NCBI RefSeq assembly: GCF_025354435.1
Contig: NZ_JANXMU010000007.1
Location: forward strand, 62,001-126,000
Reading direction: 5' to 3'
Origin: Rhodoferax sp.
GTDB taxonomy: Bacteria; Pseudomonadota; Gammaproteobacteria; Burkholderiales; Burkholderiaceae_C
Length of the DNA: 64,000 nucleotides
The position numbers and the translations under genes were made by a program. Of the stretch, positions 1 to 64,000 are shown one piece after another (positions within the stretch are counted from its first letter, which is position 1; every line of letters starts with the position of its first letter). The notes under the pieces are model-generated. The model saw nothing but the letters and a program-made list of their open reading frames with translations. It was not told where the DNA came from and did not search any database.

Positions 1-262
1 CATTTGGGTCGCCCTTGCTGCCGTTGACAAACTGGGCCAGCCCCAGCGCACCGGCGGCACCGCCCTTGTTGTCGAAGCTGACGGTGTCTGCCGCCTGCGA
101 GTCGGTGATGGCCTTGCCCAGCGCCCGGCCCGTGGTGTCCCAGCCGCCGCCAGGGTTGGCGGGGATCATCATCTTGATGTTGGCCCCGGCACGGGCGGCC
201 AAAGGCAAGGTTCCGGCAGCGGCCAGCACGGCCAACGACTTCAAGAATTCAGCACGGCGCAT
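1..262 (-). CDS. Bug/TctC-family tripartite tricarboxylate transporter substrate-binding protein (partial, C-terminus outside window)
   Basis: Only the first 87 residues are inside the window; the gene runs off the left edge. The ATG is at 262, followed by an N-terminal export signal with a basic start (MRRAEF) and a hydrophobic stretch ending near AARAG. The mature start (IKMMIPANPGGGWDTTGR) is the typical beginning of Bug periplasmic binding proteins, which capture small carboxylates or similar ligands for TctAB-type permeases. It is divergent from a TctD/TctE-like two-component system starting 97 bp away. Such systems often regulate or use a neighbouring Bug protein as sensor partner. The ligand cannot be deduced from this fragment. 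Confidence 0.85.
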   Translation of the reverse strand, partial: MRRAEFLKSLAVLAAAGTLPLAARAGANIKMMIPANPGGGWDTTGRALGKAITDSQAADTVSFDNKGGAAGALGLAQFVNGSKGDPN

Positions 263-358
263 CGCAGTCTCCTGGTAATTTTTAACATTGTGATGATGCA
301 AGGCCTGCCTGTCAGTTCGCTGTCGAAAGGTACTAGGGGAAATGCTAGGCTGCGGCCT

Positions 359-1051
359 ATGCGCTTACTCCTTGTCGAAGACGATACCGCCATGCAAACC
401 ACCCTGGTCCGCGCCCTGGGCCGTCGCCATATGCGCATCCAGGCCTGCGGCGATGGCCGCGAGGCCCTGGCCCTGTGGCTGGAGTCGCCGCCCGACGTGG
501 TGCTGCTCGACCTGAGCCTGCCCGGCATGGACGGCCTGCAGGTGCTGGCCGCCGCCCGCAAAGCGGGCATGCGCACCCCCGTGCTGATCCTCACCGCGCG
601 CGGCACGGTAGGCGACAAGGTGCTGGGCCTGAACGCCGGGGCCGACGACTACCTGCCCAAACCTTTTGACCTGGAAGAGCTGGAAGCCCGGCTGCGCGCC
701 CTGGCCCGGCGCAGTGCAGACACAGCAGGTGACTTTGAAGATAAATCGGCCCCCAGCGCAATCAATGTGGGCACCTTGCGCTATGAAAAAGAGAGTGGCG
801 CGGTCTACCACCGCGACCAGGCCATGGACCTCAGCCCCCGCGAGCTGGCCCTGCTGCGCCCGCTGCTGGCCCAGCCCGGCCACGCGGTCACCAAAGAGCG
901 GCTGTTTGAACTGGTCTTCCCCGGCGCGCAAGAGGTGCAGTTTGAAGCCATCGAAGTCATCGCCTACCGGTTGCGCAAAAAGCTCGCCACCACCGGCGTG
1001 CGGCTGATGACGCTGCGCGGCCTGGGTTACCTGCTGAAGGCAGAAGGATGA
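359..1051 (+). CDS. OmpR-family response regulator (TctD/QseB-like)
   Basis: A 230-residue DNA-binding response regulator. The receiver domain (about 1-115) has the acidic pocket VEDD near residue 8, the phospho-acceptor D51 in VVLLDLSLPGMDG, and the conserved lysine in LPKPFD. The C-terminal half (about 135-230) is a winged helix with the SPREL...ALLRPLL and VEVIAYRLRKKL-like pattern of OmpR proteins. I start at ATG 359 because the receiver begins directly there; an upstream start at 290 would add 23 non-homologous residues. It overlaps the sensor kinase gene by 4 bases (ATGA), so the two are translationally coupled. Divergence from the Bug gene suggests it controls uptake of a small carboxylate, which is inference. 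Confidence 0.9.
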   Translation: MRLLLVEDDTAMQTTLVRALGRRHMRIQACGDGREALALWLESPPDVVLLDLSLPGMDGLQVLAAARKAGMRTPVLILTARGTVGDKVLGLNAGADDYLPKPFDLEELEARLRALARRSADTAGDFEDKSAPSAINVGTLRYEKESGAVYHRDQAMDLSPRELALLRPLLAQPGHAVTKERLFELVFPGAQEVQFEAIEVIAYRLRKKLATTGVRLMTLRGLGYLLKAEG

Positions 1052-2478
1052 TGGCCCACTCCCTCCAACCCATCCACCCCGTCCGCTCGCTGCGCCGCAC
1101 CCTGCTGCTCGGCATCCTGCTGCCGGTCATCGCCGTAGTCGGCATCAACACCGTCAGCCTGTACCAGCAGGCGCTGGCCGCCGTCACCACCGCCTACGAC
1201 CGCACCCTGCTGGCCTCGGCCAAATCCATCGGCGAACAGTTGGACGTGGACGGCTACGACGACGCGGCCGTGCTGCACGCCACCGTGCCGTATTCCGCCC
1301 TGGAAGCCTTCGAGGCCGACAACAAAAGCAATATCTACTACCGCGTGTCCAGCCTGCGCGGCGAGATGGTGTCGGGCTACGATGTGCTGCCGTTCTGGCG
1401 CGGCAGCATTCCAGCCAAACCGGCCTACGCCGCCCTGGTCGATTTTTACGACGACCACGTCAACGGCGACCCGGTGCGCGTGGCCGTGCTGCTGCAGCCG
1501 GTGGCCACCGGCGACGGGCGCGGCATGGCGGTCATCCAGGTGGCCGAAACCCTGGAGCTGCGCCACACCCTGGCGCGGCAGATTCTGCTCGACACCCTGT
1601 GGCGGCAGGCCGGGCTGGTGGCCTTCATCGCGCTGGTGGTAGTGCTGGTGGTACAGCGCGCCACCCGCCCGGTGCGCCGCTTAAGCCAAACCCTGCAGGC
1701 CCGCCAGGAAAACGACCTCACCCCCCTCAGTGCCCTGGATGCACCGCGCGAACTGCTGCCGCTGGTCGATGCCACCAACCACGTCATGCGCCGCTTGCAG
1801 CACCTGCTGGACCACCAAAAACGCTTTGTGCGCGACACCGCCCACCAGCTGCGCACGCCGCTGGCGGTGTTGAAAACCCAGGTCCAGTCGGCCCTGCGCA
1901 ACGATGTGGAGCCACGCCAGGCGCTGCTGGAAATCAACGCCACCGTAGACCGTGCCGCCGTGCTGGCCAACCAGATGCTGGCCCTGGCCAAGGTGGAGCA
2001 ACTGCGCCAGCAGGCCAACGCCGAGGTGCTGGACTGGTCGGCCGTGCTGCGCGCGGTGGCCATCGACCTGTCGCCCCTGCTGGCCGACAAAGATATCGAC
2101 TTCGCCATCCACACCACCCCCACCCCGGTGCGTGCCCACGACTGGATGCTGCGCGAACTGGCCCGCAACCTGCTGCACAACGCCATCAAGCAAACCCCGG
2201 CAGGCAGCGCGCTGGATGTGGCGCTGGTGGCCGACGGAGCGCAGGCCCACCTGCGCATCGCCGACAGCGGCCCCGGCATCAGCCCCGATCTGGCCCAACG
2301 CCTGTACCAGCCGTTTTCGGCCGGGGACGTACAGCACGGCTCCGGCATGGGCTTGGCCATCTGCCATGAAATCGTGCAGGCCCTGGGCGGCAGCATCGCG
2401 CTGGTGAACCGGGTGCAGCAAGGTGAGCACCAAGGCCTGGATGCCACAGTCCGCCTGCCTTTGGTCCAAAATGCCTAG
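1048..2478 (+). CDS. Sensor histidine kinase, TctE/QseC-like
   Basis: A 476-residue membrane kinase. TM1 lies at about residues 15-38 and TM2 at about 180-205, enclosing a periplasmic 2CSK_N-type sensor of roughly 140 residues. The HisKA domain carries the phospho-histidine in FVRDTAHQLRTPLAVL, and the HATPase has the N box ELARNLLHNAIKQTP and G boxes IADSGPGI and GSGMGLAI. It autophosphorylates and should transfer to the response regulator encoded just upstream (4-base overlap). Two bases after its stop comes the Hsp15 gene, so all three are probably co-transcribed. The ligand is unknown; TctE relatives sense tricarboxylates or work with Bug proteins. Confidence 0.9.
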   Translation: MMAHSLQPIHPVRSLRRTLLLGILLPVIAVVGINTVSLYQQALAAVTTAYDRTLLASAKSIGEQLDVDGYDDAAVLHATVPYSALEAFEADNKSNIYYRVSSLRGEMVSGYDVLPFWRGSIPAKPAYAALVDFYDDHVNGDPVRVAVLLQPVATGDGRGMAVIQVAETLELRHTLARQILLDTLWRQAGLVAFIALVVVLVVQRATRPVRRLSQTLQARQENDLTPLSALDAPRELLPLVDATNHVMRRLQHLLDHQKRFVRDTAHQLRTPLAVLKTQVQSALRNDVEPRQALLEINATVDRAAVLANQMLALAKVEQLRQQANAEVLDWSAVLRAVAIDLSPLLADKDIDFAIHTTPTPVRAHDWMLRELARNLLHNAIKQTPAGSALDVALVADGAQAHLRIADSGPGISPDLAQRLYQPFSAGDVQHGSGMGLAICHEIVQALGGSIALVNRVQQGEHQGLDATVRLPLVQNA

Positions 2479-2480
2479 CT

Positions 2481-2894
2481 ATGGACAAACTCCGCATCGA
2501 CAAATGGCTCTGGGCCGCACGCTTCTATAAAACCCGCAGCCTGGCTACCGAAGAAGTCAACAAAGGCCGGGTGCAGATCGGCGGGCAGGACGTGAAGCCC
2601 GCGCGCGAGGTCAAGCCCGGCGACCTGCTCACCCTGCGCCAGGGCCCGGTGCTCCGCACCATCGAGGTAGTGGGTATCAGCCAGGCCCGGGGCCCAGCCC
2701 CGGTGGCCCAGGCCCTGTACACCGAAACCGCCGACAGCCTGCAGGCCCGCACCGCCGCCGCCGAGCAGCGCCGCCTGGCCCCCGAACCCGCCCACAGCCT
2801 GGACCATGGCCGCCCCACCAAACGCCAGCGGCGCGACCTGGACCAGGCAGGCCACGGATGGGGTGACCGCTGGAGTGCCTCGGTAGACGATTAG
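2481..2894 (+). CDS. hslR: Ribosome-associated heat shock protein Hsp15 (S4 domain)
   Basis: A 137-residue protein with an N-terminal S4 RNA-binding fold (MDKLRIDKWLWAARFYKTRS...VNKGRVQIGG...VKPGDLLTL) followed by a basic tail rich in K/R (PTKRQRRDLDQ). Hsp15 binds free 50S subunits that carry a nascent chain after abortive translation and helps recycle them. Length and motif order match the family. It begins 2 bases after the sensor kinase stop, so it is probably expressed from the same transcript, an arrangement of convenience rather than a known functional link. Confidence 0.9.
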   Translation: MDKLRIDKWLWAARFYKTRSLATEEVNKGRVQIGGQDVKPAREVKPGDLLTLRQGPVLRTIEVVGISQARGPAPVAQALYTETADSLQARTAAAEQRRLAPEPAHSLDHGRPTKRQRRDLDQAGHGWGDRWSASVDD

Positions 2895-2930
2895 CCCCCG
2901 CAGCCCGGCGAGTTGGGCCATAATTTTTGG

Positions 2931-3515
2931 ATGGACGAAGACCCTAAATCCAAAAGCTGGTGGAACACCCTGCCCGGCGTGCTCACCGCGGTCGCAGCGG
3001 TGATTGCCGCCGTCACCGCGCTGGTCTCCACCCTGCACCAGACCGGCTGGATCGGTGCCAAGGCTCCCACCAGCCTGTCCACGGCAACCGGCACGGCGGT
3101 GGCCTCCACGCCCACATCTACACCGCCACCTAACCCCACGCCAGCAGCCCCCGCTACGCCCGGCAGCATCGCCTTGCCCGCCCAGACCACCTTCAGCTAC
3201 GGCAAGTTGTCTTACCAAATCCTGTCCGCCCGCGTGGCCCATCCCACGCCCGATACGCTGTCGCTGCGGTTCACCATCCGCATGACCAGCGACGACCAGT
3301 ACGAGGCCAACTTCTGGGATGCATCCTTTCGCCTGCGCGTCAACGGCGTGCTGCAAGCCCCTGTCAGCAACCTGAACAAGGTGGTGGCGGGCAACAGCTC
3401 GACCGACGGTGTGGTGGAATTCGTGGTGCCCAGCGGTACGGCCCAGGTCGAACTGCAGATGGGCGAAGTCGGCAACGGCAAGCCCGGCGTGGCGATGGTC
3501 TTGCCCGCGGGATAA
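2931..3515 (+). CDS. Hypothetical membrane-anchored protein with extracytoplasmic beta domain
   Basis: I do not recognise the family with certainty. From ATG 2931 it has 194 residues: an acidic, tryptophan-containing N-terminus (MDEDPKSKSWW), one transmembrane helix (about 14-36, VLTAVAAVIAAVTALVSTL), a Thr/Pro/Ala-rich linker (about 45-85), and a C-terminal beta-rich domain (about 88-190) with patterns such as LSLRFTIRMTSDD and TDGVVEFVVPSG. The domain recalls DUF4352-like immunoglobulin-type folds, which is only a resemblance. An upstream TTG at 2913 would add six residues. It probably sits in the inner membrane with the beta domain in the periplasm. Confidence 0.7.
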   Translation: MDEDPKSKSWWNTLPGVLTAVAAVIAAVTALVSTLHQTGWIGAKAPTSLSTATGTAVASTPTSTPPPNPTPAAPATPGSIALPAQTTFSYGKLSYQILSARVAHPTPDTLSLRFTIRMTSDDQYEANFWDASFRLRVNGVLQAPVSNLNKVVAGNSSTDGVVEFVVPSGTAQVELQMGEVGNGKPGVAMVLPAG

Positions 3516-3596
3516 AGCAAAAGCAGCGGTTGCGCAGGGCCAAACCGCCCCCAACTGCAAACCATGACGGTGGTGCACCGCGCCACCTCGATACTT

Positions 3597-3650
3597 CATT
3601 TTTAATAGCTACTAGCGTAGGCGGTGTATGCGCTATAGCCACTTTTTATA
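3597..3650 (-). repeat. Dispersed intergenic palindrome, copy 1
   Basis: Read on the minus strand this is GTGGCTATAGCGCATACACC then GCCTACGCTAGTAGCTATTA, a close match to the family consensus (GGCTCTAGCGCA..CTACCTGCGCTAGCAGCTATT). TAGCG/CGCTA arms can form a hairpin. It ends about 10 bases before the luciferase-like gene start, so that gene has almost no other leader. Confidence 0.75.
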
Positions 3651-3660
3651 GATATTTCCC

Positions 3661-4659
3661 ATGATTCCCTTTTCAGTTCTTGACCTCGCCCCCATCGTCG
3701 AAGGCGGCACCGCTGCCGACTCGTTTCGCAACAGCTTGCACCTGGCGCAGCACGCGGAACGCTTGGGCTACCAGCGTTACTGGCTGGCCGAGCACCACGG
3801 CATGCGTGGCATTGCCAGCGCGGCCACTGCCGTGGTGATGGGGCATGTGGCGGCCGGCACGCGCACCATCCGCGTGGGGGCCGGGGGCGTGATGCTGCCC
3901 AACCATTCGCCGCTGGTGATTGCCGAGCAGTTCGGCACGCTGGAGTCGCTGTTTCCGGGCCGCATTGACCTGGGCCTGGGCCGCGCGCCCGGCTCGGACC
4001 AAGCCACGGCACGCGCGCTGCGCCGCGACCTGCAGACCGATGCCCAGCAGTTTCCCAACGACGTGGTCGAACTGCAGCACTACTTCGCCCCCGTAGAACC
4101 CGGCCAGACCCTGCGCGCCGTACCGGGTGCGGGCCTGGAGGTACCGCTGTGGATTTTGGGATCGAGCACCTTTGGCGCGCAACTGGCTGCCGAGCTGGGC
4201 CTGCCCTACGCCTTCGCCTCGCATTTTGCGCCGGGCGACCTGATGAACGCGATTGCCATCTACCGGGCCCGCTTCAAGCCGTCCAAGCAGCTCGCCAAAC
4301 CGTATGTGATGCTGGGCTTCAACGTGTTTGCGGCAGACACCGACGAGGCCGGGCGCTTCCTGTTCAGCTCGCTGCAGCAGGCCTTTGTGAACCTGCGCAG
4401 CGGCCGTCCATCGCTGCTGCAGCCGCCGGTAGACGGCTTTGCCGAGCGCCTGCATCCCGGCGACCGGTCCATGATCGACAGCGCCCTGTCTTGCTGCGCG
4501 GTCGGCTCACCCGATACCGTGCGCCGGGCGTTGCAAGCCTTCATCGAAAAAACCGGGGCGAATGAGCTGATGCTGACTTCGCAGATCTTCGACCACACCG
4601 CTCGGCTGCGCTCGTACGAGATTGCCGCGGAAGTGCGAGAAGAAGCAGTTACCGCCTGA
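3661..4659 (+). CDS. LLM class flavin-dependent oxidoreductase (MsnO8-type luciferase-like)
   Basis: A 332-residue bacterial-luciferase-like TIM barrel protein. Recognisable family segments are FSVLDLAPI at the start, [19 protein letters not shown] (about 38-57), [23 protein letters not shown], and [15 protein letters not shown] near residue 105. These match the MsnO8 subgroup of FMN-dependent monooxygenases. The substrate cannot be told from sequence. No clear Shine-Dalgarno precedes the ATG; the region upstream is a copy of the dispersed palindrome. The 3' end overlaps the convergent DUF3820 gene by 11 bases. Confidence 0.9.
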
Positions 4660-4864
4660 CCCGCAGCGGCTTCAGCAGGTCCGACAGCCCGTTGTGGTCG
4701 ATCTCGTGCATCAGCGCCAGCAGGCGGCCGATATCGGTTTTGGGAAAGCCTTCGCGGGCGAACCAGTTGAGGTAGTTGCCGGGTAAATCGGCGATGACTG
4801 TACCCTGGTGTTTGCCAAAGGGCATGGTCACGGTGACGAGGCGTTGCAGTTGATCGGAGTCCAT
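4649..4864 (-). CDS. DUF3820 family small protein
   Basis: A 71-residue protein from ATG 4864 (a GTG at 4873 would add three residues). The core [23 protein letters not shown] is the signature of the DUF3820 / putative quorum-sensing-regulated virulence factor family, and the tail carries [13 protein letters not shown]. Members are small basic proteins of unknown biochemical function, sometimes compared with exonuclease-associated modules. It lies between a convergent oxidoreductase gene and a divergent Gfo/Idh gene 23 bp away. Confidence 0.8.
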
Positions 4865-4887
4865 GGCGGTCACTTTACACTGCCCCC

Positions 4888-5874
4888 ATGCACCAAACTC
4901 CCACCCCGTTAGCCTGGGGCATCATCGGCTGCGGCAAGGTCACCGAGCTCAAAAGTGGCCCGGCCTTCAACAAGGTAGCCGGTTCCCGTCTGGTCGCCGT
5001 CATGCGCCGCAACGCCGCGCTGGCCCAGTCCTACGCCGAGCGCCACGGCGTGCCCCGCTGGTACGTTGATGCCGATGCGCTGATCAACGACCCCGAGGTC
5101 AACGCCGTCTACATCGCCACCCCGCCCGATAGCCACCATTTCTACGCCCTGAAGGTCGCCGCCGCAGGCAAGATCTGCTGCGTGGAAAAGCCCATGGCCC
5201 CCAGCCACCGCGAATGCCTGGAGATGACTGCCGTGTTTGAGGCCGCCGGGCTGCCGCTGTTCGTGTCGTACTACCGCCGCTCCCTGCCGCGCTTTGCGCA
5301 CGTCAAGCAATGGCTGGACGGTGGCGACATTGGCGCTGTACGCCACGTGCACTGGTCGTTTGCCCGTACACCCAACGCCACCGACTTGGCCCACACGCCC
5401 AATTGGCGCACCGACCCCGCCTTCGCCCCCGGCGGCTACTTTGAAGATTTGGCCAGCCACGGCCTGGATTTGATGCTGCATTTGCTGGGCGACATCACGG
5501 CAGCCCACGGCATCCGGACCAACCAGCAAGCCTTGTACGCCGCCGCCGATGCTGTCACCGGCGTGTGGCAGTTCGCCAGCGGTGCGACAGGCTCAGGCTA
5601 CTGGAACTTCGGCGCGGCGCAGGCGCTGGACGAGGTGCTCATCCATGGCAGCACCGGCGAGATCCGCTTCTCGGTCTTCGGCGAGCAGCCGGTGCAACTG
5701 CGCAACGCGGCAGGCACCCAAAGCCGCGAGATCGCCCACCCCGAGAACATCCAGTTCTTCCACATCGAAAACATGCAAAAGCACATGGACGGGCTGCGCA
5801 CCCACCCGTCCATGGGGCACACGGCGCAGCGGGCGACGTGGTTGATGGAGCAGATCAGCCGCCCGCCCGCTTGA
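4888..5874 (+). CDS. Gfo/Idh/MocA-family NAD(P)-dependent oxidoreductase
   Basis: A 328-residue protein. The N-terminal Rossmann fold has WGIIGCGKVTELKSGPAF (GxGxxx) and the family motif VYIATPPDSHHFYALKVAAAGK, followed by CVEKPMAPS with the catalytic-pocket lysine of the EKP motif. The C-terminal alpha/beta domain includes GGYFEDLASHGLDLMLHLLGD. These enzymes oxidise or reduce sugars, inositols or related polyols. The substrate is not predictable here. The 3' end overlaps the convergent sui1-like gene by 20 bases. Confidence 0.9.
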   Translation: MHQTPTPLAWGIIGCGKVTELKSGPAFNKVAGSRLVAVMRRNAALAQSYAERHGVPRWYVDADALINDPEVNAVYIATPPDSHHFYALKVAAAGKICCVEKPMAPSHRECLEMTAVFEAAGLPLFVSYYRRSLPRFAHVKQWLDGGDIGAVRHVHWSFARTPNATDLAHTPNWRTDPAFAPGGYFEDLASHGLDLMLHLLGDITAAHGIRTNQQALYAAADAVTGVWQFASGATGSGYWNFGAAQALDEVLIHGSTGEIRFSVFGEQPVQLRNAAGTQSREIAHPENIQFFHIENMQKHMDGLRTHPSMGHTAQRATWLMEQISRPPA

Positions 5875-6214
5875 CCGTGTAGCCCTGCTTCTGCAGCAGC
5901 CCGATGACGGTATCGCAGTGGTCGCCCTGCACTTCGATCACGCCGTCTTTCACCGTGCCGCCGCTGCCGCAGGCGGCTTTGAGCTGTTTGCCCAGGGCCG
6001 TCAAAGCGGTTGCGTCCAGCGGCACACCCTTCACCAGGGTCACGCCCTTGCCCGCCCGGCCTTTGGTTTCGCGCGACACGCGGACGATGCCGTCGGTTTT
6101 GGGCGCAGGCTTTTGGCCGCAGGTGCACTGGGCGATGGGCTGGCGGCAGACCGGGCACATGCGGCCGGTGTCGGTGGAATAGACCAGGCCGCCGCTGCTG
6201 GATTTGCTTTTCAT
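5855..6214 (-). CDS. Sui1/eIF1-like translation factor (YciH family) with N-terminal Cys cluster
   Basis: A 119-residue protein from ATG 6214. The C-terminal two thirds is an SUI1 domain (IVRVSRETKGRAGKGVTLVKG, LKAACGSGGTVKDGVIEVQGDH, LLQKQGYTVKRAGG). Bacterial YciH resembles eIF1 and influences start-codon fidelity. The N-terminus has MCPVCRQPIAQCTCGQ, a CxxC...CxC cluster able to bind zinc. I chose the internal ATG because upstream residues are not family-like and fall in the repeat copy at 6228-6277. The gene is convergent with the Gfo/Idh gene. Confidence 0.88.
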   Translation of the reverse strand: MKSKSSSGGLVYSTDTGRMCPVCRQPIAQCTCGQKPAPKTDGIVRVSRETKGRAGKGVTLVKGVPLDATALTALGKQLKAACGSGGTVKDGVIEVQGDHCDTVIGLLQKQGYTVKRAGG

Positions 6215-6227
6215 ATGTGTACTATCA

Positions 6228-6277
6228 AAAAAATAGCACCTAGTGCAGGCAGTACCTACGCGAGGTGCCAATTTGGC
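6228..6277 (-). repeat. Dispersed intergenic palindrome, copy 2 (diverged)
   Basis: On the minus strand: GGCACCTCGCGTAGGTACTG then CCTGCACTAGGTGCTATTTT. The outer arms GGCACCT and AGGTGC differ from the consensus but are complementary to each other, a compensatory change expected if the hairpin matters. It lies between ppa and the sui1-like gene. Confidence 0.6.
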
Positions 6278-6285
6278 TTAAACAA

Positions 6286-6822
6286 TCAAGCCTTGGACTT
6301 GATGTAGTTGGCCATGCCGTCTGTGATTTCTTTCTTGGCGGCGTCGATGCCTTCCCAGCCGATGACCTTGACCCACTTGCCTTTTTCCAGGTCTTTGTAG
6401 TGTTCGAAGAAGTGGCTGATGGCCTTGAGGCGCATCTGGTTCACGTCTTCGATTTTTTGCCAGTGGGTGTAGATGGGCAAAATTTTGTCGGTAGGCACGG
6501 CCAGCACTTTGCCGTCCACGCCGGCTTCGTCTTCCATCATCAGGATGCCGATGGGGCGGCAGGTCACCACCACGCCGGGGAACAGCGGGTAGGGGGTGAT
6601 CACCAGCACGTCGACCGGGTCGCCGTCGCCGCTCAGGGTCTGGGGCACGTAACCGTAGTTGGTCGGGTAGTGCATGGCCGTGGTCATGAAGCGGTCGACA
6701 AAAATCGCGCCGGACTCTTTGTCCACTTCGTACTTGATCGGGTCGGCGTTCATCGGGATTTCGATGACGACGTTAAAAGCATCGGGGGCGTTTTTACCGG
6801 GAGGGACGAGGTTCAGGGACAT
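6286..6822 (-). CDS. ppa: Inorganic pyrophosphatase (soluble, family I)
   Basis: A 178-residue cytoplasmic enzyme that hydrolyses PPi to two phosphates and so drives biosynthetic reactions. Family I signatures are present: [20 protein letters not shown], the metal-binding [19 protein letters not shown] segment (DxDPxD), and [16 protein letters not shown]. Length equals the E. coli type. It is divergent from the membrane pyrophosphatase hppA across a 272-bp region, so both PPi-consuming enzymes share one upstream region. Confidence 0.96.
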
Positions 6823-7015
6823 GGTTATCTTCTTCGCTTGGAGTGGATGAATCGGCTTTTATACAGGCGCATATTTTGCCCTAGCCCGCTGGCACGACCC
6901 TGACAGAGCAACAGCACGCCAAACCGGCCTAGGACATACCCCTAGCCGTGTAACTTTGTGCCGCATTGCACCGTATATTGCCGAGGTTGGCCAATCGTCT
7001 CCCTGCTCTGCCGGG

Positions 7016-7080
7016 GTTGCGAGGAAGCAACGCAGCGGGGGCCTCGCTAGCGTTGCGCCCCCACCTCGCGACAACGACTC
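7016..7080 (+). promoter_or_regulatory. Structured 5' leader of hppA: hairpin with possible pseudoknot and switchable outer stem
   Basis: An 11-bp stem pairs GCAACGCAGCG (7027-7037) with CGCT-A-GCGTTGC (7045-7056, one bulged A), leaving the loop GGGGCCT. The loop bases GGGGC (7038-7042) are complementary to GCCCC at 7057-7061, allowing a pseudoknot. An outer stem pairs GTTG/CGAGG (7016-7024) with CCTCG/CAAC (7064-7068, 7072-7075). GCGAGG (7019-7024) can instead pair with CCTCGC at 7042-7047, so two folds exclude each other. The ribosome-binding site AGGAGA (7081-7086) follows at once. Seen by eye; no folding energy was computed. Confidence 0.45.
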
Positions 7081-7094
7081 AGGAGACTCATCCT

Positions 7095-9539
7095 ATGGCA
7101 GGTAACACGGCGCTCATACTGGCGCTTATTTGTGGCTTCATTGCGGTGGCCTACGGCTTTTGGGCCCGAAGCTGGATCCTTTCCCAAGACGCAGGCAATG
7201 CGCGGATGCAAGAAATTGCCGCCGCCATCCAAACCGGCGCAGCGGCTTACCTAGCCCGGCAATACCGCACCATCACCGTCGTCGGCGTAGTGCTGGCGGT
7301 GCTGATCGGGCTGTTTCTCGACGGACTCTCGGCCATGGGCTTTGTAGTGGGCGCGGTGCTGTCGGGTGCCTGCGGCTTTATCGGCATGAACGTGTCGGTG
7401 CGGGCCAATGTGCGCACGGCGCAGGCCGCTACCAAGGGCATTGGCCCGGCGCTCACGGTGGCGTTTCGCGGCGGGGCCATCACCGGCATGCTGGTGGTGG
7501 GGCTGGGCCTGCTGGGCGTGACCGGCTTTTACTGGTTTCTGGTGCCCGATGGTGCCCCCACGGCGGCACGGCTGAACCCGCTGATCGGCTTTGCCTTTGG
7601 CTCGTCGCTGATCTCCATCTTCGCGCGACTGGGCGGCGGCATCTTCACCAAGGGCGCAGACGTAGGCGCGGATCTAGTGGGCAAGGTGGAAGCCGGTATC
7701 CCCGAAGACGACCCGCGCAACCCGGCGGTGATTGCCGACAACGTGGGCGACAACGTGGGCGATTGCGCCGGTATGGCCGCTGACCTGTTTGAAACCTATG
7801 CCGTGACGCTGATCGCTACCATGGTGCTGGGCGCGCTACTGGCCTCGGGTGGCGGCGCAGCCACCGTGGTGTACCCGTTGGCGCTGGGTGCCGTGTCCAT
7901 CGTGGCCAGCATCATTGGCTGCTTCTTTGTGGTGGCTTCGCCGGGCATGAAGAACGTGATGCCCGCGCTGTACAAGGGGCTGGCGGTGGCGGGCGTGCTG
8001 TCGCTGATCGCCTTCTACTTCGTCACCCAGGCCCTGGTGCCCGACAACGCGCTGGGCGGCACGGGTGCGGCCATGAAGCTGTATGGCGCCTGCGCCGTGG
8101 GCCTGGTGCTCACTGCCGCGCTGGTGTGGATCACCGAGTACTACACCGGCACCCAGTACGCGCCAGTGCAGCACATCGCCCAGGCATCGACCACCGGGCA
8201 CGGCACCAACATCATCGCCGGGCTGGGCGTGTCCATGCGCTCCACCGCCTGGCCGGTGATTTTTGTGTGTATCGCCATCTGGGTGTCGTTCCATCTGGCG
8301 GGTTTGTACGGCATTGCGATTGCGGCCACCTCCATGCTCAGCATGGCGGGCATCGTGGTGGCGCTGGATGCCTACGGCCCCATCACCGACAACGCGGGCG
8401 GCATCGCCGAAATGGCCGAAATGCCGAAAAGCGTGCGCGACGTGACCGACCCGCTGGATGCCGTGGGCAACACCACCAAGGCCGTCACCAAGGGCTACGC
8501 CATCGGCTCGGCGGGCCTGGCCGCGCTGGTGCTGTTTGCCGACTACACCCACAAACTGGAAGCCTACGGCCATGTGGTCAGCTTTGATTTGAGCAACCCG
8601 ATGGTGATCATCGGCCTGTTCATCGGCGGGCTGATTCCCTACCTGTTTGGCGCGATGGCCATGGAGGCTGTGGGCCGCGCGGCGGGCAGCGTGGTGGTGG
8701 AAGTGCGCCGCCAGTTCCGCGAGATCCCCGGCATCATGGAAGGCACGGCCAAACCCGAGTACGGCAAGGCGGTAGACATGCTGACCACGGCAGCCATCAA
8801 GGAAATGATGGTACCCAGCCTGTTGCCGGTGGTGGTACCCATTCTGGTGGGCCTGCTGCTAGGCCCGGCGGCGCTGGGTGGGCTGCTGATGGGCACCATC
8901 GTGACCGGCCTGTTTGTGGCCATCAGCATGTGCACCGGCGGCGGTGCCTGGGACAACGCCAAAAAGTACATCGAAGACGGCCACCATGGCGGCAAGGGCT
9001 CCGAGACGCACAAGGCCGCCGTCACCGGCGACACCGTGGGCGACCCGTACAAGGACACCGCCGGCCCGGCCGTCAACCCGCTGATCAAGATCATCAACAT
9101 CGTGGCCCTGCTGATCGTGCCGCTGGTGATGCAGATCCACGGTGGCGGCACTGCGGCAGCAGCAGCCCCCCCCGCTGTACACGCCTCGGCCCCGGTGGCG
9201 GCGATGAGCGACAGCGCGTCCATCACAGTCGACAAGGGCGTGGTCAAGTTCTACTTTGCCACCGGCAAGGCCGAACTGGCCGACGGTGCCGCCGCCGCGC
9301 TGGCCAATGTCGCCAAAGCCGTGGCCGAAGGCAAAAAAGCCGTGGTTAGCGGCTACCACGATGCCTCGGGCGATGCTGCCAAAAACGAAGAACTGGCCAA
9401 GCAGCGCGCCCTGGCCGTACGCGATGCCCTGGCTGCCCTGGGCGTGGCCGACGACAAGATCGAGCTGCAAAAGCCCGCACAAACCCAGGCCGACGGCCCA
9501 CCCGCCGAGGCCCGGCGGGTTGAAGTGACCGTGGTGTAG
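7095..9539 (+). CDS. hppA: K+-independent membrane-bound proton-pumping pyrophosphatase with C-terminal OmpA-like domain
   Basis: An 814-residue protein, about 110 longer than typical bacterial H+-PPases. ATG 7095 has AGGAGA 8 bases upstream. Residues 1-690 are the multi-helix PPase with [39 protein letters not shown] and [16 protein letters not shown]462 in GNTTKA marks the K+-independent, proton-pumping class. After an Ala-rich linker (about 690-710) comes a OmpA-like domain ([46 protein letters not shown]). It couples PPi hydrolysis to proton export. The tail probably faces the periplasm and may anchor to peptidoglycan, which is inference. The same domain is repeated as a separate gene at 10804-11292. 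Confidence 0.93.
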
Positions 9540-9562
9540 GTTCCGCCCTGCCCCACCCCTCC

Positions 9563-9586
9563 AGCCCGGCACTGCCGGGCTTTTTT
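9563..9586 (+). terminator. Rho-independent terminator after hppA
   Basis: AGCCCGGC (9563-9570), loop ACT, GCCGGGCT (9574-9581), then a run of T. It lies 24 bases after the hppA stop and separates hppA from the lipoprotein genes. Confidence 0.85.
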
Positions 9587-9624
9587 GTGAGGGGATGTAA
9601 GGTAGCCTAAAACCCGCCTGAATC

Positions 9625-9682
9625 GCTATAAACTTAATAGCTACCAGTGCATACTAAATATGCGCTAGCACTTGTTTTTATA
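9625..9682 (-). repeat. Dispersed intergenic palindrome, copy 3
   Basis: On the minus strand: AGTGCTAGCGCATATTTAGT then ATGCACTGGTAGCTATTAAG. The arms GTGC...GCAC and the TAGCTATTA tail fit the family. It sits between the hppA terminator and the first lipoprotein start. Confidence 0.7.
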
Positions 9683-9694
9683 TGTAATTTAGGC

Positions 9695-10231
9695 ATGCGA
9701 CCCAATCTACTCCCACTCTTACCCACTGCCCTGCTTCGCGCCGCCACCCTGGCTCTCACCGGTTGCGGCTCGTTCCTGCGTGAAGGCACCGGGGTCACTG
9801 CCGGTATCGGTGGCGCGGCGCTGGCCAGCACGCTTACCCACAACGCGGCGGTCGCCACCGGCATCGGCGTGGGTGTGCAGGCCGTGGCCCAGGCCGGGCT
9901 GCAAATGGCCGAGCGCAACGCCCACCAGGACGAACAAAACCACATTGCCCAGATTGCCGGAGCGCTCAAAGTGGGCGAAGTGGCGCGCTGGAAGATGACC
10001 CACAAAATCCCGCTGGAACCGGACGAACAAGGCGAGGTCACCGTCAGCCGAACCATAGGCACCGAAGGCGGCAAGGGCCTGGACTGCCGCGAGATCGTCT
10101 TTTCGGTGGAAATGACCGATATCTCCGAATTTCCCCGCGCCTTCTACGTAGCCACCATCTGCCGCAACGGCCAGACCTGGCAATGGGCCTCGGCCGAACC
10201 GGCCACCGGGCGCTGGGGGGCTTTGCAATGA
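9695..10231 (+). CDS. Predicted lipoprotein, first of a tandem paralogous pair
   Basis: A 178-residue protein from ATG 9695. The signal peptide ends in the lipobox LALTGCGS (Cys near residue 25), so it is likely a lipoprotein. Then comes a glycine/alanine-rich segment (TAGIGGAALASTL...VATGIGVGVQAV), a helical QDEQNHIAQIAG stretch, and a C-terminal domain with VGEVARWKM, CREIVFSV and TICRNGQTWQWASAEPA..RWGALQ. The whole architecture and C-terminus recur in the next gene, which overlaps by 4 bases. I know no function for the family. Outer or inner membrane placement is open. Confidence 0.75.
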   Translation: MRPNLLPLLPTALLRAATLALTGCGSFLREGTGVTAGIGGAALASTLTHNAAVATGIGVGVQAVAQAGLQMAERNAHQDEQNHIAQIAGALKVGEVARWKMTHKIPLEPDEQGEVTVSRTIGTEGGKGLDCREIVFSVEMTDISEFPRAFYVATICRNGQTWQWASAEPATGRWGALQ

Positions 10232-10725
10232 CCGCTGTGCGCTGGGCTTGCCTGGCGGCATCGCTGGCGCTGGCGGGTTGCTCGTCGGTTGGTGGGCTGG
10301 CGGGCGCGGTGGCGGGTATCACCACCGGTGCGGCCACGGCCAACCCGGCGGTGGGCATTGCCGTCAGCATCAGCGTCAAGGCCGTCACCGATGCGGGCAT
10401 CAAGCACGTCACGCTCAAGCTGCAGAAAGAAGAGCAAGACCTGATTGCCAGCATCGCAGGCCATCTGCCCGTGGGCGAAACCCGCCCCTGGCGCATGCAG
10501 CGCAGCATTCCCTACGGCAACGAACATGGCGAGTTGCAAGTGACCCGGCTGCTCGACACACCGCTGGCCCAATGCCGCGACGTGGCGTTCTCGGTGGCCC
10601 ATGACGGTGCCCCGCCTGACCAGCCACCTGCCGCCTGGTACACCACCAGCATCTGCCTGCAGCTCAACGGCTGGCAATGGGCCGCCGCCGAGCCCGCCGT
10701 ACCGCGCTGGGGGGCCTTGCAGTAG
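10228..10725 (+). CDS. Predicted lipoprotein, second of a tandem paralogous pair
   Basis: A 165-residue protein, start ATG 10228 overlapping the previous stop (ATGA). Signal peptide with lipobox LALAGCSS (Cys at residue 18). Middle: Gly/Ala-rich stretch (LAGAVAGITTGAATANPAVG). C-terminus: VGETRPWRM, CRDVAFSV, TSICLQLNGWQWAAAEPA and RWGALQ, matching the upstream paralogue position by position. The pair arose by duplication and is translationally coupled, suggesting the two work together, perhaps as a hetero-complex. Function unknown. A strong terminator follows 25 bases downstream. Confidence 0.75.
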   Translation: MTAVRWACLAASLALAGCSSVGGLAGAVAGITTGAATANPAVGIAVSISVKAVTDAGIKHVTLKLQKEEQDLIASIAGHLPVGETRPWRMQRSIPYGNEHGELQVTRLLDTPLAQCRDVAFSVAHDGAPPDQPPAAWYTTSICLQLNGWQWAAAEPAVPRWGALQ

Positions 10726-10750
10726 CGGCTCTCGCAGGTATTTATCCATA

Positions 10751-10788
10751 AAAAAACCGCAGCACCTTTGCAGGTGCTGCGGTTTTTT
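10751..10788. terminator. Bidirectional rho-independent terminator
   Basis: A perfect 17-bp inverted repeat: A-run plus CCGCAGCACCT (10751-10767), loop TTGC, then AGGTGCTGCGG plus T-run (10772-10788). It serves both the lipoprotein genes and the convergent OmpA-like gene. Confidence 0.95.
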
Positions 10789-10803
10789 GGAATATGGTGC
10801 GGT

Positions 10804-11292
10804 TTACTGGACTACCACCACTTCCACGCGGCGGGCTTCGGCGTTGCTGCCGGTGCCGGTCATGGCTTCGGGCTTGACCAGCTCGATCTTGTCGGCGGCC
10901 ACGCCCAGGGCCACCAGGGTGTCACGCACGGCAATGGCGCGTTGCTTGGCCAACTCTTGGTTTTTGGCCAGGTCGCCAGTGGAGTCATGGAAGCCGCTGA
11001 CGCGCACCGACTTGCCAGCCGCACCCAGCTTGACCACTTCGACCAGGGCTTCGTTGGCACCGGCGGCAATGTCGGCCTTGGCGGTGGCAAAGTAGAACTT
11101 GACGATGCCGTCCACCACCTTGACGCTGGCGCCGTCCACCTCCACGATCTCCACATCCGCCATGGCGGCGGGCTTGGGCATATGGGTTTTGTAGATACCC
11201 AGGCCGATCACCAGGCCAATGATGGCCGCCACCACGCCAAACAAAATAGCCAGCACTACGCCGTGGTCGGTGTCGTCGTCAGAAGAAAACAT
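10804..11292 (-). CDS. Single-pass membrane protein with OmpA-like domain, paralogue of the HppA tail
   Basis: A 162-residue protein. A short acidic cytoplasmic start (MFSSDDDTDHG) is followed by one transmembrane helix (about 12-34, VLAILFGVVAAIIGLVIGLGI) and a periplasmic OmpA-like domain (about 55-162). That domain matches the C-terminus of HppA almost line by line: VKFYFATAKADIAAGA, VSGFHDSTGDLAKN, ELAKQRAIAVRD, ALGVA..DKIEL and EARRVEVVVV. OmpA-like domains bind peptidoglycan, but these short versions may be atypical. A role as HppA partner or homologue is inferred from the shared domain and 1.3-kb distance. Confidence 0.85.
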   Translation of the reverse strand: MFSSDDDTDHGVVLAILFGVVAAIIGLVIGLGIYKTHMPKPAAMADVEIVEVDGASVKVVDGIVKFYFATAKADIAAGANEALVEVVKLGAAGKSVRVSGFHDSTGDLAKNQELAKQRAIAVRDTLVALGVAADKIELVKPEAMTGTGSNAEARRVEVVVVQ

Positions 11293-11439
11293 TTTGGGGG
11301 TACTCCAGAAAAAATAAGAGGGACAGGTACAGGGCCCCGACGGGGGGCGCTGCGGACAATGTATCGGGGGCTGATTGTAGAGGGCTAGCCAGCCTGTTTA
11401 ACCGAGGGTAAGCACAGTAGACATGGTCACAAAATAGTA

Positions 11440-11496
11440 AAAAAAAGTGCATGTAGCCTATATTCCACCTACGCTAGCAGCTATTCTTTTTGAAAA
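11440..11496 (+). repeat. Dispersed intergenic palindrome, copy 4
   Basis: Plus-strand orientation: GTAGCCTATATTCCACCTAC then GCTAGCAGCTATTCTTTTTG. It lies just downstream of hybrid kinase A and upstream of the OmpA-like gene, both read leftward. Confidence 0.75.
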
Positions 11497-11512
11497 CCTA
11501 TCCCTCGGCCAG

Positions 11513-14458
11513 TTAGGGCATCCGTGCCAGCACGGCCCGGGCTTCTTCAAAAGAAAAATCGGCCACGGCGGCCTCCAGAGCGGCGTAGTCGGCCCCCAGC
11601 ACCCCGCGCAAAGCCGGGCCATGCTGGGCCAAAACGGCCAGCGCGTCGGCATCGTCGGCCTCCAGATACGCCTCCAGTTGGCGCAGCAACGTGCGCACTT
11701 CGGCCTGGTCCACAGGCGCGGCAGGCGGTTCGGCCCGCCGGTCGGGCAGCGCTTGGCCAAGCACCACCACCAGGTGCTGCAGGTGCTGCTCTGTTTGCAA
11801 CAGCAGCGGCTCCAATGTGGCGTGCGGGGCACGGTCGCGCAAAGCGGTTTCCAGCACCCCGGCGGCCTCTTGCAGCGGGGTGGCCCCGATATTGCCCGCC
11901 AGCCCTTTCAAGGTATGGGCCAGGCGCTCGGCATGCGCCAGGTCTTCGGTGGCGACGGCCTGGCGCAGCGTCGCCCAGGCGGGCGGCTGGATGGCCTTGA
12001 ATTTACGCAACATACTGAGGTAGAGCGGCGTTTTACCGCCCATGCGGCGCAGGCCCGCCACGGTGTCCACGCCTTCGATGTGGGCGGGCAAGGCTTTGGA
12101 CGGCTCTGTGGGTGCATCGGTGGATGCAAACACGGTACGCGGTGCCCGCGACGGCTCCTGGCCCAGGCCTTCGCGCGGAACGATCCACTGCGCCAGCGCC
12201 AGCCACAGCGCCTGGGGTTCTATGGGTTTGGTGATGAAGCCGTTCATCCCCACGGCCAGGCAGCGGTCACGGTCGGCCTGCATGGCGTTGGCCGTCATGG
12301 CGACGATGGGCAGGTCGCGGTGCCGGGCATCGTCACGGATGCGCTGGGTGGCGGTCACGCCGTCCATCACCGGCATTTGCATGTCCATCAGCACGATGTC
12401 AAACCGCTGGGCCTGCACCTGGTCTACCGCCTGCTGGCCGTCACCGGCCACGTCCACCACAAAACCCGCGTCCTCCAATAGTTCGGTGGCGACCTGCTGG
12501 TTCAAAGCGTTGTCTTCTACCAGCAGCACCCGGGCCCCGCGCAAGGTCTGCAGGCCCAGGTAGGCCTCGTCCGGCGGTGGGGTGGCAGCCAACAGGCTGT
12601 GGGGCAGCGCCCCACCAGGGCTGGCCCCCACCACCCGCATCATGGTGTCGAACAGCAGTGATGGATTCACGGGTTTGAGCAGCACGTCTTGCATGCCCGA
12701 AGTTTCGGCTCCGCGCAGCACGTCCTCCCGACCATAGGCAGTCACCATGATTTGCTGCGGTGGCCGGGCCAGGCCCTGGGCGTGGATCTGCCGGGCGGCC
12801 TCCAGCCCGTCCATGCCCGGCATTTGCCAGTCCATCATCACCACGTCAAAGTCTTGCTGGACCGTAGCCGCCTCCATCACCGCCTGGATCGCCAGGGCCC
12901 CAGAATCCACCGCCCGCACGCCAAAGCCAATGCTGTCAAGCATGTCCACCAGCACCGTGCAGGCGTGGGGGTTGTCGTCCACCACCAGCACCCGCAGCCC
13001 GCGCACATCAATGCTGGGCACCAGGGTGCGCCGCTGCTGCAGGCCAAAGCCCAGCCGGGCGGTGAACCAGAACACCGATCCCTGGCCGGGCACGCTTTCT
13101 ACCCCCACCTGGCCACCCATCAGCTCGGCCAGGCTTTTGCTGATGGCCAGGCCCAGCCCCGTGCCGCCAAACTTGCGGGTGGTGGAGCTGTCGGCCTGGC
13201 TGAAGCTCTGGAACAGGCGGTTGACCTGCTCCGGCGTGAGCCCGATGCCGGTGTCGCGCACCTCAAAGCGCAGCATCAAATCCGCATCGCTGTCGGTGGC
13301 CAGGCGGTCAATCCGGCGCACGGCAATGTGGATTTCGCCCTGCTCGGTGAACTTGATGGCGTTGTTGGCGTAGTTGATCAGTATTTGCCCCAGCCGCAGC
13401 GGGTCACCCAGCAGGTGCGGCGGCACATTGGCGCCCACCTCGCAAATCAGCTCCAGGCCCTTGGCGCTGGCCTTTTCGGCAATCAGGTTGACCACGTTTT
13501 GCAGCGCAGAATCCAGCTCGAACGGCGTGTGTTCGATCTCCAGCTTGCCCGCTTCGGCTTTAGAGAAATCCAGAATGTCGTTCAGGATGCCCAACAGGTG
13601 CTGGCCCGAGCGTTCGATCTTGCCAATGTAGTCGCGCTGGCGCGGCGACAGTTCGGTGCGGCTGGCCAGGTGCGACAGGCCGATGATGGCATTCATGGGG
13701 GTGCGTATTTCATGGCTCATATTGGCCAGAAACATGCTCTTGGCTTCGACCGCCCCCTCGGCCAGCGCGCGGGCCTGTTGCAGCTCGGCCACCATGTGGA
13801 CCAGGCGCTTTTGCATGGTGTCAAAGGCCGTCAGCATGCTGGATTTACGCACCTCGGCCGGGTCCAGCAGAGTGTCAAGCTGGCCATCGGCAATCCGTAA
13901 AACGGCATCCGACACCTTGTAAGAATCCAGCAGCATGGCCTTCAAGCGCATGGCGATAAAGGCCACCACCCCCGTCTCGGCGCAGACGATCAAGGCGTGG
14001 CCCCAAACCGAGCGCCCACCCAGCAGCGTGCGCCCATCGTTGAACACCACCACCCCCCAACCCAGTGGCTGCAGCAGCAAAAATACAATGTGGTGCAGCA
14101 AAATCGCCCCGGTGGCCAATACCAGCGGCCGCCAATCGCAGTACACCACCAGCGCCGCCAGCATGACAAAAAAGCTGAAATGCGCCTCCAGGTCGCCGCC
14201 CGACTGCTGGATCACCAAGCCGGTCAAGGCCATGAAACCCAGCGCCATGGCCATGCGCGACACCAGGTCGGCAGAATAGTTGTAGCTGATCCACCAGGGC
14301 ACCAGTACGGCAGGCACCCCCACCCACAGCAGCAGGCCCCAGGTGTCGGTGGCGAAGGCGAAGCCCAGGCACACCAGAAAATGCACCCCGGCCACACCCA
14401 GCATCAGCCGGTGCGCGTAGCGGTAGTAGCCCAGTTCGCGTTCGGACACCGCGCCCAT
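11513..14458 (-). CDS. Hybrid sensor histidine kinase A (TM sensor, HisKA-HATPase, two receivers, Hpt)
   Basis: A 981-residue membrane phosphorelay kinase. Residues 1-180 hold about five or six transmembrane helices with no large periplasmic loop, so it may sense a membrane-borne or small signal. The HisKA box is [18 protein letters not shown], the HATPase has [15 protein letters not shown] and VRDTGIGL, receiver 1 has [17 protein letters not shown], receiver 2 has [17 protein letters not shown], and the C-terminal Hpt has [15 protein letters not shown] phosphoryl group would pass His-Asp-His to an unknown final regulator. I start at ATG 14458, which follows a small gene's stop by one base. 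It is closely related to kinases B and C at 46-53 kb. Confidence 0.9.
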
Positions 14459-14459
14459 G

Positions 14460-14672
14460 CTAGCGGGCCACAGAAGTAGCGAAGGGGGCGGCATTGGAAC
14501 TGGAATTGGAACTGGTGCAGATCGACAGGCTCGCGGGGCTGACCGGGTTCAGCCACCACATGGCCGCCAGAGTGGAGCCACCCCACACCGCCAAGACCGC
14601 CCACAGCGCGGCACGAGAGGCGCGAGAGGGGCGCAAACGGGGGTGCAACACCGACTTTGGCTGTAACAACAT
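14460..14672 (-). CDS. Small single-pass membrane protein upstream of hybrid kinase A
   Basis: A 70-residue open frame from ATG 14672 (an ATG at 14702 would add ten residues). It has a basic N-terminus ([11 protein letters not shown]), one transmembrane helix (about 22-41, [20 protein letters not shown]) and a Ser/Asn-rich tail. Its TAG stop is one base before the ATG of kinase A, a spacing typical of coupled genes. I do not recognise it, and the evidence for expression is only the spacing and the membrane-protein composition. Confidence 0.4.
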
Positions 14673-14786
14673 AAGCGATTCACCACGCAGGCGTGGCTCC
14701 ATGCAATATGTTTCTGATGTTACAGTTTTGTGAGCAAATGCCCACTAAAAACTTTGCCCCAGACTGCAGGTAGGGGAATTCCCGGC

Positions 14787-15830
14787 TTACGGCAGCTTGG
14801 CCACCGCTGTGGCCAACGCATCTACGCCAGCCTGCGACAAATCATCCGTCTCCAGCGTCTGGCGGGTGGCCCAAGCGCTGAAGTTATTGCTTTGCGACCG
14901 CGTGTAATGCGGGTCGTAGTGCAGGGACATCAGCTCGGCAAACAGCGCCTGCAGATCACCCGCCAGCGCCCAGCCCTGCCAGCGCTCAATCACTTGCTTG
15001 CCATGCAGATCTTTGAGCATGCCCAGCTTGTCGGCCAGGGCCTGCGGTGCGTCGCCCAGGTAGGCGTAGTCGCGCAGCAGGTAGTCCAGCCGCGCCTGGG
15101 GTGTGGCGCGGATCTCGATGCAGGGGCTGGCGCGCAGGTGCATGACCAGCGGCGTGGGCAGGGTCAGGCGGCCAATCTTGCGGCTCTCGCCTTCCACGTA
15201 CAGCGGACGGGTCGGATCGAGCTTTTCCAGCACGTGGGCCAGGCCGGTTTCAAACGCGGTTTGCGAGGGTTGGGCCTGGCCGGGCACCGCGCCCAGGATG
15301 GAGCCCTTATGAACCGCTAATCCTTCCAGGTCCAGCACCTGGTGGCCCTGCGCGGCCAGGGCGTGCAGCACGCTGGTCTTGGCGCTGCCGGTGGCCCCCA
15401 CCAGCACGCGCAAGGGCAGCGTGGGGCATTGGGCTTCCAGCGCGTCGATCACAAAGCGCCGCCAGGACTTGTATCCGCCCTGCAGTTGCTGCGCGTCCCA
15501 GCCGACCATGCGCATCCAGGTCACCATGGAACCGCTGCGCAGCCCGCCGCGCCAGCAGTAGACCAGCGGAGTCCATTTGGCAGGCTGGTCGGCAAATTTC
15601 TCGCGCAGGTGCTTGGCCAGGTTTTCGGCCACCATGGCCCCGCCCACCCGGCGGGCCTCGAAAGCGCCCTGCTGCTTGTACAGCGTACCCACGATCACGC
15701 GCTGTGCGTCGTCCAGCACCGGGCAGTTGATGGCCCCGGGGATGTGGTCGATGGCGAACTCGGCGGGCGAACGCGCGTCGATCAGCGTGTGGAAGGCGTG
15801 CCGGTCCTTGACCGTAGTAGGGGCTCTCAC
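14787..15830 (-). CDS. mnmH: tRNA 2-selenouridine synthase (rhodanese + P-loop)
   Basis: A 347-residue enzyme (SelU/YbbB) that replaces sulfur with selenium at the wobble 2-thiouridine of tRNAs, via geranylated tRNA, using selenophosphate. The rhodanese domain (about 1-125) has IDARSPAEFAIDHIPGAIN and the active Cys in LVYCWRGGLRSGSM. The C-terminal part has the P-loop VGATGSAKTS. The start is GTG 15830. It is divergent from selD, which makes its substrate, with only 33 bp between the two start codons. Confidence 0.93.
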   Translation of the reverse strand: MRAPTTVKDRHAFHTLIDARSPAEFAIDHIPGAINCPVLDDAQRVIVGTLYKQQGAFEARRVGGAMVAENLAKHLREKFADQPAKWTPLVYCWRGGLRSGSMVTWMRMVGWDAQQLQGGYKSWRRFVIDALEAQCPTLPLRVLVGATGSAKTSVLHALAAQGHQVLDLEGLAVHKGSILGAVPGQAQPSQTAFETGLAHVLEKLDPTRPLYVEGESRKIGRLTLPTPLVMHLRASPCIEIRATPQARLDYLLRDYAYLGDAPQALADKLGMLKDLHGKQVIERWQGWALAGDLQALFAELMSLHYDPHYTRSQSNNFSAWATRQTLETDDLSQAGVDALATAVAKLP

Positions 15831-15863
15831 AGAAAAACCTCGGCTGGCACAATCGGAACACCT

Positions 15864-16919
15864 ATGACCCAGATTTCAGAACCCATTGCATTGACCCAGT
15901 TTTCGCACGGTGGCGGCTGCGGGTGCAAGATTGCCCCCGGCTTGTTGGCCGAGATTTTGGCACGCGCACCCCAAGGCCTGGTGCCGCCCGAGCTGCTGGT
16001 GGGCACCGAGACCAGCGACGATGCCGCCGTGTACCGCCTCAACGCCACCCAGGCGCTGGTGGCCACCACCGATTTTTTCACCCCCATCGTCGACGATGCT
16101 TTTGATTTTGGCCGCATCGCCGCCACCAATGCGCTCAGCGACATCTACGCCATGGGTGGCACACCGATCATGGCGCTGGCCCTGGTGGGCATGCCGATTG
16201 CCAAGCTGCCGCCCGAAGTGATCGGCCAAGTGCTGGCCGGTGGCGCTGCCGTGTGCCGCGAGGCAGGCATCCCCATAGCAGGCGGGCATTCCATCGACGT
16301 GCTGGAGCCCATCTACGGCCTGGTCGGCCTGGGCTTGGTGCATCCCGACAAGGTGCGCCGCAACGCCGATGCGCAGCCAGGCGACGTGCTGGTGCTGGGC
16401 AAGCCGCTGGGCGTGGGCATTTTGTCGGCAGCCCTGAAAAAAGGTCTGCTGGACGCGGACGGCTACGCCGAGATGCTGCACCACACCACCCAGCTCAACA
16501 AGGTCGGCATTGCGCTGGCGCAGATTGACGGACTACACGCCATGACCGACGTGACCGGCTTCGGCCTGGCCGGGCACCTGCTGGAGATGTGCCGGGGCTC
16601 CGGCCTGTCGGCCCAGGTCGATGCCAACGCCCTGCCGCTTATCGCCAGCGCCGTGGCCTTCGCCCAGCAAGGCATTGCCACCGGGGCCTCGGCCCGCAAC
16701 TGGGAAGGCTACGGCGGCCAGGTGCAGTGGACTGGTGCCGACTGGCTCAAGGCCCTCATCACCGACCCGCAAACCAGCGGCGGCCTGCTGGTCAGTTGCA
16801 GCCCCGAGGTAGCGCCCGCTGTGCTGGCCGCCTTTGCCGATGCCGGATTTGCGCAGGCCGCGCAGATCGGCAGCATGCACACCCCGGCCCCCGGCCAGCC
16901 CGTGGCGCTGTCGTTCTAA
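15864..16919 (+). CDS. selD: Selenide, water dikinase (selenophosphate synthetase)
   Basis: A 351-residue enzyme making selenophosphate from selenide and ATP. The catalytic motif is [10 protein letters not shown] with Cys19 (a Cys form, not Sec) and Lys22. Also present are [46 protein letters not shown] and [11 protein letters not shown], and [11 protein letters not shown] near the end. Product users in view are MnmH (divergent); any selenoprotein machinery (selA/selB) is outside this window. It is followed after 4 bases by moaA, so selenium and molybdenum cofactor genes are joined in one transcript. Confidence 0.96.
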
Positions 16920-16923
16920 AGCC

Positions 16924-18024
16924 ATGGTCCACCGCGTCATCCCCCTGCTGGACCAGCGCACGCACGCGCTGCGGTCGGCTACCTTGGTGGATGGTCCGCT
17001 GCTAGACCAGCTCCACCGACCGCTGCACGACCTGCGCATCAGCGTCACCGACCGCTGCAACTTCCGCTGTAGCTACTGCATGCCCAAGGCGGTGTTCAAT
17101 AAGGACTACCCCTACCTGCCGCACAGCGCGCTGCTGAGCTTCGAGGAAATCACCCGCGTAGCCCGCGTGGCCGTGGCCCAGGGGGTACGCAAGATCCGCC
17201 TCACCGGTGGAGAACCGCTGCTGCGCAAAAACATCGAGTTGTTGATCGCCCAACTGGCCCAGTTGCACACACCGGACGGCCAGCCGCTAGACCTGACCCT
17301 GACCACCAACGGCGCGCTGCTGGCCCGCAAGGCCCAGGCCTTGAAAGACGCAGGCCTGCAGCGCCTGACCGTCAGCCTGGACGGGCTGGATGACACCATC
17401 TTCCGCAAAATGAACGACGTGGACTTCCCGGTGCGCGACGTACTAGACGGGCTGGAAGCTGCGCACAAGGCCGGGCTGGCCGACATCAAGGTCAACATGG
17501 TGGTCCAGCGCGGCACGAATGACCACGAGATCCTGCCCATGGCCCGGCACTTCAAAGGCACGGGCAGCACCCTGCGCTTTATCGAATACATGGACGTGGG
17601 GGCCACCAACGGCTGGCGCATGGACCAGGTCGTCCCCTCCCGCGAAGTGCTGCAGACCCTGCAAACCCAGTGGGCGTTGCGCCCGCTGGCCCCCCATACG
17701 CCCGGCGAAACCGCCCAGCGCTGGGCCTATGCCGACGGCAGCGGCGAGGTGGGTGTAATCAGCAGCGTGACCCAGGCCTTTTGCGCCGATTGCAGCCGCG
17801 CCCGCCTGTCCACCGACGGCAAGCTGTACCTGTGCCTGTTTGCCAGCCAGGGCCACGACCTACGGGATCTGCTGCGTGGCGAAGCGACCGACGCACACCT
17901 GACCGCCGCCATCCAGCACATCTGGCAAGGCCGCAGCGACCGCTACTCGGCCCTGCGCGCCGCGCTGCCTGCCGACACCGGTACCGGTGCGCGGCGGGTG
18001 GAGATGAGCTACATCGGTGGTTGA
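16924..18024 (+). CDS. moaA: GTP 3',8-cyclase (molybdenum cofactor biosynthesis)
   Basis: A 366-residue radical SAM enzyme that starts molybdopterin synthesis by rearranging GTP. The N-terminal cluster motif is CNFRCSYC (C-x3-C-x2-C), with [10 protein letters not shown] following. The C-terminal second 4Fe-4S cluster is [18 protein letters not shown], and the protein ends in the functional double glycine SYIGG. ATG 16924 is chosen; a longer in-frame start would run into selD. It overlaps mobA by 8 bases. Confidence 0.96.
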
Positions 18025-18613
18025 AGTGCGCCACATCACCGGCTTGGTGCTGGCCGGGGGCCGGGGCACGCGCATGGGCGGCGTGGACAAGGGCTTGCAG
18101 GATTTCCAAGGCCAACCGCTGGCGCTGCACGCGCTGAACCGGCTGCAGCCCCAGGTGGCGACGCTGATGCTCAACGCCAACCGCCATCTGGCCGATTACG
18201 CAGCCTTCGGCGTGCCGGTGTGGCCCGATGCCGATGCGGAATTTACCGGGCCATTGGCCGGCATGCTGGCCGGGCTGACCCACTGCACTACGCCGTTTTT
18301 GGCCACCGTGCCTTGTGACGCGCCGCTGTTTCCGCTGGACCTGGTGCAGCGTTTAGCCGCCGTGGACGCCGACATCGTGGTGGCCACTGCGGCCGACGAC
18401 AGCGGCGTGCAGCGCCTGCAACCCGTCTTCTGCCTGCTACGCACCGATCTGCACGCCAGCCTGGCGCAGTTTCTGGCCGCCGGTGGCCGCAAGGTCGGCC
18501 AGTGGATGGCGCAGCACCACTGCGTGCGTGTGGCGTTCGCGGAGCCCCAGGCGTTTGCCAATGCGAACACGCAAGCTGAATTGACAGAAATTCAGCATAA
18601 AATCAACCTCTAG
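18017..18613 (+). CDS. mobA: Molybdenum cofactor guanylyltransferase
   Basis: A 198-residue nucleotidyltransferase that joins GMP to molybdopterin to give the guanine dinucleotide cofactor. The GTP-binding signature [18 protein letters not shown] is at the N-terminus, followed by [17 protein letters not shown] and [15 protein letters not shown] 18017 is the likely start and overlaps the end of moaA. The bis-MGD product would serve enzymes such as formate dehydrogenase or DMSO-reductase-type proteins, none of which is in the window. Confidence 0.93.
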
Positions 18614-18653
18614 TGCTTACTATACATACATAGTATGCTACTAAAAATGTAGC
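18608..18653 (+). repeat. Dispersed intergenic palindrome, copy 5 (diverged)
   Basis: TAGTGCTTACTATACATACA then TAGTATGCTACTAAAAATGT. The inner arms TACTAT and ATAGTA pair. It lies between the convergent mobA and O-antigen-ligase-like genes. Confidence 0.55.
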
Positions 18654-18657
18654 CACC

Positions 18658-21216
18658 CTATCGCCGTCCAGACGAAGCCGACCGCGCAACCGTCGCCTGC
18701 CGCACAGTCAACCCCAGCAACAGCACCACATAAAACACAAACGCCAGCCGCGGCACATCCACCAGGCTGTCAAACAGGCCGACCAGCACAAAGCCGACCA
18801 AACCACCCCCAATGCCCGGGGCCAGTGGGTGGTCCTTGGCGGAGCCCATCGTCACCCGCCACAGGGCGGCCAGCAGCATGGCAGAGAACAGGAGCAAGCC
18901 CACGCCGCCCTGGTCAAACAGCACGTTCATAAACACGTTCTTGATGTGCCAGGGCAAGTGGTTGCGGTCGCTGGAGAAAAACCAACGCTGCATGTCCGCA
19001 GAAAAGTCGCCGTTGTCCAGCAACTGGCGGCCATCCGGGCCGAGCAGTTGGATGTTGTCCACATCCAGCAGTCCCAAGGCGGTATCGGTGGCAATAGAAA
19101 ACGCCACCAGCCGGGGCGCGAACCAGTTGCTACCGCCCAGATCGTTGCCCGCCAAGGGAACCCGCATGTCCTGCCACACGCCTGGCATGGGCTTGACCAC
19201 GGTGCTCGCCAGAATGCAGCCACCGTTGTAAAGCAAATGCTTTTCGCAGACCTCCAGGTGCAGGCCCAGTTCGTTGGCGGTACGCACCCGCAGGGCCACG
19301 GTGACCGGGCCCTCGGGCGCGCGGATGCGCTGTGAGACGCGCAAAATTTCACCCCAGCCCATGTACTGCTGCTTACCGCCGCCCAGCACTAGGTAGGTGT
19401 TGCCATTCTGGCTTTTGAGCCGGTAGTCACCCGGGTGCTCGGTGGACGCACCGGTCAGGTAGTAACTGGCGGGGTAGCGCCCCATGCCCTTGCCCAGCAC
19501 CGGGTCCAGCGGGGCCGAGAGCATGTTCCAGCCCTGCGTCCAATGGGACACGCGGGTGTCCATGTCGCTGCTGGTGGTGGAAAAGCGCTCGCTCATGTAC
19601 GCGCCGCCGCCAAAAATGCTCACGATGCCGCCCAACATGGCCATGCCCGCCCAGCTGGTGGCCTGCCAGCGGGTACTGGTAGGCCACACGGCTTTGGGCG
19701 ATGCCCCGGCCACCAGCGTCAGCAACATAAAGCCCACCAGCACCGGCAGCATCGCATCGCCACCGCGCGCATAGCCCCAATGTTCGGCCACCAGGCCCGC
19801 ACCCACCAGCACGGCCATGAAGCCCGCCAGGGCCAGCTGTGCCGCCAGGCCTACGCGCACCCGCTTGCCCGGCACCGCCACGGCAGTCGTGAGGCTGGCA
19901 AACAGCAGGGCCAACGTCAACAGCAGGCAGGCACCATAGCCGAGGTACGAAGCCTTGGAGCCCAGCATGGCCCCGGCCCACAGCGCCAGGCTAAGCAAGA
20001 CCCCGGCGACCAGCCCCACCATCCAGTCCATCGCTTTGAAACGGCGCAGCACACCGGCCAGCGGCATGGCCACCGCAGCGGCCCCTAGCAAGGCCAACAG
20101 GCCGCGGTAGCCGCTGGACGGAAAGGTCCACAGAACCGCCCCGCCAAACAGCACCAGCAGCACCGCACCCGCTCCCAGGCTGAGCTTGGGTGCAGTAACC
20201 GCAACATCCGCAGCAGCGGTTGGCCCGCCCCGGCGCAGCTGGCGGCGGGCGCTGAGCAGGCACAGTGCTACCGTCACCGCCAGCCCCACCGGCACAGCCA
20301 GATACACCCCGCGTGAAAAGGTCGTCAGGCAGGCGTAGCCCGCCAAGCCCAGGCAGGCCACCACAGCGGCCCAGCGTCGGTGCGAGCGGGCCACGAACAG
20401 CTCGCGCAGCACAAACGGCATCAGCAGGGCCAAAAACCCGTCCAGCGCCGCGCCGCCCACGTGCATTTCCCAAAACAGGCCGGTGGTGCGGTAATCGGTC
20501 GAAAAATTGAACAGGCCCACAAAAGCCATGCGCTCCCACACCGTGGCCAGCGACGCGCCCGCCAGCCCCAGCATCAGGCCCATGGCCAGCCAGGTCGGGG
20601 CCTGCGCGCCACGGCGCACCACGGCGGCCCGCCACAGCGGCATCACCAACAGCGCCAGAAAGAAGCTTTTGGCCAGACGCAGGCTGTTCATCGGCTCGTG
20701 GTAACCCTGGAACCAACCAAAGCTGAAGCCGCCTGCATCGGCAAAACCGCGCGCCATGGCCACCAGCGTCGAGGCGGCAAACAGCAGCAGCAGCAGCCAC
20801 GCGCCCGCCGAGCTACGGGGCTGGCGCGCCACCGGCACGGCCTGGGCCGACGGCCAGGCCAGCCGGGCATAGCCCCCCACCGCAGCGGCCAACACCAGCA
20901 GATCCAGCTCTTCAAAAGTGATCCAGCCGGTCCAAGGCGCAAAGCCGATCAGCGGCAGCAGCAGCGGCACGGCAATCAACCAGCTATCGGGCCAGACAAA
21001 AAAGGCCACGCAGCAGGCCACAAACACCAGGCTGGCCACCCAGGGGGCGACCGGGTAGTGCAGCACCAAAAACACCCCCAGAGCGGCCAGCACCAGCGCC
21101 CACAGCCCCACCGACCAGCGGATGCCCGCCCCATGCGGCTTGGCATGCGACCGCGAACCCGACCGGCTGGGGTGCAAGGCGCTCTCGGTGGATCTCACTC
21201 TGTTGCTGCTGTCCAT
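18658..21216 (-). CDS. O-antigen ligase/polymerase-like membrane protein with inserted beta-sandwich domain
   Basis: An 852-residue integral membrane protein with about 14 or more hydrophobic helices. The region around residues 230-330 (NSLRLAKSFF, WERMAFVGLFNFSTDYRTTGLF) resembles O-antigen ligase/polymerase family proteins, which move lipid-linked glycans in the periplasm. Unusually, residues about 590-770 form a non-membrane, carbohydrate-binding-module-like segment (ILRVSQRIRAPEGPVTVALR, LLDVDNIQLLGPDGRQLLDN) before the last helices. An alternative start at 21285 would add 23 residues; I chose ATG 21216. It is divergent from the DUF1345 gene and near lipid A modification genes. Confidence 0.75.
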   Translation of the reverse strand: MDSSNRVRSTESALHPSRSGSRSHAKPHGAGIRWSVGLWALVLAALGVFLVLHYPVAPWVASLVFVACCVAFFVWPDSWLIAVPLLLPLIGFAPWTGWITFEELDLLVLAAAVGGYARLAWPSAQAVPVARQPRSSAGAWLLLLLFAASTLVAMARGFADAGGFSFGWFQGYHEPMNSLRLAKSFFLALLVMPLWRAAVVRRGAQAPTWLAMGLMLGLAGASLATVWERMAFVGLFNFSTDYRTTGLFWEMHVGGAALDGFLALLMPFVLRELFVARSHRRWAAVVACLGLAGYACLTTFSRGVYLAVPVGLAVTVALCLLSARRQLRRGGPTAAADVAVTAPKLSLGAGAVLLVLFGGAVLWTFPSSGYRGLLALLGAAAVAMPLAGVLRRFKAMDWMVGLVAGVLLSLALWAGAMLGSKASYLGYGACLLLTLALLFASLTTAVAVPGKRVRVGLAAQLALAGFMAVLVGAGLVAEHWGYARGGDAMLPVLVGFMLLTLVAGASPKAVWPTSTRWQATSWAGMAMLGGIVSIFGGGAYMSERFSTTSSDMDTRVSHWTQGWNMLSAPLDPVLGKGMGRYPASYYLTGASTEHPGDYRLKSQNGNTYLVLGGGKQQYMGWGEILRVSQRIRAPEGPVTVALRVRTANELGLHLEVCEKHLLYNGGCILASTVVKPMPGVWQDMRVPLAGNDLGGSNWFAPRLVAFSIATDTALGLLDVDNIQLLGPDGRQLLDNGDFSADMQRWFFSSDRNHLPWHIKNVFMNVLFDQGGVGLLLFSAMLLAALWRVTMGSAKDHPLAPGIGGGLVGFVLVGLFDSLVDVPRLAFVFYVVLLLGLTVRQATVARSASSGRR

Positions 21217-21347
21217 CCTGGGGGCCGCCTGGTTAATTAAGTTGCAGGATGGTAGCGCAGCAGTGTGCATTTGCCGCACTTTCACCGCGCCGCAAAGACC
21301 CCGTAAAGCCGCTCAACGCCAAAAGGGCCATCGTTAGAATCGCACCG

Positions 21348-22022
21348 ATGAATCCCCTGCCCCGCTTTTTTATGTTCCGCCAGGTCCACACCCGGCCCCG
21401 CCTGTTTGCCTCGGGGCTGGTAGGCCTGCTCGCCGCGCTGTTGCTGGCGGGCGTGCCCGGGCTGCAAACCGTCACCCGGCTGGTGATCAGTTGGAATGTG
21501 TTTGCCTGCCTGTACCTAGTGCTGGCCGTGCACATGATGGTGAAGGCTGACCACGATCAGATGCGCATGCGTGCTCCGCAGCAGGACGAAGGGCGGCGCA
21601 CCGTGCTCGCCATGGTGGTGTTGGCCGCGCTGGCCACGCTGGGGGCCATCCTTGCCGAACTGGCGGTGGTGAAAGATATGCATGGTGCCCTGCGCTACGC
21701 CCACATCGCGCTGGCCACGCTGACCATCGCCACTTCCTGGGCCTTTACCCATGTGATGTTTGCGCTGCACTACGCCCACGATTTCTACTCCAACCGGGCG
21801 AAAAAACAACCCGCCGGGCTGGAGTTCCCTGGCACCGAGAGACCCGACTACGGCGACTTCATCTACTTCGCCTTCATCATCGGTACCTCGGGCCAGACGG
21901 CCGACGTCAGCCTGACCACCTCGGCCATGCGCCGCACCGGGGTGCTGCACTGTGTGCTGGCCTTCTTTTTTAACACCACGCTGGTGGCGCTGACCATCAA
22001 CATCGCTTCGGGGCTGTTTTGA
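21348..22022 (+). CDS. DUF1345 integral membrane protein
   Basis: A 224-residue protein with about five transmembrane helices. The family-defining C-terminal half includes WAFTHVMFALHYAHDFY, FPGTERPDYGDFIYFAFIIG and TSGQTADVSLTTSAMRR. DUF1345 members are inner-membrane proteins of unknown role. It precedes the ArnT-like glycosyltransferase gene with only 2 bases between them, so the two are very likely co-translated. That links this family here with lipid A or envelope modification by context only. Confidence 0.85.
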   Translation: MNPLPRFFMFRQVHTRPRLFASGLVGLLAALLLAGVPGLQTVTRLVISWNVFACLYLVLAVHMMVKADHDQMRMRAPQQDEGRRTVLAMVVLAALATLGAILAELAVVKDMHGALRYAHIALATLTIATSWAFTHVMFALHYAHDFYSNRAKKQPAGLEFPGTERPDYGDFIYFAFIIGTSGQTADVSLTTSAMRRTGVLHCVLAFFFNTTLVALTINIASGLF

Positions 22023-22024
22023 GT

Positions 22025-23515
22025 ATGTCCACCTTTTTGGCATCACCCCGCCGGGTGCTGGCACTGCTGGCCGTCTGGCTGCTGGCCACCCTGGGTGCGC
22101 GCCCGCTGCTGCTGCCCGACGAAGGCCGCTACGGCAACGTCGCCCGTGAAATGCTGCAGGGCAATGGCTTTGGCCACGGCCTGGTGCCCACGCTGAACGG
22201 CCTGCCCTTCTTCCACAAGCCGCCGCTGATGTACTGGCTGGACATGGCCGCCATGCAGCTGCTGGGCGTCAACGCCTTTGCCGCCCGGTTTGGCGCGTTC
22301 GTGGGGGCCTGGCTGATGGGCGCGGCGCTGTTTCTGGCACTGCGCCGCTGGGTTGGGCTGCGGCCCGCCACCACCACGCTGGGGGTGCTGGCCACCTGCC
22401 CGTTCTTCTTTGTGGGCAGCCAGTACGCCAACTTGGACATGTTGGTGGCCGGGGTGCTGACGGCCACCGTGCTGTGCTTTGTGCGCGCTGTGGAGTCGCC
22501 CAGCAAAGTAGACCTGCGCTGGCTGCTGGCCGCCTGGCTGGCCTGCGCGCTAGCGGTGCTGGCCAAGGGGCTGATCGGCATCGTGCTGCCGATGCTGATT
22601 CTGGGCCCCTGGCTGCTGGCGCAGGGGCGCTGGCGGCAGATTTTGCGCATGCTGCACCCGCTGGGGTTGCTGGTGTTTGTGGCGGTAGCCGGGCCGTGGT
22701 TTGTACTGATGCAGCGCGAGTTTGCAGAGTTCAACGACTACTTTTTTATCGAGCAGCACTTCCGCCGCTTTGCCCAGGCGGGCTTCAACAACGTGCACCC
22801 GTTCTGGTTCTACATCGCCGTGCTGCCCGCGCTCACCCTGCCCTGGCCACTGTGGCTGCGCCGCCCGGCGGCCAACGTAACCGAAGCCGATGCCACGGCC
22901 CTGCCCGGCCTGACCAGTCTGCTGGTCTGGTGGGGCATTGCGGTGGTGGGCTTCTTCAGCCTGCCCAGTAGCAAGCTGGTGGGCTACATCCTGCCCGCCC
23001 TGGCCCCGTGGTGTGCGCTGCTGGGTTTGGTGGTGGCGCGGGGCCGGGCCTGGCGCTGGGTGCTGCCCGCCAGCGCGCTGGCCTGTCTGGCCATCGTGGC
23101 AGGCCTGGCCTGGAAAGCCCCCGGCTCGCACCGCGATGTGGCCGAGCGCCTCGCCGCGCTGCAGCAGCCCGGCGACCGCGTGGTCTTCATCAACAGCGCG
23201 TTCTACGACGTGCCGTTTTATGCCCAGCTGAAAACGCCGGCCATCGTGCTCAGCGACTGGAACGACCCGACCATCCCCCAGCGCGACAACTGGCGCAAGG
23301 AATTCGCCGATGCCGCCCGCTTCGACCCTGCTGCCGCAGCAAAAATACTGTGGACGCTGGACCGTGCCAAAGACCTGCGCTGCGGCTCCGGCAGCACCTG
23401 GCTGGTGGCCGACAAGGGCTACCAGCCACCCGCTGCAATGGGTAGCGTCAGCCCGGTTTTCGTGGGTGCGAACGCGCAACTGCTCCAAGTAGCCCGCGCA
23501 ACCGATTGTCCGTAA
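22025..23515 (+). CDS. ArnT-like family 39/83 glycosyltransferase
   Basis: A 496-residue multi-helix GT-C transferase. The first periplasmic loop has LPDEGRYGNVAREML (catalytic acidic residue as in ArnT's DETRY motif) and later PFFHKPPLMYWLDM. ArnT relatives transfer an amino sugar from undecaprenyl phosphate to lipid A phosphates at the periplasmic side. The neighbouring family-2 glycosyltransferase and YdjC-type deacetylase genes are the other two steps of the Francisella FlmF2-NaxD-FlmK and Bordetella Lgm routes. ATG 22025 is preferred to a TTG at 22019. Confidence 0.85.
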   Translation: MSTFLASPRRVLALLAVWLLATLGARPLLLPDEGRYGNVAREMLQGNGFGHGLVPTLNGLPFFHKPPLMYWLDMAAMQLLGVNAFAARFGAFVGAWLMGAALFLALRRWVGLRPATTTLGVLATCPFFFVGSQYANLDMLVAGVLTATVLCFVRAVESPSKVDLRWLLAAWLACALAVLAKGLIGIVLPMLILGPWLLAQGRWRQILRMLHPLGLLVFVAVAGPWFVLMQREFAEFNDYFFIEQHFRRFAQAGFNNVHPFWFYIAVLPALTLPWPLWLRRPAANVTEADATALPGLTSLLVWWGIAVVGFFSLPSSKLVGYILPALAPWCALLGLVVARGRAWRWVLPASALACLAIVAGLAWKAPGSHRDVAERLAALQQPGDRVVFINSAFYDVPFYAQLKTPAIVLSDWNDPTIPQRDNWRKEFADAARFDPAAAAKILWTLDRAKDLRCGSGSTWLVADKGYQPPAAMGSVSPVFVGANAQLLQVARATDCP

Positions 23516-23520
23516 ATTTA

Positions 23521-23580
23521 CAAAAAATCGGGCTTTAGCGCAGATATCACCTACGCTAGTAGCTACTTAAACAATAGCAA
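23521..23580 (+). repeat. Dispersed intergenic palindrome, copy 6
   Basis: GGGCTTTAGCGCAGATATCA then CCTACGCTAGTAGCTACTTA with an AATAGCAAC tail. It fills the space between the convergent ArnT-like and YdjC-type genes. Confidence 0.8.
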
Positions 23581-24396
23581 CTACCACACTAGGCCTAGTG
23601 CCACGTCGGCAGCCTGCAGATCCTGCAAGAACGCATCGCTGCCCAGGTAGGCCAACTCCCGCACCCGCGCCGGAGCAATCGGGTCGGTTACCGCGGGCAC
23701 CTCCTCACGGTAGCCAGGGTGGCAAAACAGCAAGCCGCCTGCGGCAGGCAGCGCCGCCAGCCAGCCGCGCATCTGGCCACCGTAATCGGGGTCGATGAAG
23801 TCGTAGGCACCGGTCAGGCTGGAGTTGTGGCGGATGCCGCGCTGCACCAGCGCCCGCTGCAGCGCCCACCCGCCGGTGCCCTCGATCAACCAGCGTTTCA
23901 CCCCAAAGCCCGGCCCGGTGAGGTGGCCGGTATTGCGCACGGCGGGCACACTGGGCAGTACTGAGATGGCCGCCAACACCACCCCGCGCACGCCGGGCAG
24001 GTGGTGCACATGCTGGTGGCCGTCGACAAACTGCGGCGCGGCCCCGGTGGCATCGGCAAACGCCTGCCACTGCGCTGCCCATTCGGCGGCCAGGGCGGCC
24101 AGGGGCAACTGGTGCAGGTGCGCAGCCAGAATCAGGCGCGGCAAGGGCAGAAATTGCGGCCACACACGGCGCAACTCGGCGCTCAGCGGTGCACCTTCGG
24201 TCAAATTGAAATGCAGGCCGCGCTGCACCTGGGCAGGCAGGTCGGCCAGCAGCGGCAGCGAGGCACGCCAGGCGGGGGCCTGGGGCATGCACGAGACAAT
24301 GGTGATGCGTCCGGCGTGGGCCAGTTCGCTAATCGCCTGCGAGATGCCCAGCGTGAGGCCGAAATCGTCAGTGCAGACGGCCAAAGTCCTGGGCAC
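23581..24396 (-). CDS. ChbG/HpnK (YdjC)-family carbohydrate deacetylase, NaxD/LgmC-like
   Basis: A 271-residue metal-dependent deacetylase. The motifs AVCTDDFGLT at the N-terminus (metal-binding Asp pair) and FVDGHQHVHHLP near residue 125 are the family's catalytic signatures. Members deacetylate chitooligosaccharides, hopanoid glucosamine or, in the NaxD branch, undecaprenyl-phosphate-N-acetylhexosamine. The 1-base overlap with the family-2 glycosyltransferase and the adjacent ArnT-like gene favour the NaxD/LgmC role on the cytoplasmic face. The start is GTG 24396. Substrate is inferred from context. Confidence 0.85.
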   Translation of the reverse strand: MPRTLAVCTDDFGLTLGISQAISELAHAGRITIVSCMPQAPAWRASLPLLADLPAQVQRGLHFNLTEGAPLSAELRRVWPQFLPLPRLILAAHLHQLPLAALAAEWAAQWQAFADATGAAPQFVDGHQHVHHLPGVRGVVLAAISVLPSVPAVRNTGHLTGPGFGVKRWLIEGTGGWALQRALVQRGIRHNSSLTGAYDFIDPDYGGQMRGWLAALPAAGGLLFCHPGYREEVPAVTDPIAPARVRELAYLGSDAFLQDLQAADVALGLVW

Positions 24397-25394
24397 TACG
24401 CCTCCGGGTCCGCAAAGTTGCTGCGCCCCAGCTCCGAGGCCACGATGTAGATCGGCCGCTGCTTGACTTCGTCAAAAATCCGCCCCACGTACTCGCCCAG
24501 AATGCCGATAGACAGCAGCTGTACGCCGCTGAAAAACAGCATGCTGGTGGCCAGCGTGGCCCAACCCGGCACGGGCCGGGCTTCAAAGAAATGCTCAAAC
24601 ACAATCCACAGCCCAAACAGCATGGCCCCGAAGGCGATCAGGATGCCCAAGGCGCTCCACAAACGCAGCGGAAAGTTGGTGAATGAGGTCACCCCGGTAA
24701 ACGCCAGCCGCGCCAGCCCACGGATCGAAAAACTGCTCTTGCCCGAGGCCCGTTCATGCGGCGTGTAGGGCAAGATTTCGGTGCGAAAGCCGACCCAGGC
24801 AAACAGGCCTTTCATGAAGCGGTTGCGCTCGGGCAGGGATTTGAGCGCATCCACCACGCGGCGGTCCATCAGCCTGAAGTCGCCCGCATCCACCGGAATC
24901 TGCACCATGCGGTTGGTGTTGACCAACCGGTAAAACAGCCAGGTACCCACGCGTTTAGCCAGGCTTTCATCGGCGCGGGTGGCGCGGGTGGCGCAGACCA
25001 TGTCCACCCCGTCGCGCCAGCGCGCCAGCATGGGGGCGATCATCTCTACCGGGTGCTGCAGATCGGCATCCATGCACACCACCACTTCGCCCTGGGCGTG
25101 TTCGATACCGGCGGTAAGGGCACATTCCTTGCCGAAGTTGCGGCTCAGGCGCACATAGCGCACGCCCGGCTCCACCAGCCACGACAGCATGGCCACCGGG
25201 GTGGCATCGCGGCTGCCGTCATCCACCACCAGCACCTCCCACTGGTCGGTCACGTCACGCAACGTGGCGGTCAGCACGGCCAGCAATGCGGGCAGGTTGG
25301 TGGCTTCGTTGAACGCGGGCACCACCACGCTGATGCGGGGGCGCAAGGCGCGCGCTGGTACGGGGGCGGGGGCCAAAACGGAAGGGTTATTCAT
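24396..25394 (-). CDS. Family 2 glycosyltransferase, undecaprenyl-phosphate sugar synthase type (GtrB/ArnC/FlmF2-like)
   Basis: A 332-residue protein. The N-terminal GT-A domain starts SVVVPAFNEATNLPALL and has VVCMDADLQHPVEM (DxD metal site) near residue 110. Two C-terminal transmembrane helices (about 232-255 and 270-292) follow, ending GEYVGRIFDEVKQRP. This layout belongs to enzymes loading a sugar on undecaprenyl or dolichyl phosphate. The next gene encodes a YdjC deacetylase with 1-base overlap. I suggest it makes undecaprenyl-P-N-acetylhexosamine, later deacetylated and moved to lipid A. ATG 25394 is preferred to GTG 25400. Confidence 0.87.
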   Translation of the reverse strand: MNNPSVLAPAPVPARALRPRISVVVPAFNEATNLPALLAVLTATLRDVTDQWEVLVVDDGSRDATPVAMLSWLVEPGVRYVRLSRNFGKECALTAGIEHAQGEVVVCMDADLQHPVEMIAPMLARWRDGVDMVCATRATRADESLAKRVGTWLFYRLVNTNRMVQIPVDAGDFRLMDRRVVDALKSLPERNRFMKGLFAWVGFRTEILPYTPHERASGKSSFSIRGLARLAFTGVTSFTNFPLRLWSALGILIAFGAMLFGLWIVFEHFFEARPVPGWATLATSMLFFSGVQLLSIGILGEYVGRIFDEVKQRPIYIVASELGRSNFADPEA

Positions 25395-25479
25395 ACACAC
25401 TATTATCTAAAGGGCCTGATCGACCGCCCCAAGTGTAGGGGCAGCCGCAGCGGTATTCCACCGCCTATTTTTATATAAA

Positions 25480-25535
25480 TAAAATGGCTCTAGCGCAGAC
25501 TCTACCTGCGCTAGCAGCTATTAAATAAGTAGTAA
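25480..25535 (+). repeat. Dispersed intergenic palindrome, copy 7 (closest to consensus)
   Basis: GGCTCTAGCGCAGACTCTAC then CTGCGCTAGCAGCTATTAAA with AAGTAGTAAC. The arms CTAGCGCA and TGCGCTAG pair perfectly (8 bp, 9-base loop). It ends 4 bases before the hydrolase start codon. Confidence 0.85.
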
Positions 25536-25539
25536 CCCT

Positions 25540-26667
25540 TTGAACACCGCCACACCCACCTCTGCCGTCCTTTTTGACACCCTGCCGACCCACAGCGGCC
25601 CGCACTGGGGCGTGGCCACCTTGAACGCTCCGGCGGCGCTGAATGCCTTGTCTCCGCCCATGGTGGAAGCGCTGGCCGCGCAGCTGGCGCGCTGGGCCAA
25701 CGACCTGCAGGTAGCCGGGGTACTGTTGCAGGCCAGTGGCGACAAGGCCTTTTGCGCGGGCGGCGACTTGCGCCACATGCACCAGGCCCTGGTGGGCGGT
25801 AGCGGCGACCCGGTGGCCGCGGTGCAGGGCTTTTTTAATACCCAGTACGCGCTGGACTACACCATCCACACCTACCCCAAGCCGATTTTGTGCTGGGGCC
25901 ACGGCATCGTGATGGGCGGTGGTCTGGGCCTGATGGCGGGCGCATCGCACCGGGTGGTCACGCCCGGCAGCCGCCTGGCCATGCCCGAGGTCAGCATCGG
26001 TCTGTACCCCGACGTGGGCGGCAGTTGGTTTCTGCGCCGCATGCCGGGGCGGGTGGGCCTGTTTCTGGCGCTCACAGGTGCGCCGCTGAATGCCGCCGAT
26101 GCGCTGTTTTGCGGGCTGGCCGACCACGCCCTGCCGCATACCGACAAAGGCGCGCTGCTACAAGCCCTGGCCCATGCACCCTGGACGCACGATGCACCGC
26201 ATAACCGCGCCAATTTGTCTCGGCTGTTGGCGCAACAGGCCGCAGCGACTCCCCTGCCTGCGTCGCCGGTGCGCACGCATTTCGACCAGATCCAGCAGCT
26301 GATGGCGGGCCAGGACCTGTTTGATATCGACGCCCGGCTGCGCAGCCTACAGAGCGACGCCCCCTGGCTGGCCAGCGCGGCCGCCGCCTACGCCCAGGGC
26401 TGCCCGACCAGCGCAGCGCTGGCGTTTGCGCTGTGGCAGCGCTGCCTGCACCTGTCGCTGGCAGAAGTGTTGCGGCTGGAGTACACGGTGTCGCTGGGCT
26501 GCTGCGTGCACCCCAACTTTGCCGAGGGCGTGCGCGCCCTGTTGGTGGACAAAGACCGCAATCCACGCTGGGTACCCGCGCGGCTGGCAGACGTAACCCC
26601 GGCCTGGGTAAACGCGCATTTCCAGCCTCGCCACCAGGGAGTGCACCCGCTTGCCAGTTTGGTGTAA
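25540..26667 (+). CDS. 3-hydroxyisobutyryl-CoA hydrolase (crotonase superfamily)
   Basis: A 375-residue protein. Signature segments are KAFCAGGDLRHMH (oxyanion-hole region), GHGIVMGGGLGLMAGASHRV, and MPEVSIGLYPDVGGSWFLRRM. The Glu and Asp pattern of the last is characteristic of HIBCH rather than enoyl-CoA hydratase. It hydrolyses 3-hydroxyisobutyryl-CoA in valine breakdown, a route that ends in propionyl-CoA and so feeds the propionate genes of this window. The apparent start is TTG 25540, with no obvious Shine-Dalgarno because a palindrome copy abuts it; a start correction is possible. Confidence 0.87.
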   Translation: MNTATPTSAVLFDTLPTHSGPHWGVATLNAPAALNALSPPMVEALAAQLARWANDLQVAGVLLQASGDKAFCAGGDLRHMHQALVGGSGDPVAAVQGFFNTQYALDYTIHTYPKPILCWGHGIVMGGGLGLMAGASHRVVTPGSRLAMPEVSIGLYPDVGGSWFLRRMPGRVGLFLALTGAPLNAADALFCGLADHALPHTDKGALLQALAHAPWTHDAPHNRANLSRLLAQQAAATPLPASPVRTHFDQIQQLMAGQDLFDIDARLRSLQSDAPWLASAAAAYAQGCPTSAALAFALWQRCLHLSLAEVLRLEYTVSLGCCVHPNFAEGVRALLVDKDRNPRWVPARLADVTPAWVNAHFQPRHQGVHPLASLV

Positions 26668-26786
26668 GCCCAAAGCCGCACTCTACAAAACGTTACCGCG
26701 TTGACGCGGATCTCACAAAGCGCCTGTTTCCGTGCAGTTTCATCCCCATAACGGGTATTTGTGCGCTCCATATTGGTGTTACTACT

Positions 26787-26826
26787 CCAATTAATTGGCC
26801 CAATCCGCTGCTATATTGCATTGCAA
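26787..26826. promoter_or_regulatory. Candidate operator region upstream of phaZ
   Basis: A perfect 12-bp palindrome CCAATTAATTGG (26787-26798) and the direct TTGCA/TTGCAA pair (26816-26826) lie 30-70 bases before the PHA depolymerase start, in a 188-bp gap of lower GC. PHA genes in related bacteria are often controlled by PhaR, which prefers TGC-rich sites. Assignment to PhaR is a guess. Confidence 0.35.
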
Positions 26827-26855
26827 CATTTCTTTCCCCTACGTTTTAGGTCGCC

Positions 26856-28268
26856 ATGCTCTACCAAATCTACGAATCCCAACGCTCATTGATGGAGCCG
26901 TTTGCTGATTTTGCGCAAGCCGCCTCCAAGCTCTACAGCAACCCGCTGTCGCCACTGGGCAAAAACGCCATGTCGCAGCGCGTATCTGCCGGTTACAACC
27001 TGCTGTACCGCCTGGGCAAAGACTATGAAAAGCCCGCCTTTGGCCTGCAAACCATCGAGGTGGACGGCACCAACGTAGCCATCCACGAGCGCGTCGAGAT
27101 CGACAAGCCGTTTTGCGAACTGCGCCGCTTCAAGCGCTTTACCGACGACATCGACACCTTGACCCAGCTCAAAGGCCAGCCCGCCGTGCTGATCGTGGCG
27201 CCGCTGTCTGGCCACTACGCCACGCTGCTGCGCGACACCGTCAAAACCATGCTCAAAGACCACAAGGTCTACATCACCGACTGGAAGAATGCCCGCCTGG
27301 TGCCTCTGAGCGAAGGCGAATTCCACCTGGACGACTACGTCAACTACGTGCAGGAATTCATCCGCCACCTGCAGGGCATCTACGGCAACTGCCATGTGAT
27401 GAGCGTCTGCCAGCCCACCGTGCCAGTGCTGGCCGCCGTGTCGCTGATGGCCACGCGCGGCGAGTTGACCCCGCTGACCATGACCATGATGGGCGGCCCC
27501 ATCGACGCGCGCAAATCGCCCACCGCCGTGAACAACCTGGCCATGAACAAAGGCTACGAGTGGTTCGAGAACAATGTGATCTACAAGGTCCCGGCCAGCT
27601 TCCCCGGCGCAGGCCGCAAGGTCTACCCCGGCTTTTTGCAGCACACCGGCTTCGTGGCCATGAACCCGCAGCACCATGCCAAGAGCCACTACGACTACTT
27701 CAAAGACCTGATCAAGGGCGATGATGTCGGTGCCGAAGTGCACCGCAAGTTCTACGACGAATACAACGCCGTGCTGGACATGGACGCGCACTACTACCTG
27801 GAAACCATTTCCACCGTGTTCCAGGACTTCAAACTGGTCAACGGTACCTGGAACGTGCGCGGCGTAGACGGCACGGTCGAGCTGGTCAAGCCCCAAGACA
27901 TCACCACCACCGCCCTGCTGACGGTGGAAGGCGAGCTGGACGACATCTCCGGCTCCGGCCAGACCAAGGCCGCCCACGACCTGTGTAGCAGCATCCCCGC
28001 CAACCAGCAGCACCACATGGAAGCCCAGGGCGCAGGCCACTACGGTATCTTCAGTGGCCGCCGCTGGCGCGATGTGGTGTACCCCGAGGTCAAGGCCTTC
28101 ATCAAGGCGCATAACACCGGCACCGTGACGATGGCCGCATCTCCTGCTGCCCCAGCACACGCACCGGTGCCTGCGGTGGCCATGGCGGCAGCGGTGACCA
28201 AGGCCCCGCACACCTCGGCCAAGCTGCCAGTGAAGAAGTCGGCCAAACCTGGTCGCGGCAAGGCCTAA
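26856..28268 (+). CDS. phaZ: Intracellular polyhydroxyalkanoate depolymerase
   Basis: A 470-residue protein beginning MLYQIYESQRSLMEPFADFA, the usual start of cytoplasmic PhaZ of Cupriavidus type. The nucleophile is Cys185 in HVMSVCQPTVPVLA, replacing the serine of a lipase box. The catalytic Asp/His region includes LTVEGELDDISGSGQTKAA and MEAQGAGHYGIFSGRRW. It mobilises stored PHA granules. The tail after residue 425 is Ala/Pro/Lys-rich, like histone-tail linkers on granule-associated proteins. No signal peptide is present. BktB elsewhere in the window suggests C4/C5 polyester is made. Confidence 0.93.
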   Translation: MLYQIYESQRSLMEPFADFAQAASKLYSNPLSPLGKNAMSQRVSAGYNLLYRLGKDYEKPAFGLQTIEVDGTNVAIHERVEIDKPFCELRRFKRFTDDIDTLTQLKGQPAVLIVAPLSGHYATLLRDTVKTMLKDHKVYITDWKNARLVPLSEGEFHLDDYVNYVQEFIRHLQGIYGNCHVMSVCQPTVPVLAAVSLMATRGELTPLTMTMMGGPIDARKSPTAVNNLAMNKGYEWFENNVIYKVPASFPGAGRKVYPGFLQHTGFVAMNPQHHAKSHYDYFKDLIKGDDVGAEVHRKFYDEYNAVLDMDAHYYLETISTVFQDFKLVNGTWNVRGVDGTVELVKPQDITTTALLTVEGELDDISGSGQTKAAHDLCSSIPANQQHHMEAQGAGHYGIFSGRRWRDVVYPEVKAFIKAHNTGTVTMAASPAAPAHAPVPAVAMAAAVTKAPHTSAKLPVKKSAKPGRGKA

Positions 28269-28273
28269 TCCGT

Positions 28274-28939
28274 TTGCCACAGGCATCCACCGCATCCGGG
28301 CTGGCCGCGCAGATCAACGCCGCCCTGCCACAAACGCAGTGCACGCGCTGCGGCTACCCGGACTGCGCGGCCTACGCCCAGGCGATTGCCGAGGACAGCG
28401 CCCCCATCAACCAGTGCCCTCCCGGCGGAGCCGAGGGCATTGCCCGGCTGGCGGCGATTACCGGCCAGCCCGCGCTGGCGCTGAACCCTGACTTTGGCAT
28501 CGAAGCGGTACGAACCATGGCCGTGATCGACGAGGCCTGGTGCATAGGCTGCACCCTGTGCATCGCTGCCTGCCCAACCGATGCGATTTTCGGCAGCAAC
28601 AAGCGCATGCACAGCGTGATCTCTGCACACTGCACCAGCTGCGAACTCTGCCTGCCGGCCTGCCCGGTGGACTGCATTCAAATGCTGAATGCCAGCGGCA
28701 GCCGCACTGGCTGGAGCGCGTGGTCCACCGCCGATGCCGAGCACGCCCGCCTACGCTACGCTAACCATAGCAATAGACTAAGCCAGGACGTGCGCCAGAG
28801 CCCTAAAAAGCACGAAGAAAAAATCGAGGCCGAACCGGTTGCCGCGGCGCAGGCAAGCCCCCCCATTGACCCGAAAAAAGCCACCATCGCCGCCGCCTTG
28901 GCCCGTGCCCGGGCGCAACGCGCCGCCCCACCCGGCTGA
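28274..28939 (+). CDS. RnfB-like ferredoxin (4Fe-4S electron transport protein)
   Basis: A 221-residue protein. The N-terminal 4Fe-4S domain has TQCTRCGYPDCAAYA...NQCPPGG, as in RnfB, and two ferredoxin motifs follow: CIGCTLCIAACP (about 95) and CTSCELCLPACP (about 124). No N-terminal membrane helix is present, unlike true RnfB, and no other rnf gene is nearby. Such soluble versions in betaproteobacteria are electron carriers of unclear partner. The start TTG 28274 is 5 bases after phaZ. Codons about 157-171 resemble part of the dispersed palindrome, in a charged, low-complexity tail. Confidence 0.85.
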   Translation: MPQASTASGLAAQINAALPQTQCTRCGYPDCAAYAQAIAEDSAPINQCPPGGAEGIARLAAITGQPALALNPDFGIEAVRTMAVIDEAWCIGCTLCIAACPTDAIFGSNKRMHSVISAHCTSCELCLPACPVDCIQMLNASGSRTGWSAWSTADAEHARLRYANHSNRLSQDVRQSPKKHEEKIEAEPVAAAQASPPIDPKKATIAAALARARAQRAAPPG

Positions 28940-29067
28940 CGGGCTCAGGCCCCTGCGGCAGCTCTTGCGGGCCATTCGTTCTCTGCACTCTTTTTGCGCA
29001 TTTTGGAAATATGCGGGTTTCCGACACTAGCGCACCATCCCTTGCTATAGTTGCTGGTAACAAAATG

Positions 29068-29081
29068 CGACATACATGTCG
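29068..29081. promoter_or_regulatory. Inverted repeat upstream of periplasmic molybdopterin-fold gene
   Basis: CGACAT-AC-ATGTCG, 20 bases before the start at 29102 and close to the RBS (AGGGGA). Its place suggests an operator or a leader hairpin; no regulator can be named. Confidence 0.35.
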
Positions 29082-29101
29082 TATCACCAGGGGAAACCAC
29101 C

Positions 29102-29608
29102 ATGCCAATTTCACTGCGTACCGCACGGATAGGGCTTGCCAGCGCCATACTTTGGAGCGCTGCAGTACTGGCGCTGGACAAACCCACCGGCAACGTGGTG
29201 CTGACCATCAGCGGCACGGTGGCCCAAGCCAACAGCGGAGCCAACGCCGTCTTTGACATGAAGATGCTGGAGAAGCTGCCGCAAAAGACCTTCACTGTCC
29301 AAACCCCCTGGTACCCCAAACCGGTGACCTTTACCGGCCCACTGCTGCGCGACGTGTTGGCCGCTGCCGGAGCCAAGGGCAACAAGATTGTGGCGACCGC
29401 GTTAAACGACTACAAAACCGATATTCCCTTCGACGACGCGATCAAGTTTGACCCCATCGTGGCCCACCTGCTGGACAACAAGCCCATGTCGATCCGCGAA
29501 AAAGGCCCCTTGTTCATCGTCTACCCCTTTGATGCCTCGCCCGAACTGCGCGCCGAGGTGTACTACAACCGGTCGGCCTGGCAACTCAACAGCTTGAAAG
29601 TGCAGTAA
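29102..29608 (+). CDS. Secreted oxidoreductase molybdopterin-binding-domain-like protein
   Basis: A 168-residue protein with a signal peptide (hydrophobic to about residue 22, cut near VLALDKP). The body (VVLTISGTV, FDMKMLEKLPQKTFTVQTPW, PVTFTGPLLRDVLAAAGAKG, YKTDIPFDDA, FIVYPFD) matches the SuxA/MsrP-type oxidoreductase molybdopterin-binding fold in shortened form. I see no cysteine to bind molybdenum, so it is probably a non-catalytic relative. It is followed after 66 bases by the HD-GYP regulator, a pairing that may mean a periplasmic sensor partner. That is inference. An 8-bp hairpin AATCCGGC/GCCGGATT spans its stop codon. Confidence 0.75.
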   Translation: MPISLRTARIGLASAILWSAAVLALDKPTGNVVLTISGTVAQANSGANAVFDMKMLEKLPQKTFTVQTPWYPKPVTFTGPLLRDVLAAAGAKGNKIVATALNDYKTDIPFDDAIKFDPIVAHLLDNKPMSIREKGPLFIVYPFDASPELRAEVYYNRSAWQLNSLKVQ

Positions 29609-29674
29609 TCCGGCCCGCGCCGGATTCACCCGCACGGCCCCACACCGGCCCCCAAAGATGCAGGACCACACACC

Positions 29675-30853
29675 ATGAGCAATCCATTAGACCTGGGCGA
29701 AAAACGCACGGTGTTGGTGGTAGATGACACGCCGGACAACCTGTCGCTGATGAGCAGCCTGCTGCGCACCGAGTACCGCGTCAAGTTGGCCCCCAGCGGC
29801 GAGCGGGCCCTGAAAATCGCCAGCGCCGACGGCAAGCCCGACCTGATCCTGCTCGACATCATGATGCCCGACATGGACGGCTACGAGGTGCTGCGCCGCC
29901 TGCGCGCCGACCCGAACACGGCCGACATTCCGGTGATCTTCCTCACCGCCATGAGCGCCACCGAGGACGAGAAAATCGGCCTCGACATGGGCGCGGTGGA
30001 CTACATCACCAAGCCCATCAGCCCGGCCACGGTGATGGCCCGGGTGCGCAACCACATCGAACTCAAGCTGGCCCGTGATTTTCTGCAGAACCAGAGCCGC
30101 TACCTGGAGCAAGAGGTGCAAAAACGCACCCGTGAGATCGTCGCCATCCAGGACATCACAGTGCGCGCCATCGCCCTGCTGGCCGAAACCCGCGATAACG
30201 AAACCGGCAACCACCTGCGCCGCACCCAAAAATACGTCAAGGCGCTGGCCATCCAGCTGCAATTCCACCCGCGTTTTGCGTCGGAGCTGAGCAATGAGGC
30301 GATTGAATCGCTGTATAAATCGGCCCCGTTGCACGACATCGGCAAGGTCGGCATCCCCGACCGCATCCTGCTCAAGCCCGGCAAGCTCGACGAAGAAGAG
30401 TACGAGATCATGAAGACCCACACCACCCTGGGCCATGCCGCGCTGGTGCACGCCGAGGAAGAGGAAGGCCACGAGATGCCGTTCCTTCGCTACGCCAAGG
30501 AAATCACCCTGTGCCACCAAGAGAAGTGGGACGGCTCGGGCTATCCGCTAGGGTTGAAGGGCGATGCAATTCCAATCTCGGCCCGGTTGATGGCCCTGGC
30601 CGACGTGTACGACGCGCTGATCAGCAAGCGCGTCTACAAACGGGCCTTCACGCATGCCGAAGCCAGCGACATCATCCACAAAGGGCGCGCCTCGCACTTT
30701 GATCCTGACATCGTGGACGCATTTACTGCCATCGACGCACAATTCCAAACCATTGCCATCGAATTTGCCGATGACGACGGCGAAGCCGCCTCAGAGGTGT
30801 TTCGCATGGCGATTGACTTGACCAACCGCCACCCGATAGGCAGCACAGGTTAA
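29675..30853 (+). CDS. Response regulator with HD-GYP c-di-GMP phosphodiesterase domain
   Basis: A 392-residue protein. The receiver domain (about 8-125) has VVDDTPDN, the phospho-Asp in LILLDIMMPDMDGYEVL and the KPIS lysine. A coiled linker (about 135-160) leads to the HD-GYP domain with ETGNHLRRTQ, HDIGKVGIPDRIL and EKWDGSGYPLGL. It should degrade cyclic di-GMP when phosphorylated, favouring motility over biofilm. The usual HHE metal motif reads CHQE here, with Gln in the second His place. No cognate kinase is adjacent. Confidence 0.92.
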   Translation: MSNPLDLGEKRTVLVVDDTPDNLSLMSSLLRTEYRVKLAPSGERALKIASADGKPDLILLDIMMPDMDGYEVLRRLRADPNTADIPVIFLTAMSATEDEKIGLDMGAVDYITKPISPATVMARVRNHIELKLARDFLQNQSRYLEQEVQKRTREIVAIQDITVRAIALLAETRDNETGNHLRRTQKYVKALAIQLQFHPRFASELSNEAIESLYKSAPLHDIGKVGIPDRILLKPGKLDEEEYEIMKTHTTLGHAALVHAEEEEGHEMPFLRYAKEITLCHQEKWDGSGYPLGLKGDAIPISARLMALADVYDALISKRVYKRAFTHAEASDIIHKGRASHFDPDIVDAFTAIDAQFQTIAIEFADDDGEAASEVFRMAIDLTNRHPIGSTG

Positions 30854-30860
30854 AAACCTG

Positions 30861-30920
30861 GTCTTTTAGGGTGCTAGCGCTTATATAACAAGCGTTAGCA
30901 GCTATTAAATAACTAGCAAA
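30861..30920 (+). repeat. Dispersed intergenic palindrome, copy 8
   Basis: GTGCTAGCGCTTATATAACA then AGCGTTAGCAGCTATTAAAT with an ACTAGCAAA tail. The arms TGCTAGCGCTT and AAGCGTTAGCA pair over 11 bp with one G-T. It lies between the convergent HD-GYP and epimerase-like genes. Confidence 0.85.
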
Positions 30921-31394
30921 TCAGCCCGCCAGCCTGGCAAAGGCCGCCACCACTTCGGGCGGTGCCTGCACCATTTCCACCAGCACGCCCTCCCCGGCAA
31001 TCGGGAATTCTGCGCTGGCTTTGGGGTGCAGGAAGCAGATGTCGAACCCCGCCGCGCCCTTGCGGATGCCGCCGGGGGCAAAGCGCACGCCTTGGGCCGT
31101 GAGCCACTCCACCGCCTCGGGCAGCTTGTCGATCCACAGGCCGACGTGGTTCAGGGGCGTGGTGTGGACGGCCGGCTTTTTGTCCGGGTCCAGCGGCTGC
31201 ATCAGGTCGACCTCGACCTTGAACGGGCCGCTGCCGATGGCGCAGATGTCTTCGTCCACGTTCTCGCGTTCGCTGACGAAGTTGCCGGTGACCTCCAGCC
31301 CCAGCATGTCCACCCACAGGGTGCGCAGGCGCTGCTTGTCGGGGCTGCCGATGGCGATTTGCTGGATGCCCAGCACCTTGAAGGGGCGGGTCAT
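30921..31394 (-). CDS. VOC family protein, probable methylmalonyl-CoA epimerase
   Basis: A 157-residue glyoxalase/VOC-fold protein, last gene of the methylmalonyl-CoA operon. Expected metal ligands of epimerases are partly visible: His in [12 protein letters not shown] and Glu in [10 protein letters not shown]. The first ligand position, normally His in a DHVAIA motif, reads IQQIAIGSP (Gln). Epimerisation of (2S)- to (2R)-methylmalonyl-CoA is required between PccAB and the mutase, and no other candidate is in the operon. It overlaps bioB by 4 bases. Function rests mainly on context; the Gln is a caution. Confidence 0.72.
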
Positions 31395-32416
31395 GCGGCA
31401 GCCAGCATACCGCTGGTGGGCAGGCCCAGCTTGGCCAGCAAACTGCGGTCGGCTTCCACGTCGGGGTTGCCGGTGACCAACAGCTTATCGCCGTAAAAGA
31501 TCGAATTGGCACCGGCCAGGAAGCACATGGCCTGCACGGCTTCGCCCATTTGCTGGCGACCGGCGGACAGGCGCACGCGGGTGGTGGGCATGGTGATGCG
31601 GGCCACCGCAATCACACGCACAAATTCCAGCGGGTCCAGCGGTGGGGTGTCGGCCAGGGGCGTGCCTTCCACGCGCACCAGGTTGTTCACCGGCACAGAT
31701 TCAGGGTAGCTGGGCTGCAGGTTGGCCAGTTGGGCGATCAGCCCGGCGCGCTGCTCCCGGGTTTCGCCCAGGCCGACGATGCCGCCACTGCAGACCTTCA
31801 CGCCCGCGCCGCGCACGCGGTCCAGCGTGTCCAGCCGGTCCTGGTAGACGCGGGTGTCGATGATGTCGCCGTAGAAGTCGGGCGCGGTGTCGAGGTTGTG
31901 GTTGTAGTAGTCGAGGCCTGCGTCTTTGAGCTGGGCGGCGTGGCCGTCTTCCAGCATGCCCAGCGTAGCGCAGGTTTCCATGCCCAGGGCCTTCACGGCC
32001 TTGACCAGCTCGGCCACGTTGTCCACGTCACGGTCTTTGGGGCTGCGCCAGGCCGCACCCATGCAGAAGCGGGTCGCGCCCGCCTCTTTGGCGGCTTTGG
32101 CGGCTGCCACCACCACGTCCACACCCAGCATCTTGGTGGCCTTGACGCCCGTGTCGTAGTGCACCGACTGCGGGCAGTAGCCGCAGTCTTCGGGGCAGCC
32201 CCCGGTCTTGATGGACAGCAAGGTGGACAGTTGCACGTCGCCCTGGGGGAAGTTTTCGCGGTGCACGGTTTGTGCGCGGTGCATCAGGTCCAGAAACGGC
32301 AGGTCAAACAGCGCCTCGACATCGGCCAGCGGCCAGCGCTCGTCGCTAGGGGCCAAGACGGGAGCGGCCTTGGGACGGTGCAGGGTAACGGGGCGCTCTT
32401 GGGTCAAAGTATTCAT
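31391..32416 (-). CDS. bioB: Biotin synthase
   Basis: A 341-residue radical SAM enzyme that inserts sulfur into dethiobiotin. The SAM cluster motif is [19 protein letters not shown] (C-x3-C-x2-C). Also present are [61 protein letters not shown] and [15 protein letters not shown], all conserved in BioB. Its place directly behind the biotin-carboxylase gene pccA (9 bases) and ahead of the epimerase gene links biotin supply to propionyl-CoA carboxylase demand. Confidence 0.96.
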
Positions 32417-32425
32417 GGCAATTTC

Positions 32426-34486
32426 TCAAAGAAAACGAACAATCGGCTGGTCTACAGAGAGCGATTCTCCCTTGGTGGCCAACACCGCATCTACAACGCC
32501 ATCGTTGATGGCGAACAGCACATTTTCCATCTTCATGGCCTCGATTACCGCGACCCGCTCCCCGGCCTGCACTTTTTGGCCCGCCACCACCGCCACTTCG
32601 ACCAGCAAACCCGGCATGGGCGACAGCACAAAGCGGCTCATGTCGGGGGCCGCCTTGAACGGCATCAGGGTGTAGAGCTCGGCAGCGCGGGGCGTCAGCA
32701 CCAGGGCATCAAGCTGGCGGCCGTTGTGGTTGACCCGCAGCGCCAGCGGGTTCTTGTTGGCCCCGCCCACACCGCCGCGTTCCACCTGGGCAGTGAACGG
32801 CGTGCCGTTGCAGGTGCCGTGGATGCGGGCCGTGCCCAAGCGCGCGCCACTACAAAATTGATAGCTTCTCGTGCTGATAGATACTGCGCTAGAGCCTGTT
32901 TTTTCTTGAAAATCGACCACGGTCACCGGGGTTTGGGCCGTCTTGCCGCCCGCGCCCAGGGACACTACGGTGAAGGCCTCGCCCACTTCAAACTCGTGCC
33001 CTGCCACCTGGCCGCTGATGCCGCTAGCCCGCTGCAGGTAGCGGCGGTGCACAAAGGCGGCCAGCGCCACCAGAAAGTCGGGGTCGTCGTGCAGCACGTC
33101 TTCCGCGTGGAAGCCCGCCGCGTAGTTTTCGGCGATGAAGCCGGTGTTGAAGTCGCCCGCCACAAACTTCGGGTGCGCCAGCAGTGCCGACTGGAACGGG
33201 ATGTTGCTGCTCACGCCGCGGATCACAAAGCCGTTCAGCGCCTCGCGCATTTTGGCAATCGCGTCCAGCCGGTCCGTGCCGTGCACGATCAGCTTGGCGA
33301 TCATCGAGTCGTAAAACATCGGAATCTCGCCACCATCCTGCACGCCGGTGTCCACGCGCACACCTTGCCAGTGGTCGGTGTCAGAGGCAAACATGGTCTC
33401 CTTGGGCGGCTGAAAGCGCACCAGGCGACCGGTGGAGGGCAAAAAGTTGCGGAACGGGTCTTCGGCGTTGATGCGGCACTCGATGGCCCAGCCATTGCGC
33501 TTGACCTCGGCCTGCGTCAGCGGCAGCGCCTCGCCGGCGGCCACGCGGATCATCAGCTCCACCAGGTCCAGCCCGGTGATGCATTCGGTGACCGGGTGCT
33601 CCACCTGCAGGCGGGTGTTCATTTCCAGGAAGTAAAAGCTCTGGTCCTTGCCGACCACAAACTCCACCGTGCCTGCGCTTTGGTACTTGACGGCCTTGGC
33701 CAGCTGCACCGCCTGCTCGCCCATGGCTTTGCGGGTGGCATCGGTGATGAAGGGCGACGGCGCTTCTTCGATCACCTTCTGGTGGCGTCGCTGGATGGAA
33801 CATTCGCGCTCATTCAGGTAAATCACATTGCCATGGCTGTCGCCCAGCAGCTGGATTTCGATGTGGCGAGGCTCTTCGACAAACTTTTCGATGAACACCC
33901 GGTCGTCGCCAAAGCTGTTGCGCGCCTCATTGCGGCAGCTGGTGAAGCCTTCAAAGGCCTCTTTGTCGTTGAACGCCACCCGCAGCCCCTTGCCGCCGCC
34001 GCCCGCGCTGGCCTTGATCATCACCGGGTAGCGAATACCCTGGGCGATTTCGACGGCGCGCTCGGCCGTTTCAATCGCGTCGTTGACACCCGGGATGCAG
34101 TTCACACCGGCGGCACCGGCCAGCTTTTTGGATTCGATCTTGTCACCCATGGCGGCGATGGAATAGTGCTTGGGGCCGATGAAGACGATGCCCTCTTCTT
34201 CCACCCGTTTGGCAAACCCGGCGTTTTCGCTCAGGAAGCCGTAGCCCGGATGTACCGCCTGCGCGCCGGTGGCCTTGCAGGCGGCAATGATCTTGTCGGC
34301 CTGCAGGTAGCTGTCGCGGCTGGGTGCCGGGCCGATGTGCACCGCCTCGTCGGCCAGCGCCACGTGGCGAGCTTCCTTGTCGGCATCCGAGTACACGGCC
34401 ACGGTCTTGATGCCCATTTTGCGGGCGGTGAGGATGACGCGGCAGGCGATCTCGCCACGGTTGGCGATGAGGATTTTGGTAAACAT
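32426..34486 (-). CDS. pccA: Propionyl-CoA (acyl-CoA) carboxylase alpha subunit, biotin-containing
   Basis: A 686-residue protein: biotin carboxylase (about 1-450) with MFTKILIANRGEIACRVI, the ATP-grasp loop KASAGGGGKGLRVAF and ECSIQRRHQKVIEEAPSP; a BT linker region; and the C-terminal biotinyl domain with the biotin lysine in VIEAMKMENVLFA. It carboxylates biotin for transfer to propionyl-CoA by PccB. ATG 34486 has AGGA just upstream. Residues about 525-546 (FQEKTGSSAVSISTRSYQFC) are encoded by a copy of the genome's dispersed palindrome, an in-frame insertion between domains. Confidence 0.93.
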   Translation of the reverse strand: MFTKILIANRGEIACRVILTARKMGIKTVAVYSDADKEARHVALADEAVHIGPAPSRDSYLQADKIIAACKATGAQAVHPGYGFLSENAGFAKRVEEEGIVFIGPKHYSIAAMGDKIESKKLAGAAGVNCIPGVNDAIETAERAVEIAQGIRYPVMIKASAGGGGKGLRVAFNDKEAFEGFTSCRNEARNSFGDDRVFIEKFVEEPRHIEIQLLGDSHGNVIYLNERECSIQRRHQKVIEEAPSPFITDATRKAMGEQAVQLAKAVKYQSAGTVEFVVGKDQSFYFLEMNTRLQVEHPVTECITGLDLVELMIRVAAGEALPLTQAEVKRNGWAIECRINAEDPFRNFLPSTGRLVRFQPPKETMFASDTDHWQGVRVDTGVQDGGEIPMFYDSMIAKLIVHGTDRLDAIAKMREALNGFVIRGVSSNIPFQSALLAHPKFVAGDFNTGFIAENYAAGFHAEDVLHDDPDFLVALAAFVHRRYLQRASGISGQVAGHEFEVGEAFTVVSLGAGGKTAQTPVTVVDFQEKTGSSAVSISTRSYQFCSGARLGTARIHGTCNGTPFTAQVERGGVGGANKNPLALRVNHNGRQLDALVLTPRAAELYTLMPFKAAPDMSRFVLSPMPGLLVEVAVVAGQKVQAGERVAVIEAMKMENVLFAINDGVVDAVLATKGESLSVDQPIVRFL
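32850..32912 (-). repeat. Dispersed palindrome copy 9, inside the pccA coding sequence
   Basis: On the coding strand: GGCTCTAGCGCAGTATCTAT then CAGCACGAGAAGCTATCAAT and TTTGTAG. It aligns along its length with intergenic copy 7 and adds codons without a stop or frame change. Confidence 0.8.
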
Positions 34487-34494
34487 GGGTTGTC

Positions 34495-34785
34495 CTATCT
34501 TTTTGTATTCAGTAAAGCTTTGCGCTCGGCGGTAAAAGCCCACCAGGGCTGGCGCGGGCCGCCGTTCATAAAGGCATGGGCGGCCATGAAGGTGTCCAGC
34601 ACGCAGGGGTCGTGGCGCTGGCCCATGGGACCGCGCAAGGCTTCAAACACCGCCAGCGAATCCATGGCTGCCACGTCCGCCGGAGTGGCGATGCCCTGCC
34701 CGCGCAAGTCGTTTGCGATCGACACGCCGATATTCGGAATGTCGGTCAGCACACAGGCCTGGGCAGCGGTATCGGCTTTGGGCAT
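34495..34785 (-). CDS. Helix-hairpin-helix (Cdd1/mitomycin-resistance-like) small protein
   Basis: A 96-residue protein with the helix-hairpin-helix segment TDIPNIGVSIANDLRGQGI, then DPCVLDTFMAAHAFMNGGPRQPWW and a basic tail. This matches the Cdd1/pathogenicity-locus family, small HhH proteins of unknown role that are often annotated as mitomycin resistance. It sits inside the carboxylase operon between pccB (17 bases) and pccA (8 bases), so it should be co-expressed with propionyl-CoA carboxylase. No known link between the two activities. Confidence 0.8.
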   Translation of the reverse strand: MPKADTAAQACVLTDIPNIGVSIANDLRGQGIATPADVAAMDSLAVFEALRGPMGQRHDPCVLDTFMAAHAFMNGGPRQPWWAFTAERKALLNTKR

Positions 34786-34802
34786 GGCAAATTACAGCGA
34801 AA

Positions 34803-36335
34803 TTACAGCGGAATGTTGCCGTGCTTGCGCCAAGGGTTCTCCACCTTCTTGCTGGCCAGCATCACCAGACTGCGGCAAATCCGCTTGCGCGTCTCATGCG
34901 GCAAGATCACGTCGTCGATAAACCCACGCGCACCGGCAACAAAAGGATTCGCAAAGCGGGCTTTGTACTCCGCCTCTTTGGCCGCCAGCTTGGCCGGGTC
35001 GCCCTTGTCCTCGCGGAAGATGATTTCCACCGCGCCCTTGGCCCCCATCACCGCGATCTCGGCGTTCGGCCAGGCAAAGTTCACATCGCCACGCAGGTGC
35101 TTGGAGGCCATCACGTCGTAGGCACCGCCGTAGGCCTTGCGGGTGATGACGGTGACCTTGGGCACGGTGCACTCGGCGTAGGCGTAGAGCAGCTTGGCAC
35201 CATGCTTGATGATGCCGCCGTATTCTTGGGCTGTGCCGGGCATGAAGCCGGGCACGTCGACAAAGGTGATGACGGGGATGTTAAAGGCATCGCAGAAGCG
35301 GATGAAGCGCGCCGCCTTGATGGAGCTCTTGATGTCCAGGCAACCGGCCAGCACCAGCGGCTGGTTCGCCACGATGCCGACGGTCTGGCCTTCCATGCGG
35401 GCGAAGCCGATGAGGATGTTCTTGGCGTACTCGGGCTGGATTTCGAAGAAGTCGCCGTCGTCCACGGTTTTGGCGATCAGCTCCTTCATGTCGTAGGGCT
35501 TGTTGGGGTTCTCGGGCACCAGGGTGTCCAGGCTGAAGTCCATGCGGTCGGCGCGGTCGCCGCTCTTGCGCACCGGGGCTTTTTCGCGGTTGTTCAGCGG
35601 CAGGTAGTTGTACAGGCGGCGCAGCATCAGCAGCGCTTCCACGTCGTTTTCAAACGCCAGGTCGGCCACGCCGCTCTGGGTGGTGTGGGTGATGGCTCCG
35701 CCCAGTTGCTCGGCGGTCACTTCCTCGTGGGTCACGGTTTTGACCACCTCGGGGCCGGTGACAAACATGTAGCTGCTGTCCTTGACCATGAAGATGAAGT
35801 CAGTCATGGCCGGGCTGTACACCGCGCCACCGGCGCAGGGGCCCATCACCATGCTGATCTGCGGGATCACGCCGCTGGCCATCACGTTTTTCTGGAACAC
35901 ATCGGCATAGCCGCCCAGGCTGGCCACGCCCTCCTGGATGCGCGCGCCGCCCGAATCGTTCAGGCCAATGACGGGTGCGCCCACCTTCATGGCCTGGTCC
36001 ATGATCTTGCAGATCTTCTCGGCATGGGCTTCGCTGAGCGCGCCGCCAAACACGGTGAAATCCTGGCTAAACACGAACACCAGGCGGCCGTTGATCATGC
36101 CGTAGCCGGTGACCACGCCGTCGCCGGGGATTTTGTTGTCGGCCATGCCGAAGTCGGTGCAGCGGTGCTCGACAAACATGTCCCACTCTTCAAACGTGCC
36201 CTCGTCCAGCAGCAGCTCAATGCGTTCGCGGGCGGTGAGCTTGCCCTTGCTGTGCTGTGCGTCAATGCGCTTTTGGCCACCGCCCATGCGGGCTTGATGG
36301 CGTTTGGCTTCTAGCTGTTCGAGGATGTCTTGCAT
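34803..36335 (-). CDS. pccB: Propionyl-CoA carboxylase beta subunit (carboxyltransferase)
   Basis: A 510-residue protein of the acyl-CoA carboxylase beta family. Conserved parts include [78 protein letters not shown] and [19 protein letters not shown]. It transfers carboxyl from biotin to propionyl-CoA giving (2S)-methylmalonyl-CoA. It is 29 bases downstream of meaB's stop in the same operon; that gap and the end of meaB contain palindrome copy 10. Confidence 0.94.
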
Positions 36336-36351
36336 GGGGTGATTACTCCGT

Positions 36352-36400
36352 TATTGATAGCTACTTATGCTGATGGATACTGCGCAAGCAGCAGATTTCG
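36352..36400 (-). repeat. Dispersed palindrome copy 10, forming the 3' end of meaB
   Basis: On the coding strand: AAATCTGCTGCTTGCGCAGT then ATCCATCAGCATAAGTAGCT and ATCAAT. The meaB stop TAA (36365-36367) lies inside it. Confidence 0.7.
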
Positions 36401-37359
36401 TGCAGCAGTGGATGCTGCGAGCCGGCCCGCCGCCACCTCTTGCAGCATCTGCGGCAACAGGGCTTGCACTCGCGGGTGCTGGCGAAAGGCGAGCTTCAGG
36501 CCCGCGTCCACGCGCTCCCACATCCACGCCAGCGACTGCTGCTGGCGGCGGATGCCCCACAGGCCGTTGCCGGTCTGCAGGTGTTTGAATTGCAGGGCGG
36601 CGGCCCAGAAGCTATCGATGCCTTTACCGGCCAGCGCGCTGAGCTGCAGGGCCTGGGGCCGCCAATGCGCATCGTCATGGGCGGTGAACAGGCCCAGCAA
36701 CTGCATGGCGGCGGTAATTTGCAACTGGGCGCGCTGGGCGGCCAGGGGGTCGATGTCGGCCTTGTTGATGACCACCAGATCGGCCATCTCCATCACGCCT
36801 TTTTTGATGGCCTGCAGGTCATCGCCCGCGTTGGGCAGCTGCATCAGCACAAACATGTCGGTCATGCCCGCCACGGCGGTTTCGGACTGGCCCACGCCCA
36901 CGGTTTCCACGATCACCATGTCGTAGCCCGCCGCCTCGCAGACCAGCATGGCCTCGCGGGTCTTCTCTGCTACTCCGCCCAGCGTACCGCTGCTGGGGCT
37001 GGGGCGGATGTAAGCCTGGGGGTGCACCGACAGCATTTCCATGCGCGTCTTGTCGCCCAGAATGGAGCCGCCCGACACCGTGCTGGACGGGTCGATGGTC
37101 AGCACTGCCACGCGGTGGCCCAGGCCGATCAGGTACAGGCCCAGCACCTCGATAAACGTGGATTTACCCACGCCCGGCACGCCACTGATACCCAGGCGAA
37201 ACGATTGCCCGGTGTGCGGCAGCAAGGCCGTCAGCAGCGCATCCGCCTGCGCGCGGTGGTCGGCACGGGTGGATTCGAGCAGGGTGATGGACTTGGCGAT
37301 GGCGCGGCGCTGCACGGCGGCCTCGCCGGTCCGCACCGCCTGCACCAACTGGGCTGGGG

Positions 37360-37363
<4 letters not shown>
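36365..37363 (-). CDS. meaB: Methylmalonyl-CoA mutase-associated GTPase
   Basis: A 332-residue G3E-type GTPase that protects and reloads the B12 cofactor of the mutase. P-loop [13 protein letters not shown], Walker-B region [28 protein letters not shown] and guanine-specificity NKAD ([10 protein letters not shown]) are all present. It overlaps the mutase gene by 4 bases, the standard pairing. Its last residues ([10 protein letters not shown]) and stop codon are written in a copy of the dispersed palindrome, so the native C-terminus appears to have been replaced or extended. Confidence 0.94.
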
Positions 37364-39516
<2,153 letters not shown>

Positions 39517-39574
39517 ATCGGGTGCTGTCACGTGAGAGTTTGGCGGGGCTTTGCTGCAATGCAACAGAGTTTAA

Positions 39575-39593
39575 TGCATCCATAATTATAAAT
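39575..39593. promoter_or_regulatory. Candidate operator between scpA operon and gntR
   Basis: TGCATCCATAATTATAAAT matches 17 of 19 bases of a site at 56024-56042 upstream of prpE. An AT-rich half-repeat (AATTCAGAATTATT, 39591-39604) adjoins it. Position between the divergent operon and regulator gene suits autoregulation by the GntR protein. Confidence 0.55.
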
Positions 39594-39626
39594 TCAGAAT
39601 TATTTAGGTCGCGTAGAATTTAGAAT

Positions 39627-40262
39627 ATGGCCGTGACTACATTGACCCCCCGCGCACTCTACGAAGAAGTAGCCGAGCTGCTGCGCCAGCGCATTTTTGA
39701 CCGCACGCTGGCCCCCGGCAGCTGGATCGACGAGCTCAAGCTGGCCGAGGAATACGGCATCAGCCGCACGCCCCTGCGCGAAGCTTTAAAGGTGCTGTCC
39801 ACTGAAGGCCTGGTCACCATGAAGGTGCGGCGCGGTGCCTATGTGACCGAGGTGTCCGAAACCGACTTAGCCGACGTGTACCACCTGCTGGGCCTATTGG
39901 AATCCGATGCCGCCGGGGTGGTGGCCCAGCGCGCCACGCCCGAGCAGTTGGCCGATTTGCAAACTATCCACACCGAACTGGAAGCCGCCGTGGACGACCG
40001 CGAGCTGTTTTTTGCCATCAACGAGCGCTTCCACATGCGGCTGCTGGCGATTGCCAACAACCGCTGGCGCGACCAGATGGTGGCCGACCTGCGCAAGGTG
40101 ATGAAGCTGAACCGCCACAACTCGCTGCTGAAGTCGGGCCGTATCCAGGAGTCGCTGCGTGAGCACCGGACGCTGATGGAGGCGCTAGAGGCCAAAGACG
40201 CGCCGGTGGCCACCCAGCGCATGCTGGAGCACTTCCAGAACGGCCTGGCGGCCGCTGCTTAA
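39627..40262 (+). CDS. GntR-family (FCD-type) transcriptional regulator
   Basis: A 211-residue FadR-subfamily regulator. The winged helix (about 8-72) has LRQRIFDRTLAPGSWIDELKLA and EYGISRTPLREALKVL; the C-terminal FCD all-helical ligand domain (about 85-205) has the metal-type residues in NERFHMRLL and RIQESLREHRTLMEAL. It is divergent from the scpA operon. Likely role: control of propionate/methylmalonyl-CoA genes with an acid or acyl-CoA ligand, inferred from position and from the shared operator-like site at prpE. Confidence 0.88.
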   Translation: MAVTTLTPRALYEEVAELLRQRIFDRTLAPGSWIDELKLAEEYGISRTPLREALKVLSTEGLVTMKVRRGAYVTEVSETDLADVYHLLGLLESDAAGVVAQRATPEQLADLQTIHTELEAAVDDRELFFAINERFHMRLLAIANNRWRDQMVADLRKVMKLNRHNSLLKSGRIQESLREHRTLMEALEAKDAPVATQRMLEHFQNGLAAAA

Positions 40263-40266
40263 ACGT

Positions 40267-40605
40267 TCAGTGGCGCAATAAGCTGGGCGCTGCAGGCAGC
40301 ACCGTCGGCATCAATGCCGGGTGCTCAGACACCGCAAACTCCCGCCCCGGCTGCGACAGGTAGCGCAGGCAGCACACCCGTAGGAACGAGGTGAAGTTGC
40401 CGTTCTCCTCGCGCAGGGCGGTCAGCTCATCGTGCAGGGTGGTGATCATCTGGTTGGTGGTTTTACCCTCGCGCCCGGCGATTTCGGCCAGCACATCCCA
40501 GAACAGGTTTTCCAGCCGGATGGTGGTCAGCACATTGTGGATGCGCAGCGAGCGGGTGCGGGCCTCGTACTGGATCGGGTCGGCACTGACGTAGACAGAA
40601 CACAT
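40267..40605 (-). CDS. Ribbon-helix-helix domain protein
   Basis: A 112-residue protein. The segment RSLRIHNVLTTIRLENLFWD then LAEIAGREGKTTNQMITTLHDEL matches the RHH_4 type of arc-like DNA-binding folds. In other proteobacteria, these proteins stand alone or near oxidoreductases. It lies downstream of the GMC oxidoreductase gene in the same direction (58 bases) and could be its regulator. The RBS AAGGAGAC precedes ATG 40605. Confidence 0.78.
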   Translation of the reverse strand: MCSVYVSADPIQYEARTRSLRIHNVLTTIRLENLFWDVLAEIAGREGKTTNQMITTLHDELTALREENGNFTSFLRVCCLRYLSQPGREFAVSEHPALMPTVLPAAPSLLRH

Positions 40606-40626
40606 ACTTGTCTCCTTTTATTTTGA

Positions 40627-40654
40627 GCGGGGCCGGTATTTCAACCAGCCCCGC
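40627..40654 (-). terminator. Hairpin between GMC oxidoreductase and RHH genes
   Basis: GCGGGGC/GCCCCGC arms (40627-40633, 40648-40654) with an inner GGT/ACC pair. No T-run follows in the minus direction, so it may be an attenuator or mRNA stabiliser rather than a full terminator. Confidence 0.4.
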
Positions 40655-40663
40655 AGCATGGCA

Positions 40664-42232
40664 CTAAATCGCTTTCTGCGTCATTTGCTGGGTGATGTAC
40701 CCCGCCTGCCGGATGGCCAGCGACACGATGGTCAGCGTGGGGTTCTCCGCCCCGCCGCTGGTGAACTGGCTGCCGTCCGAGATAAACAGGTTAGGGATGT
40801 CGTGCGTCTGGCCCCATTTGTTGCACACGCCGTAGCGGGCATCGGCGCTCATGCGGCAGGTGCCCAGGTTGTGCGTGGACGGGTACGGCGGCGTGCGGAA
40901 GGTGCGGATGGCCCCGGCAGCCTGGTAGACCCGCTCACCCTGGGTGAAAGCGTGGTTGCGCATGGCGATGTCGTTGTCGTGGTCGTCAAAATGCACGTTG
41001 GGCACGGGGTTGCCCCACTGGTCCTTGACATCCATGTTCAGCGTCACGCGGTTGGTTTCACGGGGCATGTCTTCGCCCACGATCCACATGCCCGCCAGGT
41101 GGGTGTAGCGGTCCATCCACCAGCTGAAATCTGCGCCCCAGCCACCCGGGTTCAAAAAGGCCGCCATAAAGGGCACGCCCAGCGACAGGGTTTCCAGCTC
41201 GTAACCGCCCACAAAGCCGCGCTTGGTGTCGTGCACCGCTTCGTCGCGCACGATGCCCGCCATGGTGGTGCCGCGGTACATGTGCACCGGGTTTTTGAAG
41301 GCCCCGTAGACCGTGCCGGTCAGGTGGCGCATGTAATTGCGGCCCACTTGGCCGGAGGAGTTAGCCAGCCCGTTGGGGTACAGGGTAGAAGCCGACAGCA
41401 GCAGCAAACGTGGCGTTTCGATCGAATTGCCCGCCACGCAGACGATGCGGGCTTTTTGCCGCTGCTCTTTGCCGTCTTTGTCAAAGTAGATGACCCCGCT
41501 GACCTTGCCCTCGGCGTTGTGCTCGATGCGCGAGACATGCGACTGGGGCCGCAGGTCCAGGTTGCCGGTGGCTTCGGCCTTGGGGATTTCCACGTACAAG
41601 GTAGACCACTTGGCACCCGATTTGCAGCCCTGGAAGCAAAAGCCCAGCTGCATGCAGCGCCCCCGGCCATCACGCGGCTGGCTGTTGATGGCCATCCTGC
41701 CGGTGTGCACCTCTTTGTAGCCTAGCTTGGTGGCGCCCGCATGGAGCACCTTGAAGTTGTTGTTGCCCGGCAGGCCAGGAATGCCGTTGGTACGGGTCAC
41801 ACCCATTTTGAACTCGGCCTTGGCGTAGAACGGCTCCAGCTCTTGCAGGGTGATGGGCCAGTCCAGCAGGTTCGCGCCTACCAGCTCACCGTAGTGGGTT
41901 TTGGCGCGGAACTCGTGGTCTTGCAGGCGCAACGAGGCACCAGCCCAGTGGGTGGTGGTGCCTCCCACGGTTTTGCAGATCCAGCTGGGCAGGCCCGCAA
42001 AGTCTTTGGCGATGCGCCAACTGCCCGAGGTGGTGCGTTTGTCCAGCCAGGCGAGCTGGCTGAACGATTTCCACTCGTCGTTGATGTAGCTGGACTGCGA
42101 TTGCATCGCACCCGCCTCCAGCACCACCACTTTCACGCCCTGGATGCACAGTTCATGGGCCAGCGTGCCGCCGCCCGCGCCCGATCCGATGATGACGACG
42201 ACACTGTCGTCATTGAAGTCTATTTTTGCCAT
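40664..42232 (-). CDS. GMC-family oxidoreductase (gluconate/sorbitol dehydrogenase-type flavoprotein)
   Basis: A 522-residue FAD enzyme. The dinucleotide-binding start is VVIIGSGAGGGTLAHELC with VVVLEAG; later VGGTTTHWAGASLRLQ, QLGFCFQGCKSGAKWSTLY and ISDGSQFTSGGAENPTLTI, which includes the GMC C-terminal active-site area. No signal peptide is present. The preceding gene encodes a Tat-signal small subunit, so the flavoprotein probably travels as a folded passenger with it. The sugar or alcohol oxidised is not deducible. No cytochrome subunit is adjacent. Confidence 0.88.
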   Translation of the reverse strand: MAKIDFNDDSVVVIIGSGAGGGTLAHELCIQGVKVVVLEAGAMQSQSSYINDEWKSFSQLAWLDKRTTSGSWRIAKDFAGLPSWICKTVGGTTTHWAGASLRLQDHEFRAKTHYGELVGANLLDWPITLQELEPFYAKAEFKMGVTRTNGIPGLPGNNNFKVLHAGATKLGYKEVHTGRMAINSQPRDGRGRCMQLGFCFQGCKSGAKWSTLYVEIPKAEATGNLDLRPQSHVSRIEHNAEGKVSGVIYFDKDGKEQRQKARIVCVAGNSIETPRLLLLSASTLYPNGLANSSGQVGRNYMRHLTGTVYGAFKNPVHMYRGTTMAGIVRDEAVHDTKRGFVGGYELETLSLGVPFMAAFLNPGGWGADFSWWMDRYTHLAGMWIVGEDMPRETNRVTLNMDVKDQWGNPVPNVHFDDHDNDIAMRNHAFTQGERVYQAAGAIRTFRTPPYPSTHNLGTCRMSADARYGVCNKWGQTHDIPNLFISDGSQFTSGGAENPTLTIVSLAIRQAGYITQQMTQKAI

Positions 42233-42271
42233 TTTGTTTTCCTGAGATGTAATAGTTGAGGGCGTAGAAAA

Positions 42272-42892
42272 TCAACCGAACCACGGTGGCGGGCTGTCTT
42301 CCAGGCTAGGCGCTGGCAACCATTTCAAATCCTGGAACCCGCGGGTGATGTAGCCGCCCTTCTCCCACGACGAGCCGGGGTAGCCCAGCACGGCAAAGGC
42401 CATGTCGTTGTCGTACAGCGAGGTCACGCACTGGCCGCGCACGGTGGCAAAAAACGGCGTGTCCTCCAGCCCTTTCACTATCTCCAGCTGCTTGGCGGCG
42501 CTGGCCTTGGCAAAGTGGCCACCCGCCGCCGTGTCCAGGCTGGCAATGCCGCTGCGCAGCAGTTCCAGCTTGGCCGGGTCTTTGGCGGCACCGGCATCCA
42601 GGTCTTTGGACAGCAGCGCGTACACCGCATCGGGCAGCTTGGCATGCGGGTACAGCACGCGGCCCATCTTCATCAAGGTACCGCCTTCGGCGCTGGTCAG
42701 GGTGGTCAGCTCCACCGCCCAGGCGTGGGACGGCGCCAACAGCGACAGCGTGCTACCCGCCACCAGCGTGCCCAGCAGCAGGCCGCTGCCGCGCAACAGG
42801 CTGCGCCGGGTCAGCGGGATGTTTTGGCGCGGCACTTCACCGCTGTCTTCGCCGCAGTTCTCTGCCACGGACGTGATATGGATAACTTTCAT
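42272..42892 (-). CDS. Tat-exported gluconate 2-dehydrogenase subunit 3-like protein
   Basis: A 206-residue small subunit. The twin-arginine signal is LTRRSLLRGSGLLLGTLVAG, with cleavage likely after SHAWA. The mature part (MGRVLYPHAKLPDAVYALL, FFATVRGQCVTSLYDNDMAFAVLGYPGSSWEKGGYITRGF) fits the gluconate 2-dehydrogenase subunit 3 family. It lies 39 bases upstream of the GMC gene and likely supplies the Tat export signal for the complex. About 30 residues precede the RR motif, longer than usual. Confidence 0.87.
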   Translation of the reverse strand: MKVIHITSVAENCGEDSGEVPRQNIPLTRRSLLRGSGLLLGTLVAGSTLSLLAPSHAWAVELTTLTSAEGGTLMKMGRVLYPHAKLPDAVYALLSKDLDAGAAKDPAKLELLRSGIASLDTAAGGHFAKASAAKQLEIVKGLEDTPFFATVRGQCVTSLYDNDMAFAVLGYPGSSWEKGGYITRGFQDLKWLPAPSLEDSPPPWFG

Positions 42893-42976
42893 CGTTGTCT
42901 CCTTGTGGGGGAATTTTTTTGGCTAACTCACTTGCTCTCTAACTTACTAACTCTCTGTGGGGAAATCGGTTGCGCG

Positions 42977-43375
42977 CTACTGGTAATGACCGTGGCGTTC
43001 GAGCACCTCCACTTTGTAGCCATCCGGGTCCTGGATAAAGAAGTAGCGGGCGATCAGGGTGCCGTCGTCGGCCTTGAATTCCTTGATGTCCAGCGGGCTG
43101 TAGCCCAGCTCCAGCAGCCGCGCCCGGTCGGCTACCGCATCAGGCACGCACACGCCGACGTGGCCATAGCCGTCGCCGTGGGTGTAGGGCTCGGTGCGGT
43201 CGCGGTTCCAGGTCAGCTCGATCTCGGCATCGTTCTCGGCGTTGCGCAGGTACACCAATGAGAAGCTGGGGAAGTCCAGTCGGTGCGCAGGCTGCAGGCC
43301 GAAGCAGTCGGCATAGAACTTCAGGGATGCGTCCAGGTGCAGTACGCGCACCATGCTGTGGATGATTTTTGCCAT
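42977..43375 (-). CDS. VOC family protein, lactoylglutathione lyase-like
   Basis: A 132-residue VOC protein close in sequence to glyoxalase I: VRVLHLDASLKFYADCFGL, FSLVYLRNAENDAEIELTWN, HGDGYGHVGVCVPD and IARYFFIQDPDGYKVEVLERHG. Length and the metal-ligand positions (His in the first strand replaced by HSMVRV, Glu in AEIELT, His in GYGHVGV, Glu in YKVEVLE) match the GloA fold. It would detoxify methylglyoxal-glutathione adduct. It is the first gene of a leftward group with the Tat/GMC pair. Confidence 0.83.
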   Translation of the reverse strand: MAKIIHSMVRVLHLDASLKFYADCFGLQPAHRLDFPSFSLVYLRNAENDAEIELTWNRDRTEPYTHGDGYGHVGVCVPDAVADRARLLELGYSPLDIKEFKADDGTLIARYFFIQDPDGYKVEVLERHGHYQ

Positions 43376-43760
43376 GCGGGCCTTGTCGGTGGGTCGTTGG
43401 TGGAACAGGCTTTAACTCTAGGCCTATGGCCACTTGGCTAGGTAATAAACGGCTAAATCCCCGGCGTTCCCAGCCCAGAAAATGCTCATCGGAAACCCTA
43501 GTAAGTTCTTGTAGATGTAACTTCGGCGGATAAGTCCTTGAGCTACATTTTTCAACCACCTGCCATGCATTTGCTATCATTTTTATAACATATAGCCCAG
43601 GTTTAACATGCGCTTAAAGCCTATTTTTTATAAAAATAACGCTTAGTTGTGCCCTAAGTAGATGGGATTCAGCAGCATTGAATTGGTTACTGAATGTTGT
43701 TTTCAGCTAAGCTCCAGCAACACCTGCGCATTCCTGCCAAAGCTGCCCCAAAGGAACACC
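43376..43760. other. 385-bp intergenic region upstream of the stressosome cluster
   Basis: No open frame of note. It contains a diverged palindrome copy at 43571-43640 and an AT-rich stretch likely to hold promoters for the leftward VOC gene and the rightward rsbR. The RBS AAAGGA (43751-43756) precedes the rsbR start codon. I cannot name a sigma-factor class. Confidence 0.5.
43571..43640 (-). repeat. Dispersed intergenic palindrome, copy 12 (diverged)
   Basis: On the minus strand: ATAGGCTTTAAGCGCATGTT then AAACCTGGGCTATATGTTAT and a GATAGCAA tail, following the family order but with several changes. Confidence 0.5.
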
Positions 43761-44672
43761 ATGACCTATGTCGAACTGCTGGAAAAGTTCAGCATCACCC
43801 CGTAGGATGTCGACCTCATCCGCCGCGCTGGAACGATCCTGGTACCTCAACTCGAAGATTTTGTGGAGGAGTGGTACGTGTGGCTGCGCAAACAGCCCGA
43901 ATACCTGCAGTTTTTCCCCGACACCGACAACGTGGGCCGCGTCAGCAAAATGCAAACCCGCCATTGGCAGGAGTTTTTTGCGGCCGAAGTCAACGACTTC
44001 TATGTCACCCGCCGCACCCACGTAGGCGCGGTGCACGCCCATATCGAGCTGCCCAACGATATTTACTTTGCCGGTGTCAGCATGTCCTACCAGATGTTTG
44101 TGGAGCGGCTGCGCAACACCGACACGCCGGTCAACGATGTGCTGGACATGGCTTTGGCGATCAGCAAACTGCTGAAGATGGATACGTTTTTGGTGATGGA
44201 CACCATCTCCCGCATTACCCGTGAGCGGATTGCCGACCACAGCCGGGCGATGATGGAAATGTCTACCCCCGTCACGCCCATCTGGGAAGGCATCCTGCTG
44301 TTGCCGCTGGTGGGCATCATCGACACCACGCGCACCGCCGAGATCATGAACAAGACGCTGACCAAGATCGCCGAGAGCCGCTCCAAGGTGTTTGTGCTGG
44401 ACATCAGTGGCGTAGCGTCGGTGGACACCAGCGTGGCCAACCAGCTCATCAAGATCACCAAGGCCACCCGGTTGATGGGCTGCGAGTCCATCATCTCCGG
44501 CGTATCGCCCTCGATTGCCCGCACCATGGTCGAACTGGGCGTATCGATTGGCGAGGTACGCACTACCGCCACCCTGCGCGACGCGTTCGAGTTGGCGCTT
44601 CGGGCCATCGGCGTGATGGACATGGTCCCACCCGCCAGCACCATCGCCATGCGACCGCGCATAGGCACCTAA
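43761..44672 (+). pseudogene. rsbR: RsbR-type stressosome sensor with heme-globin domain, interrupted by in-frame TAG at codon 15
   Basis: From ATG 43761 (strong RBS AAAGGA) the frame reads 14 codons (MTYVELLEKFSITP), then TAG at 43803-43805, then stays open to 44672 (304 codons in all). The N-terminal half is a globin-coupled-sensor fold: RHWQEFFAAEVNDFY and VGAVHAHIELPNDIYFAGV, with H92 in the proximal heme position. The C-terminal STAS domain has PLVGIIDTTRTAEI, GVASVDTSVANQLI and SGVSPSIARTMVELG, with candidate phospho-sites in VDTSVA and SGVSP. RsbR with RsbS builds the stressosome shell. A GAG or CAG to TAG change would explain the stop. Restart at GTG 43863 would lose the first globin helix. 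Confidence 0.8.
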
Positions 44673-44688
44673 GCTGCTGGCGCAGACC

Positions 44689-45057
44689 ATGTCCACCCAT
44701 GCGCTCAGCGGCGCGTCCATGACCGAAGTGCAGGGCTGCCTGGTGGTGACCATGCACAGCGAGGTCAGCGACGAGGCGTTTACCGCGCTGCACCAGGAGT
44801 TCTCGCAGCGGCTGGTGGACAACGGCCTGCCGGGCGCAATACTGAATCTCTCGGGCATGCAACTGCTGGACCAGCATGAATTCGGCCGCCTGCGCGAGCT
44901 GTCCCAAGTGGCCGGTTTTTTGGGGGCCGCCGTGGTGTTTGTCGGGCTGGCACCCGGCATTGCCGCGTTTTTGGCACAGGCCGACATGGACATCCACGGC
45001 CTGCAGTTTTGCCAGCATATGGAGGACGCCTTTGCATTCCTGGCGTCCAGCGCCTAG
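44689..45057 (+). CDS. rsbS: RsbS-type stressosome STAS protein
   Basis: A 122-residue single STAS domain: VQGCLVVTMHSEVSDEAFTA, NGLPGAILNLSGMQLLDQHE, FGRLRELSQVAGFLGAAVVF, VGLAPGIAAFL. It lies 16 bases after rsbR and 7 before rsbT, the canonical R-S-T order. RsbS forms the stressosome scaffold and holds RsbT until phosphorylated. The serine that RsbT modifies normally follows the Asp of the VDS motif; here the text is LLDQHEF, with Gln in that place. A start at ATG 44719 (MTEVQGC) is also possible and fits the family length better. Confidence 0.85.
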   Translation: MSTHALSGASMTEVQGCLVVTMHSEVSDEAFTALHQEFSQRLVDNGLPGAILNLSGMQLLDQHEFGRLRELSQVAGFLGAAVVFVGLAPGIAAFLAQADMDIHGLQFCQHMEDAFAFLASSA

Positions 45058-45064
45058 GCCCTGT

Positions 45065-45403
45065 ATGCCCATCGCAGGCCAAACCTCGGGCATTGAAACC
45101 GCCTTCTTCCGGCTGCACTCACCACTGGACCTGCGTATAGCGGTGTCCGACGTGGCCCGTATGCCCAGTCTGGCCCGATTCTCCCCGGTAGACCTGTCGC
45201 TGCTGTCCACCGTGGTGTCCGAGCTGGGTAGCAACATCCTCAAATACGCAGGCAGCGGCCACATCCGTGTGCAAACCACCCGCGAAGACTTCCGCACCGC
45301 CGTCGAGTTGGTAGCCGAAGACAGTGGCCCCGGCATTCCCGACGTGCACCTGGCCTTGCAAGAGCACTACAGCTCGTCGGGCACGCTGGGCCTGGGCTTG
45401 TAA
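45065..45403 (+). pseudogene. rsbT: RsbT-type switch kinase, cut by in-frame TAA before the end of the ATPase fold
   Basis: From ATG 45065 the GHKL kinase shows LSTVVSELGSNILKYAGSG (N box), AEDSGPGIPD (G1 box) and GTLGLGL (G2 box), and then a TAA at 45401-45403. The same frame continues GVRRMVSEFHIDSAPGKGCRVRVRKW, exactly the expected RsbT C-terminus, so the stop removes the last strands of the ATP-binding fold. The frame then runs without any stop into the RsbX-like domain. Either this is a broken RsbT-RsbX fusion or the two genes share a frame. RsbT phosphorylates RsbR/RsbS and, released, activates a downstream partner. Confidence 0.8.
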
Positions 45404-45532
45404 GGCGTGCGCCGCATGGTGTCGGAGTTCCATATCGACTCCGCCCCTGGCAAGGGCTGCCGAGTCCGAGTGCGCAAATGGCTGACCCTGCCCCCCGCCG
45501 CCCATGCCGCCAGCGAGCGCCCGGCCGTAGCA

Positions 45533-46165
45533 ATGGTCACCCATACCCGTACCCACCAGGCCCAGGATGCCGCCGGGCAGAGCCTACAGTTTGAGATTGC
45601 CGAAATCAACCGCCCGTGCTACCCCGAATACGTTTCGGGTGACAGCACCGTGGTGCGCCCCCTGCAAGACGGCATATTGCTGGCCTGCATCGACGCATCC
45701 GGCCACGGCAAGCGGGCCCACGCGTTGTCGGTGCTGCTGGCCGACCACCTGCGTGCAACAACCCACCACGACCTGGCCAGCCTGCTGCACCAACTGCACC
45801 AGCGCGCCGTTGGCACCATCGGCGCGGCCATCGCCGTGGCCTATCTGGACCTGGCCCGCAACACGCTGAGCCTGGCCGAGATTGGCAACATCCGCATCCG
45901 CTGCATCGGCGCAACGCCCTGGGTGGGCATTTGCCGCGACGGCGTACTGGGTGAACGCTTTTCCACACCCGATGTGCAGCATTTCAGCCTGCAAGCCGAC
46001 GATGTGGTGCTGCTGTTTTCCGATGGCATCCGCGAAGCGATCAGCCACGAGATACGCCCCCGCCTGCACCTGGGTACGGCCCGGCAGATTTCCGAGGCGG
46101 TGCTGCGGGTGGGCGGCAAAACCACGGACGATGCCAGCTGCATCGTTGTCAAATGCAAGACGTAG
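45533..46165 (+). CDS. rsbX: RsbX-type PP2C phosphatase of the stressosome
   Basis: A 210-residue PP2C/SpoIIE-like domain if started at ATG 45533; the frame is open upstream to the TAA in rsbT. Motifs: GDSTVVRPLQDGILLACIDA, SGHGKRAHALSVLLADHL, DDVVLLFSDGIREAI and DDASCIVVK, giving the Asp residues for the Mn2+ site. RsbX removes phosphates from RsbR and RsbS, resetting the stressosome. No good Shine-Dalgarno precedes 45533, which favours readthrough from rsbT or a fusion. The last codons overlap the start of hybrid kinase B. Confidence 0.75.
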   Translation: MVTHTRTHQAQDAAGQSLQFEIAEINRPCYPEYVSGDSTVVRPLQDGILLACIDASGHGKRAHALSVLLADHLRATTHHDLASLLHQLHQRAVGTIGAAIAVAYLDLARNTLSLAEIGNIRIRCIGATPWVGICRDGVLGERFSTPDVQHFSLQADDVVLLFSDGIREAISHEIRPRLHLGTARQISEAVLRVGGKTTDDASCIVVKCKT

Positions 46166-48946
46166 CCTGGATCGGCCGCCTCGCACTGCATACCCCCTCC
46201 TCGTGCCTGGAGGTGCGGCGCAAGTTGCTGCAGGTGCTGTTGGAGGTGGAGGGCCGCGCAGACAACGATGTGATGCGCTGCATACCGATGGCGTCCTGCG
46301 TGTCCGACATCTGCCGCTAGCTGCTGCAACACGGCCACTTGCCAGCAGTAGAACTGTCGTTCCACCGCGATGGGCACCGTGCATTTGCCACCCTCAGCTG
46401 TGTATCCCTCGCCCCGCTGCCCGCTCTACCGCACGGCCTGCTGGGCTTTGCACAGACCAGTGAGTTCTTTGAGTCCCTTGCATCCTTTACGCAGGCCCAC
46501 GAATACGGCCTACGCCTGCACTTTGCGCTATGGCGCCACTTAAAGCTGTCTGACGTAGCCTCGCTACGCGCCCTGTTTGTCGAGAAATCGCGCGAAGAAC
46601 TGTTTGCCGAATCGCAAAAAGCCGCAGCCGATATGCGTCTGCTGGTTGAACAATTGCGCATTGCCAAAGACGCAGCCGACGCCGCCAGCCAGGCCAAAGG
46701 CGACTTTCTGGCCAATATGAGCCACGAAATCCGCACCCCGATGAACGCCATCATCGGCATGTCGCACCTGGCACTGAAGACCGAGCTGAACCCGCGCCAA
46801 CACGACTACGTGCTGAAAATCCGCCAATCGGGCCAGCACCTGCTGGGCATCCTGAACGACATCCTGGACTTCTCCAAGGTCGAAGCGGGCAAGCTCAGCA
46901 TTGAACACACGCCGTTCGAACTGGACCAGGTACTGGAGAACGTCGCCAACGTGATTGCGGACAAAGCCCAGACAAAAAACCTGGAACTGGTGTTTGACCT
47001 GCCCGCCCATGTGCCGCAAAGCCTGCTGGGTGACCCGCTGCGCCTGAGCCAGATCTTGATCAACTACGCCAACAACGCCATCAAGTTCACCGAAAGTGGC
47101 GAAATCGGTGTGGTGGTGAGCATCGCCGAACCCACCAACGAAGCCGACCCAACCACCCACACCTTGCTGCGGTTTGAGGTACGCGACACCGGCATCGGCC
47201 TCAGCCCCGACCAAATCAGCCGCCTGTTCCAAAGCTTCAGCCAGGCCGACACCTCCACCACCCGCCAGTACGGCGGCACCGGCCTGGGACTAGCGATCAG
47301 CAAAAGCCTGGCTGGGCTGATGGGTGGCCAGGTGGGAGTAGATAGCACGCCCGGCCAGGGCTCGCGCTTCTGGTTCACCGCCCGCCTCGGCCTGGGCGAA
47401 AAACGCGACCGCCGCCCGGTGCCCAGCATCGACCTGCGCGGCAGCCGGGTGCTGGTGGTGGACGACAACGAAAACGCCAATACCGTGCTGGTAGAAATGC
47501 TGGCTGCGCTGAGCTTCAACGTCGCCTCGGTCTCCTCGGGCCAGGCCGCGCTAGAGGCTATTACCGCCGCCGACATGGCCGGCAATGGCTTCGACATCGC
47601 CATGCTGGACTGGCAAATGCCCGGCATGGACGGGTTGGAGCTGGCCCGCCGCATCGCCCAGTTGCCGCTCTCGCGCCAGCCCAAGCGGGTCATCGTCACA
47701 GCCTATGGCCGCGAAGAGGTGCAAGAGGGTGCCAAACGCGTAGGCGTGGAAGACCTGCTGCTCAAACCCATCAACGGCTCCGTACTGTTCAACACCATGA
47801 TGCGCCTGCTGGCGCCAGCAAGCTGCACCCCACATGCACAGGCAGTACAGCGAATCCGGCAGCTCGGCACTGGACGCGTTGGTGCCCCTGCACGGCGCGC
47901 ACATCCTGCTGGTAGAAGACAACGCGATCAACCAGCAGGTGGCATGTGAGCTACTGGCGGATGCCGGTTTCCTGGTGGAGGTGGCCGACAACGGCCAAAT
48001 CGCGGTGAACATGGTGCGCGCGCGCCCGGCAGACCAGGCCTTTGATGTGGTGCTGATGGATATGCAAATGCCCGTGATGGACGGCCTGACCGCCACCCGC
48101 CTGCTGCGCCAGGACCCGCTCTACCAGTCCATGCCCATCCTGGCCATGACCGCCAACGCCATGCAGATCGACCGCAACCGCTGCACCGAGGCCGGCATGA
48201 ACGGCTTTGTCTCCAAACCCATCGAACCCGATGCCCTGTGGAAGGCCCTGGCCCAGTGGATTCGCCCACGTGCCGGGCTGGGCACCCGGCCTGTACGGGT
48301 GCTCCCAGCCGCCCAGGCCAATGCCCCACAGGCACCGCACTTGCCCACCTTGCTGCACGGCGTACCAGGGCTGGGCTTGGCGCTGGGCCTGCAGCGGGTC
48401 ATGGGCAAAGAATCACTCTACCTGGACATGCTGCGCATGTTTGTCGCGGGCCAGGCCAGCACCCCCCAGCAGATCCGTGCGCTGCTCGTCCAGGGCGATA
48501 CCGCCACCGCCGAGCGGCTGGCCCACACACTGCGCGGCGTGGCAGGCAACATTGGGGCCAGCGCGTTACAACAGGCCGCCACCGAGGTCGAACTGGCCCT
48601 GCGCACGGGCGACAGCCTGGCCACCATCGATATCCTGCTGCTGCCGCTGCACAGCCAGTTGGCAGCGCTGTTGGAAGCGCTGCACAACGCCCTCGACAGC
48701 CTTGTACCGTTGGTACAAGCCCCCACCGCCATCGGCCCAGGCTTCGCGTCCACCTACCGCCAGTTGCAAGCTCTGCTGCAAGACGCAGACTCCGATTCGC
48801 TCAAGCTGTTGGATCTACACCAGGCAGAATTCAAAATTGCGCTGGGCCCGGCCTATGGCGATGTGGACAGCGCCATCCGTAGCTACGACTGCGAGGCGGC
48901 GATCCAACTGCTGCAAACCGCCTTGCCACCCGCTTTATTTAAATGA
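46153..48946 (+). pseudogene. Soluble hybrid histidine kinase B, interrupted by in-frame TAG and a frameshift
   Basis: ATG 46153 overlaps rsbX. After 55 codons a TAG (46318-46320) interrupts the frame, which then stays open to 47949; a +1 shift in the linker near 47805-47860 moves to the frame open until 48946. The N-terminal 170 residues have no transmembrane helix and look like a worn GHKL module (VSDICR[18 protein letters not shown]). Then follow HisKA ([18 protein letters not shown]), HATPase, receiver 1 ([13 protein letters not shown]), receiver 2 ([13 protein letters not shown]) and Hpt ([14 protein letters not shown]). The shift falls between the receivers, so kinase-REC1 and REC2-Hpt could be made separately. 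It is the likely output partner of the stressosome. Confidence 0.8.
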
Positions 48947-49046
48947 AATGTGACTCAGCCGCAATGTACATATGCACAGGTCGCTACAAAATATGCAGCA
49001 TAGTACCCTTGGATAATTTTCAACCGCCCCCCACACGCTCCACCCC

Positions 49047-52000
49047 ATGCGCACCTGGTTGAACCGCTGGCAGTTATGGCACAAGTTTGCCCTGCTCGGA
49101 CTGTTAGGTCTGTTGATGCTGGCCCCACCGGTGTGGCTTTTTGTGCGCGAATCCAGCACCAAAATCCAGGCCCTGGAACGCGAGAACAAGGGGCTGGAGC
49201 CGGTACGCACGGTGCTGGAGGCCGTGACCCTGCTGCAACGGCACCGTACGTTAGCAGCGCGGCTGCATAGTGGCGATACCGAGACCCCGGTCTCCATGCT
49301 GCTGGCCCGCTCGCAAATCGACGGTGCACTGGCCCAAACCCAGGCTTTGCTGGAGAGCATCAAAACCAGCCAGATCGAGCTGCTCTGGAACAAAACTCTG
49401 GCCCAATGGAGCTACCTGCAGCTGATTCTGAACACCGAGTCCGCCGAGCCAGCGCTGGTTTTTGACACCCACAGCAACGCCATTGGGCTGCTGCTGAAAA
49501 TACGCTACCAATTGGTGGACGACTTTGGCTTCAGCCTCGATGCCCAGGCCCCTACCTACCTGCTCGGGCGGGCCGCCCTGGTCGAATCTCTGGATCTGCT
49601 GGAATCGCTCTCGCAGGTCCGCGACAAAATTCTGCTGCTGCAAGCCCAAACCCAGATCTCACCCGAAGAAAACACCCAACTGGCCACCCTGCTCAGTGGC
49701 ATCAACGAAGACTTTGACCAGTTGCAAAACACCCTGGACAAAGCCACCCATGACGACCTCGCCCTACAAGCCGTGCTTAACCAGCCATTGCTGAACCGCG
49801 TGCACTGGCAGCAAATCCACCCCCGCCTGTACCCGAAAACCTTGCACGGCATCCAGCAGGAACGCGTCAGTGCCGCTGATCTGGAGGTGCTGGACGACAT
49901 CCTGGCCTCGCAAACCGCTTTCAGCGATGCCGCACTGCGTGCGCTGCAAGAACGGCTCGACACCCGCCTGGCCACACTGATCCGCACCCAGCACGCCCTG
50001 GCCGCCGGGATACTGGCCCTGGCGCTGTTTCTGGTCGGGCTGGCATCGTTAGTGGCCCGCTCCATCACCAGGCCCTTGTTACAGGCCGTGGACATTGCCC
50101 GCCAGGTGGCCGACGGCACGCTGGCCGCCGAACTGGAAAAGCCCGCGGGCGCACTGACCCACTCGGGCAACGAAACCGGCCACTTGCTGCAATCCCTCTA
50201 CGCCATGCACCGCAGCCTGCAGCAAACGCGCGCCGAGCAACTGGTGGGCGAGCAGCAGGTGGCGCAGGCGCTGCGCGAGCAGCAGGTGATTTTTGAAGCC
50301 GTCAGCTTGGGGATTGTGTTTGCCGTGGGCCACACCATCCAGCGCTGTAACTCGGCCATGGAACGCATGTTTGGCTATCCGCCGGGCGACCTGGCGGGAC
50401 GCGGCACCAAAGAACTATTCCGCAACGCCGCCGACCTGGCCGCCATCGGGCACAGGGTCAATCCGGCCATGCGCGAATCCGGCTTCTTCTCTAGCGACGT
50501 TGAGCTGTGCCGCAAGGACGGTAGCGCCCTGTGGGTGCACACCTACGGCCGGGCGATTGACGCGCATGACCTGCGACTGGGCGTGGTGTGGGTGTACGAA
50601 GACATTTCCGAGCAACGCGCCGACGCCGAAGAACTGCGCCAGGCCAAGGATGCCGCCGAACAGGCCAGCAAGGCCAAAAGCGACTTCCTGGCGAACATGA
50701 GCCACGAAATCCGCACGCCCATGAATGCCATCATCGGCATGTCGCACCTGGCGCTGAAGACCGAACTCAACCCCCGCCAGCGCGACTACGTCAGCAAAAT
50801 CCGCCAATCGGGCCAGCACCTGCTGGGCATCCTGAACGATATTCTGGACTTCTCCAAGGTCGAAGCGGGCAAGCTGGCGATCGAGCACACCGCATTTGAC
50901 CTGGAAGAGGTGTTGGCCAACGTAGTCAACGTGGTGGCCGACAAAACCCAGGCCAAAAACCTGGAACTGGTATGCGACCTGCCCGCCCAAGTGCCCCTGC
51001 AGCTGGTGGGCGACCCGTTGCGGCTGGGCCAGATCCTCATCAACTACACCACCAACGCCATCAAGTTCACCGAGCACGGCGAAATCCACATCACCGTGCG
51101 CCTGCAAGCCCAAACCGAGGGCGGAGTGGTGCTGCGCTTTGCCGTGCGCGACACCGGTATCGGCCTGACGCAAGAGCAAATCGGCCGCCTGTTCCAAAGC
51201 TTCAGCCAAGCCGACACCTCCACCACCCGCCAGTACGGCGGCACGGGCCTGGGCCTGGCGATCAGCAAAAACCTGGCCGCGCTGATGGGCGGCGAAGTGG
51301 GCGTGGAAAGCACCCTGGGCGAGGGCTCCACCTTCTGGTTTACCGCGCAACTCGGTCTGGGCGAGCGCCGCGCCCGGCCGCAGTTGCCCGGCAGCGGCAC
51401 GCTGCGTGGGCGGCGCGTGCTGGTGGTGGACGACAACGATTCCGCCGCCACGGTACTGGTCGACATGCTGGAGGAAATGGGCTTCGCGGTGGAGGCCGTG
51501 TCCAGCGGGGCCCAGGCAATTGCTGCCGTGCAAGCCCAGGCCGCCAACGCCACACCTTTCGAGGTGGTAATGATGGACTGGCAAATGCCCGGCATGGACG
51601 GGCTGGAGGCCATCCACCAACTGCGCGCACTACAACTGCAGCCGGCACCGCACACTGTGCTGGTCACCGCCTATGGGCGCGAGGAAGTGCTGCAAAACGC
51701 CCACGCCGCCGATGTGTCCGACGTGCTGCTCAAACCCGTGGGCGCATCGCTGCTGTTCGACACCATGGTCAACGCACTGGGCCACGCCCGCACCCAGGAC
51801 CGGCGCGCCCGCGCGCCCGGCGTGAGCGCTGCCATGGCGGCTCTGGCCCCGGTGCGCGGCGCACACATCCTGCTGGTGGAAGACAACGACCTGAACCAGC
51901 AAGTCGCCTCCGAGCTGCTGCAAGACGCAGGCTTCACCGTGGACATTGCCGACAACGGCCTGATCGCCGTAGCCATGGTCGGCCAGGCCACCTACGATTT

Positions 52001-52856
52001 GGTACTGATGGACATGCAAATGCCGGTGATGGACGGCGTAGCGGCCACCAAAGAAATTCGCGAAACCGGCCTGTACCCCGGCCTGCCCATCGTCGCCATG
52101 ACCGCCAACGCCATGCAAAGCGACCGCGACCGCTGCCTGGCCGCGGGCATGAACAGCTTCGTGGCCAAACCCATAGAACCCGACGACCTGTGGCGCGCAC
52201 TGGCCCAGTGGATCCGCCCCCGCGCCGGACTGGGCGAACCCAGCCTCCCGCCCACAGCGCCTGCGCCGGTGGACACCATCGACATTCCACAGGGCATTGC
52301 CGGGCTGGACACTGCGCTGGGCCTGAAGCGGGTGATGGGCAAGCAGTCGCTGTATCTGAGCATGCTGCGCAAATTTGCCATCGGCCAGGCACTGGCCACC
52401 CAGCACATCGCCGAAGCACTGCAAGCCGCCGACAGCGCCACCGCCGAGCGCCTGGCCCACACCCTCAAGGGCGTGGCGGGCAACATCGGTGCCAGCAGCC
52501 TGCAGCACGCCGCCGGTTTGCTGGAAGCCGCCCTGCACACCCAGCAGCCCTGCGACGCGCTGCTGGAGCCCGTGCACACCCAACTGGCCGCGCTGGTGGC
52601 CGCGTTGCAAGCCGCCCTGCCCGCGCCCGCCGCGCTGGCCGAGATCGACCAGGCGCAACTGGCCCCGGTGCTGGCCCAGCTGCGCAGCCTGTTGGCCGAA
52701 GACGATTCCGATGCCTCCGAGCTTTTCCAGCAGCACGGCAGCCTGCTGCAGGCCGCACTGGGTCCCGCCCACGCCGCAGTGGCTAGCGCCATGGGCGATT
52801 ACGACTTTGAAGCCGCGCTCAAGGCGCTCAATGCCGCCGTGCCTGCCGCTGCCTGA
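49047..52856 (+). CDS. Hybrid sensor histidine kinase C (TM sensor, HAMP, PAS, HisKA-HATPase, two receivers, Hpt)
   Basis: A 1269-residue intact kinase. TM1 is at about 13-33 and TM2 at about 315-340, with a helical periplasmic sensor of about 280 residues resembling nitrate/chemoreceptor helical bundles. HAMP follows ([20 protein letters not shown]), then PAS ([20 protein letters not shown]), HisKA ([18 protein letters not shown]), HATPase, receiver 1 ([13 protein letters not shown]), receiver 2 ([13 protein letters not shown]) and Hpt ([14 protein letters not shown]). From HisKA on it is almost the same as kinase B at DNA level, so the pair arose by recent duplication or conversion. It could take over or compete with kinase B. 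Confidence 0.92.
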
Positions 52857-52863
52857 CGCGTCT

Positions 52864-53946
52864 CTAAAACAAACTCTCCTGGCCCGACAACAAGCCGGGC
52901 CGGAACTGCCCCGCGTCCAGCGCCACCCGTTCGCGGTTCAGGCCCAGCTTGGCGCAGGTTGTGTGGAAGCGCTGGCGCAGCAGGTCGGCCCACAGGCCGC
53001 TGCCCTTCATGCGGGTGGCGAAGTCGGCGTTGTAGTCTTTGCCACCGCGCATGTCCTGGATGCGGGCCATCACCCGGTCGGCGCGCTGCGGGTAGTGCAG
53101 CTGCAGCCACTGGCGAAACAGCGGGGCCACCTCCCAGGGCAGGCGCAGCACGGTGTAGAAGGCGGTGCGGGCACCGGCCTCATAGGCGGCAGCCAGCACC
53201 TGCTCCATGTCATCGTTGATGAACGGAATCTGCGGCCCCACGCTCACGCCCACCGGCACACCGGCATCGGCCAGGGCACGCACGGTGCGCAGGCGACGGT
53301 ACGGTGCGGCGGCGCGTGGCTCCAGCGTGCGGGCCAGGGCGGCATCCAGCGTAGTGATGGTCACGTACACCACCGCCAGATTCCGCGCGGCCATGGGGGC
53401 CAGCAGGTCCAGGTCGCGCTCCACCCCGCTGCCCTTGGTCACCAGCGCCAGCGGGTGGTGGCAGCGATGGGCCACGGCAATCGCGCTGCGGGTCAGGCGC
53501 AGCTCGCGCTCGATGGGCTGGTAGCCGTCGGTCACCGTGCCCAGGGCCAGCATCTGTGGCACATAGCTGCGGGCGGCGAGTTCGCGGGCCAGCACCTCGG
53601 CCAGGTTGCGCTTGGCGATGATCTTGGTTTCAAAGTCCAACCCCGGCGACATATTCAAATAGCTGTGCGTGGGCCGGGCGTAGCAATAGATGCAACCGTG
53701 TTCGCAGCCGCGGTAGGGGTTCAGGCCGTAGTCGAAGTAAATGTCGGGCGAGTCGTTGCGGGTGATGGCGCTGTGCGCGTCTTCAAAAATGACCTGCGTG
53801 GCCAGGGGCAGGCGCGGCTCGGTGCCTTCCAGCGTGCCCCAGCCGTCGTCGAACGCGGCCCGCTCCTCGCTGCTGAAGCGGTGCGCCAGGTGCGTGGCCG
53901 TGCCCCGGCCTTTGATGGCGGTGATGGGGACCACAGCGTCTGTCAC
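52864..53946 (-). CDS. PA0069-family radical SAM protein
   Basis: A 360-residue radical SAM protein related to spore photoproduct lyase-like enzymes. The cluster motif is NPYRGCEHGCIYCYARPTH (C-x3-C-x2-C). GRGTATHLAHRF near the start and SVGPQIPFINDD, TVLRLPWEV later are typical of the PA0069/Rv2578c family, whose reaction is unknown. Its 3' end is 7 bases from hybrid kinase C's 3' end (convergent). Confidence 0.88.
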   Translation of the reverse strand: MTDAVVPITAIKGRGTATHLAHRFSSEERAAFDDGWGTLEGTEPRLPLATQVIFEDAHSAITRNDSPDIYFDYGLNPYRGCEHGCIYCYARPTHSYLNMSPGLDFETKIIAKRNLAEVLARELAARSYVPQMLALGTVTDGYQPIERELRLTRSAIAVAHRCHHPLALVTKGSGVERDLDLLAPMAARNLAVVYVTITTLDAALARTLEPRAAAPYRRLRTVRALADAGVPVGVSVGPQIPFINDDMEQVLAAAYEAGARTAFYTVLRLPWEVAPLFRQWLQLHYPQRADRVMARIQDMRGGKDYNADFATRMKGSGLWADLLRQRFHTTCAKLGLNRERVALDAGQFRPGLLSGQESLF

Positions 53947-53977
53947 GCCTGCCCCCAGAACATAGGAAAATATTTAA

Positions 53978-54037
53978 ACAAAATAGGCCTATAGCGTATA
54001 TTCCGTCTACGCTACATGCTATATTTTCAATAGCATT
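53978..54037 (+). repeat. Dispersed intergenic palindrome, copy 13
   Basis: AGGCCTATAGCGTATATTCC then GTCTACGCTACATGCTATAT. The arms TAGCGTA and TACGCTA pair over 7 bp. It lies between the start of the radical SAM gene and the end of prpE. Confidence 0.75.
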
Positions 54038-54081
54038 TTATGGAATAATTAACTGAATATATATACAGTATATTCCAGTGC

Positions 54082-55989
54082 CTACTTGCCCGCAACCAGC
54101 TCCTTGATCTGCTGCAGGGCCGCCGGGTCGTCCATGGTGGTCAGGTCGCCAGGGTCGCGGCCTTCGCACACGGCTTGCACGGCGCGGCGCAGCAGTTTTC
54201 CGCTGCGGGTTTTAGGCAACAGGTTCACAAAGGTCACGCGGGCGGGCCGGGCCACGGCACCCAGGTCTTTGTCGACCATGCGCATCACCTCGGCTTCGAG
54301 CTGGGCGCGGGCGGCCTCATCGGTCAGCAGGCTGGCATCTTTGACCACGGCAAAGGCCATGGCCACCTGGCCTTTGAGCGCATCGGCCACGCCCACCACG
54401 GCCACCTCGGAAATATTCGGATGGGCCGCAATGCTCTCCTCGATCTCGCGGGTGCCCAAGCGATGCCCGGCCACGTTGATCACGTCGTCGGTACGGCCCA
54501 GGATGAAGAAATAGCCGTCGGCATCACGCACGCCCCAGTCGAAGGTGCTGTAGACCGTTCTGCCGGGCACGCTGGACCAGTAGGTTTGCACAAAGCGCGC
54601 ATCGTCGCGCCACACAGTTTGCAGGCAGCCGGGGGGCAGCGGGCCAACGATTGCGACCACGCCCTTTTGGTTGGGGCCGGTGAGTTCTTCGCCGGTGGCA
54701 TCGTCCAGCAGCTTGACGTTGTAGCCGTATACCGCCTTGCCCGGCGAGCCGAACTTGGTGGGGGCCGACTCCACGCCGTTGCACAGCGCCAGGATGGGCC
54801 AGCCGGTTTCGGTCTGCCAGTAGTTGTCGATGATGGGCTTGCCCAGGGCCTGGTGGATCCAGGTGGCGGTAGGCTCGTCCAGCGGCTCCCCGGCCAGGAA
54901 CAACGCGCGCAGGCTGGACAGGTCGTACTTCGCCATCAGTGCCGGGTCTTGCTTCTTGAGCACCCGCACGGCGGTGGGCGCGCTGAACATCACCGTCACC
55001 TGGTACTTCTCCACCAGGCTCCACCAGATGCCGCCGTCGGGCCGGGTCGGCAGGCCCTCGTACAGGATGGTGGCCATGCCGCCGATCAGCGGGCCGTAGA
55101 TGATGTAGCTGTGGCCCACCACCCAGCCGATGTCGCTGGTGCAAAAGAAGGTTTCGCCGGGCTTGCCGCCGTAGATGTGCGGCAGGCTGGCGGCTAGCGC
55201 CACGGCGTAGCCGCCGGTGTCGCGCTGCACGCCCTTGGGTTTGCCGGTGGTGCCGCTGGTGTACAGGGTGTAGCTGGTGTGCGTGGCATCGACCCAGGCG
55301 CAGGGCACCACCACGTCCATATGTTTGAGCCGCTCTGTGCCCCACAGATGGTCACGACCCGCTACCAACTCCATAGCAACCAGGCCGCGATCCACCAGCA
55401 GCACGGCGCGGGGTTTGTGGGCGGACAGGCGGATGGCTTCGTCCAGCAGCGGCTTGTAGGCCACGGCTTTGCCGCCGCGCGAACCGGCATCGGCGCTGAT
55501 GACCACCACCGGCTCGGCATCTTCGATGCGCGAGGCCAGCGCGCCCGAGGCAAAGCCGCCAAACACCACCGAGTGGATGGCCCCGATGCGGGCACAGGCC
55601 AGCATGGCAAACGCGGCCTCGGCCACCATGGGCATGTAGACCAGCACGCGGTCGCCCTTGGCCACACCCAGACCCAGTAGCACGGCGGCCATGCGCTGGA
55701 CTTCAGCGTGTAACTGGCGAAAGCTATAAACGGTTTCTTCGCCCGTCTCGGTGGACACAAAAATCAGCGCCCGCTGGTCGGCCCGGTCTATGAGGTGCCG
55801 GTCTACCGCGTTGTGGCACAGGTTGGTGGTGCCGCCGACAAACCATTTGGCAAACGGCGGGTGGCTGTAGTCGCACACCTGCTGGGGCCGCGTGTGCCAG
55901 TCGATCAGCTTGGCCTGCTCGCCCCAAAAGGCATCGCGCTCGGTAAGGGAGCGCTGGTAAAAATCAGCGTAAGTGGTGGGGGCGACCAT
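54082..55989 (-). CDS. prpE: Propionate--CoA ligase
   Basis: A 635-residue ANL-superfamily ligase. The P-loop with the PrpE-specific extension is YTSGTTGKPKGVQRDTGGYA; other parts are NYWQTETGWPI, GRTDDVINVAGHRLGTREIE and the catalytic lysine in PKTRSGKLLRR. It activates propionate to propionyl-CoA via the adenylate, feeding PccAB or, with BktB, C5 polymer units. ATG 55989 has GGAGA upstream and is preferred to ATG 56007. It is divergent from bktB, with a palindromic candidate operator between. Confidence 0.92.
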   Translation of the reverse strand: MVAPTTYADFYQRSLTERDAFWGEQAKLIDWHTRPQQVCDYSHPPFAKWFVGGTTNLCHNAVDRHLIDRADQRALIFVSTETGEETVYSFRQLHAEVQRMAAVLLGLGVAKGDRVLVYMPMVAEAAFAMLACARIGAIHSVVFGGFASGALASRIEDAEPVVVISADAGSRGGKAVAYKPLLDEAIRLSAHKPRAVLLVDRGLVAMELVAGRDHLWGTERLKHMDVVVPCAWVDATHTSYTLYTSGTTGKPKGVQRDTGGYAVALAASLPHIYGGKPGETFFCTSDIGWVVGHSYIIYGPLIGGMATILYEGLPTRPDGGIWWSLVEKYQVTVMFSAPTAVRVLKKQDPALMAKYDLSSLRALFLAGEPLDEPTATWIHQALGKPIIDNYWQTETGWPILALCNGVESAPTKFGSPGKAVYGYNVKLLDDATGEELTGPNQKGVVAIVGPLPPGCLQTVWRDDARFVQTYWSSVPGRTVYSTFDWGVRDADGYFFILGRTDDVINVAGHRLGTREIEESIAAHPNISEVAVVGVADALKGQVAMAFAVVKDASLLTDEAARAQLEAEVMRMVDKDLGAVARPARVTFVNLLPKTRSGKLLRRAVQAVCEGRDPGDLTTMDDPAALQQIKELVAGK

Positions 55990-56023
55990 GGATATCTCCG
56001 GTGTCATTCGTTGTTATGAAATT

Positions 56024-56042
56024 TGCATTCATAATTATGAAT
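56024..56042. promoter_or_regulatory. Candidate operator between prpE and bktB
   Basis: TGCATTCATAATTATGAAT contains the perfect 16-bp palindrome ATTCATAATTATGAAT (56027-56042) and matches the scpA/gntR site at 39575-39593 in 17 of 19 positions. A further TTATGAAAT half-site is at 56014-56022. Confidence 0.6.
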
Positions 56043-56126
56043 ACGGAACTGGCTGGAAACTGACTTTTAGCGTCCCTACCCCGGCCCCCTCCGTTCCCTT
56101 TTTTTCACTTTTCTCAAGGAATCTCC

Positions 56127-57311
56127 ATGGCCCGCAAAGTTGTTGTTGTTAGCGCCGTACGTACCGCGATCGGAACCTTTGGCGGCAGCCTGAAAGATGT
56201 CACGCCCATCGACCTGGCCGCCCAGGTGGTGCGCGAGTCGCTGCTGCGCGCCCAGACCGAGGGGGCCGATGTGGGCCATGTGGTGTTTGGCCATGTGGTC
56301 AACACCGAGCCGCGCGACATGTATTTGTCGCGTGTGGCGGCCGTGCAAGGTGGGTGCGGTGAGGGCACGCCCGCCTACAACGTAAACCGCCTGTGCGGCT
56401 CGGGCCTGCAGGCCATCGTCAACGCCGCCCAAAGTATTTTGCTGGGCGATGCCGACATCGCCATTGGCGGCGGGGCCGAGAACATGACCCGCGCCCCCTA
56501 CGCTGCCCTCAGCGCCCGCTGGGGCCAGCGCATGGGCGATGCCAAGCTGACCGACATGATGATTGGCGCGCTGCACGACCCCTTCCACAACATCCACATG
56601 GGTGTCACGGCCGAAAACATTGCCAAAAAATGGGGCATCAGCCGCGAAGACCAGGACGCGCTGGCGGTAGAAAGCCACCACCGTGCCGAACGCGCCACTG
56701 CCGCCGGTTACTTCACCAGCCAGATCACGCCCGTAGTGCTGAAAAGCAAAAAAGGCGACACCCTGTTTGCCAGCGACGAACACTTCCGCACGGGCGTGAC
56801 CCTGGCCGACATGGCCAAGCTCAAGCCCGCGTTTGCCAAAGAAAACGGCACGGTCACCGCCGGTAACGCCTCGGGCATTAACGATGCCGCCGCCGCGGTG
56901 GTGCTGATGGACGCAGCCACCGCCAAAGCCCGTGGCCTGCAGCCGCTGGCCCGCCTGGTGGCCTACGCGCACGCCGGGGTGGACCCGCAGTACATGGGCA
57001 TCGGCCCGGTGCCCGCCACCCGCCTGGCGCTGCAAAAAGCCGGGCTGACGGTGCAAGACCTGGACGTGATCGAGGCCAACGAAGCCTTTGCCGCCCAGGC
57101 CTGCGCCGTGAGCCGCGACCTGGGCCTGGACCCGGCCAAGGTGAACCCCAACGGCTCGGGCATTTCGCTAGGCCACCCGATTGGTGCCACCGGCGCGCTG
57201 ATCACCGTCAAGGCTCTGTACGAGCTGCAACGCATCCAGGGCCGCTACGCACTGGTGACCATGTGCATCGGCGGTGGCCAGGGGATTGCGGCGATTTTCG
57301 AGCGCTGCTGA
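56127..57311 (+). CDS. bktB: Beta-ketothiolase (acetyl-CoA acetyltransferase), BktB type
   Basis: A 394-residue thiolase. The nucleophilic cysteine is in VNRLCGSGLQAIV (near residue 90), with NEAFAAQACAV, GSGISLGHPIGATGA and the second Cys in VTMCIGGGQGIAAIFE. The start (VVVVSAVRTAIGTFGGSLKDV) and many internal stretches are closer to Cupriavidus BktB than to PhaA. BktB condenses acetyl-CoA with propionyl-CoA to 3-ketovaleryl-CoA for PHBV. Its place opposite prpE supports that. AAGGA precedes ATG 56127. Confidence 0.88.
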   Translation: MARKVVVVSAVRTAIGTFGGSLKDVTPIDLAAQVVRESLLRAQTEGADVGHVVFGHVVNTEPRDMYLSRVAAVQGGCGEGTPAYNVNRLCGSGLQAIVNAAQSILLGDADIAIGGGAENMTRAPYAALSARWGQRMGDAKLTDMMIGALHDPFHNIHMGVTAENIAKKWGISREDQDALAVESHHRAERATAAGYFTSQITPVVLKSKKGDTLFASDEHFRTGVTLADMAKLKPAFAKENGTVTAGNASGINDAAAAVVLMDAATAKARGLQPLARLVAYAHAGVDPQYMGIGPVPATRLALQKAGLTVQDLDVIEANEAFAAQACAVSRDLGLDPAKVNPNGSGISLGHPIGATGALITVKALYELQRIQGRYALVTMCIGGGQGIAAIFERC

Positions 57312-57319
57312 TCGATGTG

Positions 57320-57874
57320 ATGCATCTGGGCAGCGTCAACATCGGCACCGCCCGCCCGCTGATGGCCGGTGGGCGACGCGTGCTGTCGGGCATTGGCAAG
57401 CACGCCGTGGCGGCACCAGTGGCCGTAGGCCGCCTGGGGCTGGCGGGCGACGAGCAGGCCGACCTCAGCGTGCACGGCGGGTTGAACAAAGCCGTCTACG
57501 CCTACCCCGCCGCGCATTACGCCTTCTGGCGGGCACAGCGGCAGGCACAGGGGGTAAGCCTGTTTGACGAAGACCTGCCGCCCGGCTTTGTGGGCGAGAA
57601 CCTGACACTGCACGGCCTGCTGGAGGCCGAAGTGTGGGTCGGCGACACCCTGCATTTCCCCGACTGCAGCCTGCGCGTCACCGAACCGCGCCAGCCCTGC
57701 TTCAAATTCAACGCGGTGATGGGCTACGCCGGGGCTGCGCGCGACATGTTGCGCAGCGGCACCTGCGGTTTTTATCTGGCGGTGGTGCAGCCCGGCAGCA
57801 TCGCCGCGGGCCAAGCCTTCACGCTGGAGCCGGGCCGCAGAAGCCTGGCCATTGCGGTGGCGTTTGCAGGCTAG
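57320..57874 (+). CDS. MOSC domain-containing protein (YiiM-like)
   Basis: A 184-residue protein starting 8 bases after bktB. The MOSC pattern is clear: LGLAGDEQADLSVHGGLNKAV, VGENLTLHGLLEAEVWVGD, LRVTEPRQPCFKFNAVMGY (the conserved Cys) and GFYLAVVQPG. MOSC proteins bind the molybdenum cofactor and include N-hydroxylated-base reductases such as YiiM. The Moco genes moaA and mobA of this window would supply its cofactor. I start at ATG 57320; other in-frame starts lie in bktB. Confidence 0.88.
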   Translation: MHLGSVNIGTARPLMAGGRRVLSGIGKHAVAAPVAVGRLGLAGDEQADLSVHGGLNKAVYAYPAAHYAFWRAQRQAQGVSLFDEDLPPGFVGENLTLHGLLEAEVWVGDTLHFPDCSLRVTEPRQPCFKFNAVMGYAGAARDMLRSGTCGFYLAVVQPGSIAAGQAFTLEPGRRSLAIAVAFAG

Positions 57875-57986
57875 CAGGCCCCATATTTGCGCGGCGTCCC
57901 AAGCCGGCCTAACCCCAGAGGCCCTTGCGTTAGCATCGCTCACCGCAATCGCCACCCGCTAAACCAATGGGGAAACCTTTCACCCT

Positions 57987-58412
57987 ATGTCGCCCCTTCT
58001 CTGCCTGGTCTATGTCAGCACCGCCCACACCCGCCTGCGCGAGCCCGAGCTGGAGCAACTGCTTAGCCTGTCGCGCGCCCGCAACCAGCTAGATGCGGTC
58101 ACCGGCGTGCTGCTCTACAACGATGGCAACTTCATGCAGTACCTGGAAGGCCCGGACGCGGCGCTGCGGCAAACCTACCAGCGCATCCGCGCCGACCCGT
58201 TGCACGGCAACCTCATCGAACTGCTGCTGGAGCCCATCACTGAGCGCGTCTTCACCACCTGGGCCATGGGTTTTGCCCGGCCCACCGCCTCCGAGCTGCT
58301 GGCCCTGTCGAACGCCCGCTGGAAGCGCATGGGCGTTGATACCACCATCCAGGCCAACGCACCACCGGGCGTACAGTTGCTGCACAGTTTCTGGCAGGCT
58401 GCAAAACGCTGA
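57987..58412 (+). CDS. BLUF-domain blue-light photoreceptor (single domain)
   Basis: A 141-residue flavin photoreceptor. The residues for BLUF photochemistry are all present with canonical spacing: Tyr9 (LVYVSTAH), Asn33 (ARNQLD), Gln51 (FMQYLEG), Trp92 and Met94 (FTTWAMGF). The flavin-binding TGVLLYNDGNFMQYLEG stretch is intact. No output domain follows, so it must act through a partner protein, as PixD or YcgF-like short BLUF proteins do. Neighbours give no partner. It starts 112 bases after the MOSC gene. Confidence 0.93.
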   Translation: MSPLLCLVYVSTAHTRLREPELEQLLSLSRARNQLDAVTGVLLYNDGNFMQYLEGPDAALRQTYQRIRADPLHGNLIELLLEPITERVFTTWAMGFARPTASELLALSNARWKRMGVDTTIQANAPPGVQLLHSFWQAAKR

Positions 58413-58439
58413 ACCACACCATATTCACCTCGGCACAGC

Positions 58440-59138
58440 ATGAAAACCATTGGCCTCATCGGCGGCATGAGCTGGGAATCGACCATTCCTTACTACCGCC
58501 AGATCAACGAAACCGTCAAACAGCATCTGGGCGGCCTGCACTCGGCCAAAGTCATTCTGGTCAGCGTCGATTTTTTTGAGATTGAACGCCTGCAGCACGC
58601 GGGCGACTGGGATGCCGCCGGGGCCTTGCTGGCCGAAGCCGCACGCGCCCTGGCCCGGGCCGGGGCCGACTGCGTGGTGCTGTGCACCAACACCATGCAC
58701 AAGGTGGCCGCCGCCATTGAGTCCGCCGTCAGCATCCCGCTGCTGCACATCGCCGACCCCACTGCCACGGCTATTCAAGCCGCGGACTTCACCACCATTG
58801 GTCTACTGGGTACGCGCTTCACCATGGAGCAGGATTTCTACCGCGCCCGGCTGCAAACCCGCCACGGCCTAACGGTGCTGGTGCCCGACGCGCCGGGCCG
58901 CGACACCGTGCACCGCATCATTTACGAAGAGCTGTGCCTGGGCAAAATTGTGCCCACTTCGCGCGATGCCTACCGCGCCATCCTGGCCCAGCTGGTGGCC
59001 CAGGGCGCGCAGGCCATCATCCTGGGCTGTACCGAGATTGGCTTGCTGGTGGATGCCAGCGACTGCAGCGTGCCGCTGTTTGACACCACAGCCATCCATG
59101 CCGTCAATGCGGCGGAGTGGGCCTTGCAGGCAGCCTGA
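58440..59138 (+). CDS. Aspartate/glutamate racemase family protein (YgeA-like)
   Basis: A 232-residue protein: KTIGLIGGMSWESTIPYYRQ at the N-terminus, the first catalytic Cys in VVLCTNTMHK (near 83) and the second in ILGCTEIGLL (near 197). Two-base racemases of this family, including broad-range YgeA, interconvert D and L amino acids without PLP. The substrate is unclear. It starts 27 bases after the BLUF gene and is probably co-transcribed with it. Confidence 0.9.
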   Translation: MKTIGLIGGMSWESTIPYYRQINETVKQHLGGLHSAKVILVSVDFFEIERLQHAGDWDAAGALLAEAARALARAGADCVVLCTNTMHKVAAAIESAVSIPLLHIADPTATAIQAADFTTIGLLGTRFTMEQDFYRARLQTRHGLTVLVPDAPGRDTVHRIIYEELCLGKIVPTSRDAYRAILAQLVAQGAQAIILGCTEIGLLVDASDCSVPLFDTTAIHAVNAAEWALQAA

Positions 59139-59152
59139 TTCTATTTTTAGAT

Positions 59153-59212
59153 AAAAAATGGCTCTAGCGCATACAGCGCCTTCGCAAGTAGCTATATAAA
59201 CAGTAGCAAACC
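59153..59212 (+). repeat. Dispersed intergenic palindrome, copy 14
   Basis: ATGGCTCTAGCGCATACAGC then GCCTTCGCAAGTAGCTATAT with an AGTAGCAAAC tail. It lies between the convergent racemase and dut genes. Confidence 0.8.
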
Positions 59213-59213
59213 C

Positions 59214-59660
59214 TTAAGACTTGCCAGTCGACCCGTAGCCGCCTTCGCCGCGCACCGAGGCGGGGAATTCGGTGACCACGTTGAACCGGGCCTGCACCAC
59301 CGGCACGATAACCAGTTGGGCCAGGCGCTCCATCGGTTCGATGGTAAAGGCCACGCTGCTGCGGTTCCAGGCGCTGACCATCAGCTGGCCCTGGTAGTCG
59401 CTGTCGATCAGCCCCACCAGATTGCCCAGCACGATGCCGTGCTTGTGGCCCAGGCCGGAGCGCGGCAGGATCATGGCGGCAAAGCCGGGGTCGGCCAGAT
59501 GGATGGCGATGCCGGTGGGCACCAGTTGCCAGGCGTTGGCGGCCAGCACCAGGGGTTCGTCCAGGCAGGCGCGCAGGTCCAGACCGGCGCTGCCGGCGGT
59601 GGCGTAGGCGGGCAATTGGTCTGCCATGCGCGGGTCGATGATTTTGAGGTCGATGATCAT
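59214..59660 (-). CDS. dut: dUTP diphosphatase
   Basis: A 148-residue trimeric dUTPase that lowers dUTP and makes dUMP. Conserved motifs: [34 protein letters not shown] (catalytic Asp region), [10 protein letters not shown] and the C-terminal [11 protein letters not shown]. It starts 10 bases after coaBC's stop in the same direction, the common coaBC-dut order. Confidence 0.96.
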
Positions 59661-59670
59661 TGTGGGAAAA

Positions 59671-60921
59671 CTAGGAAATACGGTTGGCGATGTCGGCGAC
59701 CAGTTGGCGCGCGAGGGTCAATTTGGAGGCGTGCGGCAGTTCGATGGCGTGGTGCGCATCGACCAGCAGCAGCGCGTTGTGGTCTTGGCCAAAAGTGGCC
59801 GGGCCGATGTTACCCACCAGCAGCGGCACGCCTTTGCGAGCGCGCTTGGCCTGGGCGTTGGCCAGCAGGTCTTGGCTCTCGGCCGCAAAACCTACGCAAA
59901 ACAGCGCACCACTAAAAGCACGGGCCGATTGGGCCACCGTGGCCAGGATGTCGGTGTTTTCGACGAACTGCAACTGGGGCGTGGCACCCGAGCCGTCTTT
60001 CTTGATCTTGTGGTCTGCAGCGTGCGCGGGCCGCCAGTCGGCCACGGCGGCAGTTGCTATAAAGATAGTAGCTGCTTGTGCATGCTGCACCACCGCAGAG
60101 AGCATATTCTGTGCAGATTTCACATCCACACGCGCAACGCCGCGCGGGGTCGCCAAAGCCACCGGCCCGGCGACCAGCGTGACCTCGGCCCCAGCCTCGC
60201 GGGCGGCGCGGGCAATGGCAAAACCCATCTTGCCGCTGCTCAGGTTGGTGATGCCGCGCACCGGGTCGATCGCTTCGTAAGTGGGTCCGGCGGTGACCAG
60301 CACGCGCTGCCCGGCCAGGGTTTTGGGCTGGAAGAAAGCAACCACGTCCTCCAGCAGCTCGGCGGGCTCCAGCATGCGGCCGTCGCCGGTTTCGCCGCAG
60401 GCCTGCTCGCCCGTGCCCACGCCCAGAATCACTGCGCCATCGGCCTGCAACTGCGCCATATTGCGCTGGGTAGCGGGGTGCACCCACATCTCACGGTTCA
60501 TGGCGGGGGCGACCAGCAGCGGCACGCTGGTCATGGGGCGGGCCAGGCACAGCAGGCTCAGCAGCTCGTCGGTGCGCCCTTGCACCAGCCGGGCGATGAA
60601 GTCGGCGCTGCACGGGGCAATCAGAATCAGATCCGCCTCGCGGCTCAGGTTGATGTGCGGCATGTTGTTGGGCTCGCGCGCATCCCATTGCGAGCTGTAG
60701 ACGGGTCGGTTGCTCAGCGCCTGCATGGTCACCGGGGTGATGAACTGCGTAGCCGCCTCGGTCATCACTACCTGCACGCTGGCCCCGGCTTTGACCAGCA
60801 AGCGGCACAGCTCGGCCGATTTGTAGCAGGCAATGCCCCCTGTCAGGCCCAGCACGATGTGCTTACCTGCCAGGTCGCCGTCTGCCGCAGAAGAGGCCAA
60901 GAGAGAGGTGTTGGGGTTCAT
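59671..60921 (-). CDS. coaBC: Bifunctional phosphopantothenoylcysteine decarboxylase / phosphopantothenate--cysteine ligase
   Basis: A 416-residue coenzyme A biosynthesis enzyme. CoaC half (about 1-195): [16 protein letters not shown], the catalytic His in [12 protein letters not shown], and APAMNREMW. CoaB half: [24 protein letters not shown] and [14 protein letters not shown] 60921 is preferred to a TTG at 60930. Codons about 275-290 (60050-60095) resemble half of the dispersed palindrome, but length is as in other CoaBC, so this may be chance. Confidence 0.95.
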
Positions 60922-60957
60922 GCGCCGCAATGTAGCAGAGCCAGAGTGACCATTTAG

Positions 60958-64000
<3,043 letters not shown>

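Follow-up and report, generated by a model that had tools for sequence, protein, structure and literature searches.

Genes for a GT2 glycosyltransferase, a YdjC-type deacetylase, and an ArnT-like transferase of glycosyltransferase family 39 (GT39) lie together in a Rhodoferax genome, within the 64,000-nucleotide stretch of DNA analysed here (the window). What do these three enzymes make, to which molecule is their product attached, and does the adjoining gene for a DUF1345 membrane protein take part? A sequence-only reading had proposed that the set adds an amino sugar to the phosphates of lipid A, as in Francisella and Bordetella, and that DUF1345 might be a new component. Hexosamine-bearing lipid A is on record from pathogens, among them Bordetella, Francisella, and Acinetobacter. 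Judging from its sequence, the window trio is very likely a hexosamine cassette of the lgm/naxD type that decorates lipid A; such systems are a known kind, and those of Bordetella and Acinetobacter are relatives of this one. The features of the locus are as follows.

21348-22022, plus strand: gene for a DUF1345 membrane protein, a resident left flank outside the module.
22025-23515, plus strand: ArnT-like GT39 gene with an intact open frame; proposed periplasmic transferase of an amino sugar to lipid A phosphate.
22211-22225, plus strand: FHKPP motif of the GT39 protein, from an alignment of ArnT-family proteins.
23581-24396, minus strand: gene for a YdjC/ChbG/NaxD-family deacetylase with a GTG start; proposed cytosolic Und-P-HexNAc deacetylase.
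24396-25394, minus strand: GT2 gene of the GtrB/ArnC-like kind; its product, a polyprenyl-phosphate glycosyltransferase, is proposed to make undecaprenyl-P-HexNAc.
25540-26667, plus strand: gene for a 3-hydroxyisobutyryl-CoA hydrolase-like protein (Pfam ECH_2, 2e-113), the right flank of the cassette.

The locus thus forms two facing transcripts, with no regulator gene adjoining. The GT39 ATG lies two bases past the DUF1345 stop. The GT2 open frame runs from 24396 to 25400, with an in-frame ATG at 25394, and its stop overlaps the start of YdjC in the sequence TAGTG, preceded by GGAGG. Because of this overlap, GT2 and YdjC are probably translationally coupled. The recognition of a GT2, YdjC, and ArnT-like set at 22025-25394 was borne out: the frames are intact, the proteins have Pfam matches, and the catalytic residues are kept.

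The YdjC protein matches PF04794 (5e-47), and its nearest solved structure is that of ChbG (7VI8, 8e-11). The equivalents of D10, D11, H61, and H125 of ChbG, whose metal and catalytic positions were taken from the literature (PMC9402603), are present in the window protein and in all 52 aligned YdjCs of the module, and a CHP motif (the H206 region) is also present in the window sequence. Against the curated ChbG and HpnK models, the protein scores 69 vs 227 and 54 vs 233 bits, that is, below both cut-offs. The GT2 protein matches PF00535 (Glycos_transf_2, 3e-33) and retains its DADLQH motif (DxD). Its nearest solved structure is the GtrB-like sll0501 (3e-80), with ArnC also matched (1e-44), and among E. 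coli proteins it shares 40% identity with YfdH and 32% with ArnC.

The GT39 protein matches PMT_2 (4e-17) and PMT (2e-16) in Pfam, and its fold is fixed by homology to its nearest solved structure, the ArnT of Cupriavidus metallidurans (5EZM, 2e-40). Its score against the NCBIfam ArnT model is 176 bits, far under the 567-bit cut-off that defines an Ara4N transferase. In an alignment of ArnT-family proteins, it displays the motifs PDEGRY, HKPP, and NLDM. The YFEKP motif is conserved in ArnT, and its lysine is required for function (PMC5377068); E84 and K85 of the C. metallidurans enzyme contact a metal ion when the lipid carrier is not bound (PMC7801869). The window protein reads FFHKP in this region, and its H64 aligns with E84. 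In a sample of 201 genomes from the same family as the window, 91 of which have ArnT-like matches, the alignment shows EKP in the ArnTs of arn operons and HKP in the ArnTs of the same clade that are linked to GT2 and YdjC. In the tree, a branch with SH-aLRT 98-99 separates the HKPP ArnTs from the arn-operon ArnTs, 5EZM among them. A class-wide check compared the motif residue with the neighbouring genes in the 30 top-ranking loci for a different query: E or Q adjoins arn genes in 17 loci, H or D adjoins YdjC, GT2, or GtrA in seven loci (the window being one of them), and the remainder are ambiguous or have no visible neighbour. From the alignments, the choice between E/Q and H/D appears to be largely a clade marker. 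It offers a simple way to distinguish hexosamine from Ara4N transferases, both of which are simply called “glycosyltransferase family 39” in generic annotation. It should be mentioned that a third GT39 class, with WGKPP or WAKPP, is likewise found with GT2, YdjC, and GtrA.

When the neighbourhoods in the family sample were read, the ArnTs proved to be of two main kinds, accompanied either by a complete arn operon or by GT2 and YdjC. Most of the family loci fetched have YdjC and GT2 beside an HKPP ArnT, and loci of this type usually add a GtrA-family gene (PF04138) and sometimes PAP2 or a two-component system. A genome-wide scan found its matches mainly in Comamonadaceae and other betaproteobacterial bins, and its 80 best named loci belong mostly to Curvibacter, Rhodoferax, Polaromonas, Limnohabitans, Acidovorax, and Comamonadaceae bins; one carrier of the module, Curvibacter gracilis ATCC BAA-807 (L156), is available in culture. 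YdjC and GT2 both flank the HKPP ArnT in 63 of these 80 loci, some of the others being truncated by contig ends, and GtrA flanks it in approximately 61. In other words, the trio is found in dozens of further genomes across the Comamonadaceae and Bordetella-like genomes, a recurrence that rules out a chance grouping of neighbours. The betaproteobacterial host expected by the sequence-only reading agrees with the family sample, which fits the Comamonadaceae. The linkage also extends beyond neighbouring genes: a YdjC gene is present somewhere in the genome in 55 of the 57 family-sample genomes with an HKP transferase and in 22 of the 144 others (Fisher 1e-28, ignoring kinship). One of the two HKP genomes without YdjC is 76% complete, and the other was counted on the strength of a distant GT39. 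YdjC is absent from all 10 EKP-only genomes in the sample.

How closely does the window resemble the known systems? The lgm genes of Bordetella are under BvgAS control, and lgmA-D differ from the window genes in order and orientation. In B. pertussis, lgmA, lgmB, and lgmC are needed for the glucosamine (GlcN) on lipid A, whereas lgmD is dispensable (PMC4993483), and GlcN is also present on the lipid A of Achromobacter (PMC9927164). As stand-ins for named Bordetella loci, we used three Bordetella-like genomes with approximately 100 or more Bug-family matches and a BugD that is 85-92% identical to that of B. pertussis. They share the enzyme set of the window (ArnT 42-45% and GT2 53% identical), arranged as GT2-ArnT-GtrA-YdjC in two genomes and seen as GT2-ArnT at a contig end in the third, with FHKPP in all three. 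The ArnT of one of these genomes is 1590 bases long, equal to the ArnT of the B. holmesii lgm locus (PMC5454989). FlmF2, NaxD, and FlmK of Francisella, likened here by literature description, have the same three functions as the window trio, and the lipid A sugar in that genus is galactosamine (GalN) at the 1-position (PMC8149597).

A search of a plasmid collection led to an Acinetobacter baumannii GT39 that is 40-41% identical to the window protein. The locus contains, in order, a ChbG/HpnK-family deacetylase, GT2, GtrA, and GT39, followed by gyrA. The PmrA box published for naxD (PMC9431647) lies approximately 97 bases upstream of the deacetylase gene with zero mismatches, which identifies this gene as naxD. 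The window trio and the A. baumannii locus are alike in their enzyme types (YdjC 31%, GT2 48%, and GT39 40% identical) and in having an HKPP-type GT39 of one clade. They differ in that the A. baumannii genes and GtrA make up a single operon next to gyrA, with a PmrA box and with GalN as the reported sugar, whereas the window trio has facing transcripts and no GtrA. Together with the Bordetella-like genomes, this shared enzyme set upholds the proposed likeness to naxD- and lgm-type systems. The A. baumannii GT39 carries MHKPP, groups with the window GT39 in the HKP clade (on a long branch), and also scores under the ArnT model cut-off, with 186 bits. NaxD acts in the addition of GalN to the lipid A 1-phosphate, and the transfer itself is attributed to an unknown enzyme in a 2025 preprint (PMC12330716); the GT39 of this operon is a concrete candidate for that transferase. 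We tentatively suggest, as a proposal with a little under an even chance of being right, that the donor can be read from the residue aligned with E84 of the C. metallidurans ArnT, with E or Q for Ara4N and H or D for the hexosamines made by GT2 and YdjC. If so, the A. baumannii naxD-operon GT39 would be the missing GalN transferase of lipid A, and much of the Comamonadaceae would be predicted to have hexosamine lipid A.

For the window, we infer the steps of GT2, YdjC, and ArnT from their protein families and conserved residues, from the linkage of the genes, and from the parallel with naxD and lgm. On the cytosolic side, GT2 would load undecaprenyl phosphate with an N-acetylhexosamine (in the simplest case GlcNAc, taken from UDP-GlcNAc), and YdjC would then strip off the acetyl group to give Und-P-hexosamine. 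A flippase would move this lipid outward; GtrA is the obvious candidate in most relatives, and its gene is missing here. In the periplasm, the HKPP-type ArnT would place the cationic sugar on a phosphate of lipid A, and a less negative surface charge and less binding of cationic peptides would be expected. All bacteria that have peptidoglycan make UDP-GlcNAc. GlcN is therefore likelier than GalN as the sugar, by analogy also with the betaproteobacterial precedents, which carry GlcN. The presence of the module across environmental Comamonadaceae suggests that it may be an ordinary envelope trait there, through which these bacteria form a natural reservoir of tolerance to cationic peptides.

Several other readings of the same genes deserve consideration. 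The transferase could serve the Ara4N pathway, given that its closest NCBIfam model is an Ara4N transferase and its nearest structure is ArnT, and the final step of the arnBCADTEF system is indeed performed by a homologous transferase. However, that system uses a sugar made by ArnA and ArnB, a deformylation by ArnD, and an EKPP enzyme, and no such genes are present at the window; no arn genes adjoin the GT39 gene. The best ArnA matches in the window genome are 27-28% identical and cover single domains only, compared with 57-59% in two arn-operon genomes used as positive controls. Lacking a convincing ArnA, the genome is unlikely to supply Ara4N as the donor. The HKPP motif, the separate clade, and the score under the cut-off also speak against the Ara4N reading, and we reject it as having almost no chance of being correct. 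Nearly as implausible is the view that only GT2 and ArnT belong together, with YdjC an unrelated neighbour acting on chitin oligosaccharides or hopanoids. The family does include ChbG and HpnK, but the window protein scores far under the cut-offs of both curated models, and YdjC tracks the HKPP ArnT across genomes and overlaps GT2. A more serious alternative, although still an unlikely one, keeps the route to Und-P-hexosamine and places the sugar on the LPS core, the O-antigen, or some other glycan of the envelope, in the manner of serotype conversion by GtrABC. ArnT-fold transferases can use other acceptors, including the core, the O-antigen, and proteins, and the acceptor is not fixed by sequence alone. 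The combination of GT2, GtrA, and a membrane-bound transferase matches the layout of Gtr systems, the resemblance of GT2 to YfdH points the same way, and the occurrence of the WGKPP/WAKPP class with GT2, YdjC, and GtrA suggests that the donor is usable by more than one transferase. On the other side, a GT39 nearer to protein-glycosylation enzymes would have told against the sequence-only reading, but the tree groups the window protein, inside the ArnT clade, with the transferases of the A. baumannii naxD operon and of the Bordetella-like genomes, for which lipid A is the target on record. We therefore retain a lipid A cassette as the preferred reading, noting as counterpoints that the GtrA of the module is absent here and that YdjC and A. 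baumannii NaxD are just 31% identical.

The remaining alternative concerns DUF1345 (Pfam match, 3e-60), which might itself contribute to the system, perhaps as a flippase that replaces the lost GtrA. In its favour are its position two bases from ArnT, the order DUF1345-ArnT-YdjC-GT2 kept in three congeners (71-91% identity), and the fact that GtrA is missing in exactly the window lineage. However, this order lies inside a wider stretch of conserved gene order, and no ArnT-like or YdjC match was found in another congener (G163, locus L267), in which DUF1345 occupies the corresponding position and overlaps the beginning of the hydrolase gene, which in the window comes after GT2. Because DUF1345 runs straight into the hydrolase gene in this genome without the trio, the comparison indicates that DUF1345 is a resident flank, only a neighbour of the module, and that the trio is a cassette, present or absent, between DUF1345 and the hydrolase gene; both gain and loss are possible. 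DUF1345 appears in none of the 80 best named loci, it was not seen adjoining the module outside the window genus among the loci read, and it lies far from any module in many genomes of the family sample. It is thus very improbable that DUF1345 is a working part. The earlier statement that DUF1345 is coupled to the transferase is misleading: the two genes do adjoin, but DUF1345 being a resident flank explains this adjacency, and its proposal as a new component finds no support in the neighbourhood analysis. In a comparison of its sequence with the PDB, DUF1345 matched only antibody chains, at a meaningless E value of 0.13 or worse. A channel-like end of the protein was also considered and, being without Pfam support, was dropped.

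GtrA, a common though not universal companion of the module, is absent from the window locus and from the window lineage at this site; the sole GtrA of the window genome is only distantly related and adjoins a release-factor-like gene. Some HKP transferases stand alone, and in these cases the genome has YdjC elsewhere, save for one incomplete genome, which fits a supply of the donor in trans. The window genome itself provides such a case: its second HKPP ArnT is encoded on a different contig, next to a two-component system that best matches the QseBC and PmrAB models, and this enzyme probably draws on the same donor as the cassette.

The genome to which the window belongs encodes a second ArnT with the HKPP motif, and the gene lies opposite a two-component system of the QseBC/PmrAB type, the two facing each other (locus L032):
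6914-7579, + strand, two-component regulator
7576-8946, + strand, two-component kinase
8903-10381, - strand, second HKPP ArnT (G000:C79:65013-66386)

Neither a GT2 nor a YdjC gene was found among the neighbours of this ArnT at the locus read. The same pair of ArnT and two-component system is present in one congener (L255). The second HKPP ArnT may use the same sugar donor as the window module.

An ArnT relative of the HKPP type is also found in the naxD operon of Acinetobacter baumannii:
L327 6908-8554, GT39

This GT39 is a candidate for the unknown lipid A galactosamine transferase of that species.

The window also encodes a membrane protein of considerable length, some 820-875 aa, for which searches of Pfam and NCBIfam gave no match:
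window 18658-21111, - strand

It is conserved in three congeners; in a fourth, G163, a similarity search found no counterpart, and the stretch holds other genes. In three genomes, perhaps by chance, DUF1345 occurs near arn genes: in L136 (G091) its neighbour is arnD, within a true arn operon, and in G047:C101 and G101:C85 an arn operon lies about 10 kb away.

In some modules (L038, L048, L050, and L084), a PAP2 phosphatase gene adjoins GT2 or sits close by, with a possible role in carrier recycling or lipid A dephosphorylation. At L133, L135, L141, and L142, GT2, YdjC, and GtrA are accompanied by GT39s of a different class (WGKPP/WAKPP), and here the same lipid-linked amino sugar is perhaps destined for another acceptor.
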